Assembly: GCF_000014445.1 (NCBI RefSeq)
Contig: NC_008531.1
Location: 279,001-343,000 of the forward strand
Length of the DNA stretch: 64,000 nt
Source of the DNA: Leuconostoc mesenteroides subsp. mesenteroides ATCC 8293
Lineage (GTDB): Bacteria; Bacillota; Bacilli; Lactobacillales; Lactobacillaceae
Reading direction: 5' to 3'
Under the pieces are notes generated by a model. The model did not search any database and was not told the DNA's origin. It saw only the letters and a program-made list of their open reading frames with translations. The position numbers were made by a program, and so were the translations under genes. Below, piece after piece: positions 1-64,000 of the stretch (its first letter is position 1; each line of letters begins with the position of its first letter).

Positions 1-974
1 CATTGAATAGTTTGTCAAATACTGACCTTGTTTTGACTGGACAAGAATTGTCATTGAAGGCTTCAACTACTCAAGCAACCAGTTCAGCTGCTACAACTGT
101 GACAGCAGCTTCTGCACAATCTTCATCGGTTGACACAAGTAATTTGAAATATATTGCAGCAGCTGATACAGACAGCAATAACTTTATGACGCTTGATGAA
201 TATAATACATATGTTGCAAATGGTGGCTCAACATCATCAGCTGCGACAGAATCATCAGCTTCATCAGCAAGCGCTTCATCAGCTACAGAAGATATCACAT
301 ATATTGCAGCAGCAGATTCAGATAATGATGGTTACATGACAATGGCTGAGTATAATGCATACAAAGCTAACGGTGGGTCAACATCATCATCAGCGCAAGC
401 CACCACATCAACGGCCTCATCTTCAGCAAGCACATCAAGTGCTTCATCATCAACTAGTGACAATATCACTTATGTTGCTGCGGCTGACACTAATAATGAT
501 GGCTACATGACAATGGCTGAGTACAATGCGTACAAGGCTAATGGCGGTTCAACATCTAGCGCATCATCAGCTTCTTCGTCAACGCAAACGACAACTACTA
601 ATACTACTGCCACTGCAACAACAACTAACGTTTCAACTGGTAGCACAACGGCAGATGCAACAATCAACGCATGGAATGCAAAGCGTGCAGAATTAGGATT
701 ATCACCCGTTACAATTTCTGCATCATTGACTTCACAAGCTCAAAGTCGCGCACAATCAATTGGAACATCGTCAAACTGGTTTAGTACACATATGTCTTCC
801 GGTACTGCTGAAGTTGTTGCAAATGGTTTTGGTGCTGGATCTTCTGTTATTAATGCTTGGTATTATGAAACAGGTATGGTGAACGGCGGGCACACAGCAT
901 TTATTGTTAACCCTAACTTCACACAAGCAGGTGTTGGCTATTACAACGGTTGGATTGTTATTAACGCACAATAA
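1..974 (+). CDS. Secreted LysM / EF-hand-repeat / CAP-domain protein, 5' end outside the window
   Basis: The frame is open to the left edge, so the gene starts upstream; the TTG at 3 is most likely an internal leucine. Residues 1-19 (counted from position 3) look like the end of a LysM peptidoglycan-binding motif. Three repeats follow in Ser/Thr/Ala-rich linker, each with an EF-hand-like loop (D55-E66, D105-E116, D162-E173); the second, DSDNDGYMTMAE, has acidic or polar ligands at 1, 3, 5, 9 and 12. The C-terminal 105 residues are a CAP/SCP domain with an AEVVA segment and a GGHTAFIV...GVGYY end. It is probably exported and wall-bound. Calcium binding is inferred from the loops only. It is a paralogue of the gene at 1521-2639, which carries LysM repeats instead of EF-hand repeats. 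Confidence 0.85.
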   Translation, partial: LNSLSNTDLVLTGQELSLKASTTQATSSAATTVTAASAQSSSVDTSNLKYIAAADTDSNNFMTLDEYNTYVANGGSTSSAATESSASSASASSATEDITYIAAADSDNDGYMTMAEYNAYKANGGSTSSSAQATTSTASSSASTSSASSSTSDNITYVAAADTNNDGYMTMAEYNAYKANGGSTSSASSASSSTQTTTTNTTATATTTNVSTGSTTADATINAWNAKRAELGLSPVTISASLTSQAQSRAQSIGTSSNWFSTHMSSGTAEVVANGFGAGSSVINAWYYETGMVNGGHTAFIVNPNFTQAGVGYYNGWIVINAQ

Positions 975-975
975 T

Positions 976-1329
976 ATGCAAAATGATTATTTAAAATTAG
1001 CATTAGATAACTTAGGAAAAACATTCAACGACTACAATAGTGGTCGTTTTGTTGCTCAACAGCTTATGAGAGCGCAAGTACCATTACCCGAAGGATCGCA
1101 TTGGGATGCTTCACCAGCGCATCTCATTAAACAAATGCATCATTTATTGGGCGTTTTACAAGCGACACCAGGAGATTTGCTATTTTGGGGCACACAGAAT
1201 GCACCATATGAAGTGGGTATTTATGTCGGTGGGAACCACTTTATTGCTGTAAATAACGGGGACCATGTGGCAAAAATTCAAACGTTATCAAGAAACTGGT
1301 ATCCATGTATTGCCGGTTCTATATTTTGA
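976..1329 (+). CDS. Small degenerate NlpC/P60-like protein without the catalytic residues
   Basis: A 117-residue protein whose ATG lies one base after the stop of the preceding CAP gene, with no clear Shine-Dalgarno, so translational coupling is likely. The fold signature is NlpC/P60: an SG-containing N-terminal helix (YNSGRFVAQQL), GDLLFW, and VGIYVGGNHFIAV. In active peptidoglycan endopeptidases the helix begins with the nucleophile Cys (DCSGF) and the strand begins with His (HVGIY). Here those positions read Asn/Tyr and Glu, and there is no signal peptide. It is therefore probably not a hydrolase; a binding or regulatory role, or decay, is possible. The family call rests on motif resemblance only. 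Confidence 0.6.
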   Translation: MQNDYLKLALDNLGKTFNDYNSGRFVAQQLMRAQVPLPEGSHWDASPAHLIKQMHHLLGVLQATPGDLLFWGTQNAPYEVGIYVGGNHFIAVNNGDHVAKIQTLSRNWYPCIAGSIF

Positions 1330-1431
1330 CACACAATTGTCATTTAGATGTTTGTTTTGTTACAAAAGAAACTCCTTTGATATATTGACAACAAAGTGCA
1401 AAGTACAGAAAATATCCATGACACAGCGGAT

Positions 1432-1440
1432 TGCTATACT
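1432..1440 (+). promoter_or_regulatory. Extended -10 promoter for the LysM/CAP gene
   Basis: TGCTATACT forms an extended -10 (TG-N-TATACT) about 80 bases upstream of the ATG at 1521. No good -35 is placed 17 bases upstream; a TTGACA at 1385-1390 has only a weak -10 (GAAAAT). The start of transcription would lie near 1447. Confidence 0.45.
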
Positions 1441-1520
1441 AGGAATTGTCGAGAAGACGGAAAAGAATTTAAATTAAAATATATTACTGAATATGAGTCC
1501 CTATTAGGAGTTTGACTATT

Positions 1521-2639
1521 ATGAAAAAATCTACTATTGCTAAATCTGTCGTTACAGCTGCCGGTGCTTTTGCCGTTGCTGGTGCTGCTCAAGTTTCTGC
1601 TAATACTGTATCAGTTAAAGCTGGTGACACACTTTACAAGATTGCATCAGCAAACGGTACAACTGTTGACGCTTTGGTTAAAGCTAATAACATTTCAAAT
1701 GCTAATTTGATTTTTGTTGGACAGCAACTACAAACTGCATCTTCATCATCAACTACTACACAAAGTTCATCATCAGAGAGCTCAACTACAACAACTTCAT
1801 CATCTAATGGTTCATACACTGTTAAATCAGGTGATACATTAAACAAGATTGCAGCAGCAAATGGTACAACGGTAGCAAATTTGGTAGCAACTAATAACAT
1901 TTCAAATGCTAACTTGATTACTGTTGGTCAAACATTGAAGTTATCAGCTTCATCAACTTCAAGCTCAACAACAACGCAATCATCAACTACGACAACTCAA
2001 ACAACATCAAATAACACAGCAACTGCCTCAAATGGTTCATACACTGTTAAGTCAGGTGATACATTAAACAAGATTGCGGCAGCAAACGGTACAACAGTAG
2101 CTAACTTAGTAGCTGCTAATAACATTTCAAATGCTAATGTGATTACTGTTGGTCAAACTTTAAAGTTGTCAGCATCATCTGCTTCAACTTCAAGTTCATC
2201 AACTGCAACAACATCACAATCATCAAGTTCTACACAATCATCATCAACTTCTAATAATACTGCTTCAACATCAAATACAAGCAATACAAGCAACAGCTCA
2301 TCAACTTCAACAACAGCTGATGCTACTATTAATGCTTGGAATGCAAAGCGTGCTACTCTTGGCTTGTCACCAATTAAGATTTCAGCTTCATTGACAGCAC
2401 AAGCTCAAAGCCGTGCACAAGCTCTTGCAACATCATCTAACTGGTTTGGTTTGCATGAATCATCATCAACTCCTGAAGTTGTTGCTAATGGTTTTGCTGC
2501 AGGTGCAACTGTAATTAATGCTTGGTACTATGAAACAGGTATGGTTAACGGTGGTCACACTGAATTTATTGTTAACTCTAGCTTCACCGAAGCTGGTGTA
2601 GGTTATTATGACGGATGGATCGTCATTGACGCACATTAA
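1521..2639 (+). CDS. Secreted triple-LysM CAP-domain wall protein
   Basis: A 372-residue protein. The ATG at 1521 is chosen because AGGAG at 1506-1510 is 10 bases upstream, whereas the TTG at 1512 sits almost on that site. A typical signal peptide (MKKSTIAKSVV..., cleavage after VSA) is followed by three LysM motifs (each with V-x-GDTLxKIAxANGTTV and a VGQxL end) joined by Ser/Thr linkers, and a C-terminal CAP/SCP domain of about 105 residues. LysM binds N-acetylglucosamine glycans, so the protein should be anchored non-covalently to peptidoglycan. The biochemical role of the CAP domain in this group is not established. The CAP domain is closely similar to that of the gene at 1-974, suggesting local duplication. 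Confidence 0.9.
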   Translation: MKKSTIAKSVVTAAGAFAVAGAAQVSANTVSVKAGDTLYKIASANGTTVDALVKANNISNANLIFVGQQLQTASSSSTTTQSSSSESSTTTTSSSNGSYTVKSGDTLNKIAAANGTTVANLVATNNISNANLITVGQTLKLSASSTSSSTTTQSSTTTTQTTSNNTATASNGSYTVKSGDTLNKIAAANGTTVANLVAANNISNANVITVGQTLKLSASSASTSSSSTATTSQSSSSTQSSSTSNNTASTSNTSNTSNSSSTSTTADATINAWNAKRATLGLSPIKISASLTAQAQSRAQALATSSNWFGLHESSSTPEVVANGFAAGATVINAWYYETGMVNGGHTEFIVNSSFTEAGVGYYDGWIVIDAH

Positions 2640-2646
2640 TAACACC

Positions 2647-2677
2647 AAAAAGTGGATAGTTGCTATCCACTTTTTTT
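2647..2677 (+). terminator. Rho-independent terminator after the LysM/CAP gene
   Basis: A 13-bp perfect stem (AAAAAGTGGATAG with CTATCCACTTTTT) with a TTG loop, running into a T tract. Confidence 0.9.
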
Positions 2678-2714
2678 GTGTTCTCATGTATAGTAGAGTG
2701 CAGAGGTATAAAAA

Positions 2715-3968
2715 ATGTTGTACAAATTTACTGAATTAACAAAAGAAGAATATACAGAATTTGAAAAGCAAAGTTCTGTGGGTACCTTTTTACAATCAGG
2801 TGAACAAGCTGAATTATTACAAAAACGAGGCTATAAAATATGGTTGTTAGGTATCAAAGCTGACGACAAGGTAGTGGCTGCAGCGTTGGTCATGCGTGAA
2901 AAGGTACATATGGGATACATCTTTTCAATTGATCGTGGGCCATTATTGGATTTTGAAAATCATGAATTGTTGGCTTTTTTCATGTCTAATTTCGTAAAGT
3001 TTTCACGCGAGAATAAAGGGCTTTATATTGAAGTAAGGCCAAATGTGACTTTGAAAATGACGAATAACCATGGCGATCTTCTAGGTGAAGAGAATACGGT
3101 GTTTATCGAAGAGATGAAAAAGCTTGGATTTACTCATTTGCCATTTGTAGATGGTTTCACTACAGCTGGTTCTCCAGAATGGGAGTATATCAAAGATTTG
3201 TCAGAATTAACCGATGAGAAATCTGTTCGTGCCTCGTATAATAAGAAGGCTCAGTATTATTTAAAAAAGAATGCTCAGTTCGGTATTCGTTTACGTCAAT
3301 TAACACGAGATGACTTGCCAGATTTTAAGGAATTAACACAAAAAACTGCCGATAGGTTACATTATAAAGATAAAAACTTGAATTTTTATCAAACAGTATA
3401 TGATGTGTATGGCGATGATGCAACATTTGTCTTTGCTGAACTAAACTTTGACAACTATATTAAGGAAGAGAATGAAAAAATCTCTGAATTAGATGCCAAA
3501 CTGGCCAAAATTAATCAGAAGATCGAAAAATATCCTACGAATGATAAATTTAAGCGTCAGTATGCTGAATTTGATGATCAAAAAAATCAACATAGCAAGC
3601 GCATATTAAAAGCGGAACAACAGAAAGAAGCTGCTGGTAAATCGACAGTCGTCGTCGCTGGTGCATTATTTATACAGCAACCTCAAGAAATGAATTATCT
3701 GTATTCAGGCACTTATGAAGAGTATATGGACTATTACGGCCCTTATCAAATACAAGACGTTATGATCAACAAGGCAGTTCAGGCAGGACTCAAGCGCTAT
3801 AACTTCTACGGCATTGCTGGAAAGTTCGATGGTAGCGATGGTGTACTAGGATTCAAAACGACTTTTGAGGGACAAGCACGTCAACTGGTAGGAAACTTCA
3901 TGATGCCTGTTAATCCCTTTAAATATGGCGTCTATCGATTGCTCAAAAAAATGATGGGCCGTGCTTAA
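2715..3968 (+). CDS. femX: FemX/FemA-family peptidoglycan bridge aminoacyltransferase
   Basis: A 417-residue FemABX-family protein, the usual length. These cytoplasmic enzymes transfer an amino acid (Ser or Ala in leuconostocs) from aminoacyl-tRNA to the lysine of lipid II, building the interpeptide bridge. Two GNAT-like halves are split by a helical coiled-coil arm around residues 250-305 (rich in EENEKISELDAKLAKINQ-type heptads), typical of the family. The C-terminal segment has the expected YNFYGI and KTTFEG motifs. AGAGG at 2702-2706 supports the ATG at 2715. It stands just before a class B penicillin-binding protein, in keeping with a wall-synthesis role. The amino acid transferred cannot be read from the sequence. 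Confidence 0.85.
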   Translation: MLYKFTELTKEEYTEFEKQSSVGTFLQSGEQAELLQKRGYKIWLLGIKADDKVVAAALVMREKVHMGYIFSIDRGPLLDFENHELLAFFMSNFVKFSRENKGLYIEVRPNVTLKMTNNHGDLLGEENTVFIEEMKKLGFTHLPFVDGFTTAGSPEWEYIKDLSELTDEKSVRASYNKKAQYYLKKNAQFGIRLRQLTRDDLPDFKELTQKTADRLHYKDKNLNFYQTVYDVYGDDATFVFAELNFDNYIKEENEKISELDAKLAKINQKIEKYPTNDKFKRQYAEFDDQKNQHSKRILKAEQQKEAAGKSTVVVAGALFIQQPQEMNYLYSGTYEEYMDYYGPYQIQDVMINKAVQAGLKRYNFYGIAGKFDGSDGVLGFKTTFEGQARQLVGNFMMPVNPFKYGVYRLLKKMMGRA

Positions 3969-4048
3969 AATGAGCTTTTTTAGCGAGTAAAACCCGTTTT
4001 GTGGTATGGTATATAAGGTAATTATTAAATTGGCGGTACACAATACTT

Positions 4049-6091
4049 ATGAAACACAATCCATATCTAGAAGAGCGAGATAATAAAAATGACGCACGTG
4101 CTAACTTACCAACACGTCTGCGAATTTTGTTGTTTATATCGTTTATACTAATGGTTGCCCTAGTTGTACAATTAGGGTTTTTAACGATTAAGCAGGGAGC
4201 CAATTATTTGGCTGAAGTCAACCGAAGTGAAGAGACCGTTGAAAAAGGAAATACACCACGAGGTTTAGTTTACGACTCAACCGGCCGTGTTCTGGCTGGA
4301 AACAAGGCGCAAACGGCGATTACATTTACGCGTGGTACTAATATTACTTCTAGCACAATGCGAAGCACTGCAATTAAACTTGGAAAATATTTGACAGTTG
4401 ATACGACCCGCCTCAGTGATCGTTCTAAAGCTGACTTTTATTTGGCTGACGCAACTAACGCGGCTAAGGTGCAGAAACGCGTTGCTAAAGAACATAAGAA
4501 TGGTAGTAGCCTGACGACATCAGAGATTAATAGTCTGTCGGTAAGTTATGTAGAAGAGCATAACTTGCTTTCAAAAGTTAGTGATAATGATGCAATGATA
4601 TTTCAGCGGATGAGCGGTGCTTATTCATTGTCAACGACATTTATCAAAGAAGACGATGTGACAGAAACAGAATTAGCGGAGATTGGCGAGCGTTTAAGCC
4701 AATTCCCTGGTATTAAGATAGGTACAAGCTGGGCAAGACAATATCCTGAAGGAAACGATTTTAAGGCTTTGATTGGTACAGTAACTAGTGAAGATAATGG
4801 GTTGCCAGATGATAAGTTACACACACTCTTAGCACAAGGATATTCACAAAATGAATCAGTTGGTAGTTCTAATTTGGAATCTAGCTATGAATCCTTATTG
4901 AAGGGATCAGCCTCACAGACTGTAGTTACAACTGCTTCTGACGGTACGGTAAAATCATCTTCTGTAAAATACAAAGGGCAGTCTGGAGATAGTCTTAAAT
5001 TAACCATTAATGCTGACTTTCAGAAAGAAGTTCAGAAAATTTTGGAAGACAATTTACCAACTGGGGATGTTCAAGGTGCTTATGCTACAGTAATGAATCC
5101 CTATACTGGCGGTATCTATGCTATGGCAGGCGTAGACAGAGATTACTCAACCGGAACAAAAACAGCTGATCCGTTGGGAAATATTAATCATGCTATTGTC
5201 ATGGGATCTGTGGTTAAGCCGGCGGTATTAGCTACAGCTTTCCAAAAAGGTGTGATTACTCCCTCAAATTCTACATTGTTGGATCAAGCTATTAAAATTG
5301 CGGGAACACCAACAATCACATCATATTGGAATAAAACAGGTACGCCTGTTTCAGTTGATGCACAAACAGCCTTAGAGCGTTCTTCGAACACTTATTTCGT
5401 TCAATTGGGTATGAAGATTGGTGGACAGACTTATAGCTCGGGATCGGCATTAGCATTGAATTCTGATGCCTTTCAGACATTACGTAATGGGTTAGGACAA
5501 TTCGGATTAGGGACAAAAACAGGTATTGATGTCAGCGGAGAAACTGCTGGTTATCGCGGAGATACTACAGGGTCAAATATTGGTAAATATTTGTACGAAT
5601 CATTTGGTCAATATGACACCTATACAACACTTCAACTTGCACGATACGTTTCTACAATTGCTAATGGTGGGTATTTGATTCAGCCTCATTTGGTAAGCTC
5701 AATATTACAAAGTTCAACTAATAGTTCAAAAAAGCGTACAGTGTGGACAGCCACACCGAATATACAAGGGCAAGTTCAGTTGGATTCTGACGAATGGAAA
5801 GTAATCCATGAAGGAATGAATCGTGTTGCAAATGGTACGGACACGTACAATACTGGTGGAACAGATATACATAAACTTGAACCACATGTTTATGCTAAAA
5901 CAGGAACCGCCGAAACAACAACCAATGGACATACGACTTATACAGAATCCATTGTTGCTTATGTACCGGGACAACCGATGGTCATGGCCATGGCTATCCC
6001 AGGTATGAATAATTATTTAGATGGTACCAATGGTAAGATTGCGGCAAAAATAATTAATGCTTACTGGAAGTATGTTCAAAATAAACCATAA
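4049..6091 (+). CDS. pbp2B: Class B penicillin-binding protein, PBP2B type (transpeptidase)
   Basis: A 680-residue membrane-anchored DD-transpeptidase that cross-links peptidoglycan, probably in septal or peripheral wall synthesis. A short cytoplasmic tail is followed by one transmembrane helix (about residues 25-48), a PBP-dimer domain with the RG motif in NTPRGLVYD, then the transpeptidase domain with all three active-site motifs: S387-V-V-K390, S445-S-N447 and K617-T-G-T620. No PASTA repeats are present, which favours PBP2B over PBP2X. No strong Shine-Dalgarno precedes the ATG. It is followed by a terminator and so ends its unit. Confidence 0.9.
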   Translation: MKHNPYLEERDNKNDARANLPTRLRILLFISFILMVALVVQLGFLTIKQGANYLAEVNRSEETVEKGNTPRGLVYDSTGRVLAGNKAQTAITFTRGTNITSSTMRSTAIKLGKYLTVDTTRLSDRSKADFYLADATNAAKVQKRVAKEHKNGSSLTTSEINSLSVSYVEEHNLLSKVSDNDAMIFQRMSGAYSLSTTFIKEDDVTETELAEIGERLSQFPGIKIGTSWARQYPEGNDFKALIGTVTSEDNGLPDDKLHTLLAQGYSQNESVGSSNLESSYESLLKGSASQTVVTTASDGTVKSSSVKYKGQSGDSLKLTINADFQKEVQKILEDNLPTGDVQGAYATVMNPYTGGIYAMAGVDRDYSTGTKTADPLGNINHAIVMGSVVKPAVLATAFQKGVITPSNSTLLDQAIKIAGTPTITSYWNKTGTPVSVDAQTALERSSNTYFVQLGMKIGGQTYSSGSALALNSDAFQTLRNGLGQFGLGTKTGIDVSGETAGYRGDTTGSNIGKYLYESFGQYDTYTTLQLARYVSTIANGGYLIQPHLVSSILQSSTNSSKKRTVWTATPNIQGQVQLDSDEWKVIHEGMNRVANGTDTYNTGGTDIHKLEPHVYAKTGTAETTTNGHTTYTESIVAYVPGQPMVMAMAIPGMNNYLDGTNGKIAAKIINAYWKYVQNKP

Positions 6092-6097
6092 CTTTAT

Positions 6098-6133
6098 AAA
6101 AAAGACAGTAATCATGATTACTGTCTTTTTTAT
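6098..6133 (+). terminator. Rho-independent terminator after pbp2B
   Basis: A perfect 22-base palindrome (6104-6125, GACAGTAATCA with its complement) flanked by an A tract and a T tract. It could work on both strands. Confidence 0.9.
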
Positions 6134-6135
6134 TC

Positions 6136-6201
6136 TTACCTATTTTGCTATATTTCTAAATAGATGTTCTAATCTATTTAGAAATATAGCAAAATAGGTA
6201 A
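6136..6201 (+). promoter_or_regulatory. 30-bp perfect inverted repeat upstream of the sdpRI-like pair
   Basis: Left arm 6136-6165 and right arm 6172-6201 are exact reverse complements, separated by GTTCTA. The repeat ends 12 bases before the ATG at 6214, immediately before the AAGGAAAG Shine-Dalgarno. The centre (TAAATAGAT-N6-ATCTATTTA) looks like an ArsR-family operator. The full arms would also form a very stable RNA hairpin, so it may act at DNA level, at RNA level, or as a second terminator. Confidence 0.7.
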
Positions 6202-6213
6202 AGGAAAGAAATA

Positions 6214-6480
6214 ATGAGTTTACAAAATACACTGAAAGCGATTTCGAATCCTGTCAGGCGTGATATTCTTACGCTACTGAAAGAAGGGCCTCAGTCAGCG
6301 GGAAGCATTGCGGATCATTTTGAATTGAGTAAAGCAACAATATCATCACATTTAGCCCAATTAAAACAAGCTGATTTGATAAGAGAAGATAAATATAAAA
6401 ATTTTATTTATTATGAATTAAATTTATCTGTGTTTGAAGAAGCCACATTATGGTTGAAAGGATTTACTAATGAAAAATAA
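6214..6480 (+). CDS. sdpR: ArsR-family winged-helix repressor, SdpR-like
   Basis: An 88-residue single-domain winged helix: NPVRRDILTLLKEGP, then SAGSIADHFELSKATISSHLAQLKQADLI as the recognition helix-turn-helix, then a wing (DKYKNFIYYELN). There are no Cys/His metal sites, which fits the SdpR type rather than metal sensors. In Bacillus subtilis SdpR represses its own operon and is released when SdpI traps it at the membrane. Here the ATG at 6214 has AAGGAAAG nearby, a long inverted repeat lies directly upstream, and the 3' end overlaps the sdpI-like gene by 11 bases. No SdpABC toxin genes are in the window. Confidence 0.8.
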   Translation: MSLQNTLKAISNPVRRDILTLLKEGPQSAGSIADHFELSKATISSHLAQLKQADLIREDKYKNFIYYELNLSVFEEATLWLKGFTNEK

Positions 6481-7105
6481 AAAAAGCTTTTTACCACTAA
6501 TTATTACCTTGTTACCCATTTTTTATGGGCTAATATTGTGGACGAAGCTGCCAGTTGAGCTTCCAATCCATTTTAATATTAACGGAGAAGTGGATAGATA
6601 TGCTAATAAAGTATGGCTTATCATTATTTGGCCAATAATAGCAACACTCTTGCACCTGTTTCTAATTATTTATCGTACGAAAATAGTTGCTCGTAGTCAA
6701 AATAATAAAATGCATACAATTATTAGTTGGTCTATTCCATTAGGCAATAACATTTTATTATCTTATATATTTGCTTATGGATTAGGTAATCACATCAATA
6801 TAACTAGTATATTGTTGCCGACTATTGGCATTTTATTTATAGCATTAGGTAACTACATGCCCAAAACACAGCGAAATCGCTTTGTTGGGATACGAATACC
6901 AACCGCTCTGAATAATGATATAAATTGGTTTAAGACGCAACGTATTGGTGGTTTGATGTTTGTTGTTGGCGGGTTTATGATGATTGGTGGTGGTTTTTTA
7001 GGAATGATTTCTGAATTTTGGACTATAGCATTAATGATTCTGCCCTTAGTATTAATTACTGTCGTACCGATTATTTATTCGATTAGATCAAGCCATAAAG
7101 CTTAA
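6470..7105 (+). CDS. sdpI: SdpI-family membrane protein (DUF1648 plus SdpI domain)
   Basis: A 211-residue integral membrane protein with about six hydrophobic segments. The N-terminal half matches DUF1648 (LPVELPIHFNINGEVDRYA) and the C-terminal half has the SdpI signature (GNYMPKTQRNRFVGIRIP, then NDINWFKTQRIGG). SdpI of B. subtilis gives immunity to the SDP toxin and acts as a signal receptor for SdpR. The overlap with the ArsR-type gene shows that the two are one operon. As no toxin is encoded nearby, it may protect against foreign SDP-like peptides or report membrane stress; that is inference. Confidence 0.85.
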   Translation: MKNKKSFLPLIITLLPIFYGLILWTKLPVELPIHFNINGEVDRYANKVWLIIIWPIIATLLHLFLIIYRTKIVARSQNNKMHTIISWSIPLGNNILLSYIFAYGLGNHINITSILLPTIGILFIALGNYMPKTQRNRFVGIRIPTALNNDINWFKTQRIGGLMFVVGGFMMIGGGFLGMISEFWTIALMILPLVLITVVPIIYSIRSSHKA

Positions 7106-7186
7106 CTTGAGTCGGCATAGTAGTGTTTTTCACATTTGATCAAACAGAAGAAATAAATAAGAAACTAAAATATTTAACGGAAAAGA

Positions 7187-7214
7187 TTGAAAAAGAACAT
7201 GACTATTGTATACT
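7187..7214 (+). promoter_or_regulatory. Promoter of the MacB-like ABC gene
   Basis: TTGAAA (7187-7192), 16-base spacer, TATACT (7209-7214). ACTAG (7212-7216) and CTAGT (7224-7228) form a small inverted repeat over the -10 and could be an operator. It lies inside a 39-codon open stretch that ends at 7227. Confidence 0.55.
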
Positions 7215-7310
7215 AGATTACAACTAGTCAAAAGTAGTGTACTAATTTAACTATTTTTAAAAGGGTTGCATATTAAACGACATAGTAAATTCAAAAGAGG
7301 GAGAAAAAGT

Positions 7311-9299
7311 ATGTCATTTTTAGAATTAAAAGATATTCATAAATCCTATTTTTTAGGAAAAGATGAATTTCCAGTTTTGAAGGGGATCAACTTATCATTT
7401 GATAAAGGTGAATTTGTTTCCATTCTTGGTGAATCAGGTGGCGGTAAATCAACACTAATGAATATTATTGGTGGCCTTGATCGAAACTTTTCAGGTGATG
7501 TGTTGATCAACGGAAATCGATTAGATCATAAACAAGAAAAGAAGTTAGATGTTTATCGTCGTGAGACGATTGGCTATATTTTCCAAAGCTTTAACCTAAT
7601 TAATTATCAAACGAACTTGGAAAACGTTGAAACCAGCTTAAACATGACTACTTTATCATCCGCGCAACGTAAACAACGTGCCATGGAATTATTGGAAAAA
7701 GTTGGTTTGAGCGAGCATGTTCATAAGTATCCATCACAACTTTCCGGTGGTCAAAAGCAGCGTGTCGCCATTGCGCGTGCGTTAGCAGCAGATCCTGATG
7801 TCATGATTGCTGATGAACCAACGGGCGCATTAGATTCTGTGAATACCACTGAAGTACTGGAGCTTCTTGAGCAAATCGCCCAAGAAGGTAAATTGGTTAT
7901 TGTTGTTACGCATTCACAAGCGGTAGCTAATTACGGAACGCGTATTTTGCACATGGCTGATGGAAAAATTGATGAAGAAAAAAATTTGAAAGACAAGTTT
8001 GAGGCACCATCGGCACCTGATCGGTTAACATCGAGACCGTTGTCAACTAGATCAGTTTGGGACATGGCCTTTGATCATTTGAAGTATAAAAAATTACAAA
8101 ACTTTTTGATTATTCTCGGATCGGCTATTGGTGTTTTCTCGGTAATACTATTCCTCGGATTGGGTAATGGTATTAAAGGGTATATTAATAATCAAGTTAG
8201 TTCGTTGGCTAACCCTAACTATCCAACTGTTGTTAAGAACACGTTAGATGATGATGATGCGTCAAGCAATGAACGTGTTCAAGCCAGAGCGCAAGCATCA
8301 ACAACAAATTACTCGTCGATTGTTTTTTCTGATAATGTAATTAAAAAAGTTAGTAATGTAAAAAATGTTGCCAAGACTTATCAAGGATATGAGTTTAATG
8401 GTGCTGTATTCAAGTACGGGAAAGCACAATCACAGGCTGGTACGCAGGTACAAACATGGTCACCAATCTATGCCGACAAAGTCATCAAGGCGGGGCACAA
8501 GCCATCTGGTGACAATGAAATTGTGATTGACAAAACATTTGCTCAAAAAGCTAATAAAAATTGGAAATCTTTGATTGGTAAGAATATCACGTATACTTAC
8601 GTAGCTTATAATCAAAATAATCAAGCAGTTCCTGTGACATCAACAATGAAAATTGTTGGAATCACTGACGGCGGACAAGCTGGTACAGTGTTTGCAACTA
8701 CATTTGCTGCAATGAAAAAAGACTTAGCAAAGGCTAATGCCATGACCGAAGCTAACTATTTGACATTAAAGGTTAATGATACGGAAAACGTAAAGTCAAC
8801 AGTGAGTGCGGTTAACAAAATCAAGGATAATGGTAAACAAGCCGTCGTGGCAGTATCCATTGGTAGTGTGCTAGACACGATTAACACAATTACAAGTTTG
8901 GCTTCATATGTATTGGCTGCCATTGCCGGAATTTCATTGATCGTATCAGCGATTATGATTATTGTGACAACTTATATGTCTGTTTCTGAACGTACCAAAG
9001 AAATCGGTGTATTGCGCGCACTTGGTGCACGTTCAAAAGATATTCGTGGTTTATTTACAAATGAAGCGCTGTTAATGGGAATCATTTCAGCTGTTCTTGG
9101 TATTGTCACAGCTTATCTAGGACAATTTGCTATGAACGCAGCTTTGTATGGCTTAATTAAATTTGATATTGTACAGGTTTCTCTTGGTAATGTTATATTT
9201 GCGGTAGTGATTTCTCTTGTTATTGCTCTAGTTGCTTCATTTGTTCCTTCGCGTCGAGCGGCTAATTTGAATACGATTGATGCATTAGCAGCTGATTAA
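7311..9299 (+). CDS. MacB-type ABC transporter, ATPase fused to FtsX-like permease
   Basis: A 662-residue fusion. ATG 7311 is chosen because of the GAGGGAG site before it and because MSFLELKDIHKSYF is a normal ABC start. The ATPase domain (about 1-230) has Walker A GESGGGKST, signature LSGGQKQR and Walker B VMIADEPTGALD. A transmembrane segment near residue 265 leads to an extracytoplasmic MacB_PCD-like domain and then three C-terminal helices of the FtsX family ending in PSRRAANLNTIDAL. Such proteins act mechanically on peptides or envelope substrates rather than as channel importers; a role in antimicrobial peptide handling is common but unproven here. It is monocistronic, between its own promoter and a terminator. 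Confidence 0.85.
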   Translation: MSFLELKDIHKSYFLGKDEFPVLKGINLSFDKGEFVSILGESGGGKSTLMNIIGGLDRNFSGDVLINGNRLDHKQEKKLDVYRRETIGYIFQSFNLINYQTNLENVETSLNMTTLSSAQRKQRAMELLEKVGLSEHVHKYPSQLSGGQKQRVAIARALAADPDVMIADEPTGALDSVNTTEVLELLEQIAQEGKLVIVVTHSQAVANYGTRILHMADGKIDEEKNLKDKFEAPSAPDRLTSRPLSTRSVWDMAFDHLKYKKLQNFLIILGSAIGVFSVILFLGLGNGIKGYINNQVSSLANPNYPTVVKNTLDDDDASSNERVQARAQASTTNYSSIVFSDNVIKKVSNVKNVAKTYQGYEFNGAVFKYGKAQSQAGTQVQTWSPIYADKVIKAGHKPSGDNEIVIDKTFAQKANKNWKSLIGKNITYTYVAYNQNNQAVPVTSTMKIVGITDGGQAGTVFATTFAAMKKDLAKANAMTEANYLTLKVNDTENVKSTVSAVNKIKDNGKQAVVAVSIGSVLDTINTITSLASYVLAAIAGISLIVSAIMIIVTTYMSVSERTKEIGVLRALGARSKDIRGLFTNEALLMGIISAVLGIVTAYLGQFAMNAALYGLIKFDIVQVSLGNVIFAVVISLVIALVASFVPSRRAANLNTIDALAAD

Positions 9300-9309
9300 T
9301 ATGTTGAAT

Positions 9310-9341
9310 AAAAAACATTCACTTCTTGTGAGTGTTTTTTT
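9310..9341 (+). terminator. Rho-independent terminator after the MacB-like gene
   Basis: A 12-bp stem with one G-T pair (AAAAAACATTCA with TGAGTGTTTTTT), 7-base loop, T tract. Confidence 0.85.
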
Positions 9342-9462
9342 GTTATTGATTAGACAAGTTATAAACAAAAATGTCAACAAAAGCTCTAAAATAAATCGGC
9401 TAACCTAATTAATATGGCGTTATTATTAACTTAATTGTATTAGCGCCATTCTTGGTTTTAAT

Positions 9463-9471
9463 GGTATAATA
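9463..9471 (+). promoter_or_regulatory. Extended -10 promoter of the LCP gene
   Basis: TGGTATAAT about 30 bases before the ATG at 9504. No convincing -35 is present. An imperfect inverted repeat (ATGGCG near 9415 and CGCCAT near 9445) lies just upstream. Confidence 0.6.
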
Positions 9472-9503
9472 TTAAATCAGGATATCCCTGGGGGTACAAA
9501 ACA

Positions 9504-10664
9504 ATGGATAATAACATGAGTCGAATGGCACGTCAAAATCAAGCGCCAAGACCAGACGATAAGCAACCACGAAAACCTAAAAGACGACATAAAAAATGGC
9601 GTTGGATTGTTAGTATAATTGTTATTCTGTTGATTATTGGTGGCGTTGTGATATCGATGCTATTGAGTAATATCAAAGAATCGGTTGATACAATGCATCG
9701 TAGTGCGAATATTACAAAAGCTCGCGATGTTAACCAAGTCTTAAAAGATGGCAAACCATTTTCAATTTTAGTACTAGGTACAGACACAGGTGCTTTAGCA
9801 CGTGATCGAACAGGGTTAACCGATTCTATGATGCTAATCACTGTTAATCCAAAATCTAAAACAACGACAATGTTGTCAATCCCTCGTGATATTATGGTTT
9901 CAATTGTCGGTCGAGAAGATACTTTTCCACAAAAACTTAATGCTGCATTTCCAATTGCTGGTGTTGGGGCAACGATGTCTACGTTGCAAAACTATTTGAA
10001 CGTACCAATTGACTTTTACGCTCTGGTTAACATGGGCGGACTTGAAAAAGTTATTGATCAAGTAGGTGGCGTGAAAGTTAAGTCTCCACTAACATTCACT
10101 TATCAGCCTGAAAATGACAAGTCTGATGTTTATAAATTTTACAAAAATCAAGAAAAATATGAATATGCCTCTGATGGTAAGAATTTTAAAACGTATACGA
10201 CAATGGATGGCTACGCCGCGTTGTCATTTTCAAGAATGCGTTATGACGATCCAGAGGGAGACTACGGTCGACAAAAGCGTCAACGGCTAGTTTTGAAAGC
10301 TTTGGTTAAAAAATCAGCCAGCGCTAAAACTCTACTGAATGCAAAGTTTATGAAATCAATATCTAAAAATGCAGAAACAGACTTAACTTATAATAATGTG
10401 ACAAAAATTGCTTTATCTTACATGGCAGCCACTAAAAATCAGAAATCTGATCATTTACAGGGCGTTGGTGATATGTATAATGGTGTGAGTTACCAAATGG
10501 TGAAAGCATCAGAAAAGCAACGTGTTACAAATCTACTACGCAAGTCATTAAACTTGGGCAGTAAAACAACAGGCACACAGTTTGGTAGTTCGGTACCCGT
10601 ACTATCTTATGGCGTTGCTGAATATAACTTAAATGTTATTGGTGAAACATTAGACGCGCAATAA
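9504..10664 (+). CDS. LytR-CpsA-Psr (LCP) family wall-polymer ligase
   Basis: A 386-residue type II membrane protein. The cytoplasmic tail is basic (PRKPKRRHKKWRW), one transmembrane helix covers about residues 33-55, and the external LCP domain shows the family motifs ILVLGTDTGA, DRTGLTDSMML, SIPRDIMV, KLNAAF and the arginine-rich SFSRMRYDDPEGDYGRQKRQ. LCP enzymes transfer teichoic acid or polysaccharide chains from lipid carriers onto peptidoglycan. The start is set by GGGGG at 9490-9494, nine bases upstream. The substrate polymer is unknown. It is monocistronic with its own promoter and terminator. Confidence 0.9.
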   Translation: MDNNMSRMARQNQAPRPDDKQPRKPKRRHKKWRWIVSIIVILLIIGGVVISMLLSNIKESVDTMHRSANITKARDVNQVLKDGKPFSILVLGTDTGALARDRTGLTDSMMLITVNPKSKTTTMLSIPRDIMVSIVGREDTFPQKLNAAFPIAGVGATMSTLQNYLNVPIDFYALVNMGGLEKVIDQVGGVKVKSPLTFTYQPENDKSDVYKFYKNQEKYEYASDGKNFKTYTTMDGYAALSFSRMRYDDPEGDYGRQKRQRLVLKALVKKSASAKTLLNAKFMKSISKNAETDLTYNNVTKIALSYMAATKNQKSDHLQGVGDMYNGVSYQMVKASEKQRVTNLLRKSLNLGSKTTGTQFGSSVPVLSYGVAEYNLNVIGETLDAQ

Positions 10665-10706
10665 AAAAATACTTCCCTCATATTTGTTTGAGGGAAGTAT
10701 TTTTTT
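10663..10706 (+). terminator. Bidirectional terminator between convergent genes
   Basis: An 18-bp perfect stem (10663-10680 with 10689-10706) with an 8-base loop. A tracts on one side and T tracts on the other let it serve both the LCP gene and the minus-strand gene that ends at 10714. Confidence 0.95.
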
Positions 10707-10713
10707 ATTTGAA

Positions 10714-11115
10714 TTACTCACGTGTTTTTGCTTTGGTAAAGGGAATGCCATCGCGCCAAAGATAGCCACGATAGTAGCTTTCCATTGATATAATCTGTGT
10801 TAACGAGGTGAGTGGTAGTACCCATTTTAGCCAAACCATATCTGTCTTGAAAAATGGGATAGCCATCATGGCAGCAGTCACTAAATAAATTAAAGCCCGC
10901 CCCTTTAGTGATAGTTGCCGATCAAAAACAGCTTCGTCAACGTACTTTTGATAATATTTATTGTTGTGTAGCCAACTATCTAGCTTTTTAGAAGATTTAG
11001 ACCACAAAATTGCGGTTAGGACATAAAATCCTGTTGTTGGCAAGCCGGGAATCCATATCGCGATGGTACCAATAGCAAAACTGAGCGCCCCAAGGGCAAT
11101 TAATAGTATTTTCAT
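10714..11115 (-). CDS. YbaN/DUF454-family small inner-membrane protein
   Basis: A 133-residue protein with a hydrophobic N-terminus holding the family motif (GTIAIWIPGLPTTGFYVLTAILWSKSSKKLDSWL, compare IPLLPTTPF in DUF454) and two further membrane helices near residues 70-110. The function of this family is unknown. It is transcribed alone on the minus strand, away from the divergent ppx gene, and ends at a shared terminator. Confidence 0.8.
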   Translation of the reverse strand: MKILLIALGALSFAIGTIAIWIPGLPTTGFYVLTAILWSKSSKKLDSWLHNNKYYQKYVDEAVFDRQLSLKGRALIYLVTAAMMAIPFFKTDMVWLKWVLPLTSLTQIISMESYYRGYLWRDGIPFTKAKTRE

Positions 11116-11174
11116 ATATATAGTGTACCATCACATGGTACAATTAAACTAATAAAATTGATTAGGATGTCTAT

Positions 11175-12098
11175 ATGAGCTATTTAGCAATCGTTGATCT
11201 TGGTAGTAATTCTGCCAGAATGGTAGTCGAAGAGCTGCATGATGATGGTACTCATACTGAGTTAATCCGCGAAAAAAGAGACACGCGCATTGCTCAAAAT
11301 ATGGGAGAAGAACTACTACTAAAAGAAACACCAATTTTGCGTACTATTGAGGCGCTAAAATATTTTCAATCTAAATATATCAATTTTCATCCGAAAGTCC
11401 GTGCGATTACAACGGCAGCAGTTCGTATGGCTAAAAATCAAACTGAGTTTTTAGATCGTGTCGCACGAGAAACGGGAATTCAGTTTCAAGTTTTGACGGG
11501 TGATCAAGAAGCATATTATGATTATTTGGGTGTGATCTCAACCTTAAATGTTACCGAGGGTGTGATTCTAGATACTGGTGGTGCTTCAGTTGAATTGATT
11601 GCTGTGGATAATCGACGCAGCAAGGAAGCTGTAAGCTTATCTTTTGGTGCAGTTACTTTATCAGAACAATATCACTTAGCTAATAATATCATGCCGAACA
11701 ATCTGGCTTCCGCAAGTGATTATATATTAAGTCAGTATAACACGTTGCAGTGGTTGGAAACGCAATACCAAAAGCCAGTTATTTTATTAGGTGGGGCAAA
11801 TCGTTCGCTCGCGCGTATGGCACGTACACGACTTGGTGAAACCGAAGTAAGTATGATTCATGGATTTGAGATGCCAGTTGACTTAGTTGAGCAGATTTTT
11901 GAAGAAATCCGACAGATGACACGAAAAGAACGTGAGAAAATTGCCGGATTAGAAACTTCTCGCGCTGATATTATCGTCAGTGGCTTACTACCATTATTGA
12001 ATCTTATGAGAAAAATTAATTCACCTAAAGTTATATTTTCAGAAAGCGGGGTTCGCGAAGGTCTAATTGCTGAGACTTTAGCACAGCAGGATGAGTAA
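11175..12098 (+). CDS. ppx: Ppx/GppA-family exopolyphosphatase / pppGpp phosphohydrolase
   Basis: A 307-residue member of the actin-like Ppx/GppA family, one-domain length. Phosphate-binding motifs are visible: VDLGSNSARM at the N-terminus, AVRMAKN, GDQEAYYDY, DTGGASVEL and LLGGANRSL. These enzymes remove terminal phosphate from polyphosphate or from pppGpp; which substrate is used cannot be decided here. AGGATG precedes the ATG at 11175. The 3' end overlaps the HMG-CoA reductase start by 8 bases, so the three genes 11175-14230 form one operon. Confidence 0.85.
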   Translation: MSYLAIVDLGSNSARMVVEELHDDGTHTELIREKRDTRIAQNMGEELLLKETPILRTIEALKYFQSKYINFHPKVRAITTAAVRMAKNQTEFLDRVARETGIQFQVLTGDQEAYYDYLGVISTLNVTEGVILDTGGASVELIAVDNRRSKEAVSLSFGAVTLSEQYHLANNIMPNNLASASDYILSQYNTLQWLETQYQKPVILLGGANRSLARMARTRLGETEVSMIHGFEMPVDLVEQIFEEIRQMTRKEREKIAGLETSRADIIVSGLLPLLNLMRKINSPKVIFSESGVREGLIAETLAQQDE

Positions 12099-13296
12099 AA
12101 AATTTTATGAATTAACACCCGATGAGCGTTTACTCGCATTAAATTTAAAAGAAGATATACGATTATCATTTTCAAGTCGTCAAAGCCCAGTTAACGCTCA
12201 AATGGTTGAGAATTACATTAGTGATTTTCGCATGCCAATGGGCGTTGTTCATGATATTCTGATTGATGAACAACATTTTAGAGTGCCGATGGCTATTGAA
12301 GAACCAAGTGTGATTGCAGCAGCTAATAATGGTGCCAAAATGTTATCTAATGGGGTTCATGTCATCATGGCGGATACTGCTATGATCGGCCAAATGCTGC
12401 TGGTTGATGCTGCTGGTGTGGATGAATTCATTAACTTACATCGCGATGAGATTTTTGCTAAGGCAAAGCAAGCCAAACCATCGATTTATAAACGCGGTGG
12501 TGGTTTGCGTGATGTTCGAGTAAGAAACATCTCGAAAACGGAAACGAGTGTTGACTTTATTATCGACACAAAAGACGCAATGGGCGCTAATATTGTTAAT
12601 ACAATTTTAGAAGCAGAATTACCATTGTTTGAAAAGTTCATACCTTTAGGTGTGATTTTATCTAATTATGCCACAAATCAATTGGTCACAGTGACTGGTG
12701 ATGTCGATTTTGAGCGCATAGGTGGTCGTGAAGTAGCTCAGAAAATAGTCGCATTAAACCATTTTTCCAAAAACGATCCTTACCGTGCAACTACGGAGAA
12801 TAAAGGTCTTTTTAACGGCATTAGTGCTGTGGTTTTGGCGACGGGTAATGATTGGCGAGCTGTAGAAGCTAGTGGTCATGCCTATGCAAGTCGTGATGGT
12901 CAATACCGTGGTTTAGTAACTTGGACAATTTTAAACGGTAAACTTCATGGTGAGCTGACATTGCCTATATCTGTTGGCACGGTTGGCGGTGCAATTTCGG
13001 CTATGCCAGATGCTAAGCAGGCCTTGTCAATCATAGGTGATGTGAATGCTGACACACTTCGTGGTGTGATTTTATCTGTTGGGTTGGCGCAAAATTTAGC
13101 AGCCTTAAAATCAATTGCCTCAGGCGGTATTCAACGGGGACACATGCGAATGCAGTATCGCGCGTTAGCGATGCAAGTAGGCGCAAAAACTGATGAAATT
13201 GCCGCAGTAGTATCACGGCTAATATCCCTCAGTCATGTGGATGCAAGTGTTGCCAAAAAAATATTAATGGAGATAAGAAATGAACCCAAAAATTAA
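12091..13296 (+). CDS. mvaA: Class II hydroxymethylglutaryl-CoA reductase (mevalonate pathway)
   Basis: A 401-residue enzyme interconverting HMG-CoA and mevalonate, supplying isoprenoids through the mevalonate pathway used by lactic acid bacteria. Hallmarks are EEPS at residues 70-73 with the catalytic Glu, followed by VIAAANNGAK, then DAMGAN at 162-167 and ATGNDWRAVEASGHAYASRDG. Length and motif order fit class II bacterial enzymes. It overlaps the ppx gene upstream and the 316-residue gene downstream (17 bases), so its translation is probably coupled. No other mevalonate gene is in the window. Confidence 0.93.
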   Translation: MSKKFYELTPDERLLALNLKEDIRLSFSSRQSPVNAQMVENYISDFRMPMGVVHDILIDEQHFRVPMAIEEPSVIAAANNGAKMLSNGVHVIMADTAMIGQMLLVDAAGVDEFINLHRDEIFAKAKQAKPSIYKRGGGLRDVRVRNISKTETSVDFIIDTKDAMGANIVNTILEAELPLFEKFIPLGVILSNYATNQLVTVTGDVDFERIGGREVAQKIVALNHFSKNDPYRATTENKGLFNGISAVVLATGNDWRAVEASGHAYASRDGQYRGLVTWTILNGKLHGELTLPISVGTVGGAISAMPDAKQALSIIGDVNADTLRGVILSVGLAQNLAALKSIASGGIQRGHMRMQYRALAMQVGAKTDEIAAVVSRLISLSHVDASVAKKILMEIRNEPKN

Positions 13297-14230
13297 AGAT
13301 TTGTTGGATAACGTTAATGGTGTCTATCCAGGAACTGTGATGACACGTGTTAATGGAGGAGAGACTGGGGAATTACATATCGACCAAGTTTCACAAGAAA
13401 TTTTAGGACAACGTTTGCTAATAGAAATTGCTAACAAAACTGAGAGTGATTTCTTGCTTGGTAATGAGTTATTAAAAATGCTATTAACATTAAATGGCAT
13501 TGCCCCACAAGTATTTTTTGCGCTAACATTCAATGATGGAAAATTAGACGATCAGCTGATACAAATTGCAACGCGCATGCATCGTACAGTTGTTCATGCA
13601 ATCACCTATCGTGAATTAGCTAAGCAAGGCATTACAACTTCTGCGACGGTAAAGGCTTATTTTTCTGGGCTTAACGCTGAGTTAACGCCTGAAAATGGTG
13701 AAGTGGATGATGAAAGTTTATGGCGTTTACTCATGATCTTGGATGCATTAGTATTTGCTAATACGATTTCTGACAGCAGTTTTGTTGCCGAGTTGCAACA
13801 AAAATATCCGCTAGCTTACACGGCCGCGAGTTCGCTTATTAAACCTGTAATGGCAGCTGATCTGAAGCAGGCACGTAATATTCGTCATCAAATGGTTTCT
13901 TTGTTTGAAGGCATTGACGAAGTATTGACAAGATGGGGCAAACCTACTGTAAACGCTAAAGAATATGTCACATTAACAAGTGTCTTGTCAAAACGTCAAT
14001 TGGATTTACCAGTTAATCAAGTATTTACAATATATCATTCGGAAATGACCGATTTTCAGACGCAGAAGACAGCTTACGTTGGGCTAAGTAAAAATGATAA
14101 TCAAAATAGTTTTGTAGTATCGCCACCGGATAATGAAGCTGATAAACCAACCTTTTTCAAAGAACTATATGCTCTAAAAGTGTCGGAACTATTCCAAAAG
14201 TTAGCGCTACCTTACATTGAAAGAGACTAA
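13280..14230 (+). CDS. Uncharacterised protein, resembles those called IpaB/EvcA family in lactobacilli
   Basis: A 316-residue soluble protein without signal peptide or membrane helix. The N-terminal part (NVNGVYPGTVMTRVNGGETGELHID) and overall length recall proteins named IpaB/EvcA family in lactobacilli; I recognise this only weakly, and the name does not imply a secreted effector. No catalytic motif is evident. The C-terminal part contains FTIYHSEMTDFQTQKTAYVGLS and a helical end. It is translationally coupled to mvaA by a 17-base overlap, which is the only functional clue. Confidence 0.7.
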   Translation: MNPKIKDLLDNVNGVYPGTVMTRVNGGETGELHIDQVSQEILGQRLLIEIANKTESDFLLGNELLKMLLTLNGIAPQVFFALTFNDGKLDDQLIQIATRMHRTVVHAITYRELAKQGITTSATVKAYFSGLNAELTPENGEVDDESLWRLLMILDALVFANTISDSSFVAELQQKYPLAYTAASSLIKPVMAADLKQARNIRHQMVSLFEGIDEVLTRWGKPTVNAKEYVTLTSVLSKRQLDLPVNQVFTIYHSEMTDFQTQKTAYVGLSKNDNQNSFVVSPPDNEADKPTFFKELYALKVSELFQKLALPYIERD

Positions 14231-14271
14231 ATTAATTATTATCAGTTAACATTCATAAAGAAAGGATATTC

Positions 14272-14976
14272 ATGTTAGTCACAGCAGAAATTCAAAAGCG
14301 CTTTGACAACGCCAAAAATATTGTATTCATGACCGGAGCGGGTGTTTCAACTTTATCAGGAATACCGGATTACCGTTCTAAAGGTGGTATTTATGATGGC
14401 ATTAGTTTGCAACCTGAATACCTATTGAGTGCAACAGCTTTTCATAATGAGCCCGAAAAACAGTATCAATTTATGATTGATAATATGTACTTTCCCGAGG
14501 CTGTTCCAAATGTTATTCACAAAAAAATGGCAGCTTTAACTCGACAAGGTAAGGCCAAAATTATCACGCAAAATGTTGATGATTTGCATGTCAAAGCGGC
14601 ATCGGATCCAGAAAAATTGATCCGTTTTCATGGCTCATTATATGATGTGTATGCGCCTGTTGATGGCCAGAAATCTCCCTATCAGGATTACTTGCGTGCA
14701 ATGAGACGTGCAGACAATGCCCTATTACGTCCGCGAATTACATTTTACGAAGAAATGCCTTTTGACGTTAAAAAATCAGCCCTATGGGTACGAAATGCTG
14801 ATTTAATTGTTATTGTAGGCACTAGCTTTAAAGTTTATCCTTTTGCTGGATTATTGCAGTATGCTAGTCCGGCAGTTCCGGTGATGTCAATCAATTTTGA
14901 ACGTATTGCTACGCCATTTGATGTGGATCAGATTGTTGGGGATGCAGGCGAATTCTTTTCAGAGTTAAAACTTTAA
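14272..14976 (+). CDS. SIR2-family NAD-dependent protein deacylase lacking zinc cysteines
   Basis: A 234-residue sirtuin. The NAD-binding signature is complete: GAGVS (22-26), SGIPDYRS with GGIYDG, TQNVDDLH (99-106) and catalytic H120 in FHGS. Sirtuins normally carry two CxxC pairs after the catalytic His to hold a structural zinc; here the stretch between FHGS and RPRITFYEEMP contains no cysteine. Catalysis is NAD-dependent removal of acyl groups from lysine, or mono-ADP-ribosylation in some subclasses. AAGGA precedes the ATG. It follows the mvaA operon after 41 bases and ends at a strong terminator. Confidence 0.85.
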   Translation: MLVTAEIQKRFDNAKNIVFMTGAGVSTLSGIPDYRSKGGIYDGISLQPEYLLSATAFHNEPEKQYQFMIDNMYFPEAVPNVIHKKMAALTRQGKAKIITQNVDDLHVKAASDPEKLIRFHGSLYDVYAPVDGQKSPYQDYLRAMRRADNALLRPRITFYEEMPFDVKKSALWVRNADLIVIVGTSFKVYPFAGLLQYASPAVPVMSINFERIATPFDVDQIVGDAGEFFSELKL

Positions 14977-14992
14977 ATAAATATGAATACCT

Positions 14993-15023
14993 AAAAAGTA
15001 GCAGATTAATCTGCTACTTTTTT
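14993..15023 (+). terminator. Rho-independent terminator after the sirtuin gene
   Basis: Perfect self-complementary 15+15-base repeat (AAAAAGTAGCAGATT and its complement) at 14993-15022; it can act on both strands. Confidence 0.9.
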
Positions 15024-15025
15024 AA

Positions 15026-15060
15026 ATATATGAATTATTTTTCAGATAAAGTGTTAAAAT
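15026..15060 (+). promoter_or_regulatory. CzrA-type operator overlapping the CDF exporter promoter
   Basis: TGAA-N6-TTCA at 15031-15044 within ATATATGAA...TTCAGATA fits the ArsR/SmtB (CzrA) operator pattern. An extended -10 (TGTTAAAAT, 15052-15060) follows, so the operator covers the -35/spacer region. The likely repressor is the zinc sensor encoded at 18355-18699. Confidence 0.65.
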
Positions 15061-15077
15061 AGAATCGAGGTGAAAAT

Positions 15078-15995
15078 ATGAAGAAACCAATGGAGCAGTT
15101 AAAAATGAAACAAATGCCTTATTTAATAGGTATTTCTTTAAATATGATTTTTGTTTTATCTGAGTTAGTATTTGCTAAATTAGCACATTCAACCGCACTA
15201 TTTGCTGATGCTTTCCACAATTTAAGTGATGTATTAGCATTAATGATCGCTTGGCTTGCAGTTGTAGTATTTGGTCTACAAGCCACTAAACGACATACTT
15301 ATGGATGGCATAATATGTCCATTCTAGCTAGTGTATTTAATACAATTTTGTTAATATTTGCGGTGATAACGATTTTTTACGAGAGTATTCGTAATTTGAT
15401 TTTGCCAGAAAATACTGTTACTACAGGCTGGTTAGTGATGGTTGTTGCAGCGGTTGGTATCGTGATTAACTTTGCCACTGCTATGCTTTTTAAAGCATCA
15501 GGTGTTCCTGATGAACATGGGCATCACCATGAACAAGATTTGAATGCCAAAACAGCTTACATTCATCTTTTAGCTGATGCTGGTGTGTCGGTTGGCGTGA
15601 TTATTGCTGGACTTTTAATCCAAGTTACTGGTTGGCACGTCATTGATCCTATCGTATCAATGATTATCGGTGTTATTATTGCCGTGACTTCATGGCCAGT
15701 TATGAAATCAACATTTAACTTAGCATTAAATGGGGTACCTGATAATGTGAATGAGTCAGACGTTTTGCGATACTTATCAACACATGAAGGTGTGGAACAA
15801 CTTCACGACTTACACATTTGGCCTCTTTCTACGACTGAAGCTGCCATGACTGTTCATCTATCTGTTAAAAAGAATGTAGATGAACAAGAATTATTAGCAA
15901 ATATCTCTAGTGACCTACGAGAAAAATATGATATTAGCCATGTCACCATTCAAATTGAAACAAACGAATTTGATCAGTCTTGTAATGTTATTTGA
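15078..15995 (+). CDS. czcD: Cation diffusion facilitator, zinc exporter type
   Basis: A 305-residue CDF protein with six membrane helices. The zinc site signature is H47-x3-D51 in helix 2 and H163-x3-D167 in helix 5, the pair typical of Zn(II) proton antiporters such as ZitB/CzcD. A His-rich loop (DEHGHHHEQD, 145-154) lies between helices 4 and 5, and a cytoplasmic domain with LHDLHIWPLS follows. It should remove excess zinc or cobalt. GAGGTG at 15067-15072 supports the ATG. The CzrA-like operator just upstream indicates derepression by zinc. Confidence 0.9.
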   Translation: MKKPMEQLKMKQMPYLIGISLNMIFVLSELVFAKLAHSTALFADAFHNLSDVLALMIAWLAVVVFGLQATKRHTYGWHNMSILASVFNTILLIFAVITIFYESIRNLILPENTVTTGWLVMVVAAVGIVINFATAMLFKASGVPDEHGHHHEQDLNAKTAYIHLLADAGVSVGVIIAGLLIQVTGWHVIDPIVSMIIGVIIAVTSWPVMKSTFNLALNGVPDNVNESDVLRYLSTHEGVEQLHDLHIWPLSTTEAAMTVHLSVKKNVDEQELLANISSDLREKYDISHVTIQIETNEFDQSCNVI

Positions 15996-16130
15996 TATAA
16001 AGATAAAATTATGTCACGTAACTAATTTGTAATATTTTAATAAAATAGCGTTTTGCCCCTTTAATACAATGTTTTTCTATCATAAAATTGATAATACACA
16101 ACTTTATTTTTTGTAAGTAAAAAATTTTTG

Positions 16131-16158
16131 TTGACGAATTTAGAATTGGGTGTATTAT
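16131..16158 (+). promoter_or_regulatory. Promoter of the mntH-usp operon
   Basis: TTGACG (16131-16136), 16-base spacer, TATTAT (16153-16158). The predicted start near 16165 leaves a leader of about 205 bases before mntH. The stretch 15996-16130 upstream is AT-rich and shows no gene or clear terminator. Confidence 0.65.
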
Positions 16159-16163
16159 AAAGT

Positions 16164-16350
16164 ATGTATTAGAGCGATTATAGCCGAGTTAGGTAATTTT
16201 CATAAGCTTTCAACAGCCAAGTTGAATGAAATTCTTTATGAAATTTATTTAGCACTTGATGTTTTATTTTGGTGTTTATCAATTGTCAAAAAGTGAATAT
16301 TTCACGATATTTCAGTCAAGTCGAAATTCGTTTATTTAGCTCTGAGGAGA
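16164..16350 (+). ncRNA. Structured leader of mntH-usp, candidate Lacto-usp / 6S-like RNA
   Basis: The leader can close on itself: TTAGAGC (16169-16175) pairs with GCTCTGA (16339-16345). Inside lies a hairpin TTCAAC-AGCCAA-GTTGAA (16209-16226) extended by TTCATAAG / CTTTATGAA (16199-16206 with 16234-16242), and a further TTGAT/ATCAA arm near 16256-16283. Known biology: the Lacto-usp motif is described in lactic acid bacteria upstream of operons holding a usp gene and has been linked to 6S RNA. Context and size fit, but I cannot check the consensus. A manganese riboswitch is the alternative; the yybP-ykoY core was not seen. Confidence 0.4.
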
Positions 16351-16369
16351 AATCTAAAGGAGAGATAGA

Positions 16370-17764
16370 ATGCAAGATTCTACAAGTGTTAATCCGAAAC
16401 ATCACCTTGTTCAAAAAACTGAGGATGATTTAAGTTTATCGGATGTTAATGGTTCCATAGAAGTACCAGAAAATGGGTCATTTTGGCGTAAATTATTGGC
16501 CTTTTCTGGTCCCGGAGCCTTGGTGGCCGTTGGCTATATGGATCCGGGTAACTGGGTTACTTCGGTAGCCGGTGGTGCGCAATACCGTTATACATTGTTG
16601 TCTGTTGTTTTAATTTCTAGTTTGATTGCCATGATGCTACAGTACATGGCCGGTAAGTTAGGAATTGTTAAGCAAGAAGACTTAGCGCAAGCAACACGTG
16701 ATCGTACAAATAAAGTTGGTGGATTCGTACTATGGATCATGACTGAATTAGCATTGATTGCTACAGATATTGCCGAAGTTATTGGAGGGGCTATAGCACT
16801 TCACTTATTGTTCGGTTGGTCAATGATTGCATCTGTTCTGACCACAGCTTTTGATGTTATTTTGTTGCTATTGTTGATGAAATTTGGTTTCCGTAAAATC
16901 GAAGCTATTGTCATGACATTGATCATTACTATTTTGGTTATTTTTGCTTATCTAGTTATTTTATCAACACCACAATTATCAGCACTGTTTGGCGGTTATT
17001 TGCCTCAATTACAGACTTTAAGCTCACATACGCCAATTGGTGGTGGTGATTCTCAGTTAACATTAACATTGGGAATTATCGGTGCCACTGTTATGCCACA
17101 TAATCTGTACTTGCATTCATCAATATCTCAGACACGTAAAGTAGATAGAAGTAACAAGTCAGAACTTAAAGAAGCTGTTCGCTTCATGACTTGGGATTCA
17201 AATATTCAGTTGTCATTGGCATTCGTTATTAACTCATTATTGTTGATTTTGGGTGCAGCATTATTCTTTGGACATGCTGATAAAGTTGGTACATTTGGTT
17301 CAATGTATAACGCTTTGAAGGATAATTCAATTGCTGGTGCTATTGCATCACCAATTTTATCAACATTGTTTGCTGTTGCTTTGCTTGCTTCAGGACAAAA
17401 CTCAACAATCACTGGAACGCTTACTGGTGAAATTGTCATGGAAGGTTTCTTGCACTTGCGCATTCCAATGTGGCTACGTCGTGTTGTTACTCGTGGTTTG
17501 GCATTGATACCAGTTGTTGCCTTCACGTTGATTTATGGTGGATCTGAGGGTAAGTTAGATGATTTGATGGTTCAATCACAAGTCTTCCTTTCAATTGCTT
17601 TGCCATTTACTATGGCACCATTAATCTATTTCACGTCTTCAAAGAAGATTATGGGAGAAGAATTTGCTAATCCAAAGTGGATTGCAACCTTAGGATGGAT
17701 TGCATTTGCCGTTCTGACTTATTTAAATGTTCAACTTGTCGTACAACAATTAATGGGATCTTAA
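16370..17764 (+). CDS. mntH: Nramp-family manganese importer MntH
   Basis: A 464-residue protein with about eleven membrane helices. The two Nramp metal-site motifs are intact: D58-P-G-N61 in helix 1 (MDPGNW) and M242-P-H-N245 in helix 6. It imports Mn(II) with protons; leuconostocs accumulate manganese as an antioxidant. AGGAGAGATAG gives a good ribosome-binding site. It is followed after 38 bases by a usp gene with an identical-looking AAAGGAGAGATA site, the two forming one operon behind a long structured leader. Confidence 0.92.
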
Positions 17765-17802
17765 TCAATATAGATACTAAGCGATACTAAAGGAGAGATA
17801 AA

Positions 17803-18270
17803 ATGAGTGAATTAAACTTAAACATCGAACCAACACAATTTAAGAACATCTTAGTTGGTGTTGATGAATCAGAACAAGGTTACTTTGCTTTGGCAAATGC
17901 GATTCATCAAGCTAGCGAAGATGGTGCCACATTGACAATAGCAACAATTCTTGAAATGGGTGACCTATCAGCAATCGAAGCGCTACACCTTGACTTTATC
18001 AAGGAAAAGCGTGCTGAATTTGAAGCTAACCTCGTTCGTTACAAGGAATATGCGTTGTCAAAAGGGGCTACGAACGTTGAAACAGTTTTCGAAGATGGTT
18101 CTAAAGCTGGAGAAGTATTAGTCCAGAAAATTGCGCCACAAGTAGGTGCTGATTTAATTATTGTGGGTGCGCATTCTCGTGAAGGCTTCTGGGGATCATT
18201 AGGATCTCAAGCAGCTTACATTGCTCGCCATGCAAAAGTATCTTCAATGGTTGCACGTAAAGAGAATTAA
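17803..18270 (+). CDS. Universal stress protein (UspA family)
   Basis: A 155-residue single Usp domain: NILVGVDESEQGYFALANAIHQA at the N-terminus and IIVGAHSREGFWGSLGSQAAYIARHA at the end. The ATP loop (G-x2-G-x9-G-S/T) is recognisable only in altered form (GAHSREGFWGSLGS), so nucleotide binding is uncertain. It is second gene of the mntH operon, linking manganese import to stress response; a terminator follows directly. Confidence 0.88.
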   Translation: MSELNLNIEPTQFKNILVGVDESEQGYFALANAIHQASEDGATLTIATILEMGDLSAIEALHLDFIKEKRAEFEANLVRYKEYALSKGATNVETVFEDGSKAGEVLVQKIAPQVGADLIIVGAHSREGFWGSLGSQAAYIARHAKVSSMVARKEN

Positions 18271-18282
18271 ACATCATTAATG

Positions 18283-18309
18283 AAAAGTCGCTAGATAGCG
18301 GCTTTTTTT
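18283..18309 (+). terminator. Terminator of the mntH-usp operon
   Basis: An 11-bp stem with one G-T pair (AAAAGTCGCTA with TAGCGGCTTTT), GA loop, then a T tract. Confidence 0.85.
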
Positions 18310-18339
18310 GTTTTATTTAATACATTACGATATGGAGGC

Positions 18340-18348
18340 TGTTATAAT
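18340..18348 (+). promoter_or_regulatory. Extended -10 promoter placing transcription start at the arsR ATG
   Basis: TGTTATAAT ends at 18348; initiation 7 bases later would be at about 18355, the first base of the arsR start codon. The only Shine-Dalgarno-like string (TGGAGG, 18333-18338) is upstream of the -10 and would not be transcribed. Confidence 0.55.
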
Positions 18349-18354
18349 TAAAAT

Positions 18355-18699
18355 ATGAAAAAAGAAGCCATCATAGAACTTGAAAAAATATTTAAACTAT
18401 TAGGCAATAAGCAACGTCTGATCATTTTAGAATTGCTCAGAGAGCGCTCGTACAGTGTTTCAGAGATTATCAATTCTTTAGGTATGGAGCAATCTGCTGT
18501 ATCACACCAATTAAAACTGTTGCGTGAGGCGCAACTTGTTGAAACAGAAAAACGTGGCCGCGAAGTATTGTATGGGTTAAGTGATTCACATATCTTAATT
18601 TTATTAGATAATGCGCTTAAACACGTGAGCCACACCATCACAGGAAATGTTAATGATACAACACGTCAAGTCAAAAAAGAAAAGCCAAAAAAAGGTTGA
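18355..18699 (+). CDS. czrA: ArsR/SmtB zinc sensor, CzrA type
   Basis: A 114-residue winged-helix repressor. The recognition helix is SVSEIINSLGMEQSAVSHQLKLLREAQ. Helix alpha-5 carries D77-S-H79 ... H90-V-S-H93, which reproduces the spacing of the CzrA/SmtB alpha-5 zinc site (DxH, 10 residues, HxxH). Such proteins release DNA when Zn(II) or Co(II) binds across the dimer. The candidate target is the CDF exporter at 15078, whose promoter has a TGAA-N6-TTCA operator. The tail is basic (KKEKPKKG). The message is probably leaderless. It lies directly before tRNA-Leu. Confidence 0.88.
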   Translation: MKKEAIIELEKIFKLLGNKQRLIILELLRERSYSVSEIINSLGMEQSAVSHQLKLLREAQLVETEKRGREVLYGLSDSHILILLDNALKHVSHTITGNVNDTTRQVKKEKPKKG

Positions 18700-18747
18700 C
18701 GAACAAATATTTTACTGGTATTCTAATATAGTTGTTTAATATTTAAC

Positions 18748-18831
18748 GCCGCTGTGGCGGAATTGGCAGACGCGCTGGACTCAAAATCCAGTGGTGGCAA
18801 CACCGTGTGGGTTCGACTCCCACCGGCGGCA
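18748..18831 (+). tRNA. tRNA-Leu (anticodon CAA)
   Basis: An 84-base class II tRNA. The acceptor stem GCCGCTG pairs with CGGCGGC (one G-U), with discriminator A. The anticodon stem CTGGA/TCCAG has loop CTCAAAA, giving anticodon CAA. A long variable arm (TGGTGGCAACACCG) and the T arm GTGGG-TTCGACT-CCCAC follow. CCA is not encoded. Confidence 0.97.
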
Positions 18832-18851
18832 TCAACAAAAGTAGTAAACAT

Positions 18852-18886
18852 AAAGCATTACACAATTATTGTGTAGTGCTTTTTTT
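18852..18886 (+). terminator. Terminator after tRNA-Leu
   Basis: A 14-bp stem with one G-T pair (AAAGCATTACACAA with TTGTGTAGTGCTTT), TTA loop and a T tract. Confidence 0.9.
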
Positions 18887-18957
18887 GATCGTTATTTTTA
18901 AAAATGATGTTTTGTATCGTAAATGTAATACATTTTGTGTGCAAATGTTTTTCATTG

Positions 18958-18966
18958 TGCTAGAAT
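18958..18966 (+). promoter_or_regulatory. Extended -10 promoter of the oppA-like gene
   Basis: TGCTAGAAT, about 48 bases before the ATG at 19014, which has GCGAGGAAA (19000-19008) as ribosome-binding site. The -35 is weak. Confidence 0.5.
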
Positions 18967-19013
18967 AAAAAAATAGAGTAAATTTATGATGAGAATGTAG
19001 CGAGGAAAATATA

Positions 19014-20647
19014 ATGAAAAATTGGCAAAAACTCACACTTGTGGGAGTAGCCCTTGTAGCGGTAGTTGGTGGCACTCGTGCTGCTGGATTGTGGGGAATA
19101 GTGGGAACAGCAATGATAAGACACTTCGCTTTTCATTACCAACACCACTAAACGGGTTAGATTCAGCGACAATTACTGATGAATATTCGATAACAGTTGT
19201 TGGTAACGCTGGTGAAGGCTTAATGCGAGCCGATAAAAATGGCAAGCCACAACCAGCATTAGCTAAGTCAGTTAAGTCATCTAGTGACGGTAAGACCTGG
19301 ACAATCAAGCTGCGTAATGGGCTTAAGTGGTCCGATGGTAGCAAGTTAACTGCTAAAGATGTTGTGTATGCTTGGCAACGTGCCAATGATCAAAAAACGG
19401 CTTCGGAGTATGCCTATTTGTATAGCGGTATTAAAAATGCTGATGCTATTCAGGCAGGTAAAGTTGATAAGAAGGACCTCGGAATTAAAGCGAGTGGGAA
19501 TACATTAACTGTTTCACTCGAAAAGCCAATGCCACAATTTAAGAGCTTGCTAACATTTCCAACATTTTTCCCACAAAAGCAAAGTTTTGTTGAGAAATAT
19601 GGCAAAAAATATGGCACAACAACAAGCAAGACATTATATAATGGTCCGTATACTTTTAAAGGATGGAATGGAACCAATAACAAGTTTAAACTTGTGAAAA
19701 ACAAGTATTATTGGGATGCAAAAAATGTTAAAACACCTGAAATTGATTTGCAAGTTGTTCAAAAGCCAGAAGTGGCTGTACAAATGTATAAGACGGGTAA
19801 GTTAGATTCAGCACTGGTTAATACGCCACAATTGTCACAGGCCAATAAAACAAATAAGGGCTACCGAATAACACCACAAGCCACAACGGTATTCTTAGCA
19901 TATAATCAATCAGGAAATGTTAAAGCTCTAAATAACAAAAAAATTAGACAAGCACTGAATATGGTTACGAATCGTTCCGAGTTGAATTCCCAAGTTCTAT
20001 CGGGCACTTCAACACCAGCAACATCATTTACACCTAAAGGCTTAAGTACTGTGAATGGTACGGATTTTGCCACATATGCTAAGCAAGATTATACGTATAA
20101 TAAATCAGAGGCACAAAAACTATTCAAAGAAGGACTAAGTGAACTAGGTGAAAAGTCGATTACGCTTGAAATTGAAGCTGATACAGACCGAGTAGCAAAT
20201 GCCAAAGATGTAGTCAACTATCTTCAAGGACAATGGAGTAAAAACTTGCCAGGTCTAAAGGTTACCGAAAAATTTGTACCATTTAAGCAGCGTTTGCAAG
20301 ATGGAACTGACGCTAATTTCCAAGTTATGCTGACACAATGGGGAGCTGATTATGCCGAACCGACAACATTCCTGGATCTGGCTTCAACTGGCAATGCAAA
20401 CAATTATAATCATAATTCTAATGCCGATTACGATGCTTTATGGAATAAGGCTAAGGGAGCTGATGCGACGAATGATACAAAGCGAGCTGCTGATGAAAAG
20501 GGACTTGAGAAGATTATTCATCAAGAAGCAATTTTGAACCCACTATATTATCAGGCACAGCCAGAATTGGTTAACCCCAACATTACTGGTTTCTATCATC
20601 ATGCGGTCGGTGTACCACTGGACTTTAAGTTAGCTGCTCGTAAATAA
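19014..20647 (+). pseudogene. Oligopeptide-binding lipoprotein (OppA type) with a frameshifted signal peptide
   Basis: Family 5 solute-binding protein for peptides (SBP_bac_5). The mature part (from about 19097) is intact for over 510 codons: KTLRFSLPTPLNGLDSATI, AGEGLMRADKNGKPQPALA, LKWSDGSKLTAKDVVYAWQR. The ATG at 19014 has a good ribosome-binding site and reads MKNWQKLTLVGVALVAVV, but that frame leaves the mature one. The lipobox-like LVLLDCG is in a second frame and NSGNSNDK in a third. Two one-base gains (near 19066 and in GGGG at 19093-19096) would explain this. As it stands, the only continuous frame begins with a TTG at 19022 and a Cys/Trp-rich non-signal N-terminus. Either a recent pseudogene or sequencing errors. 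No permease genes are adjacent. Confidence 0.7.
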
Positions 20648-20656
20648 TGATTAGAT

Positions 20657-20686
20657 AAAAAAGCACGCTAGAAAGCGTGTTTTTTT
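20657..20686 (+). terminator. Terminator after the oppA-like gene
   Basis: A 13-bp stem with one G-T pair (AAAAAAGCACGCT with AGCGTGTTTTTTT) and an AGAA loop. Confidence 0.85.
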
Positions 20687-20711
20687 ATTAGGCAATATGG
20701 TAAAAAAGAAA

Positions 20712-20855
20712 ATAAAAAACCACGAAGCAGAATCTAAATCAAACTTGCTTCGTGGTTGCTGCAATCGAATCGACCGCTTTTCCTATTAAGCGGCCAAAAC
20801 GATTGAGCGTTTTCCGTTAGAATTACTCAAAAGTTATGACCCCCTTTCCTAGATT
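20712..20855 (-). ncRNA. Candidate small RNA gene on the minus strand
   Basis: A stand-alone unit of about 145 bases with a full promoter upstream and an intrinsic terminator at the end (12-bp perfect stem 20746-20757 with 20718-20729, then a run of Ts on the minus strand). Internally, CAATCG (20762-20767) pairs with CGATTG (20800-20805) around a second helix CCGCTT/AAGCGG (20774-20779, 20788-20793). Near the 5' end the RNA carries a purine-rich GGAAAGGGGG. A 14-codon TTG-started reading frame (20830 down to 20786, MSNSNGKRSIVLAA) sits 9 bases after that run, so a tiny peptide gene is the alternative. I do not recognise the RNA family. Confidence 0.6.
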
Positions 20856-20861
20856 GCTTAT

Positions 20862-20890
20862 ATAATAAATCTACTAAGCAGAAAAGTCAA
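20862..20890 (-). promoter_or_regulatory. Minus-strand promoter of the candidate small RNA
   Basis: Read on the minus strand: TTGACT (20890-20885), 17-base spacer, TATTAT (20867-20862). It is one of the better consensus matches in the window. It is back to back with, and overlaps the upstream region of, the nucleoside hydrolase promoter. Confidence 0.7.
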
Positions 20891-20901
20891 ACCTTTTGTT
20901 C

Positions 20902-20910
20902 TGGTATAAT
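20902..20910 (+). promoter_or_regulatory. Extended -10 promoter of the nucleoside hydrolase gene
   Basis: TGGTATAAT, 29 bases before the ATG. Its -35 region would coincide with the -35 of the divergent small-RNA promoter. Confidence 0.55.
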
Positions 20911-20938
20911 TAATTGAATAATATATAGAGGTAAAATA

Positions 20939-21886
20939 ATGACGATTCCACTTATTTTTGATACTGATCCCGGCATTGATGATGCAGCAGCAATCGCAAT
21001 TTTGTTAACTAATGATGACTTTGAAGTACGTCTGATTACGTCTGTTTCCGGTAATGTTTCGGTTGATAAGACAACAAACAATGTTTTGAAATTAACACAC
21101 TATTTTAATCGACCAGACGTTAAGGTGGCCCGTGGTGCTGAGAAACCACTAGTCAAACCATTTAAGGATGCATCAAATATTCATGGGAAGAGCGGAATGC
21201 CAGGTTATGAATTTGGCGAGCTTTCTACCAGAACTATAAGTAAAAAAGCTGTAGATGCTATTCATGAAACGCTGAATAGCTATGATGATCAAACGACATT
21301 AGTAGCCGTTGGTGCATTCACTAATATTGCAAACTTAATTCAAAAGTATCCACAAGATTTACAAAAAATAGAGCGATTAATCGTAATGGGTGGTTCGCTT
21401 ACCGGTGGGAATTTAACATCGGTGGCAGAGTTTAACGTATTTACAGATCCGGACGCAGCGAAAATTGTTTTTGAAAGTGATTTGGATATCACAATGATTG
21501 GGCTTGATGTTACTGAAAAAGCGTTGTTAACCAAAAAATCTATGTCTGAATTACTTCAGATGAATGAGACCGGAAAAATGCTGATGGGACTGTTTGGACA
21601 CTATCAAGATGGTTCTAATGCTGGTGGTAAACCAATGCACGATGTCAATACACTTTATTACTTACTGCACCCTGAAAAATACAAATTAGAAGATTTATGG
21701 GTTGATGTCGTGACAGATGGACCTGCGATTGGTGCCACGGTAGCTGACATTCTTCATAGTACGCATAGCCAAACGAATGTTCATGTTGCTAAGGATATCG
21801 ATGTACCTGCATTCAATGCTTGGTATTTACTACAAATTTCTGGTATTTCTGATGGAAATATTAATGCTGGAAGGCTTGAAAATTAA
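20939..21886 (+). CDS. Inosine-uridine preferring nucleoside hydrolase
   Basis: A 315-residue IUNH-family enzyme that cleaves ribonucleosides to base plus ribose for salvage. The calcium-binding N-terminal signature DTDPGIDDAAAI is intact, as are VAVGAFTNIA, LIVMGGSLTGGN, FNVFTDPDAA and the C-terminal PMHDVNTLYYLL with the His-Asp pair. Length is normal. Its preference (pyrimidine, purine or broad: RihA, RihB or RihC) cannot be told by eye. GAGGTAA precedes the ATG. Monocistronic. Confidence 0.92.
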   Translation: MTIPLIFDTDPGIDDAAAIAILLTNDDFEVRLITSVSGNVSVDKTTNNVLKLTHYFNRPDVKVARGAEKPLVKPFKDASNIHGKSGMPGYEFGELSTRTISKKAVDAIHETLNSYDDQTTLVAVGAFTNIANLIQKYPQDLQKIERLIVMGGSLTGGNLTSVAEFNVFTDPDAAKIVFESDLDITMIGLDVTEKALLTKKSMSELLQMNETGKMLMGLFGHYQDGSNAGGKPMHDVNTLYYLLHPEKYKLEDLWVDVVTDGPAIGATVADILHSTHSQTNVHVAKDIDVPAFNAWYLLQISGISDGNINAGRLEN

Positions 21887-21962
21887 GCGTTTTTTAGGTA
21901 TTCTGGTATTAGCTGAAACTGGCGCTTTTTCGTGCTGAATTAACTGAAATCGGAGCAGAATA

Positions 21963-22682
21963 TTGACAAACGAAGACTTCATCGAAGCATTAAGTAGTGC
22001 TGGTATAACTTTAACAACACAGCAGGTTCGGCAATTTGAACGTTATTACGAGTTGCTGGTCGCAACTAATGAACACGTTAACTTAACGGCTATTACTGAA
22101 AAAAAAGACGTGTACTTAAAACATTTTTATGATTCTTTAACTGTAGCAATGTATGAACAAAAGTTAAAAAGCTCTGAAAGCACTTTAATTGATATTGGCA
22201 CAGGCGCAGGTTTTCCGTCATTACCCTTGAAAATAGCCTTTCCAGACTTAAAAATTACAATGGTTGATGCGTTAAAAAAACGAGTTAATTTTTTGCAAGA
22301 AGTGGTTGATACGCTCGACTTAACCGGCGTAGAAATCGTTCACGGGCGTGCAGAAGATATAGGACAAAATCCAAAGTACCGGGAAAATTTCGATTATGCA
22401 ACGGCTCGAGCAGTTGCCCGTACTAGTGTTTTGGCTGAGTATACATTACCTTTTGTTAAGATTGGTGGCAGATTCTTAGTCATGAAGGGATCAGCTGCCC
22501 ATCAAGAGCTCCTCGATGGTCAAAAAGCATTAGCTATGCTTGGCGGTCAGGTTAACGAAGAGTTTGTATTTACACTACCAAATGGTGATCAGCGTTATAT
22601 ACAGATAGTAGATAAAAAAACAAAAACACCTAAAAAATACCCTAGGCAAGCTGGAACACCAAGCAAAAAGCCAATCTCATAA
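21963..22682 (+). CDS. rsmG: 16S rRNA (guanine-527-N7)-methyltransferase RsmG
   Basis: A 239-residue methyltransferase starting at TTG 21963, with GGAG 7 bases upstream. Family motifs: NEHVNLTAITEKKDVYLKHFYDSL at the N-terminus, SAM-binding DIGTGAGFPSLPLKI, VDALKKRVNFL, and the ATARAVA segment. It methylates G527 of 16S rRNA in the 530 loop. It is first in the conserved rsmG-parA-parB run, common near the replication origin of Firmicutes. The C-terminus is basic (KKYPRQAGTPSKKP). Confidence 0.95.
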   Translation: MTNEDFIEALSSAGITLTTQQVRQFERYYELLVATNEHVNLTAITEKKDVYLKHFYDSLTVAMYEQKLKSSESTLIDIGTGAGFPSLPLKIAFPDLKITMVDALKKRVNFLQEVVDTLDLTGVEIVHGRAEDIGQNPKYRENFDYATARAVARTSVLAEYTLPFVKIGGRFLVMKGSAAHQELLDGQKALAMLGGQVNEEFVFTLPNGDQRYIQIVDKKTKTPKKYPRQAGTPSKKPIS

Positions 22683-22700
22683 ATAAAGGAGGCACCTAAA

Positions 22701-23462
22701 ATGGCGCAAATAATTGTATTAGCTAATCAAAAAGGTGGTGTGGGTAAAACAACAACCAGTATCAACTTGGGCGCAGCATTGGCACAAGCTGGACAACGTG
22801 TGTTACTGGTTGATATTGATGCACAAGGGAATGCTACAAGTGGGTCAGGTGTTGATAAATCTTTGTTAGAGCACGATAGTTATGATGTAATCGTTGAACA
22901 AACGCCACTTCACGAAGTAATCGTAGCGACTGATAATTATGACCTAGTCCCAGCTACCATTCAATTGTCCGGTGCTGAGATTGAACTCGCTAAGCAACCG
23001 CAACGTGAGTATCGTCTAAAAACGGCACTTGAAACAGTGCGTGATGATTATGACTTCATTTTAATTGATAATCCACCAGCTTTAGGATTAATGACTGTCA
23101 ATGCATTTACAGCTGCTGATGCTATTCTTATCCCGGTACAGACCGAATTTTATGCTTTAGAAGGTCTAGGACAACTACTAAATACGATTGAACTTGTTCG
23201 GCAGCAGTTTAACCCAGATCTTGATGTTGCTGGTATTTTGTTAACAATGTATGATGGACGAACGAACCTCGCCAAGCAAGTGGCCCAAGAAGTGCGTAGT
23301 TATTTTGATGATAAGGTTTATGATACAATCATCCCACGTTCGGTACGCCTGAGTGAAGCGCCATCTTATGGACAAGCGATTATTGATTTTGATCCACGGA
23401 GCGTGGGTGCACAAATGTACAACAATCTCGCACAGGAGGTTTTGAAACAATATGGTAAGTAA
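22701..23462 (+). CDS. parA: Chromosome partitioning ATPase ParA (Soj)
   Basis: A 253-residue ParA ATPase with the deviant Walker A KGGVGKTTT near the N-terminus, the Walker A' region LVDIDAQGNATSGSGV and Walker B-like FILIDNPPALG. Together with ParB it moves or orients origin regions and, in Bacillus, modulates DnaA. AAAGGAGGCACC gives a near-perfect ribosome-binding site. It overlaps parB by 11 bases. Confidence 0.95.
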   Translation: MAQIIVLANQKGGVGKTTTSINLGAALAQAGQRVLLVDIDAQGNATSGSGVDKSLLEHDSYDVIVEQTPLHEVIVATDNYDLVPATIQLSGAEIELAKQPQREYRLKTALETVRDDYDFILIDNPPALGLMTVNAFTAADAILIPVQTEFYALEGLGQLLNTIELVRQQFNPDLDVAGILLTMYDGRTNLAKQVAQEVRSYFDDKVYDTIIPRSVRLSEAPSYGQAIIDFDPRSVGAQMYNNLAQEVLKQYGK

Positions 23463-24351
23463 AAAAGGCGGGCTTGGCAAAGGCATGAATTCACTTTTTG
23501 GCGCAAATAATGTGTCAAAAGAAGCCGTTGAACATACAAAGGTGGTTACAAAAGAACAAGAAGCAACGGAACAAGTCGTTAAGTTACCATTGAAAGATAT
23601 CCAACCTAATCCGTTTCAACCGCGGTATCATTTTGATGAAAGCAAGCTAAAGGAATTATCAGCATCTATTACAGAAAATGGTGTTTTGACACCAATTATT
23701 GTACGTCAAATTGGTCAAAAATTTGAAATCATTGCTGGTGAACGTCGTGTTCGTGCTTCAAAATTATCTGGTTTGAAATCAATTTCAGCTATTGTACGCC
23801 ATGTCGATGATGACACGATGGCAGCACTGGCGTTGATCGAAAATTTACAACGTGATGATTTGGACGCTATCGAAGAAGCACAAGCTTTTGACGCACTTAT
23901 GACACGCTTGCAAATGACACAGGCAGAAGTAGCTGAAAAAGTTGGTAAAGATCGCGCTACCGTTGCTAACTTACTGCGCCTATTGAAATTGCCGGAATCA
24001 GTACAAGTACTGATTCAAGATGGTGAGTTATCAATGGGACAGGCGCGAGCATTACTAGGATTAAAAAAGAAGCCGCAAATCGAAAAAGTAGCAGAAACAG
24101 TTGTTTTCCGTGGATTGAATGTTCGTCAAGTGGAAAACTTGGTCAGGCAAATGAATGATGGTGTACCCGAACCCAATACGAAAGAAATTTCACCCTTTGC
24201 TGTTTCTTTGTCTAACCAATTAGAAGAAAAGTTTGGGACCAAGGTCAAAGTCAACGCGGGCCGTAAGGGAAATGGTAAAATTGAAATTAATTATGTTTCC
24301 AATGAGGACTTAAGTCGCATTTTGGCATTGTTAGATATTGAGGTGGACTAA
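23452..24351 (+). CDS. parB: Chromosome partitioning protein ParB (Spo0J)
   Basis: A 299-residue ParB: a Lys/Gly-rich N-terminus (KKGGLGKGMNSLFG, the ParA-stimulating region), NPFQPRYHFDESKLKELSASI, the CTP-binding motif GERRVRASKL and ENLQRDDLDAIEEAQAF, then a helix-turn-helix (TQAEVAEKVGKDRATVANLLRLLKLP), and a C-terminal dimerisation part. It spreads from parS sites. I found no parS-like 16-mer near it. It overlaps parA upstream, and its stop codon overlaps the start of the next gene. Confidence 0.95.
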   Translation: MVSKKGGLGKGMNSLFGANNVSKEAVEHTKVVTKEQEATEQVVKLPLKDIQPNPFQPRYHFDESKLKELSASITENGVLTPIIVRQIGQKFEIIAGERRVRASKLSGLKSISAIVRHVDDDTMAALALIENLQRDDLDAIEEAQAFDALMTRLQMTQAEVAEKVGKDRATVANLLRLLKLPESVQVLIQDGELSMGQARALLGLKKKPQIEKVAETVVFRGLNVRQVENLVRQMNDGVPEPNTKEISPFAVSLSNQLEEKFGTKVKVNAGRKGNGKIEINYVSNEDLSRILALLDIEVD

Positions 24352-24560
24352 TGGCAATAGCACCGGACTATAAACTTCATGATATCGTTGAGATGAAAAA
24401 GCCGCACGCTTGTGGCGCCAATTCTTGGGAAATTACACGTGTTGGTGCTGATATTAAGCTGTCATGTACGAATTGCGGTAGAGGCATTATGATGTCGCGT
24501 TTTGATTTTAACAAACGAATAAAAAAGATTTTACAAGTAGCAAATCAGAAAGAAGAATAA
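24351..24560 (+). CDS. DUF951 small zinc-ribbon-like protein
   Basis: A 69-residue protein. The DUF951 pattern is clear: VEMKKPHACGANSWEITRVGADIKLSCTNCGRGIMMSR, with three Cys of a probable metal-binding knuckle. Its function is unknown, but it is conserved between parB and ychF in many Firmicutes. Its start overlaps the parB stop, and the next gene starts 1 base after its own stop, so all are co-translated from one message. Confidence 0.92.
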   Translation: MAIAPDYKLHDIVEMKKPHACGANSWEITRVGADIKLSCTNCGRGIMMSRFDFNKRIKKILQVANQKEE

Positions 24561-24561
24561 A

Positions 24562-25662
24562 ATGGCACTAACTGCTGGAATCGTCGGCTTACCAAACGTC
24601 GGCAAATCAACACTATTTAATGCAATTACTAAAGCTGGTGCTGAAATGGCAAACTATCCGTTTGCTACGATTGAACCAAATGTTGGCATGGTAGAAGTCC
24701 CAGATACTCGCTTGGCGCGTATCCAAGAAGTTGTACCTGCTGATAAAATTATTCCAACCACGTTTGAATTTACCGATATTGCTGGTATTGTCAAAGGCGC
24801 TTCTCAGGGAGAAGGTTTAGGGAATAAATTTTTAGAAAACATTCGTCAGGTAAATGCTATTGTGCATGTTGTACGAGCTTTTGATGGGGATGAAATTATT
24901 CACGTGAATGGGGTAGTTGACCCGTTAGATGACATTGAAACAATCAATACTGAATTAATTTTGGCTGACTTAGAAGCTGTTGACAAGCGTTATTCTAAAG
25001 TTGCACGTGCGGCAAAAGGGAATGATAAAAATGCCAAAGCTGAGTTTGTTGTACTAGAAAAAATCAAACCAGTTCTTGAAGCGGGCAAGTCTGCTCGCAC
25101 CATTACATTTACTGAAGAAGAGCAAAAAATAGTTAAAGGTTTGTTCTTATTGACAACAAAACCTATTTTATACGTTGCCAATTTGGCTGAAGATGATATG
25201 GCAGATCCAATGGGATCAAAGTATTTCAATCAAATTAAAGAGTTTGCTGCCACTGAAGGAGCTGACGTAATTGGCTTGTCTGCTAGCGCAGAAGAAGAAA
25301 TTGCTCAATTGCCAGAAGAAGAAAAAGCTGAATTCTTAGAAATGGCTGGAGTAGAGGAAGCTGGTTTAAATAAGTTAATTCGAGCAGCCTATCACTTATT
25401 AGACTTACGAACGTTTTTCACTGCAGGTGGTAAAGAAACTCGAGCATGGACATTCACTGCGGGATCAAAGGCACCCCAAGCTGCTGGTGTGATACACTCT
25501 GACTTTGAAAGAGGATTTATCCGTGCAGAAACAATTGCATTCTCGGATCTTGATGAGTTAGGGTCTGTTAAAGCAGTCAAAGAAGCCGGAAAATTACGTT
25601 CAGAAGGTAAGGAATACGTTGTACAGGACGGCGATATTATTGAATTCCGTTTCAACGTGTAA
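24562..25662 (+). CDS. ychF: Redox-regulated ATPase YchF (Obg-related)
   Basis: A 366-residue TRAFAC-class P-loop protein that binds ATP rather than GTP and associates with ribosomes. G1 is GLPNVGKST, G2/G3 region PFATIEPNVG and FTDIAGIVKGAS, and the altered G4 motif (YVANLAEDD) is the mark of YchF. A C-terminal TGS domain ends in EYVVQDGDIIEFRFNV. It belongs to the rsmG-parA-parB-DUF951-ychF operon. Length is typical. Confidence 0.95.
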   Translation: MALTAGIVGLPNVGKSTLFNAITKAGAEMANYPFATIEPNVGMVEVPDTRLARIQEVVPADKIIPTTFEFTDIAGIVKGASQGEGLGNKFLENIRQVNAIVHVVRAFDGDEIIHVNGVVDPLDDIETINTELILADLEAVDKRYSKVARAAKGNDKNAKAEFVVLEKIKPVLEAGKSARTITFTEEEQKIVKGLFLLTTKPILYVANLAEDDMADPMGSKYFNQIKEFAATEGADVIGLSASAEEEIAQLPEEEKAEFLEMAGVEEAGLNKLIRAAYHLLDLRTFFTAGGKETRAWTFTAGSKAPQAAGVIHSDFERGFIRAETIAFSDLDELGSVKAVKEAGKLRSEGKEYVVQDGDIIEFRFNV

Positions 25663-25706
25663 ATGGCGCTGATCGCGCTGTACATAATATTTTAGGGAGA
25701 CATTTT

Positions 25707-26405
25707 ATGTCAGAACAAAAAAGAGAATTGACGAAAAAAAATCAGGATTTTATCTTTCAATTTAAAAAGCTGTTAGCTCAAAACAGTAAATTGACTGGTG
25801 AACAAATTGAAGGTATTGTGACTGAGGTTGAAAATAATCTTCTTGAAACCCAAGGGAAAGGGCAGACAGCAGCGCAAATTTATGGTACGCCAACAATGGC
25901 TGTTCAGCAGTATCTTGATCCTAAGCGAACGGCCAAGAAACTTTTTGATTATAAATTTAGTACTTTGGCACTCGATACATCTTTAGCCATCTTCATGTTA
26001 TTTGCTGTGGTATTTGGTTTGACATTGTTCTTTTCCAAAAATGCTAGTAACCAAGGTGCGGGAATCGTTTCCTTGCTTCTTATCGCAGCATTGGGTGGCT
26101 CAATCTATACAGGTGTAGTCTTAAAGTTAACACCAAATCCTAAAGCAAAAGACAAACAAGAACCAACGAGTCGTCGATGGGTTTACCTGTTAATGGCTGT
26201 TGTGGCTTGGCTTGGAGGATTTTTGATATTAGGTATGTTACCACAGGTAATTAATCCAACCTTACCACCAGTTGTATATATTATTCTTGGTGCCGCAGCA
26301 TTTGGTGTCTTCCGTTGGAACCGTAAGAAATACGGTTTAACAGGTGGGTTCTTCGCAATCAGTCAATTATCACAGCAAGCACGTTTAGAAGCATCTAAAA
26401 AATAG
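25707..26405 (+). CDS. DUF1129 membrane protein
   Basis: A 232-residue protein. The N-terminal ~85 residues are soluble and helical (LTKKNQDFIFQFKKLL, GKGQTAAQIYGTPTMAVQQYLDP), followed by four membrane helices (about 88-110, 118-140, 160-180, 188-205). This matches DUF1129, typically found after ychF in lactic acid bacteria; its function is unknown. GGGAGA precedes the ATG. It may still be part of the ychF unit. Confidence 0.85.
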   Translation: MSEQKRELTKKNQDFIFQFKKLLAQNSKLTGEQIEGIVTEVENNLLETQGKGQTAAQIYGTPTMAVQQYLDPKRTAKKLFDYKFSTLALDTSLAIFMLFAVVFGLTLFFSKNASNQGAGIVSLLLIAALGGSIYTGVVLKLTPNPKAKDKQEPTSRRWVYLLMAVVAWLGGFLILGMLPQVINPTLPPVVYIILGAAAFGVFRWNRKKYGLTGGFFAISQLSQQARLEASKK

Positions 26406-26441
26406 TTACTATTGTTGCAGACATTTAAGAGGATAATATAA

Positions 26442-27134
26442 ATGAAAATTTTAGTAGTTGATGATGACATCGAAATTGCAGAATTACTTGAAATTTACCT
26501 AAAAAATGAAGGCTATGAGCCAATTATGGCTGACGATGGTAAAGAAGCACTTTCTAAGTTGAATACAAATCCAGACATTGCTTTAATGATTTTGGATGTT
26601 ATGATGCCAAACATGAACGGTTTAGATGTTGTAAAAACTGTTCGTAAGGATAGTCGCATTCCTATTTTAATGTTGTCAGCAAAATCTGGTGATATGGACA
26701 AAATTCAGGGACTAATTACAGGTGCGGATGACTACGTTACCAAGCCATTTAATCCGCTTGAGGTCATGGCTCGTGTTCGTTCATTATTGCGACGCGCGGA
26801 GAATGCTGTTCAAGATCAGACACCAGATGTCTTGGACATTGGCTCGCTAATAATTAATAAAGACAGTCACGAAGTCAAGACTTCTACGGGTGATTTGGTC
26901 AACTTAACGGCTTTAGAGTTTGGTATTTTGTATTTATTAGCATCGCATCCTAATCGTGTTTTCTCGGCAGATGATATTTTCGAGCGTGTCTGGCAACAAG
27001 AATCTGTTGTTTCTGCAAAAACCGTTATGGTGCACGTTTCACATTTGCGAGATAAAATTGAAGAAGCCACAAATGGCGATCAAGTTATTCAAACAGTTTG
27101 GGGCGTTGGTTACAAAATTGAAGTGAATCAATGA
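26442..27134 (+). CDS. OmpR-family response regulator, VanR-like
   Basis: A 230-residue regulator. Receiver domain: acidic pocket DDD at 7-9, phosphorylation site D52 (ILDVMMP) and K101 in TKPFNP. The C-terminal winged helix is of the OmpR type (NLTALEFGILYLLASHPNRVFS, TVMVHVSHLRDKI, IQTVWGVGYKIE). The stop codon overlaps the kinase start (ATGA), so the two form a two-component pair. The third gene is a DD-carboxypeptidase, so the pathway probably senses cell-wall state. The likeness to VanR is by domain layout and does not show a vancomycin response. Confidence 0.92.
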   Translation: MKILVVDDDIEIAELLEIYLKNEGYEPIMADDGKEALSKLNTNPDIALMILDVMMPNMNGLDVVKTVRKDSRIPILMLSAKSGDMDKIQGLITGADDYVTKPFNPLEVMARVRSLLRRAENAVQDQTPDVLDIGSLIINKDSHEVKTSTGDLVNLTALEFGILYLLASHPNRVFSADDIFERVWQQESVVSAKTVMVHVSHLRDKIEEATNGDQVIQTVWGVGYKIEVNQ

Positions 27135-28216
27135 CAAAAGTAGCATTGATATTAAAGCACAATCGTACTAAAATATATTATTTGGTAGTGACGATATTGT
27201 TACTACTTCTTTTTAGTTGGACAATCATGACTGGCTTTGATGCACTAAGACACCGATTTTCCTTTATATCGTTTAATATTTGGAATGTTTTAGAGTTTGT
27301 GACTTTTGTTTCAGGAAATATTGGTATTGTGTTTTGGCAGTACTTGAAGTGGCGCCGTGATGAAAGTTTGTATCGTTTGATTAGAGAGATGCGTCAGGTC
27401 GCACGTGAAAATTCTGACATGACAATTTCGTGGCGTGCTCCTTATGCGCCAACAACTCAAGCGCTGATTGATGTATCTAATACAATTGCTGAAAACACTC
27501 GTCGTATTAGAGAAGAAGAACGTCAGAGTGAACGTTCTAAGGATGAGATGATTACCAATATATCTCATGACTTGCGAACACCACTAACCGCTATTATCGG
27601 TTATCTTGGCTTGGTTGAAATGGGACAAGCATTGAGTGAAAAGGATCGAAAAAAGTATATTCACACAGCGTATAGTAAGTCTAATCAAATGAAGGTTCTA
27701 GTTGAGGATTTGTTTGAGTACTCACAGACACAGGCACAAGACGCCGCCTTAAATATTACGTCACTCAGTCTAAATGATTTGTTTGGCCAATTACTTGCTG
27801 GTTATGAATTAGAAGCACAAGAGAAGAATATTGCATTGAATCAATTAACAAATCCTGAGATGATTGTTATTGAGGCTGACTCTGATAAATTGGCACGCGT
27901 CTTAATGAATTTGGTTTCTAATGCGTTTAAATACGGTGATGGAGCTACTTTCATAAAACTTACGGCACAAATTGATGATAAAAATGTTGTTATTCGTGTA
28001 ACGAATGATGGTGTCAAGATACCAGATGAGGCAATCGGGGATATTTTTGATCGATTTTATCGTGTTGAAAGTTCGAGAAATAGTAAAACAGGTGGCACAG
28101 GATTGGGACTTGCCATCGTGAAGGGGATTGTTGTACAGCATCATGGTAGTGTAGCTGTTGAGTCTGATGATGATATGACTTCATTCATTATTACATTACC
28201 GTTGAAGCAGACATGA
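27131..28216 (+). CDS. Sensor histidine kinase, VanS-like
   Basis: A 361-residue membrane kinase. Two membrane helices (about 15-35 and 52-70) enclose a very short external loop, so it may sense within the membrane. A HAMP-like linker leads to the H box with H146 (ITNISHDLRTPLTAIIGYL), then N (LVSNAFKYG), G1 (VTNDGVKI), F (IFDRFYRVESSRNSKTGGTGLGLAI) motifs of an HATPase domain. It is translationally coupled to the response regulator and followed after 7 bases by dacA. Confidence 0.92.
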   Translation: MTKVALILKHNRTKIYYLVVTILLLLLFSWTIMTGFDALRHRFSFISFNIWNVLEFVTFVSGNIGIVFWQYLKWRRDESLYRLIREMRQVARENSDMTISWRAPYAPTTQALIDVSNTIAENTRRIREEERQSERSKDEMITNISHDLRTPLTAIIGYLGLVEMGQALSEKDRKKYIHTAYSKSNQMKVLVEDLFEYSQTQAQDAALNITSLSLNDLFGQLLAGYELEAQEKNIALNQLTNPEMIVIEADSDKLARVLMNLVSNAFKYGDGATFIKLTAQIDDKNVVIRVTNDGVKIPDEAIGDIFDRFYRVESSRNSKTGGTGLGLAIVKGIVVQHHGSVAVESDDDMTSFIITLPLKQT

Positions 28217-28223
28217 GGGGAAT

Positions 28224-29558
28224 ATGTTACAAAATAAAAAGCATCAAGTGAAAAGAATATGGTTTATTATTACTGCATTAGTGGTTGTATTATTGGCTAT
28301 ATTTTTTATGGTTCCTCGTCATGAGCAATCAACGCAATCAACAACCAAGGTGGCAACAGTCGATGATCAGCCGGTTCAATTAAACACCAGTGCAACCTCT
28401 GCTTTAGTGGTTGATTTGACTACGGGGCAAATTTTGGGCCAAAAAAATTCTTCAAAACAGGTAGCCATTGCTTCGCAAAGTAAAATGTTGACAGCGTATG
28501 GCGTGCTTAAAAGTATTAAGTCAGGAAAAATAAAATGGTCTACGATGGTCCCAATTACTAGTAAGGCAGATTTATCGAAAGAAGACAGCCATTTGTTTTC
28601 TCATATCGCGATCAAAGCTGGAGACAAAGTATCAGTTCGTGAACTTTACGATGTCATGTTTGCTAATTCTGCTAACGATGCGGCTTTTGCATTGGGTGAG
28701 TTTGTGACTCCTAAAGGGGAAACAACACAACAGGCACTAGAATCATGGGCTAAAGAACTTCATTTGAGCGGTTCACAATGGTACAATTCTGCTGGACAAG
28801 TTAATGAGAATGCTTTTGAAAATGAAATCTCTTCGGCCCCTAAAACAGCTTCTAATAAAGCCAGTAATCAGCAACTAGCTATGATTGCACGAGCTATCTT
28901 AGAATTGGATCCTTCCCTGCGTCAATTATCAAAAAAATTAACGATTTCTTATCATATGACGCCTAACTTTGTTGTGACAGATAAAACTGATTATTGGCAA
29001 TTAATGACTGAAACAATGCCCAACCTTAGTAACCCCAACCAGTTAACCATAGAGGGGCTTAAGACGGGATCTTCGCCTGAATCTGGTGCTGGATTCACTG
29101 GTTTAATTAAAGATAAAAACGGTCACGAATTCATAACTGTAGTCAATGGTATTGCTAATTACATGGATGAAACAAAGCGTTATCAAGAATCTCTGCGTAT
29201 TGTTGATCAGGTATTAGCACAAAAACAGCCAAACTATATTAAAGAAAATCAAACAGTTGGCCATTTAAAAACGTTGACGTTTCCAAATACGAAGCAAGAA
29301 CATATAATTGTTAAGGCTGCACAAACAAGGCATTATTGGACAAACAAGGGTGTAAAATTGGCATTTACACAACCTACTTTTGACTCAAAGTTAGCCAATA
29401 TAAAAAAGAACCAAACCGTGGGCTATACAACAGCAGCGTTGAATGCTCAATATCTGCCTTATGCTCAAAAAACAGAAAAAAGGATTTCATTAAAATCAAC
29501 TTCCTCATCAAAACCAGTTAATTGGTTTGTTAAATTTTGGCGTGATAGAACAAAATAA
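28224..29558 (+). CDS. dacA: D-alanyl-D-alanine carboxypeptidase (low-molecular-weight PBP)
   Basis: A 444-residue S11-family carboxypeptidase that trims the terminal D-Ala from pentapeptide stems. All active-site motifs are present: S84-Q-S-K87, S149-A-N151 and K280-T-G282. An uncleaved-looking N-terminal membrane helix ([17 protein letters not shown]) anchors it, and a C-terminal PBP5-like domain follows ([16 protein letters not shown]). In leuconostocs wall precursors end in D-lactate, so a natural substrate is of interest. It is third gene of the two-component operon, start set by GAGGGG. Confidence 0.9.
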
Positions 29559-29568
29559 TTGTTAAATT

Positions 29569-29589
29569 GACCATAATTGGTCTTTTTTT
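29569..29589 (+). terminator. Weak terminator between dacA and nagB
   Basis: A short stem GACCA-TAAT-TGGTC followed by seven Ts. Confidence 0.5.
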
Positions 29590-29615
29590 ATGTCATCAAA
29601 TACTTCTCGAAAAAC

Positions 29616-29674
29616 TTGCTACAAGACTAGAAAGGTGTTATTATATTGGTATAGACCAAAACGGTATAGACCAA
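29616..29674 (+). promoter_or_regulatory. nagB promoter with two NagR/DasR-type operators
   Basis: TTGCTA (29616-29621), 17-base spacer, TATTAT (29639-29644) with TG one base before. Directly downstream are TTGGTATAGACCAA (29646-29659) and ACGGTATAGACCAA (29661-29674), a tandem pair 15 bases apart. The first is an almost perfect palindrome and differs by one base from the TGGTCTAGACCA core of GntR-family NagR/YvoA and DasR sites. This suggests repression relieved by glucosamine-6-phosphate or GlcNAc-6-phosphate. The regulator gene is not in the window. Confidence 0.7.
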
Positions 29675-29692
29675 TTTGAAAGAGGTTGGATT

Positions 29693-30394
29693 ATGAACAT
29701 TATTAGAGTAAAAGATGTTGAACAAAGTGCAGAAAAAGCACTCGAAATTTATCAAAATGCTGTGCAACATGGTGCGAAGGTACTGGGTTTGGCAACTGGA
29801 TCAACACCAATACCCTTATATCAAAAATTGGCAACTAGCCAAATCAATTTTTCTGAATTAGTGTCGATAAACTTGGATGAATATCTTGGCTTGGATGGCG
29901 AAGACGAGCAGAGCTATCGTTATTTTATGACTAAACACTTATTTCAATATAAACCATTTAAACATTCCTATGTTCCAGACGGTAAGTCTGAGGATCATGA
30001 AGCAGCAATTAAAGCTTATGACAGAATTATTGTTGAGCATCCAATCGATTTACAATTATTGGGCATTGGACGCAATGGACACATTGGTTTTAATGAACCA
30101 GGAACATCGTTTGATTCAACTACTCATATTGTGAATCTTACACAATCTACAGTTGCCGCCAACGCTCGTTTCTTTGAGAAGGAGTCGGATGTGCCCACGC
30201 AAGCAATTTCTATGGGAATTGCTTCAGTAATGTCTGCAAAGAAAATTTTGCTGATAGCCACTGGAGAAAGCAAAGCAGAAGCAGTGGCAGCTACTATCAA
30301 TGGTCCAATAACCGAAGATGTACCAGCATCTATTCTTCAAAAACATTCAGACGTTACGATCATTATTGATGAGGCAGCAGCATCAAAGTTGTGA
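29693..30394 (+). CDS. nagB: Glucosamine-6-phosphate deaminase NagB
   Basis: A 233-residue enzyme converting glucosamine-6-phosphate to fructose-6-phosphate and ammonia, for amino-sugar use. ATG 29693 is preferred: it has AGAGG at 29681-29685, and earlier in-frame starts would put the operators inside the coding region. Motifs: [42 protein letters not shown], and the lid region [22 protein letters not shown]. Length is that of the short Gram-positive NagB type. Its product feeds the next gene, pgi, although pgi appears to have its own -10 (TGATAGAAT, 30392-30400). Confidence 0.93.
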
Positions 30395-30441
30395 TAGAAT
30401 AAACTTGTAACCGATTTCATAATTTTTAATAGGAGTAAAAA

Positions 30442-31794
30442 ATGGCACACATTACATTTGACACAAAGAACATTGAGAATTTTGTTGCAGATCATGAACT
30501 TGATGAAATGCAACCGCTAATCAAAATGGCGGACGAGCAGCTTCGTAATCGAAGCGGTGCTGGGGCAGAATATTCTGATTGGATTACCTTACCAACAGAT
30601 TATGATAAAGACGAATTTGCCCGCATTCAAACTGCTGCTCAGAAGATCCAATCTGATTCGAAAGTCTTGGTTGTTATTGGTATTGGTGGCTCATATCTTG
30701 GCGCAAAAATGGCTGTTGATTTCTTGAATCCAATGTTTAATAATGAACTGGCTGACAATCAACGTCAAGGTGTTAAAATTTATTTTGCTGGTAATTCAAC
30801 ATCTGCTTCGTATATCAACGATTTGGTACGAGTAATTGGTGATCAAGACTTTTCAGTTAATGTTATTTCAAAGTCTGGGACAACAACAGAACCATCAATT
30901 GCTTTCCGCGTGTTCAAACAATTATTGGAAAAGAAGTACGGTGCTGAGGCCGCTAAGCAACGTATTTATGCTACAACTGACGCGAACCGCGGTGCATTAC
31001 ACGATGAAGCAAAAATTTCAGGATACGAGACATTTACAATTCCTGATGGGGTTGGTGGTCGCTTTTCTGTCTTAACGGCGGTCGGTCTTCTACCAATTGC
31101 TGCTTCCGGCGCTGACATTGAAGCCTTGATGACAGGTGCTAGAGATGCTCAAGAAGAGTATTCTGATTCAGATATAAAAAATAACGAAGCTTACAAATAT
31201 GCTGCTGTTCGTCGTATATTGTACGACAAGGGTTATACAACTGAACTATTGATCAACTGGGAACCAACGATGCAATACTTGTCTGAGTGGTGGAAACAGT
31301 TGATGGGAGAGTCAGAAGGTAAGAATCAAAAGGGCATCTATCCATCATCTGCAAACTTCTCAACAGATTTGCATTCTTTGGGCCAATATATTCAAGAAGG
31401 ACGTCGTGATTTATTTGAAACAGTTGTTAAACTAGATAATCCAGTTTCAAATATTGATCTTCCTCATGAAGATGGCAATAATGACGGGTTGCAATACCTT
31501 GAGGGCGTTACAATTGATGAAGTAAACACAAAAGCTTCGCAAGGTGTTACATTGGCTCACGTTGATGGCGGGGTACCAAACTTGGCTGTCCACTTGCCAG
31601 CACAGGATGCCTATTCATTAGGATATTTGATTTACTTCTTTGAAATCGCTGTTGGTGCATCAGGATACACATTCGGTATTAACCCCTTCAACCAACCAGG
31701 TGTTGAAGCTTACAAAACAGCAATGTTTGCCTTATTGGGTAAGCCTGGTTATGAAGAACAAACGAAGGTTTACCGGGCTCGTCTAGGAAAATAA
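30442..31794 (+). CDS. pgi: Glucose-6-phosphate isomerase
   Basis: A 450-residue Pgi, the usual length for Gram-positive bacteria. It interconverts glucose-6-phosphate and fructose-6-phosphate. Signature regions: [37 protein letters not shown] (sugar-phosphate binding SIS motif), [15 protein letters not shown], and [22 protein letters not shown]. In heterofermentative Leuconostoc it supplies hexose phosphate for the pentose phosphoketolase route. AGGAG before the ATG. A terminator follows. Confidence 0.95.
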
Positions 31795-31823
31795 GTTAAT
31801 TAATCATATTTTATAACAGTATG

Positions 31824-31855
31824 CTCTTATCTTAAGTTTAAGGTAAGAGTTTTTT
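31824..31855 (+). terminator. Terminator after pgi
   Basis: A 12-bp stem with one G-T pair (CTCTTATCTTAA with TTAAGGTAAGAG), 2-base loop as drawn, T tract. Confidence 0.85.
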
Positions 31856-31913
31856 ATATGAGAAAATAAAAAAGGCCTAGCAGGCCATGATAATATGATG
31901 AAAAATTGATTAG

Positions 31914-32528
31914 TTATTGAAAAAAATTTTGGACAGCATGAAAGGCCATTTCGGTGCCAACAAAATAAAGCGTGTCACCACTTTCAATGACAGCATAAGG
32001 TCCAGGCGATACTACAAGTTCTTCATTATGTAAAATAGCGATTATTGTTGCGCCAGTATTTTGCCATATATTCAGATTGCCAATTGATTCACCAAGTTGC
32101 TTAGAAGAATCTGATAAGCTAAATTCATAAGGAGTTAGTGGGTTATGACGCTGTACACGTTGCGTTTGGTCAAATAAAGCCGTTAGGGAATCAGAAAGAC
32201 TATTTAAAGACGTTCTTTGGGTCTCAATTAAATCGTTAATCTGATCATGAATTGTTTGAATATTAGTAGTTTCTTGGGCCTGATTTAAAAAATATTTTGC
32301 TCTTTCACGTGATAATACTTCAATACCACTACCGTGTATTGGTTTAACAATATCGAGGTCCGATAAAATATTAATAGCCTTTCGGGCAGTTTCGGCTGAA
32401 ACACCAAATGTTACTGACAAGGTTGACCTAGCGTGAAGCTTGGAACCAACCTTGTACTCATTATTAACGATTTTTTCAGCTATTTGAAAGGCTATTTTTC
32501 GGTAACGCGGTTCTCTGATTTTTGACAT
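31914..32528 (-). CDS. busR: BusR-type GntR repressor with C-terminal RCK_C domain
   Basis: A 204-residue regulator. The start is set at 32528 (MSKIREPRYRKIAFQIAEKI) with AGGA about 8 bases upstream. The N-terminal winged helix is GntR type (GSKLHARSTLSVTFGVSAETARKAINILSDLDIVK), the middle is helical, and the end is a TrkA-C/RCK_C domain (ATIIAILHNEELVVSPGPYAVIESGDTLYFVGTE). This architecture is BusR, which in lactococci and streptococci binds c-di-AMP through RCK_C and represses the glycine-betaine importer busAB. Here it is divergent from exactly those genes, with repeated TTGTC/GACAA elements between. Confidence 0.9.
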   Translation of the reverse strand: MSKIREPRYRKIAFQIAEKIVNNEYKVGSKLHARSTLSVTFGVSAETARKAINILSDLDIVKPIHGSGIEVLSRERAKYFLNQAQETTNIQTIHDQINDLIETQRTSLNSLSDSLTALFDQTQRVQRHNPLTPYEFSLSDSSKQLGESIGNLNIWQNTGATIIAILHNEELVVSPGPYAVIESGDTLYFVGTEMAFHAVQNFFQ

Positions 32529-32560
32529 TTTTATATCCTGCAAGTTCAAAATTTGACACA

Positions 32561-32631
32561 AGTGACAATCTATGTAAAAATTGAAGTTGTCAATTAAAGA
32601 GACAACTTGTTATAAAGTATAGGTTGTCACT
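32561..32631 (+). promoter_or_regulatory. busA promoter inside a nested BusR operator
   Basis: AGTGACAA (32561-32568) is matched by TTGTCACT (32624-32631), and within this AAGTTGTC (32584-32591) is matched by GACAACTT (32601-32608): two nested perfect 8-bp inverted repeats of one element. The promoter TTGTCA (32587-32592), 18-base spacer, TGT-TATAAA (32608-32616) lies within. BusR is a tetramer that binds spaced paired sites, which fits this layout. Confidence 0.7.
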
Positions 32632-32669
32632 ATATTTTATACGGAAATTCGAAAAGAAGCAAGGAGGAG

Positions 32670-32708
32670 ATGTGTGTGGTGTCATTAGAAATGATGTGCA
32701 TGATGTAG
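32670..32708 (+). CDS. Possible leader peptide upstream of busAA
   Basis: A perfect AAGGAGG (32661-32667) is followed by short in-frame starts (ATG 32670, GTG 32676) leading to a TAG at 32706-32708; read from GTG 32676 it gives MVSLEMMCMM. The true busAA start at 32744 has no Shine-Dalgarno. GTGGTGTC (32676-32683) can pair with GGCACCAC downstream near 32725-32732. Translation of the leader and re-initiation or hairpin opening could therefore control busAA. Speculative. Confidence 0.35.
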   Translation: MCVVSLEMMCMM

Positions 32709-32743
32709 TATTTTTATATTACGCGGCACCACCACTTTAGAAC

Positions 32744-33937
32744 ATGCCAAAAGTAGAAATTAAGCATCTCACCAAAATATTCGGTAAGCGTCCAAAAGCT
32801 GCGATGAAAATGGTGAAGCAAAACAAAAGTAAGAACGAGATCGTTGAGAAGACAGGGAGCACGGTTGGTGTCTATGATATCAACATGTCCATTGAAGAAG
32901 GCGAGATTTTTGTCATCATGGGTCTTTCTGGTTCAGGAAAATCAACTTTAATTCGCTTGCTAAACCGTCTGATTGAACCAACTGCGGGTCAATTGTTTAT
33001 TGACGGTCAAGAAATTACTAAATTGAATAAAAAACAGATGATAGAAATTCGTCGTAAAAAAATGAGTATGGTTTTCCAGAACTTTGCTCTATTTCCACAC
33101 CGTACTTTGTTAGAAAATACAGAGTATGGTTTAGAAATTCAAGGTGTAGGCAAAGAAGAACGCCGTAAACGAGCAGAACAAGCCTTAGAAAATGCCAAAT
33201 TGCTATCGTTTAAGGACCAATATCCACACCAATTATCTGGTGGTATGCAACAACGAGTTGGTCTGGCTCGTGCACTAACCAATGATCCTGATATATTATT
33301 GATGGATGAAGCTTTTTCAGCATTAGATCCATTAGTACGTGGTGAAATGCAGGATGAGTTGCTAGATTTACAAGCTAACGTTGAAAAAACAATAATCTTT
33401 ATTACTCATGATTTGAACGAAGCGCTTCGTATTGGTGACCATATTGCCATTATGAAAGATGGTCGTTTACAACAAATTGGTACTGGAGAAGAGATTCTTA
33501 CGAACCCAGCCAATGATTATGTGAAAACATTCGTGGGTGATGTTGATCGTTCTAAGGTATTGACGGCTGATAGTATTATGATCCCAGCTTTAACATCGAA
33601 CATTTATGTTGATGGGCCAACTGTTGCTTTGAGAAAAATGACAGCAGAAGAAGTTTCAGGCCTCGTTGCAGTCAATCGTCACCGTCAACTTGAAGGCTAT
33701 TTGTCATCAGAAGAGGCGGTTCGCGCACGTCGTGAAAAGTTGCCACTTGCAGATGTTCTAACAGAAATGCCAAAGATTAAACCTGACACGCTTATCATGG
33801 ATATTATGCCTATTATTTACGATGCTCAGACACCTGTGGCTGTTGTAGATGATGATAACCGTTTGAAGGGTGTTGTTATTCGTGGCGCGGTATTGAAGGC
33901 GCTTGCTGATACAGAAGGGGAAGATGACAATGAATAA
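32744..33937 (+). CDS. busAA: Glycine betaine ABC transporter ATPase with CBS domains
   Basis: A 397-residue OpuAA/BusAA protein. Walker A is GLSGSGKST, signature LSGGMQQR, Walker [14 protein letters not shown]; a family insert ([22 protein letters not shown]) precedes the P-loop. Two CBS domains occupy about residues 270-385, known in OpuA as ionic-strength and c-di-AMP sensing parts. It powers uptake of glycine betaine for osmoprotection. The start fits the family N-terminus ([15 protein letters not shown]) despite lacking a ribosome-binding site. It overlaps the permease gene by 8 bases. Confidence 0.93.
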
Positions 33938-35645
33938 TTTAGTAAGTATTCCAAAAATTCCACTTGAAGATTGGGTCAGTTCAGCGGTTTCATGGTTAAC
34001 TACTAATTTATCCGGATTTTTTGATGCCATTCAATCTGGCGGTCAATACATAATGGATGCTTTAACAAATGGTTTAACTGCTGTACCCATGGCACTAATG
34101 ATTATTGGTATCACAGTAATTGCCATTGTTACGACACCGAAAAAGATTGGCTTTCCGTTATTCACACTTTTGGGACTTTTGTTAATTGCCAATCAAGGAC
34201 TTTGGTCTGACTTAATGAATACCGTTACATTGGTAATCATGGCGTCTATTGTTTCGTTGATTATTGGTATACCCCTTGGAATTTTAACAGCAAAGTCACA
34301 AAAGACTGCGGTAGTTGTTCAACCAATCTTAGACTTTATGCAGACTATGCCAGGATTTGTTTATTTAATTCCTGCTGTTGCCTTCTTTGGAATCGGTGTG
34401 GTTCCTGGTGTGTTTGCTTCGATAATCTTTGCCCTACCACCGATGGTTCGTATGACTAGTTTAGGTATTCGTCAAGTTCCAGTTGATTTGGTTGAAGCAG
34501 CTGATTCATTTGGATCAACTACTTGGCAAAAGTTGTTTAAATTAGAACTTCCTAGTGCAAAAAATACTATTTTAGCAGGCGCTAACCAAACAATCATGTT
34601 GGCATTGTCGATGGTTGTCACAGCTTCTATGATTGGTGCACCAGGTCTTGGGCGTGGCGTCTTGTCTGCGGTTCAACACGCTGATGTTGGTTCTGGATTT
34701 GTTAACGGGCTTGGATTGGTGATCTTAGCTATTGTTATTGATCGTTTTACACAAAAGTTTAACACCCAACCCGGACAAAAAGCGGTGACAAAGCCATGGC
34801 GTCGTTGGACAGTACTTGCGGCTTTGTTGGTTATGATTGGTGGAGGTGTTGTCAACACTTTGACTTCCGATAAAACAACAGGTCAAAAAGTTACTATTGG
34901 CTATGTTGAGTGGGATTCAGAAGTTGCCTCTTCGAATGTGCTGGCTGAATCATTACGTCAACATGGATACGATGTCACGTTAACGCCATTAGATAATGCT
35001 GTTTTGTGGCAGTCGCTATCTAATAATCAAATTGATATTTCAGTTTCAGCATGGTTGCCAGATACACACAAAGCTTTGTATGATAAGTACAAAAATGATG
35101 TAACATTGCTTGGCCCTAACTTGAAAGGTGTTAAAACTGGATTAGTTGTTCCTGATTATATGGATGTAAATTCCATTAGTGATTTAACAACTCAAGCAAA
35201 TAAGACAATCACAGGTATTGAGCCGGGGGCCGGTGAAATGGCCACAGCTGCTAATGCTTTGAAGTCGTATTCAAACTTATCGGGTTGGAACTTATCATCC
35301 TCATCTTCTGGTGCTATGGTATCAGCATTGGATAAAGCTTACAAAAATAAGCAAGATGTTGTGGTGACCGGTTGGTCACCACACTGGATGTTTAGTAAGT
35401 ACCACTTGAAGTTCTTGTCTGATCCAAAAAACGTGTTTGGATCTGGAGAAACCATTAATACGATTGTGAATAAGAAGTTTAAAACTTCTAACCCCAAGGC
35501 CTATAAGGTTGCTGATAATTTTAATTGGACGAAAGATGACATGGAATCAGTCATGCTCGATATTCAAAATGGTCAAACACCAAAGCAGGCTGCTGCTAAA
35601 TGGATTAAGTCACATCAAAAGTTAGTTGATAGTTGGTATAAATAA
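33930..35645 (+). CDS. busAB: Glycine betaine ABC permease fused to substrate-binding domain
   Basis: A 571-residue fusion. ATG 33930 is chosen because AAGGGG (33915-33920) is 9 bases upstream. The first ~290 residues are the permease, with about seven helices and the family loop ([27 protein letters not shown]). After a last helix near 300 follows the external OpuAC-type binding domain ([54 protein letters not shown]) with Trp residues expected to box the trimethylammonium group. It works with busAA and is expected to be repressed by BusR. Confidence 0.93.
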
Positions 35646-35646
35646 A

Positions 35647-35690
35647 AAAATAACGCTAAGCTGAAAATCAGCCTAGCGTTATTTTATTTG
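35647..35690 (+). terminator. Bidirectional terminator between busAB and a convergent gene
   Basis: Two-step stem: AAAATAACGCTA (35647-35658) with TAGCGTTATTTT (35674-35685), enclosing GCTGA/TCAGC. The minus-strand gene ends at 35684. Confidence 0.88.
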
Positions 35691-36163
35691 TTATTCTGGA
35701 TTGTCATCCTCTTATCTTGTTCAACGATAAAATGGCACAAGTCTCCGTCATCAATACGTGTAGGATGTTCTTTTAGAAACCGTTTGTATAGGAAAGCAAT
35801 ACGTGGTTTAAAAATCAATGTATTGGGTGCTACTAAATCATCACTCAGTAACTGATAACTGCGAATCGCATACGTCATAAGTTCATGTTCTCGTTGCCAT
35901 GATTCTTCGCTTAGTCCGTTTTTTTCGACAAACAAATGTTGACGTTCTGCATATCCCAAAGCTTGTTGAAATCGATTTAAATTGTTAGGATCAATAGAAG
36001 AGTCAGGTCCAATGGCAATCATTGTTTGTTTAAAACTAGCTATTGCTTCTGGTGTTGCGTGTTTCGTTAATTCAAAACGTTGAAAGGGAATGCCAGTGCT
36101 AGTCTGACGTTCTTCATATTTGTACCATTTGGGATTTGTTAAAAAGTATGGTGTATTGTTCAA
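35684..36163 (-). CDS. Hypothetical protein
   Basis: A 159-residue soluble protein I do not recognise. It starts at a TTG with GGAGGAG 7 bases upstream. It is rich in charged residues and predicted mainly helical (TPEAIASFKQTMIAIG, RFQQALGYAERQHLF, EHELMTYAIRSYQLL), with no signal peptide, membrane helix or catalytic motif. It lies 14 bases after the ABC-2 permease gene, on the same strand, so it is probably the last gene of that operon. Confidence 0.65.
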   Translation of the reverse strand: MNNTPYFLTNPKWYKYEERQTSTGIPFQRFELTKHATPEAIASFKQTMIAIGPDSSIDPNNLNRFQQALGYAERQHLFVEKNGLSEESWQREHELMTYAIRSYQLLSDDLVAPNTLIFKPRIAFLYKRFLKEHPTRIDDGDLCHFIVEQDKRMTIQNNK

Positions 36164-36177
36164 ATGTGCTCCTCCGT

Positions 36178-37398
36178 TTACTTGTGGCGCAGTCTTGCTG
36201 CTAGTTGTTTCATAATTGGTTCATCAGAGTAAGATAGAACGTTTCTGGCGTAAATACCTTGACCAAACCATAGTAGTAAGAATAATGTGATAACAGCAAT
36301 GAGTAATGCACTTATGGCTGCAGGCCATCCCTCAGTATGCGTAACAAGACGTATTGGCATCATACTTTGAGAGGCAAATGGTATATAACTAAGAATGCGA
36401 ATCAAGAGATTATTCGGCATTTGAGTCATGATAAAGCTAAATACATAGCCAACCATAGCAATCATGGAAATGGGTTGAATAGCCTGCTGAACTTGTGCAT
36501 TATCATTAATTAGAGAGGCAATCATTGACGTTAGCACTAAGTACAGCGCAACAGAAACAAGAACAAAAATTACTGCATAGATTATAAATGATAATGTCAC
36601 ACCATTTAAGTTAGATGCTAATCCTTTTACAAAACTGTTTTCTTTAAAGAAATTGAAAGTTGTGAATCCGGCGATGACGTAGATTAGCAGATGTGTGGTT
36701 ACCAGAGCAAAAATACCGATGATCTTTCCAAAATATTGTACGCGTGCAGACGTCGCTGCCAATAGAATTTCCATAATGCGAGATGATTTTTCATTGGCGA
36801 TTGCATTTGCAATCATTGATGTATACCACATGACTATAATAATAGTGATGATACCAATTGCACTGGCTATTAATTGGTTAGCGCTTTCAGTATTGCCACT
36901 ATTAGTTGATTGTTTTGCTTGTTTGACAACGCTTTTTAAGTTATAAGGTTGCACTAAATCAGCAGTTTGTTCAGCAGTTAGTCCATATTGAGTAGCTTTT
37001 TGGGAACGTGATAAGTTACCTAATATAGCAGTAATCTTTTCTTTTGGAATCTGTTCACTTTTAGGCTGTGTGGTAATTGTGGCTTCATTCTTGTTGACGG
37101 TTAACACACCATCTAACTTTTCGTTTTGCAGTGCTGTATTGGCTTTTTTCTCATTGGTTATGTTGGAAACATGGATGTCTAATTCCTTTTCCGATTGAAC
37201 TAAAATACTGCGGACTTCTTGGTTGCCAACAACAGCAATATTGGGTGTTGTATTGCCTTGCATTTTGGTAATGCCAAATATAACTGCACCAGCTAAAGCA
37301 GCGAAAATCAAGGGAGAAATCACAAGCATCCAATAACCGCGTGATTTAAATTGGCTGAGAAAAGTGTCTTTAATAACAATAAAAAGTTGATTAGTCAT
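36178..37398 (-). CDS. ABC-2 type exporter permease, NatB-like
   Basis: A 406-residue membrane protein. The start is set at 37398 (MTNQLFIVIKDTFLSQFKSRGYWML) by AGGAGG upstream; it overlaps the ATPase gene by 8 bases. Layout is typical of NatB/YhaP: one N-terminal helix (MLVISPLIFAALAGAVIF), an external domain of about 160 residues, then five helices from about 215 with ANAIANEKSSRIMEILLAATS, a hallmark of the family. NatAB of B. subtilis exports sodium; the substrate here is unknown. Confidence 0.85.
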   Translation of the reverse strand: MTNQLFIVIKDTFLSQFKSRGYWMLVISPLIFAALAGAVIFGITKMQGNTTPNIAVVGNQEVRSILVQSEKELDIHVSNITNEKKANTALQNEKLDGVLTVNKNEATITTQPKSEQIPKEKITAILGNLSRSQKATQYGLTAEQTADLVQPYNLKSVVKQAKQSTNSGNTESANQLIASAIGIITIIIVMWYTSMIANAIANEKSSRIMEILLAATSARVQYFGKIIGIFALVTTHLLIYVIAGFTTFNFFKENSFVKGLASNLNGVTLSFIIYAVIFVLVSVALYLVLTSMIASLINDNAQVQQAIQPISMIAMVGYVFSFIMTQMPNNLLIRILSYIPFASQSMMPIRLVTHTEGWPAAISALLIAVITLFLLLWFGQGIYARNVLSYSDEPIMKQLAARLRHK

Positions 37399-38284
37399 GA
37401 ATAGCGACCTCCTGGCGGAAAATGTCATCGAGTGTTGGTGGTTGTTGGCTGAAGGCTGGGATATAGCCATTTTTTGTAACGAGGTCAAACACACGGTGCC
37501 CAGCTTCCTCTTCTGACAAAATTAAGTCATAGCCAACACCATGTGGCGTAACTGAGGCGACACCATCAATAGCTTTTAATGCTGCACTTGAAGTGGAGGA
37601 TTCCACATAGACACGTGTGCGACCAAATTGTTCACGGATATTTTGCACAGGACCTTGGAGAACGATTTTTCCACGTTTTAACATAGTTAGATCGTCAGAA
37701 ATCTTGGTCACGTTGTTCATGTCGTGACTTGAAAAAATAATCATTGCACCATTATCACGTAAGCGTATGATTTCATCCATCATTAAGCTTGTATTGACAG
37801 GATCTAAACCAGAAAAAGGTTCGTCGAGTATGAGTAGACTGGGTTCAAAGATTAATGAAGCGATCATTTGAACTTTTTGTGCGTTTCCTTTGGAAAGTGA
37901 TTGTACTTTATCACTTACTTTACCAACGACATCAAGGCGTTTCATCCAATCTTTCAATGCAACGCGGGCATCTGAACGTTTCATACCGTGTAATTCTGCA
38001 AAGTACAATATTTGTTCTTCAACGGTCCGTTTTTGGTATAAACCACGTTCTTCGGGTAAGAAACCAATACGCTGTTTATCATTTTGGGTAATTTGCTGGT
38101 CGTTCCAAGTGATTGTTCCTGATGTTGGTTTAATGAAGTTTAAAAGCATACGGAAGGTGGTCGTTTTACCAGCACCGTTTTGCCCAATGAGTCCCATTAC
38201 TTTTCCTTCGGTAAGCGTCATATTCATATTAGAGACAGCAATGTTTTGTCCGAACGTCTTGTTAAGATTAGTCAGTTGAATCAT
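37391..38284 (-). CDS. ABC-2 type exporter ATPase, NatA-like
   Basis: A 297-residue ATPase: Walker A GQNGAGKTTT, Q-loop LPEERGLYQKRTVEEQ (the PEERGL motif is typical for NatA-type exporters), signature SLSKGNAQKVQ (altered from LSGGQ as is usual here), Walker B LLILDEPFSGLDP, then a C-terminal regulatory part of about 70 residues. It pairs with the downstream permease by an 8-base overlap. Twelve bases separate it from the small membrane gene upstream, so XRE regulator, membrane protein, ATPase and permease may be one unit. Confidence 0.9.
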   Translation of the reverse strand: MIQLTNLNKTFGQNIAVSNMNMTLTEGKVMGLIGQNGAGKTTTFRMLLNFIKPTSGTITWNDQQITQNDKQRIGFLPEERGLYQKRTVEEQILYFAELHGMKRSDARVALKDWMKRLDVVGKVSDKVQSLSKGNAQKVQMIASLIFEPSLLILDEPFSGLDPVNTSLMMDEIIRLRDNGAMIIFSSHDMNNVTKISDDLTMLKRGKIVLQGPVQNIREQFGRTRVYVESSTSSAALKAIDGVASVTPHGVGYDLILSEEEAGHRVFDLVTKNGYIPAFSQQPPTLDDIFRQEVAIHD

Positions 38285-38295
38285 ATTTTTATTCC

Positions 38296-38763
38296 TTATA
38301 ATATTTTATTTAGTATATATCGCACACCACTATTGAACAAATAAATTAAGACAATTAAGAGATATAGATATGCAGCTCTTCGGTCCCAATAAAAAGTTGC
38401 CCAGCAAATAGCAATATAACTTACAATTAGTAACATAATAAAAGTTATTGTATTTGCGCGGTGAGTAATTTCTTGCAGTCGTTCGTCTGTTGCCTTTATT
38501 TTGCTTTTGTGTAGATACTTGCGATTATGAAATAGTATTCTAGATGTAATTATGGTACCGATACCCCCGCCAAGTATACCGGATGAAAATCCACGTAGAA
38601 AACTTCGCGAAGCTGGTGACTTTTGCAAGCTTGCTAAAAGCATTGTAATAGTCACAGTCAATATGATAACGATTGTCAAAAAATTAACTTGATATTTGAT
38701 TTTTGCACGATATTCGTCGTCAGTTATTCCTGGTTTTGGTGATGCGAATAGTTTATTAATCAT
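38296..38763 (-). CDS. Four-helix membrane protein paired with an XRE regulator (DUF2178-like)
   Basis: A 155-residue membrane protein with start at 38763 (MINKLFASPKPGITDDEYRAKIKYQ), overlapping the XRE gene by 8 bases. Four helices are seen at about 25-45, 60-80, 105-125 and 130-150, with the motif KATDERLQEITHRAN between helices 2 and 3. Membrane proteins with a D-E-R-x3-I-x3-A motif that follow a small XRE regulator are common in Firmicutes and are of unknown function. A role in sensing at the membrane is possible. Confidence 0.7.
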   Translation of the reverse strand: MINKLFASPKPGITDDEYRAKIKYQVNFLTIVIILTVTITMLLASLQKSPASRSFLRGFSSGILGGGIGTIITSRILFHNRKYLHKSKIKATDERLQEITHRANTITFIMLLIVSYIAICWATFYWDRRAAYLYLLIVLIYLFNSGVRYILNKIL

Positions 38764-38962
38764 TTTTTCCCCCTTCAAAAATAAAGACATCTTCAATCGG
38801 TAAGTCAAAGAACTCGGCAATTCGATGTGCCAAAAACAAAGAGGCATTATATTTACCTTTTTCGAGTGATATCACGGTCTGACGCGTTACCTCAAGTTCA
38901 GCAGCAAGCTCTGCTTGAGTTAATTTACGTGATTTTCTTAGTTCTTGAATACGATTTATCAA
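38756..38962 (-). CDS. Small XRE-family (Cro/CI-like) regulator
   Basis: A 68-residue single helix-turn-helix protein: RIQELRKSRKLTQAELAAELEVTRQTVISLEKGKYNASLFLAHRIAEFF. It starts at TTG with AGGAGG 6 bases upstream. The promoter immediately upstream contains a 19-base palindrome, suggesting autoregulation. It belongs to the group that precedes small membrane proteins, as here. Confidence 0.88.
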   Translation of the reverse strand: MINRIQELRKSRKLTQAELAAELEVTRQTVISLEKGKYNASLFLAHRIAEFFDLPIEDVFIFEGGKND

Positions 38963-38998
38963 AGTATGCCTCCTATAGTTTGGCTATTCAACAAAAAT

Positions 38999-39028
38999 AG
39001 TATAGCGTACTTTACATTAAATGTAAAG
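38999..39028 (-). promoter_or_regulatory. XRE gene promoter overlapped by a 19-base palindrome
   Basis: On the minus strand: TTTACA (39027-39022), 17-base spacer, TATACT (39004-38999). The palindrome CTTTACATTAAATGTAAAG (39010-39028) covers the -35 and half the spacer; another TTACAT half-site lies at 39035-39040. It is a likely binding site for the XRE protein. Confidence 0.75.
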
Positions 39029-39050
39029 TTTTGCTTACATTTTGAAAAGG

Positions 39051-39079
39051 TTGCATTTATAGGAAATAAGAACTATAAC
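39051..39079 (+). promoter_or_regulatory. Promoter of the 71-residue gene
   Basis: TTGCAT (39051-39056), 17-base spacer, TATAAC (39074-39079). Divergent from the XRE promoter. Confidence 0.5.
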
Positions 39080-39105
39080 TAAGGTATAGAAAAGGGGGCC
39101 GAAAC

Positions 39106-39321
39106 ATGGCTGATGAAAAATTTGAAACATTGGATCTTCCAATGAGCGAAGTCTTTAGTTGGAGCGAGGACAAAACCCCACTACGCGATGCATTGTGGAA
39201 CCATTATATGGACACAAGCAACAAAAACACTTTGGAAACTTTGAAACACTTGAAGGCTTATGAAAGCATGAGTTCTGATGAAGTTAAGCTTGAAGCTGAA
39301 AAAGTATTGCAAGAAGCATAA
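39106..39321 (+). CDS. Small acidic hypothetical protein
   Basis: A 71-residue soluble protein, acidic and mostly helical (TLETLKHLKAYESMSSDEVKLEAEKVLQEA). AAGGGGGCC gives a strong ribosome-binding site, and it has its own promoter and terminator, so it is very likely real. No known domain is recognised. Confidence 0.8.
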   Translation: MADEKFETLDLPMSEVFSWSEDKTPLRDALWNHYMDTSNKNTLETLKHLKAYESMSSDEVKLEAEKVLQEA

Positions 39322-39327
39322 TCGGAT

Positions 39328-39360
39328 AAAAAGAGATTGATATTGTTTCAATCTTTTTTT
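39328..39360 (+). terminator. Terminator after the small acidic protein gene
   Basis: A 13-bp stem with one G-T pair (AAAAAGAGATTGA with TCAATCTTTTTTT), 7-base loop. Confidence 0.8.
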
Positions 39361-39415
39361 GTTGCAAAAACCATTGACGCATGCTGGTTTTTTCGGTATA
39401 CTTAATATTTGTTAT

Positions 39416-39487
39416 GGCGCTATGGTCAAGTGGTTAAGACGTCGGCTTCTCAGGCCGAAATCGAGGGTTCGACTCCCTCTAGCGCTA
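39416..39487 (+). tRNA. tRNA-Glu (anticodon CTC)
   Basis: A 72-base cloverleaf. Acceptor GGCGCTA pairs with TAGCGCT (one G-U), discriminator A. Anticodon stem TCGGC/GCCGA with loop TTCTCAG gives CTC, decoding GAG. T arm GAGGG-TTCGACT-CCCTC. CCA is not encoded. Confidence 0.96.
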
Positions 39488-39501
39488 TTAGTATATTTCA
39501 T

Positions 39502-39546
39502 GGCGTTGCATCAGGTTTCAAAAACTTTGATGTAGCGCCTTTTCTT
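39502..39546 (+). terminator. Terminator after tRNA-Glu
   Basis: A 12-bp stem with two G-T pairs (GGCGTTGCATCA with TGATGTAGCGCC), 14-base loop, then TTTTCTT. Confidence 0.65.
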
Positions 39547-39612
39547 ATGAAAAACGTTGCACTGTATTTCGTAATAAATTGGAAACATTATAAATACGCA
39601 AGTAGGCAGTAT

Positions 39613-39634
39613 AACGGCATATAAGCCGTTTTTT
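39613..39634 (+). terminator. Short terminator-like hairpin
   Basis: AACGGC-ATATAA-GCCGTT followed by TTTTATTT, just before the ribosome-binding site of the next gene. It may be a terminator or an attenuator. Confidence 0.5.
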
Positions 39635-39662
39635 ATTTGTAGAAAAGGAAGTGAGTAATAGT

Positions 39663-39968
39663 ATGGAATTTTTAGGATTAGTTATTAGCTTAGCTGATGA
39701 ACTATTTGATGTAGACGATAATAAGCCATTTGGCTTTAAATTTTGGCTGTCTATATTTGTATGGTTAATCATGCTTAGTGGGTTTATAGTTGTAGCTACA
39801 GTATTTATAATTTTATTTCCAGCTGTGTTTTTAAAAATCCTAAATACTATTTGGCTTGCGGTGATGGGTATAGAAATATTGTTAGCATGGTTTTGTTATT
39901 ATTCTGGTAAACGTGTAGTAATATGGGCATTTCAAATTAAAAATAATATACAAGCACACAGTAAGTAA
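39663..39968 (+). CDS. Small membrane protein, hypothetical
   Basis: A 101-residue protein with two strongly hydrophobic helices (about 29-56 and 62-86). An acidic N-terminal segment (LADELFDVDDNKPFG) precedes them. The ATG at 39663 is chosen with AAGGAAG upstream; a GTG at 39651 would give four extra residues but overlaps the ribosome-binding site. I do not recognise a family. Confidence 0.6.
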   Translation: MEFLGLVISLADELFDVDDNKPFGFKFWLSIFVWLIMLSGFIVVATVFIILFPAVFLKILNTIWLAVMGIEILLAWFCYYSGKRVVIWAFQIKNNIQAHSK

Positions 39969-40215
39969 GTGTTGCATCAATTTTTAATAAATGATCTACG
40001 AGCTTGGAAAGCTGGTCTATGTTTTAGCGTATATCTGTTATTTATTAATTTAATCAACCAATGTCAATTAATTACTTTTATTTACACTTAAAAACCTGTA
40101 CACAAAAAAGCCCCTGATTAATTTTAGAAGTTTTTTATTATCGATAAATATACAGATGGCGGTATAGTTTTTGAGCAACAGATAGAATGATGAGTGGGCT
40201 AACTATATGTATGCC

Positions 40216-40398
40216 TCACATAACATAGGTGTTCCCTATGTATCTAAAGCTCACTATGAAAACAATAATGGCGATAACCGCCACTGCTGCTCTCAATTGA
40301 AATGTTTTACTTTTGGTATCTATCCTGTTCATATTATGTTGCTTTCTAAAATGTTCATATTCTGATTCAGCATCAAAAACTTGTTTATTTTGGGGTAC
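40216..40398 (-). pseudogene. Small transmembrane reading frame directly after the isochorismatase stop
   Basis: Immediately after the TAG of the isochorismatase-like gene (40399-40401) the same frame stays open for 60 codons, with a protein-like composition: an acidic and basic stretch (NKQVFDAESEYEHFRKQH), then a membrane helix (AAVAVIAIIVFIVSF) and a short end. The only ATG is codon 23 (40332), which would give 38 residues and has no clear ribosome-binding site. It may be a start-less remnant, a small ORF with an unusual start, or a readthrough extension. The remainder of 39969-40215 holds no gene I can see. Confidence 0.35.
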
Positions 40399-40902
40399 CT
40401 AAAACAGTCTTAAAAACCGATCATTCCATATGTTCTCATAAAATTGCACAGTTTGTTTTGCACTCATGTAGTAATTGTCTAATGTGGTGCTAAGTCCTTT
40501 TTTCATTTGCAATTCATAGCCCAAACCGTGTGCCATTTTGATTGTGGTGTCAACATAAAACTCTGTTTGAGCACCACAAATTTCAATGCTACGAACATCG
40601 TTTTCGTTGAGTAGTTTTCTTAGTTTAGTGTGATAGAAAGAATTGGCATGTGTTTTCTGAATGAAATAATCATTTGGTTGACTATCAATTTCGGGGATGA
40701 TTTTCCAAAGGAAGCTTCCAAATATTAATTCTTCGTCGTTATGTTGGATAAAAATAATCGGTTTATGTGCATGACGATAAGCCGTAATGCGACTGTTTAT
40801 ACCAGTCACACATTCTTGAATGTTAAAAATGTCCTGCGGCTCTTTACAAACGCCATTTTGAAAATCAATAACTAGTAGTGTGTCTGATATTGGTAACATC
40901 AT
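40399..40902 (-). CDS. Isochorismatase-like cysteine hydrolase
   Basis: A 167-residue member of the isochorismatase/nicotinamidase superfamily. The catalytic triad is visible: Asp in LLVIDFQNG, Lys in YFIQKTHANSF and Cys in SIEICGAQTEFYVDTT, with the typical cis-peptide region after it. Such enzymes hydrolyse amides or enol ethers; the substrate is not predictable. AAGGA lies upstream of two adjacent ATGs, and the second (40899) has the better spacing. A minus-strand TATAAT at 40969-40964 is the likely -10. Confidence 0.85.
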   Translation of the reverse strand: MMLPISDTLLVIDFQNGVCKEPQDIFNIQECVTGINSRITAYRHAHKPIIFIQHNDEELIFGSFLWKIIPEIDSQPNDYFIQKTHANSFYHTKLRKLLNENDVRSIEICGAQTEFYVDTTIKMAHGLGYELQMKKGLSTTLDNYYMSAKQTVQFYENIWNDRFLRLF

Positions 40903-40963
40903 TTTTCCTTCTTTTAAGTTAAGTGTTCAAATTTAGGGAGCCACTAAACGAATAGAAAGACGT

Positions 40964-40969
40964 ATTATA
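40964..40969 (-). promoter_or_regulatory. -10 element of the isochorismatase-like gene
   Basis: TATAAT on the minus strand, about 62 bases upstream of the gene; no strong -35 is seen. Confidence 0.45.
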
Positions 40970-41142
40970 GTCCAATATTATTCGTTTTCTTTCACTTACT
41001 CTTACCATGAACTAATACATTAGTATCTTCGTAAATAAGCTATTTGAATTACAACGTTATATTAACACATTAAAAAAACGTATGTTGATGCACGAATAAA
41101 GTAGCTGCGTATTTTAAAGGTTTGTTAAATACATAAGTTGCG

Positions 41143-41249
41143 GTGCCAGTGACATTAATTTTGTACAAGCACTGGTACGTCATAAAATTTTTCTTCTTAT
41201 ATATTATCAAAAAAAGGCCAATCAATATTGTTATTGATCGGTCTTTTTT
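41143..41249 (+). ncRNA. Orphan hairpin plus terminator in the 620-base gap before the amino-acid operon
   Basis: The gap 40903-41523 has no gene. It holds a 9-bp hairpin (GTGCCAGTG 41143-41151 with CACTGGTAC 41170-41178, one G-T pair) and then a strong intrinsic terminator at 41209-41249 (17-bp stem with one G-T pair and one mismatch, T6 tail). As no reading frame precedes the terminator, a small RNA or an attenuator leader for the downstream operon is possible. T-box core sequences were not found. The terminator alone is clear; the RNA is inferred. Confidence 0.4.
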
Positions 41250-41427
41250 ATATCAAGTTGAGATGAATATACGAACAAATGGTGATAATTTTTAGAACTA
41301 GTAGATAGGAAGTATTGTTTTACGTTGTGCAATGTGAACAAATTTAACATAATTATTGTTTAATTGATTTATAACGTGTATGATGTATTTTAACACCTAG
41401 TTAATTTTATGATTATAATAATGTTAT

Positions 41428-41439
41428 TTAACCGGTTAA
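41428..41439 (+). promoter_or_regulatory. Palindromic operator candidate upstream of the amino-acid operon
   Basis: TTAACCGGTTAA is a perfect 12-base palindrome, flanked by GTTA and TAAC that extend it with a one-base offset. It lies 85 bases before the first gene. A possible -10 is TATAAT at 41486-41491. No regulator gene is adjacent. Confidence 0.45.
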
Positions 41440-41523
41440 TAACTTTATAAATTAATATATAAAATATTGTTCTTTATTAGGTTCTTATAATTTTAATTTC
41501 ATCGATGAAGTAGGAGGCGTTTT

Positions 41524-42270
41524 ATGAATAATTTTTTTCAACCACACCTTATATGGGAATATTTGCCTGATGTATTGTCAGCATTACCGACAACGCTGTT
41601 GCTTACTCTAGTATCAACAATCATTGGCGTAATCGTCGGCGCAGGTATTGCGTTTGTCAAAATGGAAGATACACCAATCTTTAAACAAATTGCAGTAGTC
41701 TTCACTTCTTTTATTAGAGGGACACCAATTTTGATACAAATGTTTTTAGTTTATTATGGACTGCCTATGTTTCTAGGATATGTGGGCATTAACACAGATG
41801 ACGTCAGCCCATTAATCTATTTATTTATTACATATGGGTTGAATATGGCGGCTTTTCTTTCAGAAATCATTCGTGCCGCATTGGAAAGCGTGCCAGCAAG
41901 TCAACGTGAAGCGGCTTTAACTTCAGGTTACACAAAGCGTCAGATGTATTTTAAAATTATTTTCCCTCAGGCAGTAATTATTGCGGTGCCCAGTTTTGCG
42001 ACAATGGTCATTTCGTTGCTGCAAGATACATCATTGGCATTCACAATCGGTGTATTAGATGTTGTTGGTAAAGCCAAAGCATTGGGTACGGCGACATTTC
42101 ACACAGTTGAGGCTTACATTAGTGCGATGATCATATTTATTATTTTAAGTTTCATTTTAGAAAGATTCTTCCGTTGGATTGAAAAGCGCAGTAACTTTAC
42201 GTCACGCAAAACACCAATTTTGGCTAATAATCCTGTGATACCAGTGATTGAGACACCAAAAACAACTTAA
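41524..42270 (+). CDS. Amino-acid ABC transporter permease (His/Gln/cystine type), first
   Basis: A 248-residue permease of the polar amino-acid uptake family, with about five helices and the EAA loop (SQREAALTSGYTKRQMYFKIIFPQA). The region FTSFIRGTPILIQMFLVYYGLP is typical of the family. AGGAGGCG gives a strong start. First gene of an eight-gene operon that encodes two such permeases and two ATPases but one binding protein. The two-permease layout resembles cystine importers (TcyLM), but the substrate is not determined. Confidence 0.88.
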   Translation: MNNFFQPHLIWEYLPDVLSALPTTLLLTLVSTIIGVIVGAGIAFVKMEDTPIFKQIAVVFTSFIRGTPILIQMFLVYYGLPMFLGYVGINTDDVSPLIYLFITYGLNMAAFLSEIIRAALESVPASQREAALTSGYTKRQMYFKIIFPQAVIIAVPSFATMVISLLQDTSLAFTIGVLDVVGKAKALGTATFHTVEAYISAMIIFIILSFILERFFRWIEKRSNFTSRKTPILANNPVIPVIETPKTT

Positions 42271-42320
42271 TACATACACAAGATGTTGATAAATGAGAAG
42301 AGAGCTAGAGGAGTAATATT

Positions 42321-43148
42321 ATGCAGAACAAAGCAAGTCGTAGCAAGGGCCTATGGATTGGTATTATTGTAGTCGTGGTAGCAGTTATTGCGGTCGCATT
42401 ATTACACAATAACGGAAAAAGCAGTGGATCATCTTCTAAAGTACAGACAATTAAAGTTGGTTCCGGTAACGATGCTCAACCCTTTGCTTATTTAGATAAA
42501 AGTGGAAAACCAGTTGGTATGGATATTGCTTTGATCCAAGCCATCGATAAAAAGTTACCACAATATAAATTCAAGCTAACACTATCTGATTTTCCTACGT
42601 TAATCACAAACTTGAAGAGTGGTAAGACAACGATGGCTATGGAACAGATCGAACAGAATACAGAACGAAAGCAAGACTTTAAGTTTGGAAGCGTTGGCTA
42701 TACTGTCTGGGATACCTTGTTGGCTACAAAGAAATCAACCGGCGTTTTGAACTCATTTGCGGATGCAAAAGGAAAGAAGCTTTATGTTACTAATTCAACG
42801 AACCAAGCAACTCTAACAGATGCTTACCTAAAGAAAAATCCTAATGCATATTCAGTTGTACGTGGAACCTACACAATGGAGCAAGTTGCGCAAGGAATCA
42901 ATTCTAACCAGTTTAACGTTTACCCAGCTCCTAAGTATTCAATTGATTTGTTGAATCGTCAATTCAAAACGAAATTAGTCTATGGAAAAGCTGTTAACCA
43001 TTCTAACGCTTATCCAATGTTTAATAAAAAGGCTGATCCAAAATTGGTTAAGGCTGTTAACAAGGCAATGGAAGAATTGAAGAAGGATGGCACAATTAAG
43101 AAGTTGAGTAATAAGTGGTTAAAGGGCGATTATGTACCTAAGGATTAG
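42321..43148 (+). CDS. Amino-acid ABC transporter substrate-binding protein, membrane-anchored
   Basis: A 275-residue family 3 binding protein (SBP_bac_3): IKVGSGNDAQPFAYLDKSGKPVGMDIALIQAI, then LITNLKSGKTTMAMEQIEQNTERKQDFKFG and a C-terminal MEELKKDGTIKKLSNKWL. The N-terminal helix (LWIGIIVVVVAVIAVALL) has no lipobox cysteine, so it is probably held by an uncleaved helix rather than by a lipid anchor. The usual ligand Arg/Asp residues cannot be assigned confidently. It sits between the two permease genes. Confidence 0.88.
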   Translation: MQNKASRSKGLWIGIIVVVVAVIAVALLHNNGKSSGSSSKVQTIKVGSGNDAQPFAYLDKSGKPVGMDIALIQAIDKKLPQYKFKLTLSDFPTLITNLKSGKTTMAMEQIEQNTERKQDFKFGSVGYTVWDTLLATKKSTGVLNSFADAKGKKLYVTNSTNQATLTDAYLKKNPNAYSVVRGTYTMEQVAQGINSNQFNVYPAPKYSIDLLNRQFKTKLVYGKAVNHSNAYPMFNKKADPKLVKAVNKAMEELKKDGTIKKLSNKWLKGDYVPKD

Positions 43149-43160
43149 TGGAGGATTTCA

Positions 43161-43865
43161 ATGAACTTTGATATTGGATTTATATTTCAAGTGGTAGTTA
43201 AATTAATTCCATACATCCCCATCACGATTTACATGGCGTTTGTTAGCTTAATTCTTGGCGGATTATTAGGATTAGTCATCGCACTAGTACGACACTATAA
43301 AGTGCCGGTATTATCACAGTTGTTTACCATCATGATTACCATTCTTAAAGGCGTTCCCTTGATTTTAGTTTTTTTGCTTATCTTCATGGTTACTTCCCAG
43401 AATTTTAATCGTGTGGCTAAAGCACTAGGATGGCATATGCACTATGGTGATTTACCAATGAGCCTTCTAGCAATCATTGGGTTATCCTTGATGGCAATGG
43501 TTGGTCTGAGTGAGGCATTCCGAGGTGCTTTTGAGTCAGTGAAAACTGTTCAGTTTGACGCTGCACGATCACTTGGTATGACCAACTTGCAGACAATTCG
43601 TCGTGTGTTAATACCCCAAGCATTTCCAGTCGCTTTACCAATGATTATTAATATGTTGATTAACTTAATCAAAGGTACAGCAATTGCATCATTAATTTCT
43701 GTGGTTGAAATTTTCTCAACGGCAACGCAAGCCGCTAGTTCTAACTATAAATATTTTGAAGCTTACATTGCTGCGGCAATCATTTACTGGTTAATGACAA
43801 TTGTTATTGAACGAGCTGCTGTTCTATTAGAAGGACGTATGGATAAAAAGACAAGGAGGGCGTAA
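43161..43865 (+). CDS. Amino-acid ABC transporter permease, second
   Basis: A 234-residue permease with about five helices and the EAA loop ([31 protein letters not shown]). It is distinct from the permease at 41524, so the two could form a heterodimer or two separate importers. It starts 12 bases after the binding protein and is followed after 2 bases by the first ATPase, suggesting that these two are direct partners. Confidence 0.88.
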
Positions 43866-43867
43866 TA

Positions 43868-44605
43868 ATGATTGAAGTTAAGGATGTCCATAAAAGTTTC
43901 AATGATAATGAGGTCATTAAGGGCGTTAGCTTGTCTTTAAATGAGGGTGAGGTAGTGACCATTCTAGGGCCATCTGGGTCTGGAAAAACAACCTTCCTAC
44001 GTTGTTTAAATTTTTTGGAAACAGCCGATTCAGGATCAATAACGGTAAATGATGAGCAAGTTACATTTGGTCAAGCAAATGCGAATGATATTCTACAGTT
44101 GCGACGACAAATGGGGATGGTATTTCAAAACTATGCGTTGTTCTTAAACAAAACTGCAAAGCAAAACATCATGGAACCCATGGTTATTGTTCATGGATTT
44201 AGTGTTAAAGAGGCTGAAGTGCGTGCCGCTGAATTATTGGAAGCTGTCGGTTTACCAGATCATGGTGATTATTACCCAGCACAATTATCAGGTGGACAAA
44301 AACAACGTATCGGTATCGCACGAGCATTGGCAGTCCACCCAGCGGTATTACTGTTTGATGAACCAACAGCGGCATTAGACCCAGAACTTGTGGGCGAAGT
44401 GCTTAAAGTCATGAAAGGGGTTAAAGATGCCGGTGTAGCCATGATTGTAGTGACACATGAAATGCAATTTGCGTACGAAGTGAGTGACCGGGTTATTTTT
44501 ATGGCCGATGGCGTGATTGTGGAGGAAGGAACGCCGCAACAGATATTTGAAACACCGAAAGAAGAACGAACAAAAGCATTCTTAAACCGTTTTACAGTAC
44601 AATAA
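43868..44605 (+). CDS. Amino-acid ABC transporter ATPase, first
   Basis: A 245-residue ATPase with Walker [10 protein letters not shown], signature LSGGQKQR and Walker [14 protein letters not shown], and the polar-amino-acid family end ([27 protein letters not shown]). It is the likely motor for the permease just upstream. AAGGAGGGCG lies before the ATG. Confidence 0.92.
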
Positions 44606-44637
44606 GCGATTAATAATTTTAAAGGAGACTGCGTAAT

Positions 44638-45873
44638 ATGTCAGAAAAGCGTTATGAATTTGCAACACGGGTAGCAGGATTGCTCCCAAATCCTTTGCGG
44701 GAACAAGCCAAACATGTTCAAGAGGCTGATGATTATATTAAACTAACTTATGGTTATCCTAGCAATCAGGCCTTTCCTGTTGAAAAGTTGGCCAAAATTT
44801 CTGAAAAAATTTACCGTGATCACGCATTTGACTTTATGCAGTATGGTGAAACCGAAGGGATTCCGAGATTAAGAGCACAAATTAAAGAAAGATTAGCAAA
44901 ATACCAGTCTTTAGATGTTGAAAATAATGATGTTTTGATTACTTCTGGTTCGACGCAAGGAATGGATTTGGTTTTTAAAATATTTGTGAATGAAGGTGAT
45001 ATTGTTCTAACTGAAGAACAAACATTTGTTGGCGCAGTTAATGCGATTAAATCTTACGGGGGCACGGTGCAAGGGTTACCATTTGATTTCTCGGCTGGAA
45101 GTATTGATACATCAGCCTTGAAAGCCACACTTGAAGCGGACACGGAGCATAGGATTAAAGTGTTGTACTTAATCCCAACTTTTCAAAATCCGGTTGGCAC
45201 ATCAATGCCACTTGAAAAACGTCAAGAAGTATATGATATTTGTCAGGCACATGAAGTCATGATTTATGAGGATGATCCATACGGTGATTTGCTGTATGCA
45301 GAAAAAACAGCCATTCCAAAAATTAAATCATTTGATCAGACGGGTAATGTCATTTACGCAGGTTCTTTTTCAAAAATATTAGCGCCAGGATCACGTTTGG
45401 GATACTTATTAGCACCAAAAGACGTATTCGATAAATTAGTTTTGATGAAACAAGTTGCCGATTCGTTTGCCAATTTATATTGGCAATATTTGGCTAGTCA
45501 GTTGATAGACGATTACGACTTTAATGAACATATTGATTACTTACGCCAGCTTTATAAGGAAAAAATGGACACAATGATTTCATCGCTAGCCCAAAAGTCT
45601 GATGATAATATGGCATTTGTTGTACCAGATGGTGGTTATTTCATATCAGTTAAACTAAATGACGATATAGAAACCGAAGCATTTTATGACGAATTGGAAC
45701 AGCGCCATATCGGTGTCATTCCAGGCAATATTATGAGTGCAGCAGGTAGCGGTTATGAGCAATACTTTAGATTGAACTTTACGTTACCCACATTATCTGA
45801 AATCAAAATTGGCATTGAAAGAATTTCTGAGGCAGCAGCGGCGGCAAAACAAACTAAGTCCCCAGTAATTTGA
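44638..45873 (+). CDS. PLP-dependent aminotransferase, class I fold
   Basis: A 411-residue aminotransferase of the LysN/MocR-catalytic-domain type, without a DNA-binding domain. The PLP lysine is K246 in GSFSKILAPGSRLGY. Other marks: LITSGSTQGMDLV (phosphate cup), PTFQNPVGTSMPLEKR, YEDDPYGDL, and the carboxylate-binding Arg in YFRLNFT. Such enzymes often act on aromatic, branched or 2-aminoadipate-type amino acids. It stands between an amino-acid importer and a 2-hydroxyacid dehydrogenase, so its product is probably a 2-oxo acid reduced by the next gene. Confidence 0.88.
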   Translation: MSEKRYEFATRVAGLLPNPLREQAKHVQEADDYIKLTYGYPSNQAFPVEKLAKISEKIYRDHAFDFMQYGETEGIPRLRAQIKERLAKYQSLDVENNDVLITSGSTQGMDLVFKIFVNEGDIVLTEEQTFVGAVNAIKSYGGTVQGLPFDFSAGSIDTSALKATLEADTEHRIKVLYLIPTFQNPVGTSMPLEKRQEVYDICQAHEVMIYEDDPYGDLLYAEKTAIPKIKSFDQTGNVIYAGSFSKILAPGSRLGYLLAPKDVFDKLVLMKQVADSFANLYWQYLASQLIDDYDFNEHIDYLRQLYKEKMDTMISSLAQKSDDNMAFVVPDGGYFISVKLNDDIETEAFYDELEQRHIGVIPGNIMSAAGSGYEQYFRLNFTLPTLSEIKIGIERISEAAAAAKQTKSPVI

Positions 45874-45884
45874 GAGACGGGCAT

Positions 45885-46856
45885 ATGAAAATACTATTTT
45901 TTAACGTCTCAGCTGTAGAGAAAAATATTATCGATGAGTGGGCTGACACACAACTGATTTCTGTTAAAACGTTACCTGTTTCGATTGACTACGATAACAT
46001 TGACTTAACTCGCAATTTTGATGCTGTTATTTTTTATCCAGGAAAATCTTTTCAAACTGATGAAAAGTTATATGCTCGATTGGCAGAGAATGGTATGAAA
46101 CAAATTTCTGTCAAATCAACAGGTTATGATAATATTAATTTCGAATTTGCTGAAAAATATCACCTGACAATAACTAATGTTCCTGATTATTCGCCAGAAT
46201 CTGTATCGCATTTTACAGTGATGAGCGTGCTCATGTTGTTACGTAATTTACCGCGATATCTTGATAGCCCAGAAACGACACAGCGAAAAGAGTTTATGGG
46301 AAGAGAATTAACAGAAGTGACCGTGGGCATATATGGTGCTGGCCGATTGGGTAGTCTTGTGGCTAAGACGTTGAAATTCATGGGTGCACGGGTAATGATG
46401 AATTCTCGTAGTCTGAAGCCAGAGTTAATTGGATCAGGCATAGAATTTGTTGATTTTAAACAGTTATTAGTTGAAAGCGATGTGTTGAGCATTCACGTGC
46501 CACTAAATAAACAAACTTTCCATAAATTTGACTTTGATAATCTTAGTTTAATGAAACAAAATGCCATATTAATTAACACAGCTCGAGGTGAGATAGTTGA
46601 TACATCAGCACTGATAACGCACTTACAGCAAGGAAAATTTCAAGGTTTGGCACTTGATGCATTGGAAGATGAGGATACGAAAGGATTTGCAACAAATCCC
46701 TATTACCAGTCACTTCATAAATTTGAGAATGTATTGCTGACACCGCATATTGCGTATTTTACGAAGGCAGCTGTTCGTGATATTGCAATAACTGCATTAG
46801 AAAATGCACGTGATATTGTTATTGAAGGTAAATCAGAGAATACTGTTGTACAATAG
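45885..46856 (+). CDS. D-2-hydroxyacid dehydrogenase (D-lactate dehydrogenase family)
   Basis: A 323-residue NAD-dependent dehydrogenase. ATG 45885 (MKILFFNVSAVEKN) is taken as start. Marks: substrate region KSTGYDNINFEFA, nucleotide-binding GIYGAGRLGSLVAKTLKFMGARV, catalytic Arg in INTARGEIVD, Glu in ALDALEDE and His in LTPHIAYFT. It reduces 2-oxo acids to D-2-hydroxy acids, or the reverse. Placement inside an amino-acid import and transaminase operon argues against a housekeeping lactate role and for 2-oxo acids derived from amino acids. Confidence 0.9.
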   Translation: MKILFFNVSAVEKNIIDEWADTQLISVKTLPVSIDYDNIDLTRNFDAVIFYPGKSFQTDEKLYARLAENGMKQISVKSTGYDNINFEFAEKYHLTITNVPDYSPESVSHFTVMSVLMLLRNLPRYLDSPETTQRKEFMGRELTEVTVGIYGAGRLGSLVAKTLKFMGARVMMNSRSLKPELIGSGIEFVDFKQLLVESDVLSIHVPLNKQTFHKFDFDNLSLMKQNAILINTARGEIVDTSALITHLQQGKFQGLALDALEDEDTKGFATNPYYQSLHKFENVLLTPHIAYFTKAAVRDIAITALENARDIVIEGKSENTVVQ

Positions 46857-46866
46857 GAGGTAAGCA

Positions 46867-47640
46867 ATGAGTTTTATTGAAATTAAAGATGTACACAAGT
46901 CCTTTTACCAAAAAGAAATTTTAAAGGGTATTGATCTAACCCTGCATAAAGGTGAAGTTATTGTTATCTTGGGCCCATCAGGTTCTGGTAAAACAACTTT
47001 CTTACGCTGTTTGAATACACTTGAAAAAGCAGACAAAGGACAGATTAAGATTGATGATGTGACAAAAGATTTTACAGTAAAAGATCGTCAAAATACACGA
47101 GACCTAATTTTAAAGACAGCGATGGTTTTTCAAGGGCATGCTTTATTTGATAATATGACGGTATTGCAAAATGTTATTGAAGGTTTGATTCGTGTGAAAA
47201 AAATGGATCGCGAAGCGGCCACAAAAATTGGGTTGTCAACTTTAGACAGAGTTGGGCTATCTGACCGAGCAAATTATTATCCTGTTCAACTCTCTGGTGG
47301 GCAACAGCAGCGTGCAGGGATTGCTCGAGCAATGGCGATGCAGCCAGAACTATTATTGTTTGATGAACCAACGAGTGCTTTGGATCCTGAATTAGTAGGT
47401 GAAGTTTTATCCGCTATGAAAGAGTTGGCACAAGAAGGGCACACGATGATTGTCGTCACGCATGAAATGCAATTTGCTTATGAAGTGGCAGATCGGGTAT
47501 TATACATGGAAGGTGGCGTTGTGGTAGAGCAAGGTCCACCAGAAGAAATATTTAATGCACCAAAAGATAAGCGGACTCAACAATTTTTGGCACGACTATC
47601 GGGTAAAAATTTTGGAGAGCCAGAATTGGTAAATTCATGA
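46867..47640 (+). CDS. Amino-acid ABC transporter ATPase, second
   Basis: A 257-residue ATPase paralogous to that at 43868: Walker [10 protein letters not shown], signature LSGGQQQR, Walker [14 protein letters not shown]. It may drive the permease at 41524, giving two complete importer sets that share one binding protein. AGGAGG precedes the ATG, and the gene overlaps the MFS gene by 4 bases (ATGATG region). Confidence 0.92.
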
Positions 47641-48872
47641 TGCAGAATAATCAACAAAGTTTGGACAAAGTAAAAGGCGCAGTCAGTACTCAAAGCAGAG
47701 ATACTGATCAGCGTCTTTTTACCAAGGATTTTATCATTCTAATGATGATTAACTTCTTGGTTATGACAGCAGTTACTACTCAAATGGGTACGCTGCCACT
47801 TTATGTAACCCATTTAGGTGGTAATTCGATTATGTCGGGATTAGTTGTCGGCATCTGGGGATTGGCTGCTCTTTGTGCGCGAATTCCAGTTGGCAAGTTA
47901 CTGGACACATACGGTCGAAAAAAATTAATTTTTATTGGTTTAGCAATTTTGATGGCTGATTTTTCTATGTTGATTTTTTATAGTACAATTGCTAGTTTAA
48001 TTGTTTTAAGAGCGCTACAAGGTATTGGTAATGGTACCCAATCTACGTCGGTTGCAACTATGGTAGCTGATAAGTTACCGAAGCAAAAGTTATCAATTGG
48101 TTTGGGGTATTTTAGTATATCGCAAACTTTACCGGCCGCCATTGGTCCTGCAATAGGGTTAGTTGTTGTTGAAAATTTTGGATTTCAATCACTTTTCTAT
48201 TTTAGTTTGTCACTGATTTGTTTAGCGTTTGTTTTATCATTTTTCGTTAAGGATAATTATACTCATGTTGAAAAATCTAAGCATGTAGTAGATGAGAATA
48301 CAGGCTTTCTCGATTTAATTCGTCTAAAAAGTGTGTGGGTGCCAAGTCTAATTGTTTTTGTGGTTTGTTTCGCAAATGCTGCTGTTACGGCGTTTTTAGT
48401 CCAATTTGGTGAGCAAAAAAATTTATCAGCGACGATTGTTGGGTTTAGCTTTACTATGCAGGCGATTATTGGTGCTTTAGTTCGTGTTTGGTTTGCGAAG
48501 TTATATCTATACTTTAGGTCTTATGTGTTAGTAATAGCCGGCATATTAATGATTGCCTCAGCCTATTTTATGATTGCTTTTGGTGCAACGGTGGAATGGT
48601 TAGTTTTAGCCGGTGCTTTGAATGGATTTGGATTTGCATTGCTTATTCCGTTGATGAATGCAGTGGTTTTGAAGAATGTTTCCTCAGCACAACGTGGTCG
48701 GGCAACGGCAATTTTTTCCTCTGGTACGGATGTCGCCTATGGCTTAGGGGCGTTTATGTGGGGTGTAGTTGCCAATTTTATCGGTTTCTTTGGAATGTAT
48801 TGTCTCACGGCTACAATGGTCATTGCAACTTTGTTGTTAGTAATCGCCCATAATCGTTTGTTAAATGAATAA
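47637..48872 (+). CDS. MFS transporter, last gene of the amino-acid operon
   Basis: A 411-residue major facilitator with about twelve helices. The loop 2-3 motif A is well kept ([13 protein letters not shown]), and the family region [23 protein letters not shown] suggests a drug/proton antiporter-like or small-molecule exporter. The N-terminal 35 residues are polar. The 4-base overlap with the ATPase shows co-translation. Export of the end product of the operon is a reasonable inference. No clear terminator is seen before the tgt promoter. Confidence 0.85.
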
Positions 48873-48914
48873 AAAAGAGAAGAGGGCGGTACCATGCCCG
48901 AGGTGTTGATTAAG

Positions 48915-48944
48915 TTGACAGTGTTCGGATTTTTCACGTACAAT
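48915..48944 (+). promoter_or_regulatory. Promoter of tgt
   Basis: TTGACA (48915-48920), 18-base spacer, TACAAT (48939-48944). Confidence 0.65.
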
Positions 48945-49022
48945 AGTAAAGTATCAAATTACCATTTTCGTGGTAATTTCAACATGACATGGTCGATACG
49001 TTGCTAGAAATGGAGAAGAAAC

Positions 49023-50243
49023 ATGGCAAATGAAAAACATCCTGCAGTATGGTATGAACACCTTCATACTGAAAAGTATACAGGTGCTCGACGAGGTCGT
49101 ATTCACACGCCACATGGTACGTTTGAAACACCGATGTTTATGCCTGTTGGCACACAAGGTGCTGTGAAAGGCGTGGGCACGCGTGAATTAAAAGACATTG
49201 GTTCACAATTCATTTTAAGCAATACATATCATTTATGGGTACGTCCAGGAGATGAATTAATTGCTGAAGCAGGCGGTTTACATAAATATATGGGATGGGA
49301 TCAGGCTATCTTGACTGATTCTGGTGGCTTTCAAGTTTTTTCATTGTCCGATGCACGTAAATTAAAAGAAGAAGGCGTAACTTTCCAGAATCATGTTAAT
49401 GGTGACAGAATGTTCCTATCACCTGAAGTAGCCATGCGGATTCAAAACAACCTTGGATCTGATGTTATGATGCAGCTAGACGAAGCCATTCCTTATTTTG
49501 AAACATATGATTATATCAAGAATTCAATGCAACGCTCGCTGCGGTGGGCTGAGCGAGCCAAAGTAGCGCATAAGAAGACAGATACGCAAGCTTTATTTGG
49601 TATTGTTCAAGGAGCAGGTTTTAAAGCTTTACGAACTGAATCGGCCAATAACTTGGTGGATATGGATTTACCCGGATACGCAGTTGGCGGTCTATCAGTA
49701 GGTGAGTCTAAAGCTGAAATGAATCGGGTTCTGGACTTCACTATGCCCCTGTTACCAGAAGATAAGCCACGTTACTTGATGGGCGTGGCAGCACCAGATT
49801 CATTGATAGACGGTGTGATGCGCGGTGTTGATATGTTTGATTGTGTCTTACCAACTAGAATAGGACGCAAGGGAACGTTGATGACACGTTACGGTCGTGT
49901 TGTCATCCGAAATTCAAAATATAAGAATGATTTCACGCCATTAGATCCTGATTTGAGTTATTACTCACCAAATCCTATTCGTAAGGAACAATTTGGCAAT
50001 TTAGCACAATACGATATACCAGGCTATAATCCTTTTAAAACATTAACTCGTTCTTATTTGCATCACCTATTTAATGCAAATGAATTATTAGGTGCGCAAT
50101 TAGCTTCGGAACATAATTTGCGGTTCTTGTTACAATTCATGGAAGATATGCGTACTGCTATTGAAAACGATGAACTATTGGCTTTCCGTGAAACTGTTAT
50201 GGAAGAATATGGATATAATAAGCCTAATGCACGATTATTCTAA
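49023..50243 (+). CDS. tgt: tRNA-guanine transglycosylase lacking the zinc cysteines
   Basis: A 406-residue enzyme, about 25 longer than usual, that exchanges guanine-34 for a queuosine precursor in tRNAs with GUN anticodons. Catalytic parts are intact: [20 protein letters not shown] and the nucleophile Asp in [18 protein letters not shown]. In other Tgt proteins the next segment is CDCYTC...RAYLHHL, giving three Cys and one His for structural zinc. Here [11 protein letters not shown] replaces the cysteines, and about 24 extra residues come before [11 protein letters not shown]; only the His region is left. The C-terminus is normal. AGAAG precedes the ATG. Confidence 0.92.
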
Positions 50244-50246
50244 GTT

Positions 50247-50255
50247 TGGTATAAT
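50247..50255 (+). promoter_or_regulatory. Extended -10 promoter of yajC
   Basis: TGGTATAAT directly after the tgt stop codon, about 80 bases before yajC. Confidence 0.5.
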
Positions 50256-50334
50256 AATAGTATTAGCAAAATGAGTAAAAGTTACCGTGAAATGGAACGC
50301 GTAGCTAAACTCGCTTAGGAAAGTAGGAGTTAGA

Positions 50335-50697
50335 ATGTCGTTGAATTTGATTTTGCCATTAGTAATTATTGTGGCAATGTTCTGGTTTATGTCACGTCAG
50401 CAAAAGAAGCAACGTGAACAACAACAAAATATGCAAAAAAGTTTGCAAAAAGGTAGCAAAGTTGTTACAATTGGTGGTTTGCACGCAGTTGTTGATAGCG
50501 TGGATAATGCTGCAAAGACTGTTGATTTAGATGCTGAAGGTGTTATTTTAACATATGAATTATCAGCTATTCGTTCTATCAGCAATCCAGTAGATACTGA
50601 AAAGCCAACTGTGGCTGATATTACACCTGCTGATAAGGTCGAAGAAACAAGTGAAAAAATTACTGACGATGCTGAAAAGCCAGCAGATGACAAGTAA
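50335..50697 (+). CDS. yajC: Preprotein translocase subunit YajC
   Basis: A 120-residue protein with one N-terminal membrane helix (LILPLVIIVAMFWFMSRQQKKQREQQ) and the YajC core (LQKGSKVVTIGGLHAVVDSVD). The last 35 residues are an acidic, low-complexity tail (EETSEKITDDAEKPADD). YajC associates with SecDF/SecYEG. The tgt-yajC order is widely conserved. AGGAG precedes the ATG. Confidence 0.93.
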   Translation: MSLNLILPLVIIVAMFWFMSRQQKKQREQQQNMQKSLQKGSKVVTIGGLHAVVDSVDNAAKTVDLDAEGVILTYELSAIRSISNPVDTEKPTVADITPADKVEETSEKITDDAEKPADDK

Positions 50698-50711
50698 TAT
50701 ATAGTGGCAGT

Positions 50712-50745
50712 ATAATAAAAGGAAGCGCAAGCTTCCTTTTATTAT
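50712..50745 (+). terminator. Perfect 15-bp hairpin between yajC and the hydrolase gene
   Basis: ATAATAAAAGGAAGC pairs with its exact complement (50731-50745) across a GCAA tetraloop. The T run is short (CCTTTTATTAT) and the 3' arm touches the GGAGA ribosome-binding site of the next gene, so it may act as an attenuator as well. TATAAT at 50711-50716 in the 5' arm could be a -10. Confidence 0.65.
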
Positions 50746-50754
50746 GGAGAAAAT

Positions 50755-51489
50755 ATGAAAACAGTCACAAAAGTTATGTCGGATGGTACAAAAATTGTAT
50801 ATGATGAATACGGTAATGATCAGTTGAAGACTGTTTTTTTATTACATGGTAATGGTAGCTCAGCCCACTATTTTAAACGTCAATTACCCAGTTATACAGC
50901 GTACTTTCACGTTATTGCAATAGATTCTCGAGGACACGGTCGTTCCACCAATACTAAAAAATCTATTGATATGGCAGATGTGATTCGTGATATCGATGAA
51001 TTGAGACGAGAGCTGTCTATCGATAAAATAATCATAGTTGGTTATAGTGATGGCGCTAATATTGCATTGAAATATGCCGTTGAAAATCAGAATCATGTTT
51101 CTAGAATGGTTTTGAACGCACCTAATGTAACAGCAGATGGTGTTTATCGTATTTTATGGTGGGGGGATGCTATTGCACGATTTGGAACTGAATTATTTTC
51201 ACCAATTAGTCAGAAAGCTCGTCGCCGTCATATGCAACTACATGTCATGAGTGAACCATTGGATATTACACGGGCACAATTAAAGGTGTTAACAATACCG
51301 ATATTATTTGTTATTGGGCAATTTGATATCGTTAAACGGCAACACATTGAAAGTATTTCCAAAATTATGCCGGTTGCCAAAGTTATGATTCTGCGTGGGC
51401 ATGGGCATTTCGTAACCTACACAAATCCGCGGAAGTTTGCACAGTTGATTACACCATTTTTACTTGGGGGAAAGCATGAAGGGCATTAA
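50755..51489 (+). CDS. Alpha/beta-hydrolase
   Basis: A 244-residue alpha/beta-hydrolase fold protein. The oxyanion region is LLHGNGSSAHYF, the nucleophile elbow GYSDGAN (Ser), the acid residue lies in FVIGQFDIVK and the His in LRGHGHFV. There is no signal peptide, so it is cytoplasmic. Its substrate is unknown. It overlaps mprF by 14 bases, so it may serve lipid or envelope metabolism, but that is inference. Confidence 0.88.
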   Translation: MKTVTKVMSDGTKIVYDEYGNDQLKTVFLLHGNGSSAHYFKRQLPSYTAYFHVIAIDSRGHGRSTNTKKSIDMADVIRDIDELRRELSIDKIIIVGYSDGANIALKYAVENQNHVSRMVLNAPNVTADGVYRILWWGDAIARFGTELFSPISQKARRRHMQLHVMSEPLDITRAQLKVLTIPILFVIGQFDIVKRQHIESISKIMPVAKVMILRGHGHFVTYTNPRKFAQLITPFLLGGKHEGH

Positions 51490-54010
51490 TCACGTTTTAT
51501 CAAAGTTAATTATATTAGTTATTACGTTGGTGCTGATTACTCAGCTGTTCATTATGACACGAGAAATCACGTGGCATGCAATATTGTCGACAATGAATGA
51601 TATTGCTTGGTGGCAAATGGTGTTGCTACTTATAGCTGGATTTTTGGTGATCATGCCAATGTTATTCAATGATCTTATTTTGCGCGAATGGCAAGGCTAC
51701 GGACTAACTACGAGTGAAATGTTACAGCGTGCGTGGTTAGTTAATGTTTTTAACTTAAATGCTGGTTTTATTGGTATTTTAAGTGTATTTTTACGACGTA
51801 TTTTTTATAATGATCAACCAAAACAAAAGCCGATTAAGCCGTATATACAAATGTACATACTCGGTCAAAGTGGTCTACTCTTCGCAACTGTCGTTGCTTT
51901 TGTCATTTTAATATTAGATGCCAATAAACAATTAACTGAACAATTAGTGTGGTTAGCCCTGTTTATTTTAGTGGCTATCATAGGGATAATTGTTTCCTTT
52001 AGTAAGCGGATAAATATTTGGCAAAGTTTGAACAGCACAGTTGTTGCACGTTTCATAATTAACTCAGTTATTACGCTGTCCGCTCAAGTGGGGTTGTTTA
52101 TATTAATAGGTCGTATTATTGACATTGATATTGGTCCTTCAGAAATCATACTTAGTTTTATTATTTCTAGTGCAATTGCTCTGATTACCATGACACCCGG
52201 AACTTGGGGTTCGTTTGACGTTGCGATTATTATTATGTTGTCGTTTTTTGATGTAGCTCGTGTGGATAGTTTTATTTGGCTCATATTATATCGTGTTAGT
52301 TATAATTTGTTTCCTTTATTGAGCGCTGTGGCTCTTTTGTTTTTACGTATTTCTAAACGAATCAATGCTAGTTTTCGAGGTGTACCGCATTATGTTGCCC
52401 AATCAGTTGTTCACCAATTTTTGATTATTATACTCTATTTATCTGGTATGTTGCTTGTCTTAGCAGGGACGATGCCCAAAGTTGCAGAACAAATATTTGT
52501 TTTTAATCACCTACGTTCTTGGCCGGTCACATATACTTTAATCAACCAATTACCCAATATTTTATTTGGTTTTTTGATCCTAATTAGTGCACGTGGCATT
52601 GCTAATCGTGTACAACGCGCTTATGGGGCGACTATTGTTGTCTTATTGCTAGTAGCTACATACGTATTTTTCTTTTATCAGTATGTGGCACCGTTGTTTT
52701 TTATAGCCGTTATTTTGATAGCGGTGTTATTTAGTAAAAAGTCTCTGTATAGAAAGCAATTTATTCACTCTTGGGAAGAGCAGGCTGTGGATTTTCTGAT
52801 TTGGGCGACGCTAATTATTAGTTATTTGGCTTTGGGCGTGGTTAATCTACCTCCAATTCATCGCCATTTTCGTCATGTTGGCAACATGCCATCCATGCAT
52901 TGGTGGTACGTAGGTCTTATTATTATCAGTGTTGTCTCTGTTTCTGGTTTAGCTTTGTCTAAATTTTTGCATTCACAGCAGATCCCGCTTGGTGTGGGGT
53001 TAGATGAAGCAAGAGTGAACAAAGTTCTGACTATTGGTGATAATCACTACACTAATCTCGTTTTTCTGGGGGATAAAAGACTATATTTTTATCGAATTGA
53101 TGATGAAGATGTTGTGGGTATTCAGTTTCGAATTATTAACAACAAGGCGATGGTTATGGGGGACCCTTTTGGGAACGAAAAGTACTTTGCTGCTGCGATG
53201 GAGCAATTTGTAAACGAAGCGGACGTACTTGGTTATATGCCAGTTTTTTATGAAATTAGCGAAAACATTGCCATGATGGCTCATGAATTTGGTTATGATT
53301 TTTTTAAACTTGGTGAGGAAGCATTAGTTATTCTTGATGATTTTTCGACTGCTGGTAAAAAAATGCAGAATATTCGTTCAGAAATGAATCAAGCAACGCG
53401 TGCTGGTTTCAAATTCAAGGTATTAGAACCACCATTTAAGCATGACGTGTTGCAGCAAATGCAACTAATTAGTGATGAATGGCTTGCTGGACGTGAAGAA
53501 AAAGGATATTCACTCGGATTCTTTGATGAAAATTATTTGCAGCGTGGTCCAATAGCTGTACTTGAAAAAGAAGGACAAATCGAAGCGTTTGCAACGTTAG
53601 TGACTTCATATACAGAACAACAAATGACAGTTGACTTAATGAGATTTACGCATGCTGCTCCGAATGGTGTCATGGATGTTTTATTCGTCAACGTATTTGA
53701 TTATGCTAAACAGCGGCATTTTAAAATATTTAATTTAGGTATGTCACCTTTGGCTAATGTTGGCCAGCATCGTCAAAGTTTTGGACGTGAGCGCTTGGCT
53801 AATTTGGTCTATCAATTTGGTTCAAAGGTTTATTCCTTTGAAGGATTGCATCATTATAAAAATAAATTTACCAAAGTTTGGCAACCTATGTACATTGGCT
53901 ACTCAAGAAAAAGTAGCATTATTGCCGTTATGTTTGGATTGCTGAAAATAGACAACAAAGGAGTGAAACATGCACCAAAAAGCGATATGAGATATACTAG
54001 AAGCAATTAA
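51476..54010 (+). CDS. mprF: MprF: lysyl-phosphatidylglycerol synthase/flippase
   Basis: An 844-residue membrane protein. ATG 51476 (MKGINHVLSKLII) has GGGGG upstream and overlaps the hydrolase gene. The N-terminal ~510 residues hold about fourteen helices (flippase), including ITMTPGTWGSFDVAIIIMLSFF. The C-terminal part is the GNAT-like DUF2156 synthase domain (NKAMVMGDPFGN, GYDFFKLGEEALVILDDFS, LMRFTHAAPNGVMDVLF, FNLGMSPLANVG, YSFEGLHHYKNKF). It adds an amino acid, usually lysine, from tRNA to phosphatidylglycerol and exposes it outside, lowering surface charge and sensitivity to cationic peptides. Confidence 0.93.
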   Translation: MKGINHVLSKLIILVITLVLITQLFIMTREITWHAILSTMNDIAWWQMVLLLIAGFLVIMPMLFNDLILREWQGYGLTTSEMLQRAWLVNVFNLNAGFIGILSVFLRRIFYNDQPKQKPIKPYIQMYILGQSGLLFATVVAFVILILDANKQLTEQLVWLALFILVAIIGIIVSFSKRINIWQSLNSTVVARFIINSVITLSAQVGLFILIGRIIDIDIGPSEIILSFIISSAIALITMTPGTWGSFDVAIIIMLSFFDVARVDSFIWLILYRVSYNLFPLLSAVALLFLRISKRINASFRGVPHYVAQSVVHQFLIIILYLSGMLLVLAGTMPKVAEQIFVFNHLRSWPVTYTLINQLPNILFGFLILISARGIANRVQRAYGATIVVLLLVATYVFFFYQYVAPLFFIAVILIAVLFSKKSLYRKQFIHSWEEQAVDFLIWATLIISYLALGVVNLPPIHRHFRHVGNMPSMHWWYVGLIIISVVSVSGLALSKFLHSQQIPLGVGLDEARVNKVLTIGDNHYTNLVFLGDKRLYFYRIDDEDVVGIQFRIINNKAMVMGDPFGNEKYFAAAMEQFVNEADVLGYMPVFYEISENIAMMAHEFGYDFFKLGEEALVILDDFSTAGKKMQNIRSEMNQATRAGFKFKVLEPPFKHDVLQQMQLISDEWLAGREEKGYSLGFFDENYLQRGPIAVLEKEGQIEAFATLVTSYTEQQMTVDLMRFTHAAPNGVMDVLFVNVFDYAKQRHFKIFNLGMSPLANVGQHRQSFGRERLANLVYQFGSKVYSFEGLHHYKNKFTKVWQPMYIGYSRKSSIIAVMFGLLKIDNKGVKHAPKSDMRYTRSN

Positions 54011-54067
54011 AATAGGAGGAAAAACATTTAGGATAGCGTTATAATTTGCTAAATGTTCTGATAGTTA

Positions 54068-54721
54068 ATGGCAATGCATCAATATTTCATGGGAATGAGT
54101 CAGCTTGAACTCATTAACCGAGCTCCAGGTTTTTTTAAATACCAGCCCCATAGTGTAGCGGCACATTCATGGAAAGTAACTCAAATTGCTCAATTTTTAG
54201 CCGATGTCGAGGAACAAAATGGCGCTCAAATTAATTGGAAATCAGTTTATGAAAAAGCTTTAAATCACGATTATACAGAAAGATTTATCGGCGACATTAA
54301 AACGCCAGTGAAATATGCGACGTCAACATTGCGTTCCATGTTAGCTGATGTTGAAGAATCAATGACTGAAAACTTTATTAAAACAGAAATTCCTGAACAA
54401 TTTCAAGCCGCATACACACGACGCCTAGGCGAAGGGAAAGATGACACGATTGAGGGCAAAATTTTATCTATTTCTGATAAAATTGATCTTCTCTATGAAG
54501 CATACGGTGAATTAGAAAAGTTTAACCCTGAACCCGTTTTTGTGAATATTTTTCAAAGCAGCTTGGAAGCGCTCGCCGAATTTAAAGATATGGCCAGTGT
54601 GAAGTATTTGGCAAAAGAAATATTACCAGAAGTTTTTAAAGAAGATTTTATTCATAAGGATTTATTGTTTGACCTAGCTAAAAGTTTGTTACCTGATTTT
54701 GCCGAGGTGGTTAATAATTAA
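54068..54721 (+). CDS. HD-domain hydrolase, YfbR-like
   Basis: A 217-residue HD-superfamily protein. The metal ligands are H in AAHSWKV, HD in LNHDYTERFIGDI, and D in SISDKIDLLYEA. This layout is that of YfbR, a 5'-deoxynucleotidase, though related HD proteins have other activities. A TATAAT at 54040-54045 may be its own -10. It is followed after 1 base by the NUDIX gene, consistent with nucleotide clean-up. Confidence 0.85.
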   Translation: MAMHQYFMGMSQLELINRAPGFFKYQPHSVAAHSWKVTQIAQFLADVEEQNGAQINWKSVYEKALNHDYTERFIGDIKTPVKYATSTLRSMLADVEESMTENFIKTEIPEQFQAAYTRRLGEGKDDTIEGKILSISDKIDLLYEAYGELEKFNPEPVFVNIFQSSLEALAEFKDMASVKYLAKEILPEVFKEDFIHKDLLFDLAKSLLPDFAEVVNN

Positions 54722-54722
54722 T

Positions 54723-55217
54723 ATGGAAAAAAATTACATTGCGCGCATGCGTGAAAAAGTTGGGCACGAAGGCATGATATTTGTCTCTGCATTTGGCGTA
54801 TTGTGGAACGACACACATGACGCAATATTACTAGAAAAACGTTGGGACTCCGATGAAGGCTGGGGCTTCCCTGGTGGTTATCTTGAGTATGGCGACTCAC
54901 CAATGCAGGCTGTTACACGAGAATTTAAAGAAGAAACTAACCTTGATGTTAAAGTTACTCGTATGTTAGGGATCGCCACAAATGAGGTTAAAAAAAATTC
55001 TTGGGGTGATGCGCAAGAAACCATTGGAATTGGTTTTGAAGTTGAGCATGTTGGTGGTGAGATGTTGAAAGATGGTACTGAAACGCTTGATTTACAATTT
55101 GTGCCTGTTCATCCAGAACCTAAAATGTTCGTCCCACAAGCACAAAAAACAATGCATCTTATATTGACGCAAAACGAGATTAGTGAACAACCTTGGATGA
55201 GGGAGAAAAACGAATGA
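54723..55217 (+). CDS. NUDIX hydrolase
   Basis: A 164-residue NUDIX protein. ATG 54723 (MEKNYIARMREKVG) is chosen as it begins the conserved N-terminus and directly follows the HD gene. The NUDIX box is GGYLEYGDSPMQAVTREFKEETNLDV, matching G-x5-E-x7-REUxEE with Asn instead of the last Gly. It hydrolyses a nucleoside diphosphate-linked compound that is unknown. It overlaps the next gene by the ATGA motif. Confidence 0.88.
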   Translation: MEKNYIARMREKVGHEGMIFVSAFGVLWNDTHDAILLEKRWDSDEGWGFPGGYLEYGDSPMQAVTREFKEETNLDVKVTRMLGIATNEVKKNSWGDAQETIGIGFEVEHVGGEMLKDGTETLDLQFVPVHPEPKMFVPQAQKTMHLILTQNEISEQPWMREKNE

Positions 55218-55870
55218 AACTTTATGTTGTACGTCATGGTCAGACCATATTTAATACATTAAACAAAGTGCAGGGATGGGCTGATACACCGCTAACCAAG
55301 AAAGGTGAAAAAGATGGCCAGGAAGCTGGGAAAAGATTAAAAAACGTAGCTTTTGACGTAGCTTTTTCTTCTGATACTTCACGTGCTATGCATACGGCAG
55401 AATATATCCTAGCTGAAAATATCCACGAGCATACTAAGCTACAAATTACACCAGAGTGGCGTGAATACTTTTTCGGTAGCTTTGAGGGTGGTAGTAATGA
55501 TGTGATGTGGGGTGCTGTGGCTAAAGAATTTGGCGTAAATAAAGGCACACCAGATGCTATTGCTGCAGAAGTTCAAGACATGACAGCGATTATGAATAAA
55601 ATTTACGAAGTGGATCCAGAGCATCTAGGTGAGAACGCCACACGTTTTTGGCAAAGAATAGACGCTGCATTGGAAAAACTCCTGATGACACAAAAAGCCA
55701 ATGCTAATGTCTTGTTAGTTACGCACGGTCAGCTCATTGGTAATTTGGCACAGCACTATGGCCATTTTCTCGGGGCCGAAAGACCAAAAAATGGTGCTGT
55801 GGCAGTTTTCAATCTTGATGACGACGGTTTGCAAGTGGAACTTTTTAATGATGTTAACACCGTATTTTGA
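55214..55870 (+). CDS. Histidine phosphatase family protein (phosphoglycerate-mutase-like)
   Basis: A 218-residue histidine phosphatase. The start at 55214 (MKLYVVRHGQTIFNTLNKVQGWADTPLT) overlaps the NUDIX stop. RHG carries the catalytic His; the second His is in VTHGQLIGNLAQHYG, and SSDTSRAMHTAE supplies the Arg. The family includes phosphatases of many small molecules; a true glycolytic mutase is unlikely given the context with HD and NUDIX genes. Confidence 0.88.
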   Translation: MKLYVVRHGQTIFNTLNKVQGWADTPLTKKGEKDGQEAGKRLKNVAFDVAFSSDTSRAMHTAEYILAENIHEHTKLQITPEWREYFFGSFEGGSNDVMWGAVAKEFGVNKGTPDAIAAEVQDMTAIMNKIYEVDPEHLGENATRFWQRIDAALEKLLMTQKANANVLLVTHGQLIGNLAQHYGHFLGAERPKNGAVAVFNLDDDGLQVELFNDVNTVF

Positions 55871-56001
55871 TAAAATATGGTTAATATTTTATATTTTTTT
55901 AAGGATTAAATTTAGCCAAACAAATCGTTTAATGATAATGTTTTCATTGTTGTTTCAGAAAACATACTCGTTATTTTCTTCACAAAAATTGTATTAAACG
56001 A

Positions 56002-56031
56002 TTGACATTTTATGGTGGAACCGGTTACAAT
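56002..56031 (+). promoter_or_regulatory. Promoter with overlapping cre box, sucrose operon
   Basis: TTGACA (56002-56007), 18-base spacer, TACAAT (56026-56031). TGGAACCGGTTACA (56016-56029) fits the CcpA catabolite-responsive element pattern TG-N-AA-N-CG-N-TT-N-CA and overlaps the -10, which suggests repression when better sugars are present. Confidence 0.75.
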
Positions 56032-56035
56032 ATTA

Positions 56036-56051
56036 TGGTAAGCGATTATCA
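56036..56051 (+). promoter_or_regulatory. LacI-type operator at the sucrose operon start
   Basis: TGGTAAGCGATTATCA with flanking ATTA/TAAT forms an imperfect palindrome around a central CG, as for LacI/GalR regulators. It sits at the expected transcription start. No regulator gene is adjacent. Confidence 0.6.
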
Positions 56052-56068
56052 TAATTGAAGGAGATAAT

Positions 56069-57259
56069 ATGGTTAAACAAGATAGCCTGCTCACTAAAAT
56101 TGCTTTTTTGGGCATTTCATTTGTCTTGACAAGTGCATACGCTATTAACGGCGCATTGCCACAAATGACAGAGGCGTTGCATATTTCATCCACCGAAGCG
56201 CAAGTGCTGGCCACTACACCTTCTATTACTGTGACTATTTTTGTTCTTTTGAGTAGCTTTATAGCTGCTAAATTAGGTGATAAAAATACAATCATTTTAG
56301 GTGTAACATTGGTCGGAATTGCTGGAATGATACCATTTTTTACCGATTCATATGTGATCATTTTAGCATCACGAACGGTGTTAGGTGCTGGATTTGGTAT
56401 TTTCAACTCACTGGCAGTGTCCATGATTGCTGTGATGTACAACGGAAAAACACGTTCTTCGATGCTTGGATACCGTGCAGCTGCTGAACAAGTTGGACAA
56501 GCTGTATTAACATTGTTAGCAGGATTGTTGTTAGCGTTTGGTTGGCACGCAACATTTTTGGTATACCTAATTGCATTTCCGATTTTGTTCTTGTTCATTA
56601 AGCGGGTTCCTGATACATCAGAAATGACACCGCTTAAGACAGAAACGACGGACAGTACACAGGTAGAAGAGGTAACTCGTATTAGTCCATTGGTATTGGT
56701 ACTGACATTCTTTGCTGCTTTCCTTGTTATTGATTATATGGCCATTCAACTTAGCTTTCCATTTATGGCGGCTGACTTGAAGGGCGACGGATACAATACC
56801 TCACCAATATTGTCAGCTATGCTGATTGCAGCAACAATTGGTGGTGTAACATATGGTTGGTTTATGGCAAAGTTTGGTCGTTTCACACTACAAATTGGAT
56901 TAGTATTAATGGCGATTTCAAATTTCTTGGTCGCATTTTCAAATGGTAACTTTGGTATGTTGATTTTAGGGGTTTTATTAATAGGATTCCCCCTACAATT
57001 AATTTCACCATTTATTTTTAATCAATTACCAAAGTTGGCACCACTTGCACGTCAGTCATTGGTAACGTCAATCATATTAATCGGATTTAACGTTGGTGTA
57101 TTCATTGAACCGATTGTAGTTGCAGCTTTTGCAAAGATGATTGGTCATGGCGGTGGTAGCGCTGCTTCTTCAGCATATGCTACTATTCCATATCTGGGTT
57201 CGGTACTTCTTATTATCGCAATTATTACAGTTATAACTAATAGAAAACAGGAGAAATAA
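56069..57259 (+). CDS. MFS transporter in the sucrose phosphorylase operon
   Basis: A 396-residue major facilitator with about twelve helices (DHA1-like layout: [43 protein letters not shown]). It lies 2 bases before sucrose phosphorylase and under the same cre/LacI-controlled promoter, so it may import sucrose or export a glucosylated product. Sequence alone does not decide; it does not show the known features of PTS or GPH sugar carriers. AAGGAGATA precedes the ATG. Confidence 0.85.
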
Positions 57260-57261
57260 CT

Positions 57262-58740
57262 ATGGAAATTCAAAATAAAGCAATGCTCATCACATACGCT
57301 GATTCATTGGGTAAAAACTTGAAGGATGTTCGCAAAGTCTTGAAAGAAGATATTGGTGATGCAATTGGTGGTGTTCACTTGTTGCCATTTTTCCCATCAA
57401 CGGGAGACCGCGGTTTTGCACCTTCTGATTACACACGTGTTGATTCAGCATTTGGTGATTGGAGTGATGTAGAAGCATTAGGTGAAGAATATTACTTGAT
57501 GTTTGATTTCATGATTAACCATATTTCACGTGAATCTGTTATGTATCAAGATTTCAAGAAGAATCATGATGAATCAAAATATAAGGATTTCTTCATTCGC
57601 TGGGAAAAGTTCTGGGCCAAGGCTGGTGAAAACCGTCCAACACAAGCCGATGTTGACTTGATTTACAAGCGTAAGGATAAGGCACCAACTCAAGAAATTA
57701 CTTTTGATGATGGTACAACTGAAAACTTGTGGAACACATTTGGTGATGAACAAATTGATATCGATGTAAACTCAGCTATCGCTAAAGAATTTATCAAGAC
57801 AACGCTTGAAGACATGGTGAAGCATGGAGCTAACTTGATTCGTTTGGATGCCTTTGCATACGCTGTTAAAAAAGTTGATACAAATGACTTCTTCGTTGAA
57901 CCTGAAATCTGGGATACATTGAACGAGGTTCGTGAAATTTTGACACCTTTGAAGGCCGAAATTTTGCCAGAAATCCATGAACACTATTCAATTCCTAAGA
58001 AGATCAATGATCATGGTTACTTCACATATGATTTTGCTTTGCCAATGACGACACTTTATACATTGTATTCAGGTAAAACAAATCAATTGGCTAAATGGTT
58101 GAAGATGTCACCAATGAAGCAATTTACTACTTTGGATACGCACGACGGTATAGGTGTTGTTGATGCGCGTGACGTCTTGACTGATGAAGAAATTGATTAT
58201 GCATCTGAAGAGTTATACAAAGTTGGTGCTAACGTGAAGAAGACTTACTCTTCTGCTTCATACAACAACTTGGATATCTACCAAATCAACTCAACATATT
58301 ACTCAGCTTTGGGAAATGATGATGCTGCGTACTTGCTAAGCCGTATCTTCCAAGTGTTCGCTCCTGGTATTCCACAAATCTACTATGTTGGTTTGTTGGC
58401 CGGTGAAAATGATATTGAATTACTTGAATCTTCAAAAGAAGGTCGTAACATCAACCGTCATTACTACTCAGTTGATGAAGTTAAGGAAGAAGTTAAGCGC
58501 CCAGTTGTTGCTAAGTTGTTGAAGCTTTTGTCATGGCGTAACAACTTTGCTGCATTTGATTTGGACGGATCAATTGACGTTGAAACACCATCTGATACAA
58601 CTATCAAGATTACTCGTAAGGATAAGTCTGGTGAAAATGTTGCAGTCTTGGTTGCCAACGCTGCCGATAAGACATTCACAATCACTGCAAATGGTGAAGA
58701 AATCTTAGCCAACACAGAAGCTGATAAGCAACAATTGTAA
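57262..58740 (+). CDS. Sucrose phosphorylase
   Basis: A 492-residue GH13 subfamily 18 enzyme converting sucrose and phosphate to alpha-glucose-1-phosphate and fructose, saving one ATP. Nucleophile D196 (LIRLDAFAY), acid/base E237 (ILPEIHEHY) and transition-state stabiliser D295 (TLDTHDGIG) are all in place with the numbering of the L. mesenteroides enzyme. The N-terminal two thirds match that enzyme closely from memory, while the last 60 residues differ more. Codon use is strongly biased (TTG, AAG, CGT), indicating high expression. It ends at a strong terminator. Confidence 0.97.
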
Positions 58741-58760
58741 TTTTAAATATATGAATGATT

Positions 58761-58791
58761 AAAAAATCAGTACGAAGAGTACTGGTTTTTT
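58761..58791 (+). terminator. Terminator after sucrose phosphorylase
   Basis: A 13-bp stem with one G-T pair (AAAAAATCAGTAC with GTACTGGTTTTTT), GAAGA loop. Confidence 0.88.
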
Positions 58792-58829
58792 ATGTACTTA
58801 AAAATAGTGAATAATTGGTATATTTTACA

Positions 58830-58858
58830 TTGACAGGCAAAGTAATCTTTCCTATACT
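58830..58858 (+). promoter_or_regulatory. Promoter of the heterodimeric ABC exporter operon
   Basis: TTGACA (58830-58835), 17-base spacer, TATACT (58853-58858): a near-consensus sigma-A promoter about 78 bases before the first gene. Confidence 0.8.
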
Positions 58859-58935
58859 AGTTGCGTGTTAAATAGTTGAAAAATAGTATTCGATAGCGTA
58901 ATATTAGTTTTTAATGTCTTGAAAGAGGAAATGAA

Positions 58936-60654
58936 ATGCAAATTTTAAAAGAACATGCAAAGCCTTATGCTCGTGATATTATGTTTTCAATTATTGCGGT
59001 GGTGATAATGGCTGTTGCATCATTGTGGCAACCACGATTGCTTCAGCAAGTTATGAAAGCAATTATCGCTGATGATCAAAATAAGGTTGTTGCTTACGGA
59101 TTTCAACTGTTATTTTTAGCTTTAATCGGATTGGTTGCTGGTGTAATTAATACAATTTTTGCCTCCAAAGTTTCACAGGCGATTGCTGCAGATATTCGTG
59201 CACACGAGTATAAAAAAATACAATCATTTTCATTTGGTAATATTGAAAAATTTTCAGCGGGTAACTTGGTTGTCCGTATGACAAATGATGTCAATCAAGT
59301 GCAGCAATTAATCATGATGATTTTACAGTCTTTGACACGCATTCCAATATTGTTTGTTGGAGCCTTTATTTTGGCATTGATTACATTGCCACGTTTATGG
59401 TGGATTGTAATTTTAATGGTTGTACTGATTTTTGTATCTTCGCAAGTGATTTTTAAACAAATGGGGAAGTTTTTCTCCAAAATTCAAACACTAATTGATA
59501 AGACGAATACGTTGGCCAAGGAAAATCTTCAGGGTGTTCGTGTTGTCAAGTCTTTTAACCAAGAAAAAAATGAAACAAACCGTTTTACGGATAATTCTAA
59601 TGAGTTGACGCGTGTCAACACGACTGTTGGCTACTTATTTTCGACTATGATGCCGATGTTCATGTTAATATCTTATGTTGCCATCGGTACAGCTATTTGG
59701 TTCGTAGGTCGCGATGTTGTCAAACATCCCAATGATTTAGTTGCGATTGCTTCTTTTACTTCTTACTTAATGCAAATATTCTTTGCCATTATGATTGGTG
59801 GTATGATGGCTACCTTTGCATCTCGTGGTTTTGTCTCGCTAAGACGTATTAAAGAAATTTTAGATACGACTCCAGACTTAACGTACGCTCAAGATGCGCC
59901 TGATCGTGATTTGAATGGAAATATTTCATTCAAAAATGTTTCTTTCACCTATCCTGGAGATACTAAACCAGCTTTGAAAAACGTATCGTTTGATATCGAA
60001 GCAGGTGAGATGATCGGTATCGTTGGTGCAACTGGATCAGGTAAAACAACACTTGCCCAATTAATCCCAAGATTGTATGATCCTACTGAAGGTGTGGTAG
60101 CTGTTGGTGGTGTGGATCTCAAAGCAGTAAACGAAAAGTCGTTGCGAGCTGCGGTTTCGTTTGTTCTACAAAAGGCCATATTGTTTAGTGGTACGATTGC
60201 AGCAAATTTGCGTCAAGGTAAAAAAGACGCTAATGAAAAGGATTTCCAAAAAGCTGTTGAAATTGCACAGGCTGCGGAGTTTGTTAATCGTTATGAAGAT
60301 AATTTTGACCACATTGTTGAAGAGCGTTCTGCCAATTTTTCCGGTGGTCAAAAACAACGTCTTTCTATAGCAAGAGGTGTTGTTGGTAGTCCTAAAATAT
60401 TGATTTTAGATGATTCAACATCGGCTTTAGATGCTCGATCCGAAAAGCTGGTTCAAGAAGCACTTGACCAGGAATTAAAAGGAACGACAACAATTGTAAT
60501 TGCTGAAAAAATCAGTTCAGTTATTCATGCCAACCGCATTTTAGTAATGGATGAGGGTAAGGTAGTAGGCATCGGTGCACATCACGAGTTGCTTGAAACT
60601 TCACCGGTCTATGCTGAAATTTATCAAACACAGAAAGCGAAAGGGGCAGAATAA
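58936..60654 (+). CDS. ABC exporter half-transporter with degenerate ATP site (LmrC/EfrC-like)
   Basis: A 572-residue half-transporter: six membrane helices (about 1-310), then the ATPase domain. Walker [10 protein letters not shown] and signature FSGGQKQR are normal, but Walker B is [12 protein letters not shown] (Asp in place of the catalytic Glu) and the switch His is replaced (VIAEKISS). This is the usual non-catalytic half of heterodimeric multidrug exporters such as LmrCD. Its normal signature completes the active site of the partner. Stop and start overlap by 1 base with the next gene. Confidence 0.92.
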
Positions 60655-62435
60655 TGACAGATATTAAACACGCAATTAAATATTTTGCAAAGTATCTTAA
60701 GCGTTATTGGTTAGCATTGTCTTTCGTAGTTGTTGTGACAATAGCCTCAACTTATTTCCAAGTTAAAGCACCAGTGTATATGGGAAAGGCAATTACAGAA
60801 TTATCGACTTATTTAGGTCAATACTTGAATCCTCAAACGCATGCTGTTGCTAGCAAAACACCTTTCTATCATGCGCTGGAAGCAATGATGATTTTCTTTA
60901 CTTTAACTGCAGTAACAATGTTCATTTCTAGTTTTATATCTAGTCGTATTAGTTCAGAGGCATCAGGCCGGATGAGAATTGGTCTATTTGCTAAATTGCA
61001 ACGGATGACGATTAAATATTTTGACACGCATCAAGATGGCGAAATTTTATCTTTGTTTACGTCTGATTTAGATAATATTTTTAACGCGATGAACCAGGCC
61101 ATTTTCCAACTTTTATCACAATTCGCTTTGTTTGTTGGTATCATTATTATGATGTTTCAGCAGAACGTCAAATTAGCATGGGTAACTATGGCTTCAACAC
61201 CAGTTGCTATTATTGTCGCCTGGTTTGTGATCAGTCGTGCTAGAAAATATATTGACACGCAGCAAGATGAAACTGGCCGCATGAATGGTTATATTAATGA
61301 GCAAATCAATGGTGAGAAGATTATTATTACGCAAGGATTGCAACAAGAATCAATTGCTAATTTTGGTCCGTATAATGAACGAGTGAAGCAAGCTACTTTT
61401 AAAGGACAGATGTATTCTGGTATGCTGTTTCCTCTAATGCAAGGCTTGTCATTGTTGAACTTAGCTATTGTGATTTTCTTTGGGTCATGGTTAATTGTTC
61501 ATGACGGTATGGATAAGTCGGTTGGTTTGGGATTAATTGTGGTGTTTGTTAACTATTCACAACAGTATTACCAACCAATCACACAAATTACATCTATTTA
61601 TAATATGTTGCAGTTAGCTGTTACTGGTGCAAGACGCTTGAGCGATGTCCATGAACAAGCTGAAGAAGTTAACCCCGAAAGTGGTCAGAAATTAACTAAT
61701 TTAAAGTCGGGTGTTACCCTAGAAAATATTCACTTTGGATACAATGATGACAAAGAAATTCTTCACGGTGTTTCAATTGACGTTAAAAAAGGGGAAATGA
61801 TAGCCCTTGTTGGTCCGACCGGCTCAGGAAAGACAACGGTCATGAACTTATTGAATCGATTTTATGATGTGACTGAAGGATCCGTAAAGTTTGATGGCAC
61901 CGACGTTCGTAAGTTAGACTTGAAGTCTTTACGTGATCATGTTGGCATTGTGTTACAGGAATCAGTATTATTTAGTGGTACTGTCGCAGATAATATTAAA
62001 TTTGGTGAGCCAGATGCTACCGAAGAAGAAATGATTGATGCTGCCAAGCAGGCGAACATCCATGACTTTATTATGACACTTCCAGAAGGTTATCAGACCA
62101 AAGTAGATGACGAAAATTCGGTCTTTTCAACAGGTCAAAAACAATTATTATCAATCGCCCGCACAATTTTGACTAATCCGGATTTCTTAATATTAGATGA
62201 AGCAACATCTAATGTAGATACGGTGACAGAGGCAAAAATCCAAGCGGCGATGGATAATGTTATTGCTGGACGTACGAGTTTTGTTATTGCGCACCGATTG
62301 AAAACAATACTGGGTGCTGATAAAATTGTTGTTCTTAAAGATGGTCGAGTTATTGAAAAGGGCTCGCATCAAGAATTAGTTGCTGAAGGCGGATTTTATT
62401 CAGAATTGTACCATAATCAAATGGTATTTGATTAA
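60654..62435 (+). CDS. ABC exporter half-transporter with canonical ATP site (LmrD/EfrD-like)
   Basis: A 593-residue half-transporter with six membrane helices and ATPase domain: Walker [10 protein letters not shown], Walker [13 protein letters not shown] with catalytic Glu, switch His in VIAHRLKT, but an altered signature FSTGQKQ. It is complementary to the upstream subunit, so the pair has one catalytic and one degenerate site. Substrates of such pairs are lipophilic drugs or lipids; none can be assigned here. Confidence 0.93.
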
Positions 62436-62441
62436 CATAGT

Positions 62442-62507
62442 AAAAATCAACAAATAGTTTGAAGTCCTGTGTTATAAAGGATGGAAAATAATTTGTTGTT
62501 TTTTTTT
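62442..62507 (+). terminator. Terminator after the ABC exporter genes
   Basis: CAACAAAT (62448-62455) pairs with ATTTGTTG (62491-62498), followed by nine Ts. The loop is large (about 35 bases). Confidence 0.6.
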
Positions 62508-62551
62508 AGTGAAGAACAATTGCATCAGTATTCGACCATTTTTACGTAAAA

Positions 62552-62560
62552 TGTTATAAT
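62552..62560 (+). promoter_or_regulatory. Extended -10 promoter of the glycolipid genes
   Basis: TGTTATAAT, 54 bases before the ATG at 62614. The -35 is weak (TTCGAC, 18-base spacer). Confidence 0.6.
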
Positions 62561-62613
62561 AGCAGTATTGCTTTTATAGAAAATTTGTATATTTTTGAAC
62601 ATTGGAGAAAACA

Positions 62614-63840
62614 ATGAACATTGGTTTGTTTACGGACACGTACTTTCCACAAGTCAGTGGAGTTGCGACTTCGATTAAGACACTTAAAGAAGCACTTGAA
62701 AGTCAGGGGCACGAAGTTTATATTTTTACATCTACTGACCCCAAGGTACCTAAAAATAAATTTGAATCGCATATTTATCGTTTTTCAAGCCTCCCATATC
62801 TTGGATTTAAAGATCGTCGACTAGCATTTCGTGGCTTGATTCAAGCTGTTGAAATTGCCAAATCTGTACAACTCGACATTGTACATACCCAAACAGAATT
62901 CTCTTTAGGTTTAATGGGTAAATTTGTGGCGCGACAGTTAAAAATTCCTGCTGTCCACACCTATCATACGATGTATGAAGACTACACCCATTATTTTGCT
63001 AAGGGGATGTTGATTGGACCGCATGGTGTGGGGCGTATTATGAAGGGATATATGGTTAGTATGGCAGGTGTTATTGCGCCGTCAAATCTCGTTCAAGATA
63101 CGCTTCGTCGTTACGGTGTGACCGTGCCTATGAGAGTTATTCCGACAGGTGTTTGTTTACCAGAGCATGGTACGAAACAAACTAACTTACGAGAAAAGTA
63201 TCACTTTTCTGAATTGCAGCCTATTGTTCTGTCGCTGGGACGCTTAGCGTTTGAAAAGAATATTAGTGTGACAATTTCCGTATTTTCTGAAGTATTACAG
63301 ACAATACCCGAAGCACGTTTAGTAATTGCTGGTGATGGTCCAGCACGTAAATCTTTAGAAGAGCAGGTCGAAGAACTAGCGCTTGAAGACAAAATAATAT
63401 TCACAGGGATGGTCAATCATGATGACATCTTTGATTATTATAAGATGTCGAATGTGTTTGTAAGTTCTTCAGATACTGAAACTCAAGGATTAACATTTAT
63501 TGAGGCGATGGCAGCAGATAGACCATTTGTGGCTATACATTCACCTTACTTAGATAATTTAGTTGATAATGAAGCTATTGGTACGTTGGTGAGCGATTAT
63601 GATGAACTACTAGCAGGTATCACAAAATATCTTAAACGACCAAATACAGAAGAAGATATTGCCTATCGGCATAAAAAAATGAAAGACGTGGATGCAAACA
63701 CCTTTGCAACACGTGTTTTAGCATTTTATGATGATATTTTGGCCAGTTATCATGCTAGCGACGTGGAAGATGAGTATCCCAATGATGAAGAGGTGGGATA
63801 TATGAAACGTATCTTACGTAATCCATTCAGGAGAAATTAA
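62614..63840 (+). CDS. GT4 glycosyltransferase, diacylglycerol glucosyltransferase type
   Basis: A 408-residue GT-B enzyme. ATG 62614 is chosen, since GGAG 7 bases upstream serves it. The N-terminus MNIGLFTDTYFPQVSGVATSIKTL and FKDRRLAFRG match the streptococcal/enterococcal 1,2-diacylglycerol 3-glucosyltransferase. The donor-binding region has VLSLGRLAFEKNISV and DTETQGLTFIEAMAA (E-x7-E motif). It makes monoglucosyl-diacylglycerol, precursor of the lipoteichoic acid anchor. A second transferase begins at the next base. Confidence 0.92.
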   Translation: MNIGLFTDTYFPQVSGVATSIKTLKEALESQGHEVYIFTSTDPKVPKNKFESHIYRFSSLPYLGFKDRRLAFRGLIQAVEIAKSVQLDIVHTQTEFSLGLMGKFVARQLKIPAVHTYHTMYEDYTHYFAKGMLIGPHGVGRIMKGYMVSMAGVIAPSNLVQDTLRRYGVTVPMRVIPTGVCLPEHGTKQTNLREKYHFSELQPIVLSLGRLAFEKNISVTISVFSEVLQTIPEARLVIAGDGPARKSLEEQVEELALEDKIIFTGMVNHDDIFDYYKMSNVFVSSSDTETQGLTFIEAMAADRPFVAIHSPYLDNLVDNEAIGTLVSDYDELLAGITKYLKRPNTEEDIAYRHKKMKDVDANTFATRVLAFYDDILASYHASDVEDEYPNDEEVGYMKRILRNPFRRN

Positions 63841-64000
63841 TTGAAAGTTTTACTTTATTTTGAAAATCAAAATTTAATAGCTAAGTCTGGTATTGGACGT
63901 GCGTTAAAGTTACAAAAAGAAGCCTTATCTTACACAGATGTTGAAGTAACTACTGATACCCAGTCCCTTGATTACGATGTACTGCATATTAATACATACG
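63841..64000 (+). CDS. Second glycolipid glycosyltransferase, 3' end outside the window
   Basis: A TTG start directly after the stop of the preceding gene, with AGGAG at 63829-63833. The 53 visible codons read MKVLLYFENQNLIAKSGIGRALK ... YDVLHINTY, which fits the N-terminus of CpoA-like enzymes that add the second sugar to monoglucosyl-diacylglycerol and usually follow the first transferase. The SGIGRA motif is the N-terminal glycine-rich loop of GT4 enzymes. The rest lies beyond the window. Confidence 0.8.
   Translation, partial: MKVLLYFENQNLIAKSGIGRALKLQKEALSYTDVEVTTDTQSLDYDVLHINTY

Follow-up and report, generated by a model that had tools for sequence, protein, structure and literature searches.

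The importers closest to the transporter described here are the cystine systems TcyKLMN of Listeria and TcyJKLMN of Bacillus subtilis, a type in which one ATPase gene serves two permeases. TcyK binds cystine and binds no leucine, isoleucine, valine or methionine (PMC9239247), and the part of the Bacillus study drawn on here reports that TcyJKLMN also imports the mixed disulfide cysteinopantetheine (PMC11487621). Lactic acid bacteria turn amino acids into 2-oxo acids and then 2-hydroxy acids by transamination followed by hydroxyisocaproate dehydrogenase (HicD); the portion of the account cited treats these as separate enzymes and describes no dedicated importer or exporter (PMC8465840). The Leuconostoc HicD carries an LGEHGNS proton-donor motif, according to the section cited (PMC5589888). 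Most subfamilies of 2-hydroxyacid dehydrogenases (2HADH) act as reductases, and a conserved aspartate gives the LDHD subfamily its preference for NADH, as stated in the relevant extract of PMC6303947.

In Leuconostoc mesenteroides ATCC 8293, eight close-packed, co-directional genes fill 41524..48872 (plus strand) of the window, the whole 64,000-nucleotide stretch that was analysed (positions 279001-343000 of the 2.08 Mb genome). Their order is permA-SBP-permB-ATP1-aminotransferase-D-2-hydroxyacid dehydrogenase-ATP2-MFS (Table 1). Reading-frame coordinates and strand were verified and all eight products exceed the curated Pfam cut-offs (BPD_transp_1 twice, SBP_bac_3, ABC_tran twice, Aminotran_1_2, 2-Hacid_dh with 2-Hacid_dh_C, and MFS_1), in agreement with the tight operon and the protein families named in a preliminary description of the sequence. 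The range of gaps given there, -4 to 50 bases, stands, but a -4 gap between the aminotransferase and dehydrogenase genes is valid only with a TTG start at 45870. Because orthologous dehydrogenases align from the ATG at 45885, where Met-Lys is invariant (11/11), that ATG is the likelier start; the gaps then run 50, 12, 2, 32, 11, 10 and -4 bases, the overlap lying between ATP2 and MFS. A divergent isochorismatase-family gene (40399-40902) lies upstream and tgt-yajC downstream. The isochorismatase-family gene is 51% identical in genome G016 (a partial match), against 95-99% for the operon genes there. Base composition (0.38 for the operon, 0.375 for the window) gives no hint that Leuconostoc acquired the operon recently.

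Table 1. Operon genes and upstream elements, in window coordinates
Feature	Coordinates	Strand	Remarks
Upstream motif TTGTGCAATGTGAACAA (17 bases), possible regulator site ahead of promoter	41325..41341	+	conserved among Leuconostoc upstream regions
Putative promoter TTGTTT-17-TATGAT, TG before second hexamer	41356..41384	+	conserved in alignment
Palindrome TTAACCGGTTAA, possible operator	41428..41439	.	downstream of putative promoter
permA, ABC importer permease	41524..42270	+	PF00528; best NCBIfam cystine permease, 138 bits, cut-off 300 not reached
SBP, membrane-anchored substrate-binding protein	42321..43148	+	SBP_bac_3
permB, second ABC importer permease	43161..43865	+	PF00528; best NCBIfam cystine permease, 113 bits, cut-off 300 not reached
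ATP1, first ABC ATPase	43868..44605	+	PF00005; best NCBIfam TcyN, 294 bits vs cut-off 406; own clade
PLP aminotransferase, LysN/KAT II/ARO8-like	44638..45873	+	PF00155; nearest solved 1x0m, 3aov, 1wst
D-2-hydroxyacid dehydrogenase, D-lactate dehydrogenase fold, NADPH-type loop	45885..46856 (earlier start 45870)	+	2-Hacid_dh + 2-Hacid_dh_C
ATP2, second ABC ATPase	46867..47640	+	PF00005; best NCBIfam TcyN, 308 bits vs cut-off 406; own clade
MFS transporter, efflux-like	47637..48872	+	PF07690; nearest solved NorA, E 1.1e-13

The architecture is probably that of a dedicated unit for import, transamination, NADPH-dependent reduction and export. The preliminary description had proposed a dedicated unit of this kind, with NADH as reductant, and the unit as such is borne out by a gene order kept beyond the genus, correlated gene histories and intact catalytic residues in both enzymes. 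That cystine or cysteine is the substrate of the unit is favoured more tentatively.

Of 18 other genomes of the genus that were searched, 8 have an orthologue of the dehydrogenase; one more comes from elsewhere in the family and two from a different family (40-45% identity), and the same neighbour genes accompany all 11. A binding-protein alignment run against 84,980 species yielded 26 loci, in Leuconostoc, Enterococcus, Trichococcus, three Bifidobacterium species, two MAGs and one "Sedimentibacter" record; an initial contig scan with a single-protein query gave no match. Once duplicate records had been dropped (L050-L054, L056, L071, L106-L110), 32 loci were tabulated. The seven-gene order permA-SBP-permB-ATP1-aminotransferase-dehydrogenase-ATP2 is found in 31 of these (permA lies past the contig end in L045), while L075 has the first four operon genes only. 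The MFS gene comes next after ATP2 in 29 of the 31, and two loci are without it. Either the dehydrogenase or the binding protein served to find these loci by similarity, and only the remaining genes are independent evidence of order. Common to three named Lactobacillales families and Bifidobacterium, the arrangement is, judged from these comparisons, shared beyond chance.

Within the Lactobacillaceae the dehydrogenase was found at E 1e-100 in 7 of 301 genomes, and 2 of 40 genera carry it. The operon-type binding protein (at least 486 bits) is present in the same 7 genomes, the two surveys having drawn their 301 genomes by the same rule and being taken as one set; importers kept by close relatives that have lost the enzymes were thus not seen. 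The preliminary description had named Leuconostoc, Weissella and Oenococcus as genera across which to compare the gene order: it is conserved in Leuconostoc loci, and no record named Weissella or Oenococcus is among the 26 loci of the species scan. Order-wide, the dehydrogenase reaches at least 436 bits in 22 of 395 genomes, the next match standing at 297 bits, and in a phylum sample of 398 genomes only ATCC 8293 matches at E 1e-75. Another 22 of the 301 Lactobacillaceae genomes have weaker binding proteins (at most 202 bits); five were inspected, and neighbours were tested in L164, L165 and L166. In the nearest of them, L164 (genome G984, 6104-10703), a TcyK-like permease-SBP-permease-ATPase set without the enzymes is followed directly by a LanC-like protein (PF05147). 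The TcyK-like importers of L165 and L166 lie beside GST-domain, GNAT, M20 amidohydrolase and cystathionine or O-acetylhomoserine-type genes, clusters that look like sulfur-conjugate salvage in lactobacilli.

Pairwise distances among the eight operon genes correlate at 0.86-0.97 across 28 gene pairs, values inflated by the relatedness of the loci, and by this measure the genes are of one shared history. Because the Bifidobacterium rows nest inside the Enterococcus-Trichococcus group in both halves of the ATPase tree, transfer of the operon between phyla, into Bifidobacterium, is suggested. The L061 record ("Sedimentibacter sp. SX930") has operon and suf genes near-identical to those of Trichococcus, with short branches in the ATPase tree, and its content is probably Trichococcus DNA. 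Reading frames are split for the binding protein in L041 (an L. inhae contig), for ATP2 and MFS in L044 (L. fallax KCTC 3537) and for MFS in L047; the protein database does contain an L. fallax binding protein of full length, and the split frames may stem from either sequencing error or decay. Downstream of the operon in L045, L046 and L047 there is another aminotransferase gene, only distantly related (about 30% identical), together with a divergent LysR-type gene.

Among the 11 loci compared, tgt adjoins the operon only in ATCC 8293 (G000) and G016, yet about 200 bases 5' of the operon are conserved among the Leuconostoc loci, so the operon seems to have moved within Leuconostoc together with its own promoter. 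Across eight aligned Leuconostoc upstream regions, the 17-base motif is perfect in five, has one mismatch in two and is degenerate in one; the palindrome is perfect in six, has one mismatch in one and is degenerate in one; and the putative promoter keeps its spacing in all eight (TATTAT in one). The copy of the 17-base motif at 41325..41341 is the sole perfect one in the ATCC 8293 genome, and a regulon search with it returned near matches genome-wide about as often as a reversed control. An intergenic near copy beside a cystathionine-synthase/lyase-type gene was discarded; it is not seen at that place in other genomes. The palindrome is not enriched in the genome (one perfect copy; at most one mismatch at 9 places, against 19 for the reversed control). 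A consensus promoter scan ran at chance level (33 found, 33.4 expected), and 41356..41384 was not among its matches. Rfam at the gathering cut-off returned tRNAs only, in the window and in L039-L049, and below threshold it gave two chance-like matches in the operon leader, so no riboswitch or T-box supports a substrate. An Lrp/AsnC-type regulator gene lies 3' of the operon in 17 of 31 loci, none of them Leuconostoc or Bifidobacterium, and an E. casseliflavus query found no Lrp-type regulator in the ATCC 8293 genome. A further Lrp-type gene, oppositely oriented, adjoins the operon's own in the E. casseliflavus group (L059:16046-16555, L062 and L074).

With two unlike permeases and two unlike ATPases, the importer is probably heteromeric throughout: ATP1 (21 rows) and ATP2 (20 rows) form two clades on either side of one branch (SH-aLRT 99, quick tree of 41 rows), and permA also differs from permB, their mutual identity being 27-30%. 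The binding protein has an N-terminal hydrophobic stretch without a lipobox cysteine, modelled as a helix at 13-26 with low confidence there. Its nearest solved relatives, by sequence and by fold, are sulfur-compound binders, and a sulfur substrate is preferred on that account: the best two by sequence make it TcyK/YtmK type, with YtmK second, and 4gvo is first by fold. Against such a substrate, the identity to 4gvo is only 30%, YtmK ranks 27th by fold, and the best NCBIfam model is lysine/arginine/ornithine (85.8 bits), with cystine second (76.3), both far under cut-off. For permeases and ATPases a cystine-family model is best each time, yet at 113-138 of 300 and 294-308 of 406 bits. A sulfur-amino-acid system, offered at first as the main alternative, is the better fit to the transporter, given the sequence and fold relatives of the binding protein.

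The same relatives admit a different purpose, sulfur scavenging, in which cystine, glutathione or a thioether would be imported for growth while the enzymes and the MFS protein clear a by-product, or the organic residue left over from a cysteine with a substituted sulfur (methylthio- or other conjugates). GshT relatives are among the fold matches of the binding protein, cysteinopantetheine uptake by the Bacillus system fits, and the GST, GNAT and M20 genes that adjoin the next-nearest family members are suggestive of salvage of conjugates. The operon itself, however, has no lyase, deacetylase or reductase gene by Pfam, and a bulky residue 51 in the dehydrogenase argues against S-substituted oxo acids, which leaves scavenging quite improbable.

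The dehydrogenase keeps its catalytic Arg, Glu and His in 97, 96 and 96 of 97 orthologues (gap in one). The NADH-selecting Asp is missing from 95 of the 97, and 20 of 23 outgroup proteins have it. Orthologues were set apart from the outgroup by the analyst's choice: the former are P0001-P0097, which reach down to 337 bits and include partial sequences, the latter P0098 onwards, at most 298 bits. In the window copy, SRSLK in the loop after strand B is an NADPH fingerprint, [ST]R[ST]x[RK]. With the aspartate lost and this fingerprint present, NADPH rather than the NADH first proposed is the expected cofactor, following the extract of PMC6303947. Only 9 of the 97 orthologues carry the full fingerprint (19 have [STA]R[ST]), so a preference for NADPH outside Leuconostoc would rest on the missing Asp. 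The fold is LDHD-like and the enzyme is not classed as GHRA despite the fingerprint; Lys77 stands for Arg, and Tyr/Phe51 takes the place of Leu51.

The aminotransferase groups with 1x0m, PH0207, LysN and KAT II. Its K246, R378, N184, D212 and Y215 are invariant (29/29 loci); by their roles in the family, K246 is the PLP lysine, R378 the substrate Arg, and N184, D212 and Y215 are further key residues. Judged by molecule names, the substrates of its closest characterised relatives include aromatic amino acids and aminoadipate, and with such breadth the enzyme does not decide the operon's substrate. An aromatic or branched-chain amino acid could instead be converted with NADPH to a D-2-hydroxy acid (phenyllactate, hydroxyphenyllactate, indolelactate or hydroxyisocaproate) and exported as electron sink or antifungal. 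A gene of the aromatic pathway, DAHP synthase, lies upstream of the operon in 3 of 31 loci, which would point to aromatic amino acids and count against sulfur; the suf and the DAHP neighbours are confined to one clade each and each amounts to about one event. Set against this are the sulfur-compound relatives of the transporter, the failure of TcyK to bind Leu, Ile, Val or Met (PMC9239247) and the exchange of Leu51 for Tyr/Phe. Phenyllactate or hydroxyisocaproate, the products first suggested, lose further ground in that the Leuconostoc HicD, as the cited section presents it, belongs to a different protein family (PMC5589888), and its LGEHGNS motif is not in the operon dehydrogenase. Such a substrate is rated unlikely.

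A reversed direction is more improbable still: a 2-hydroxy or 2-oxo acid would be imported, oxidised and aminated to an amino acid, with the MFS protein as a relief valve. NADP+ could take the hydride, and the binding cleft has Pro204 where AncQR has an acidic residue. Lmo2349 and YtmK also lack that residue, though TcyK binds cystine (PMC9239247); moreover, the MFS protein is of efflux type and most 2HADH subfamilies, in the extract cited, are reductases (PMC6303947).

The gene set, its order and conservation, the intact catalytic residues, the lost aspartate and the nearest relatives are all read from sequence; the substrate, its use by both enzymes, the outward direction of the MFS protein and the physiological purpose are inferred. 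In the cystine/cysteine scheme, the TcyK-type binding protein with two permeases and two ATPases would import an amino acid containing sulfur, L-cystine or L-cysteine being the likeliest. Through the LysN/KAT II-like aminotransferase, 2-oxoglutarate would receive its amino group, leaving 3-mercaptopyruvate or a closely similar compound, which the LDHD-fold dehydrogenase, re-tuned to NADPH, would reduce to 3-mercapto-D-lactate, and the MFS protein would export this type of acid. The net effect would be to dispose of surplus cysteine as a non-amino thiol acid, recover glutamate nitrogen, oxidise NADPH and release reduced thiol. A bolder and rather doubtful extension is a self-contained thiol shuttle, transferred in one piece among Lactobacillales families and to bifidobacteria, that takes in cystine through the fully heteromeric importer, deaminates and NADPH-reduces it and sends 3-mercapto-D-lactate out, ridding the cell of toxic cysteine while bathing its surroundings in a reduced thiol not reusable as an amino acid.

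A literature search of openly licensed PubMed Central papers found none describing the operon and none linking Leuconostoc with mercaptolactate. Hydroxy acid release by fermenters is usually ascribed to scattered enzymes of broad range; with a conserved eight-gene cassette that has its own importer and exporter, one such flux would become a dedicated, selectable trait, and food Leuconostoc would offer a clear gene target. Were cystine the substrate, catalase-poor bacteria would gain a new means of coping with cysteine and of setting the redox state of their surroundings.

Each part belongs to a known family; the novelty lies in how they are combined, in a TcyK-type importer with two ATPases and in an LDHD fold bearing an NADPH-type loop. 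Like TcyKLMN and TcyJKLMN, the operon has a TcyK/YtmK-type binding protein, two permeases and a TcyN-like ATPase; unlike them, it has one binding protein with two distinct ATPases, holds aminotransferase, D-2-hydroxyacid dehydrogenase and MFS genes, and is without the snaA/ytmO/sndA-type genes reported from those operons (PMC9239247 and the cited part of PMC11487621). Its aminotransferase conserves the PLP lysine and the N- and C-terminal Arg of the LysN/KAT II/ARO8 class I enzymes, but about half of its sequence similarity is shared only within the operon clade. Its dehydrogenase departs from the LDHD D-lactate/D-2-hydroxyisocaproate dehydrogenases in the missing NADH-selecting Asp, the GHRA-like NADPH fingerprint (window copy), Lys77 and Tyr/Phe51. 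The chemistry parallels the transamination-plus-HicD route of lactic acid bacteria outlined in PMC8465840. As an idea, the operon recalls the E. coli cystine/cysteine shuttle, which, in the portion cited, takes oxidised thiol in and sends reduced thiol out (PMC4383340), but what is released here would be a thiol acid that has lost its amino group and whose production uses NADPH.
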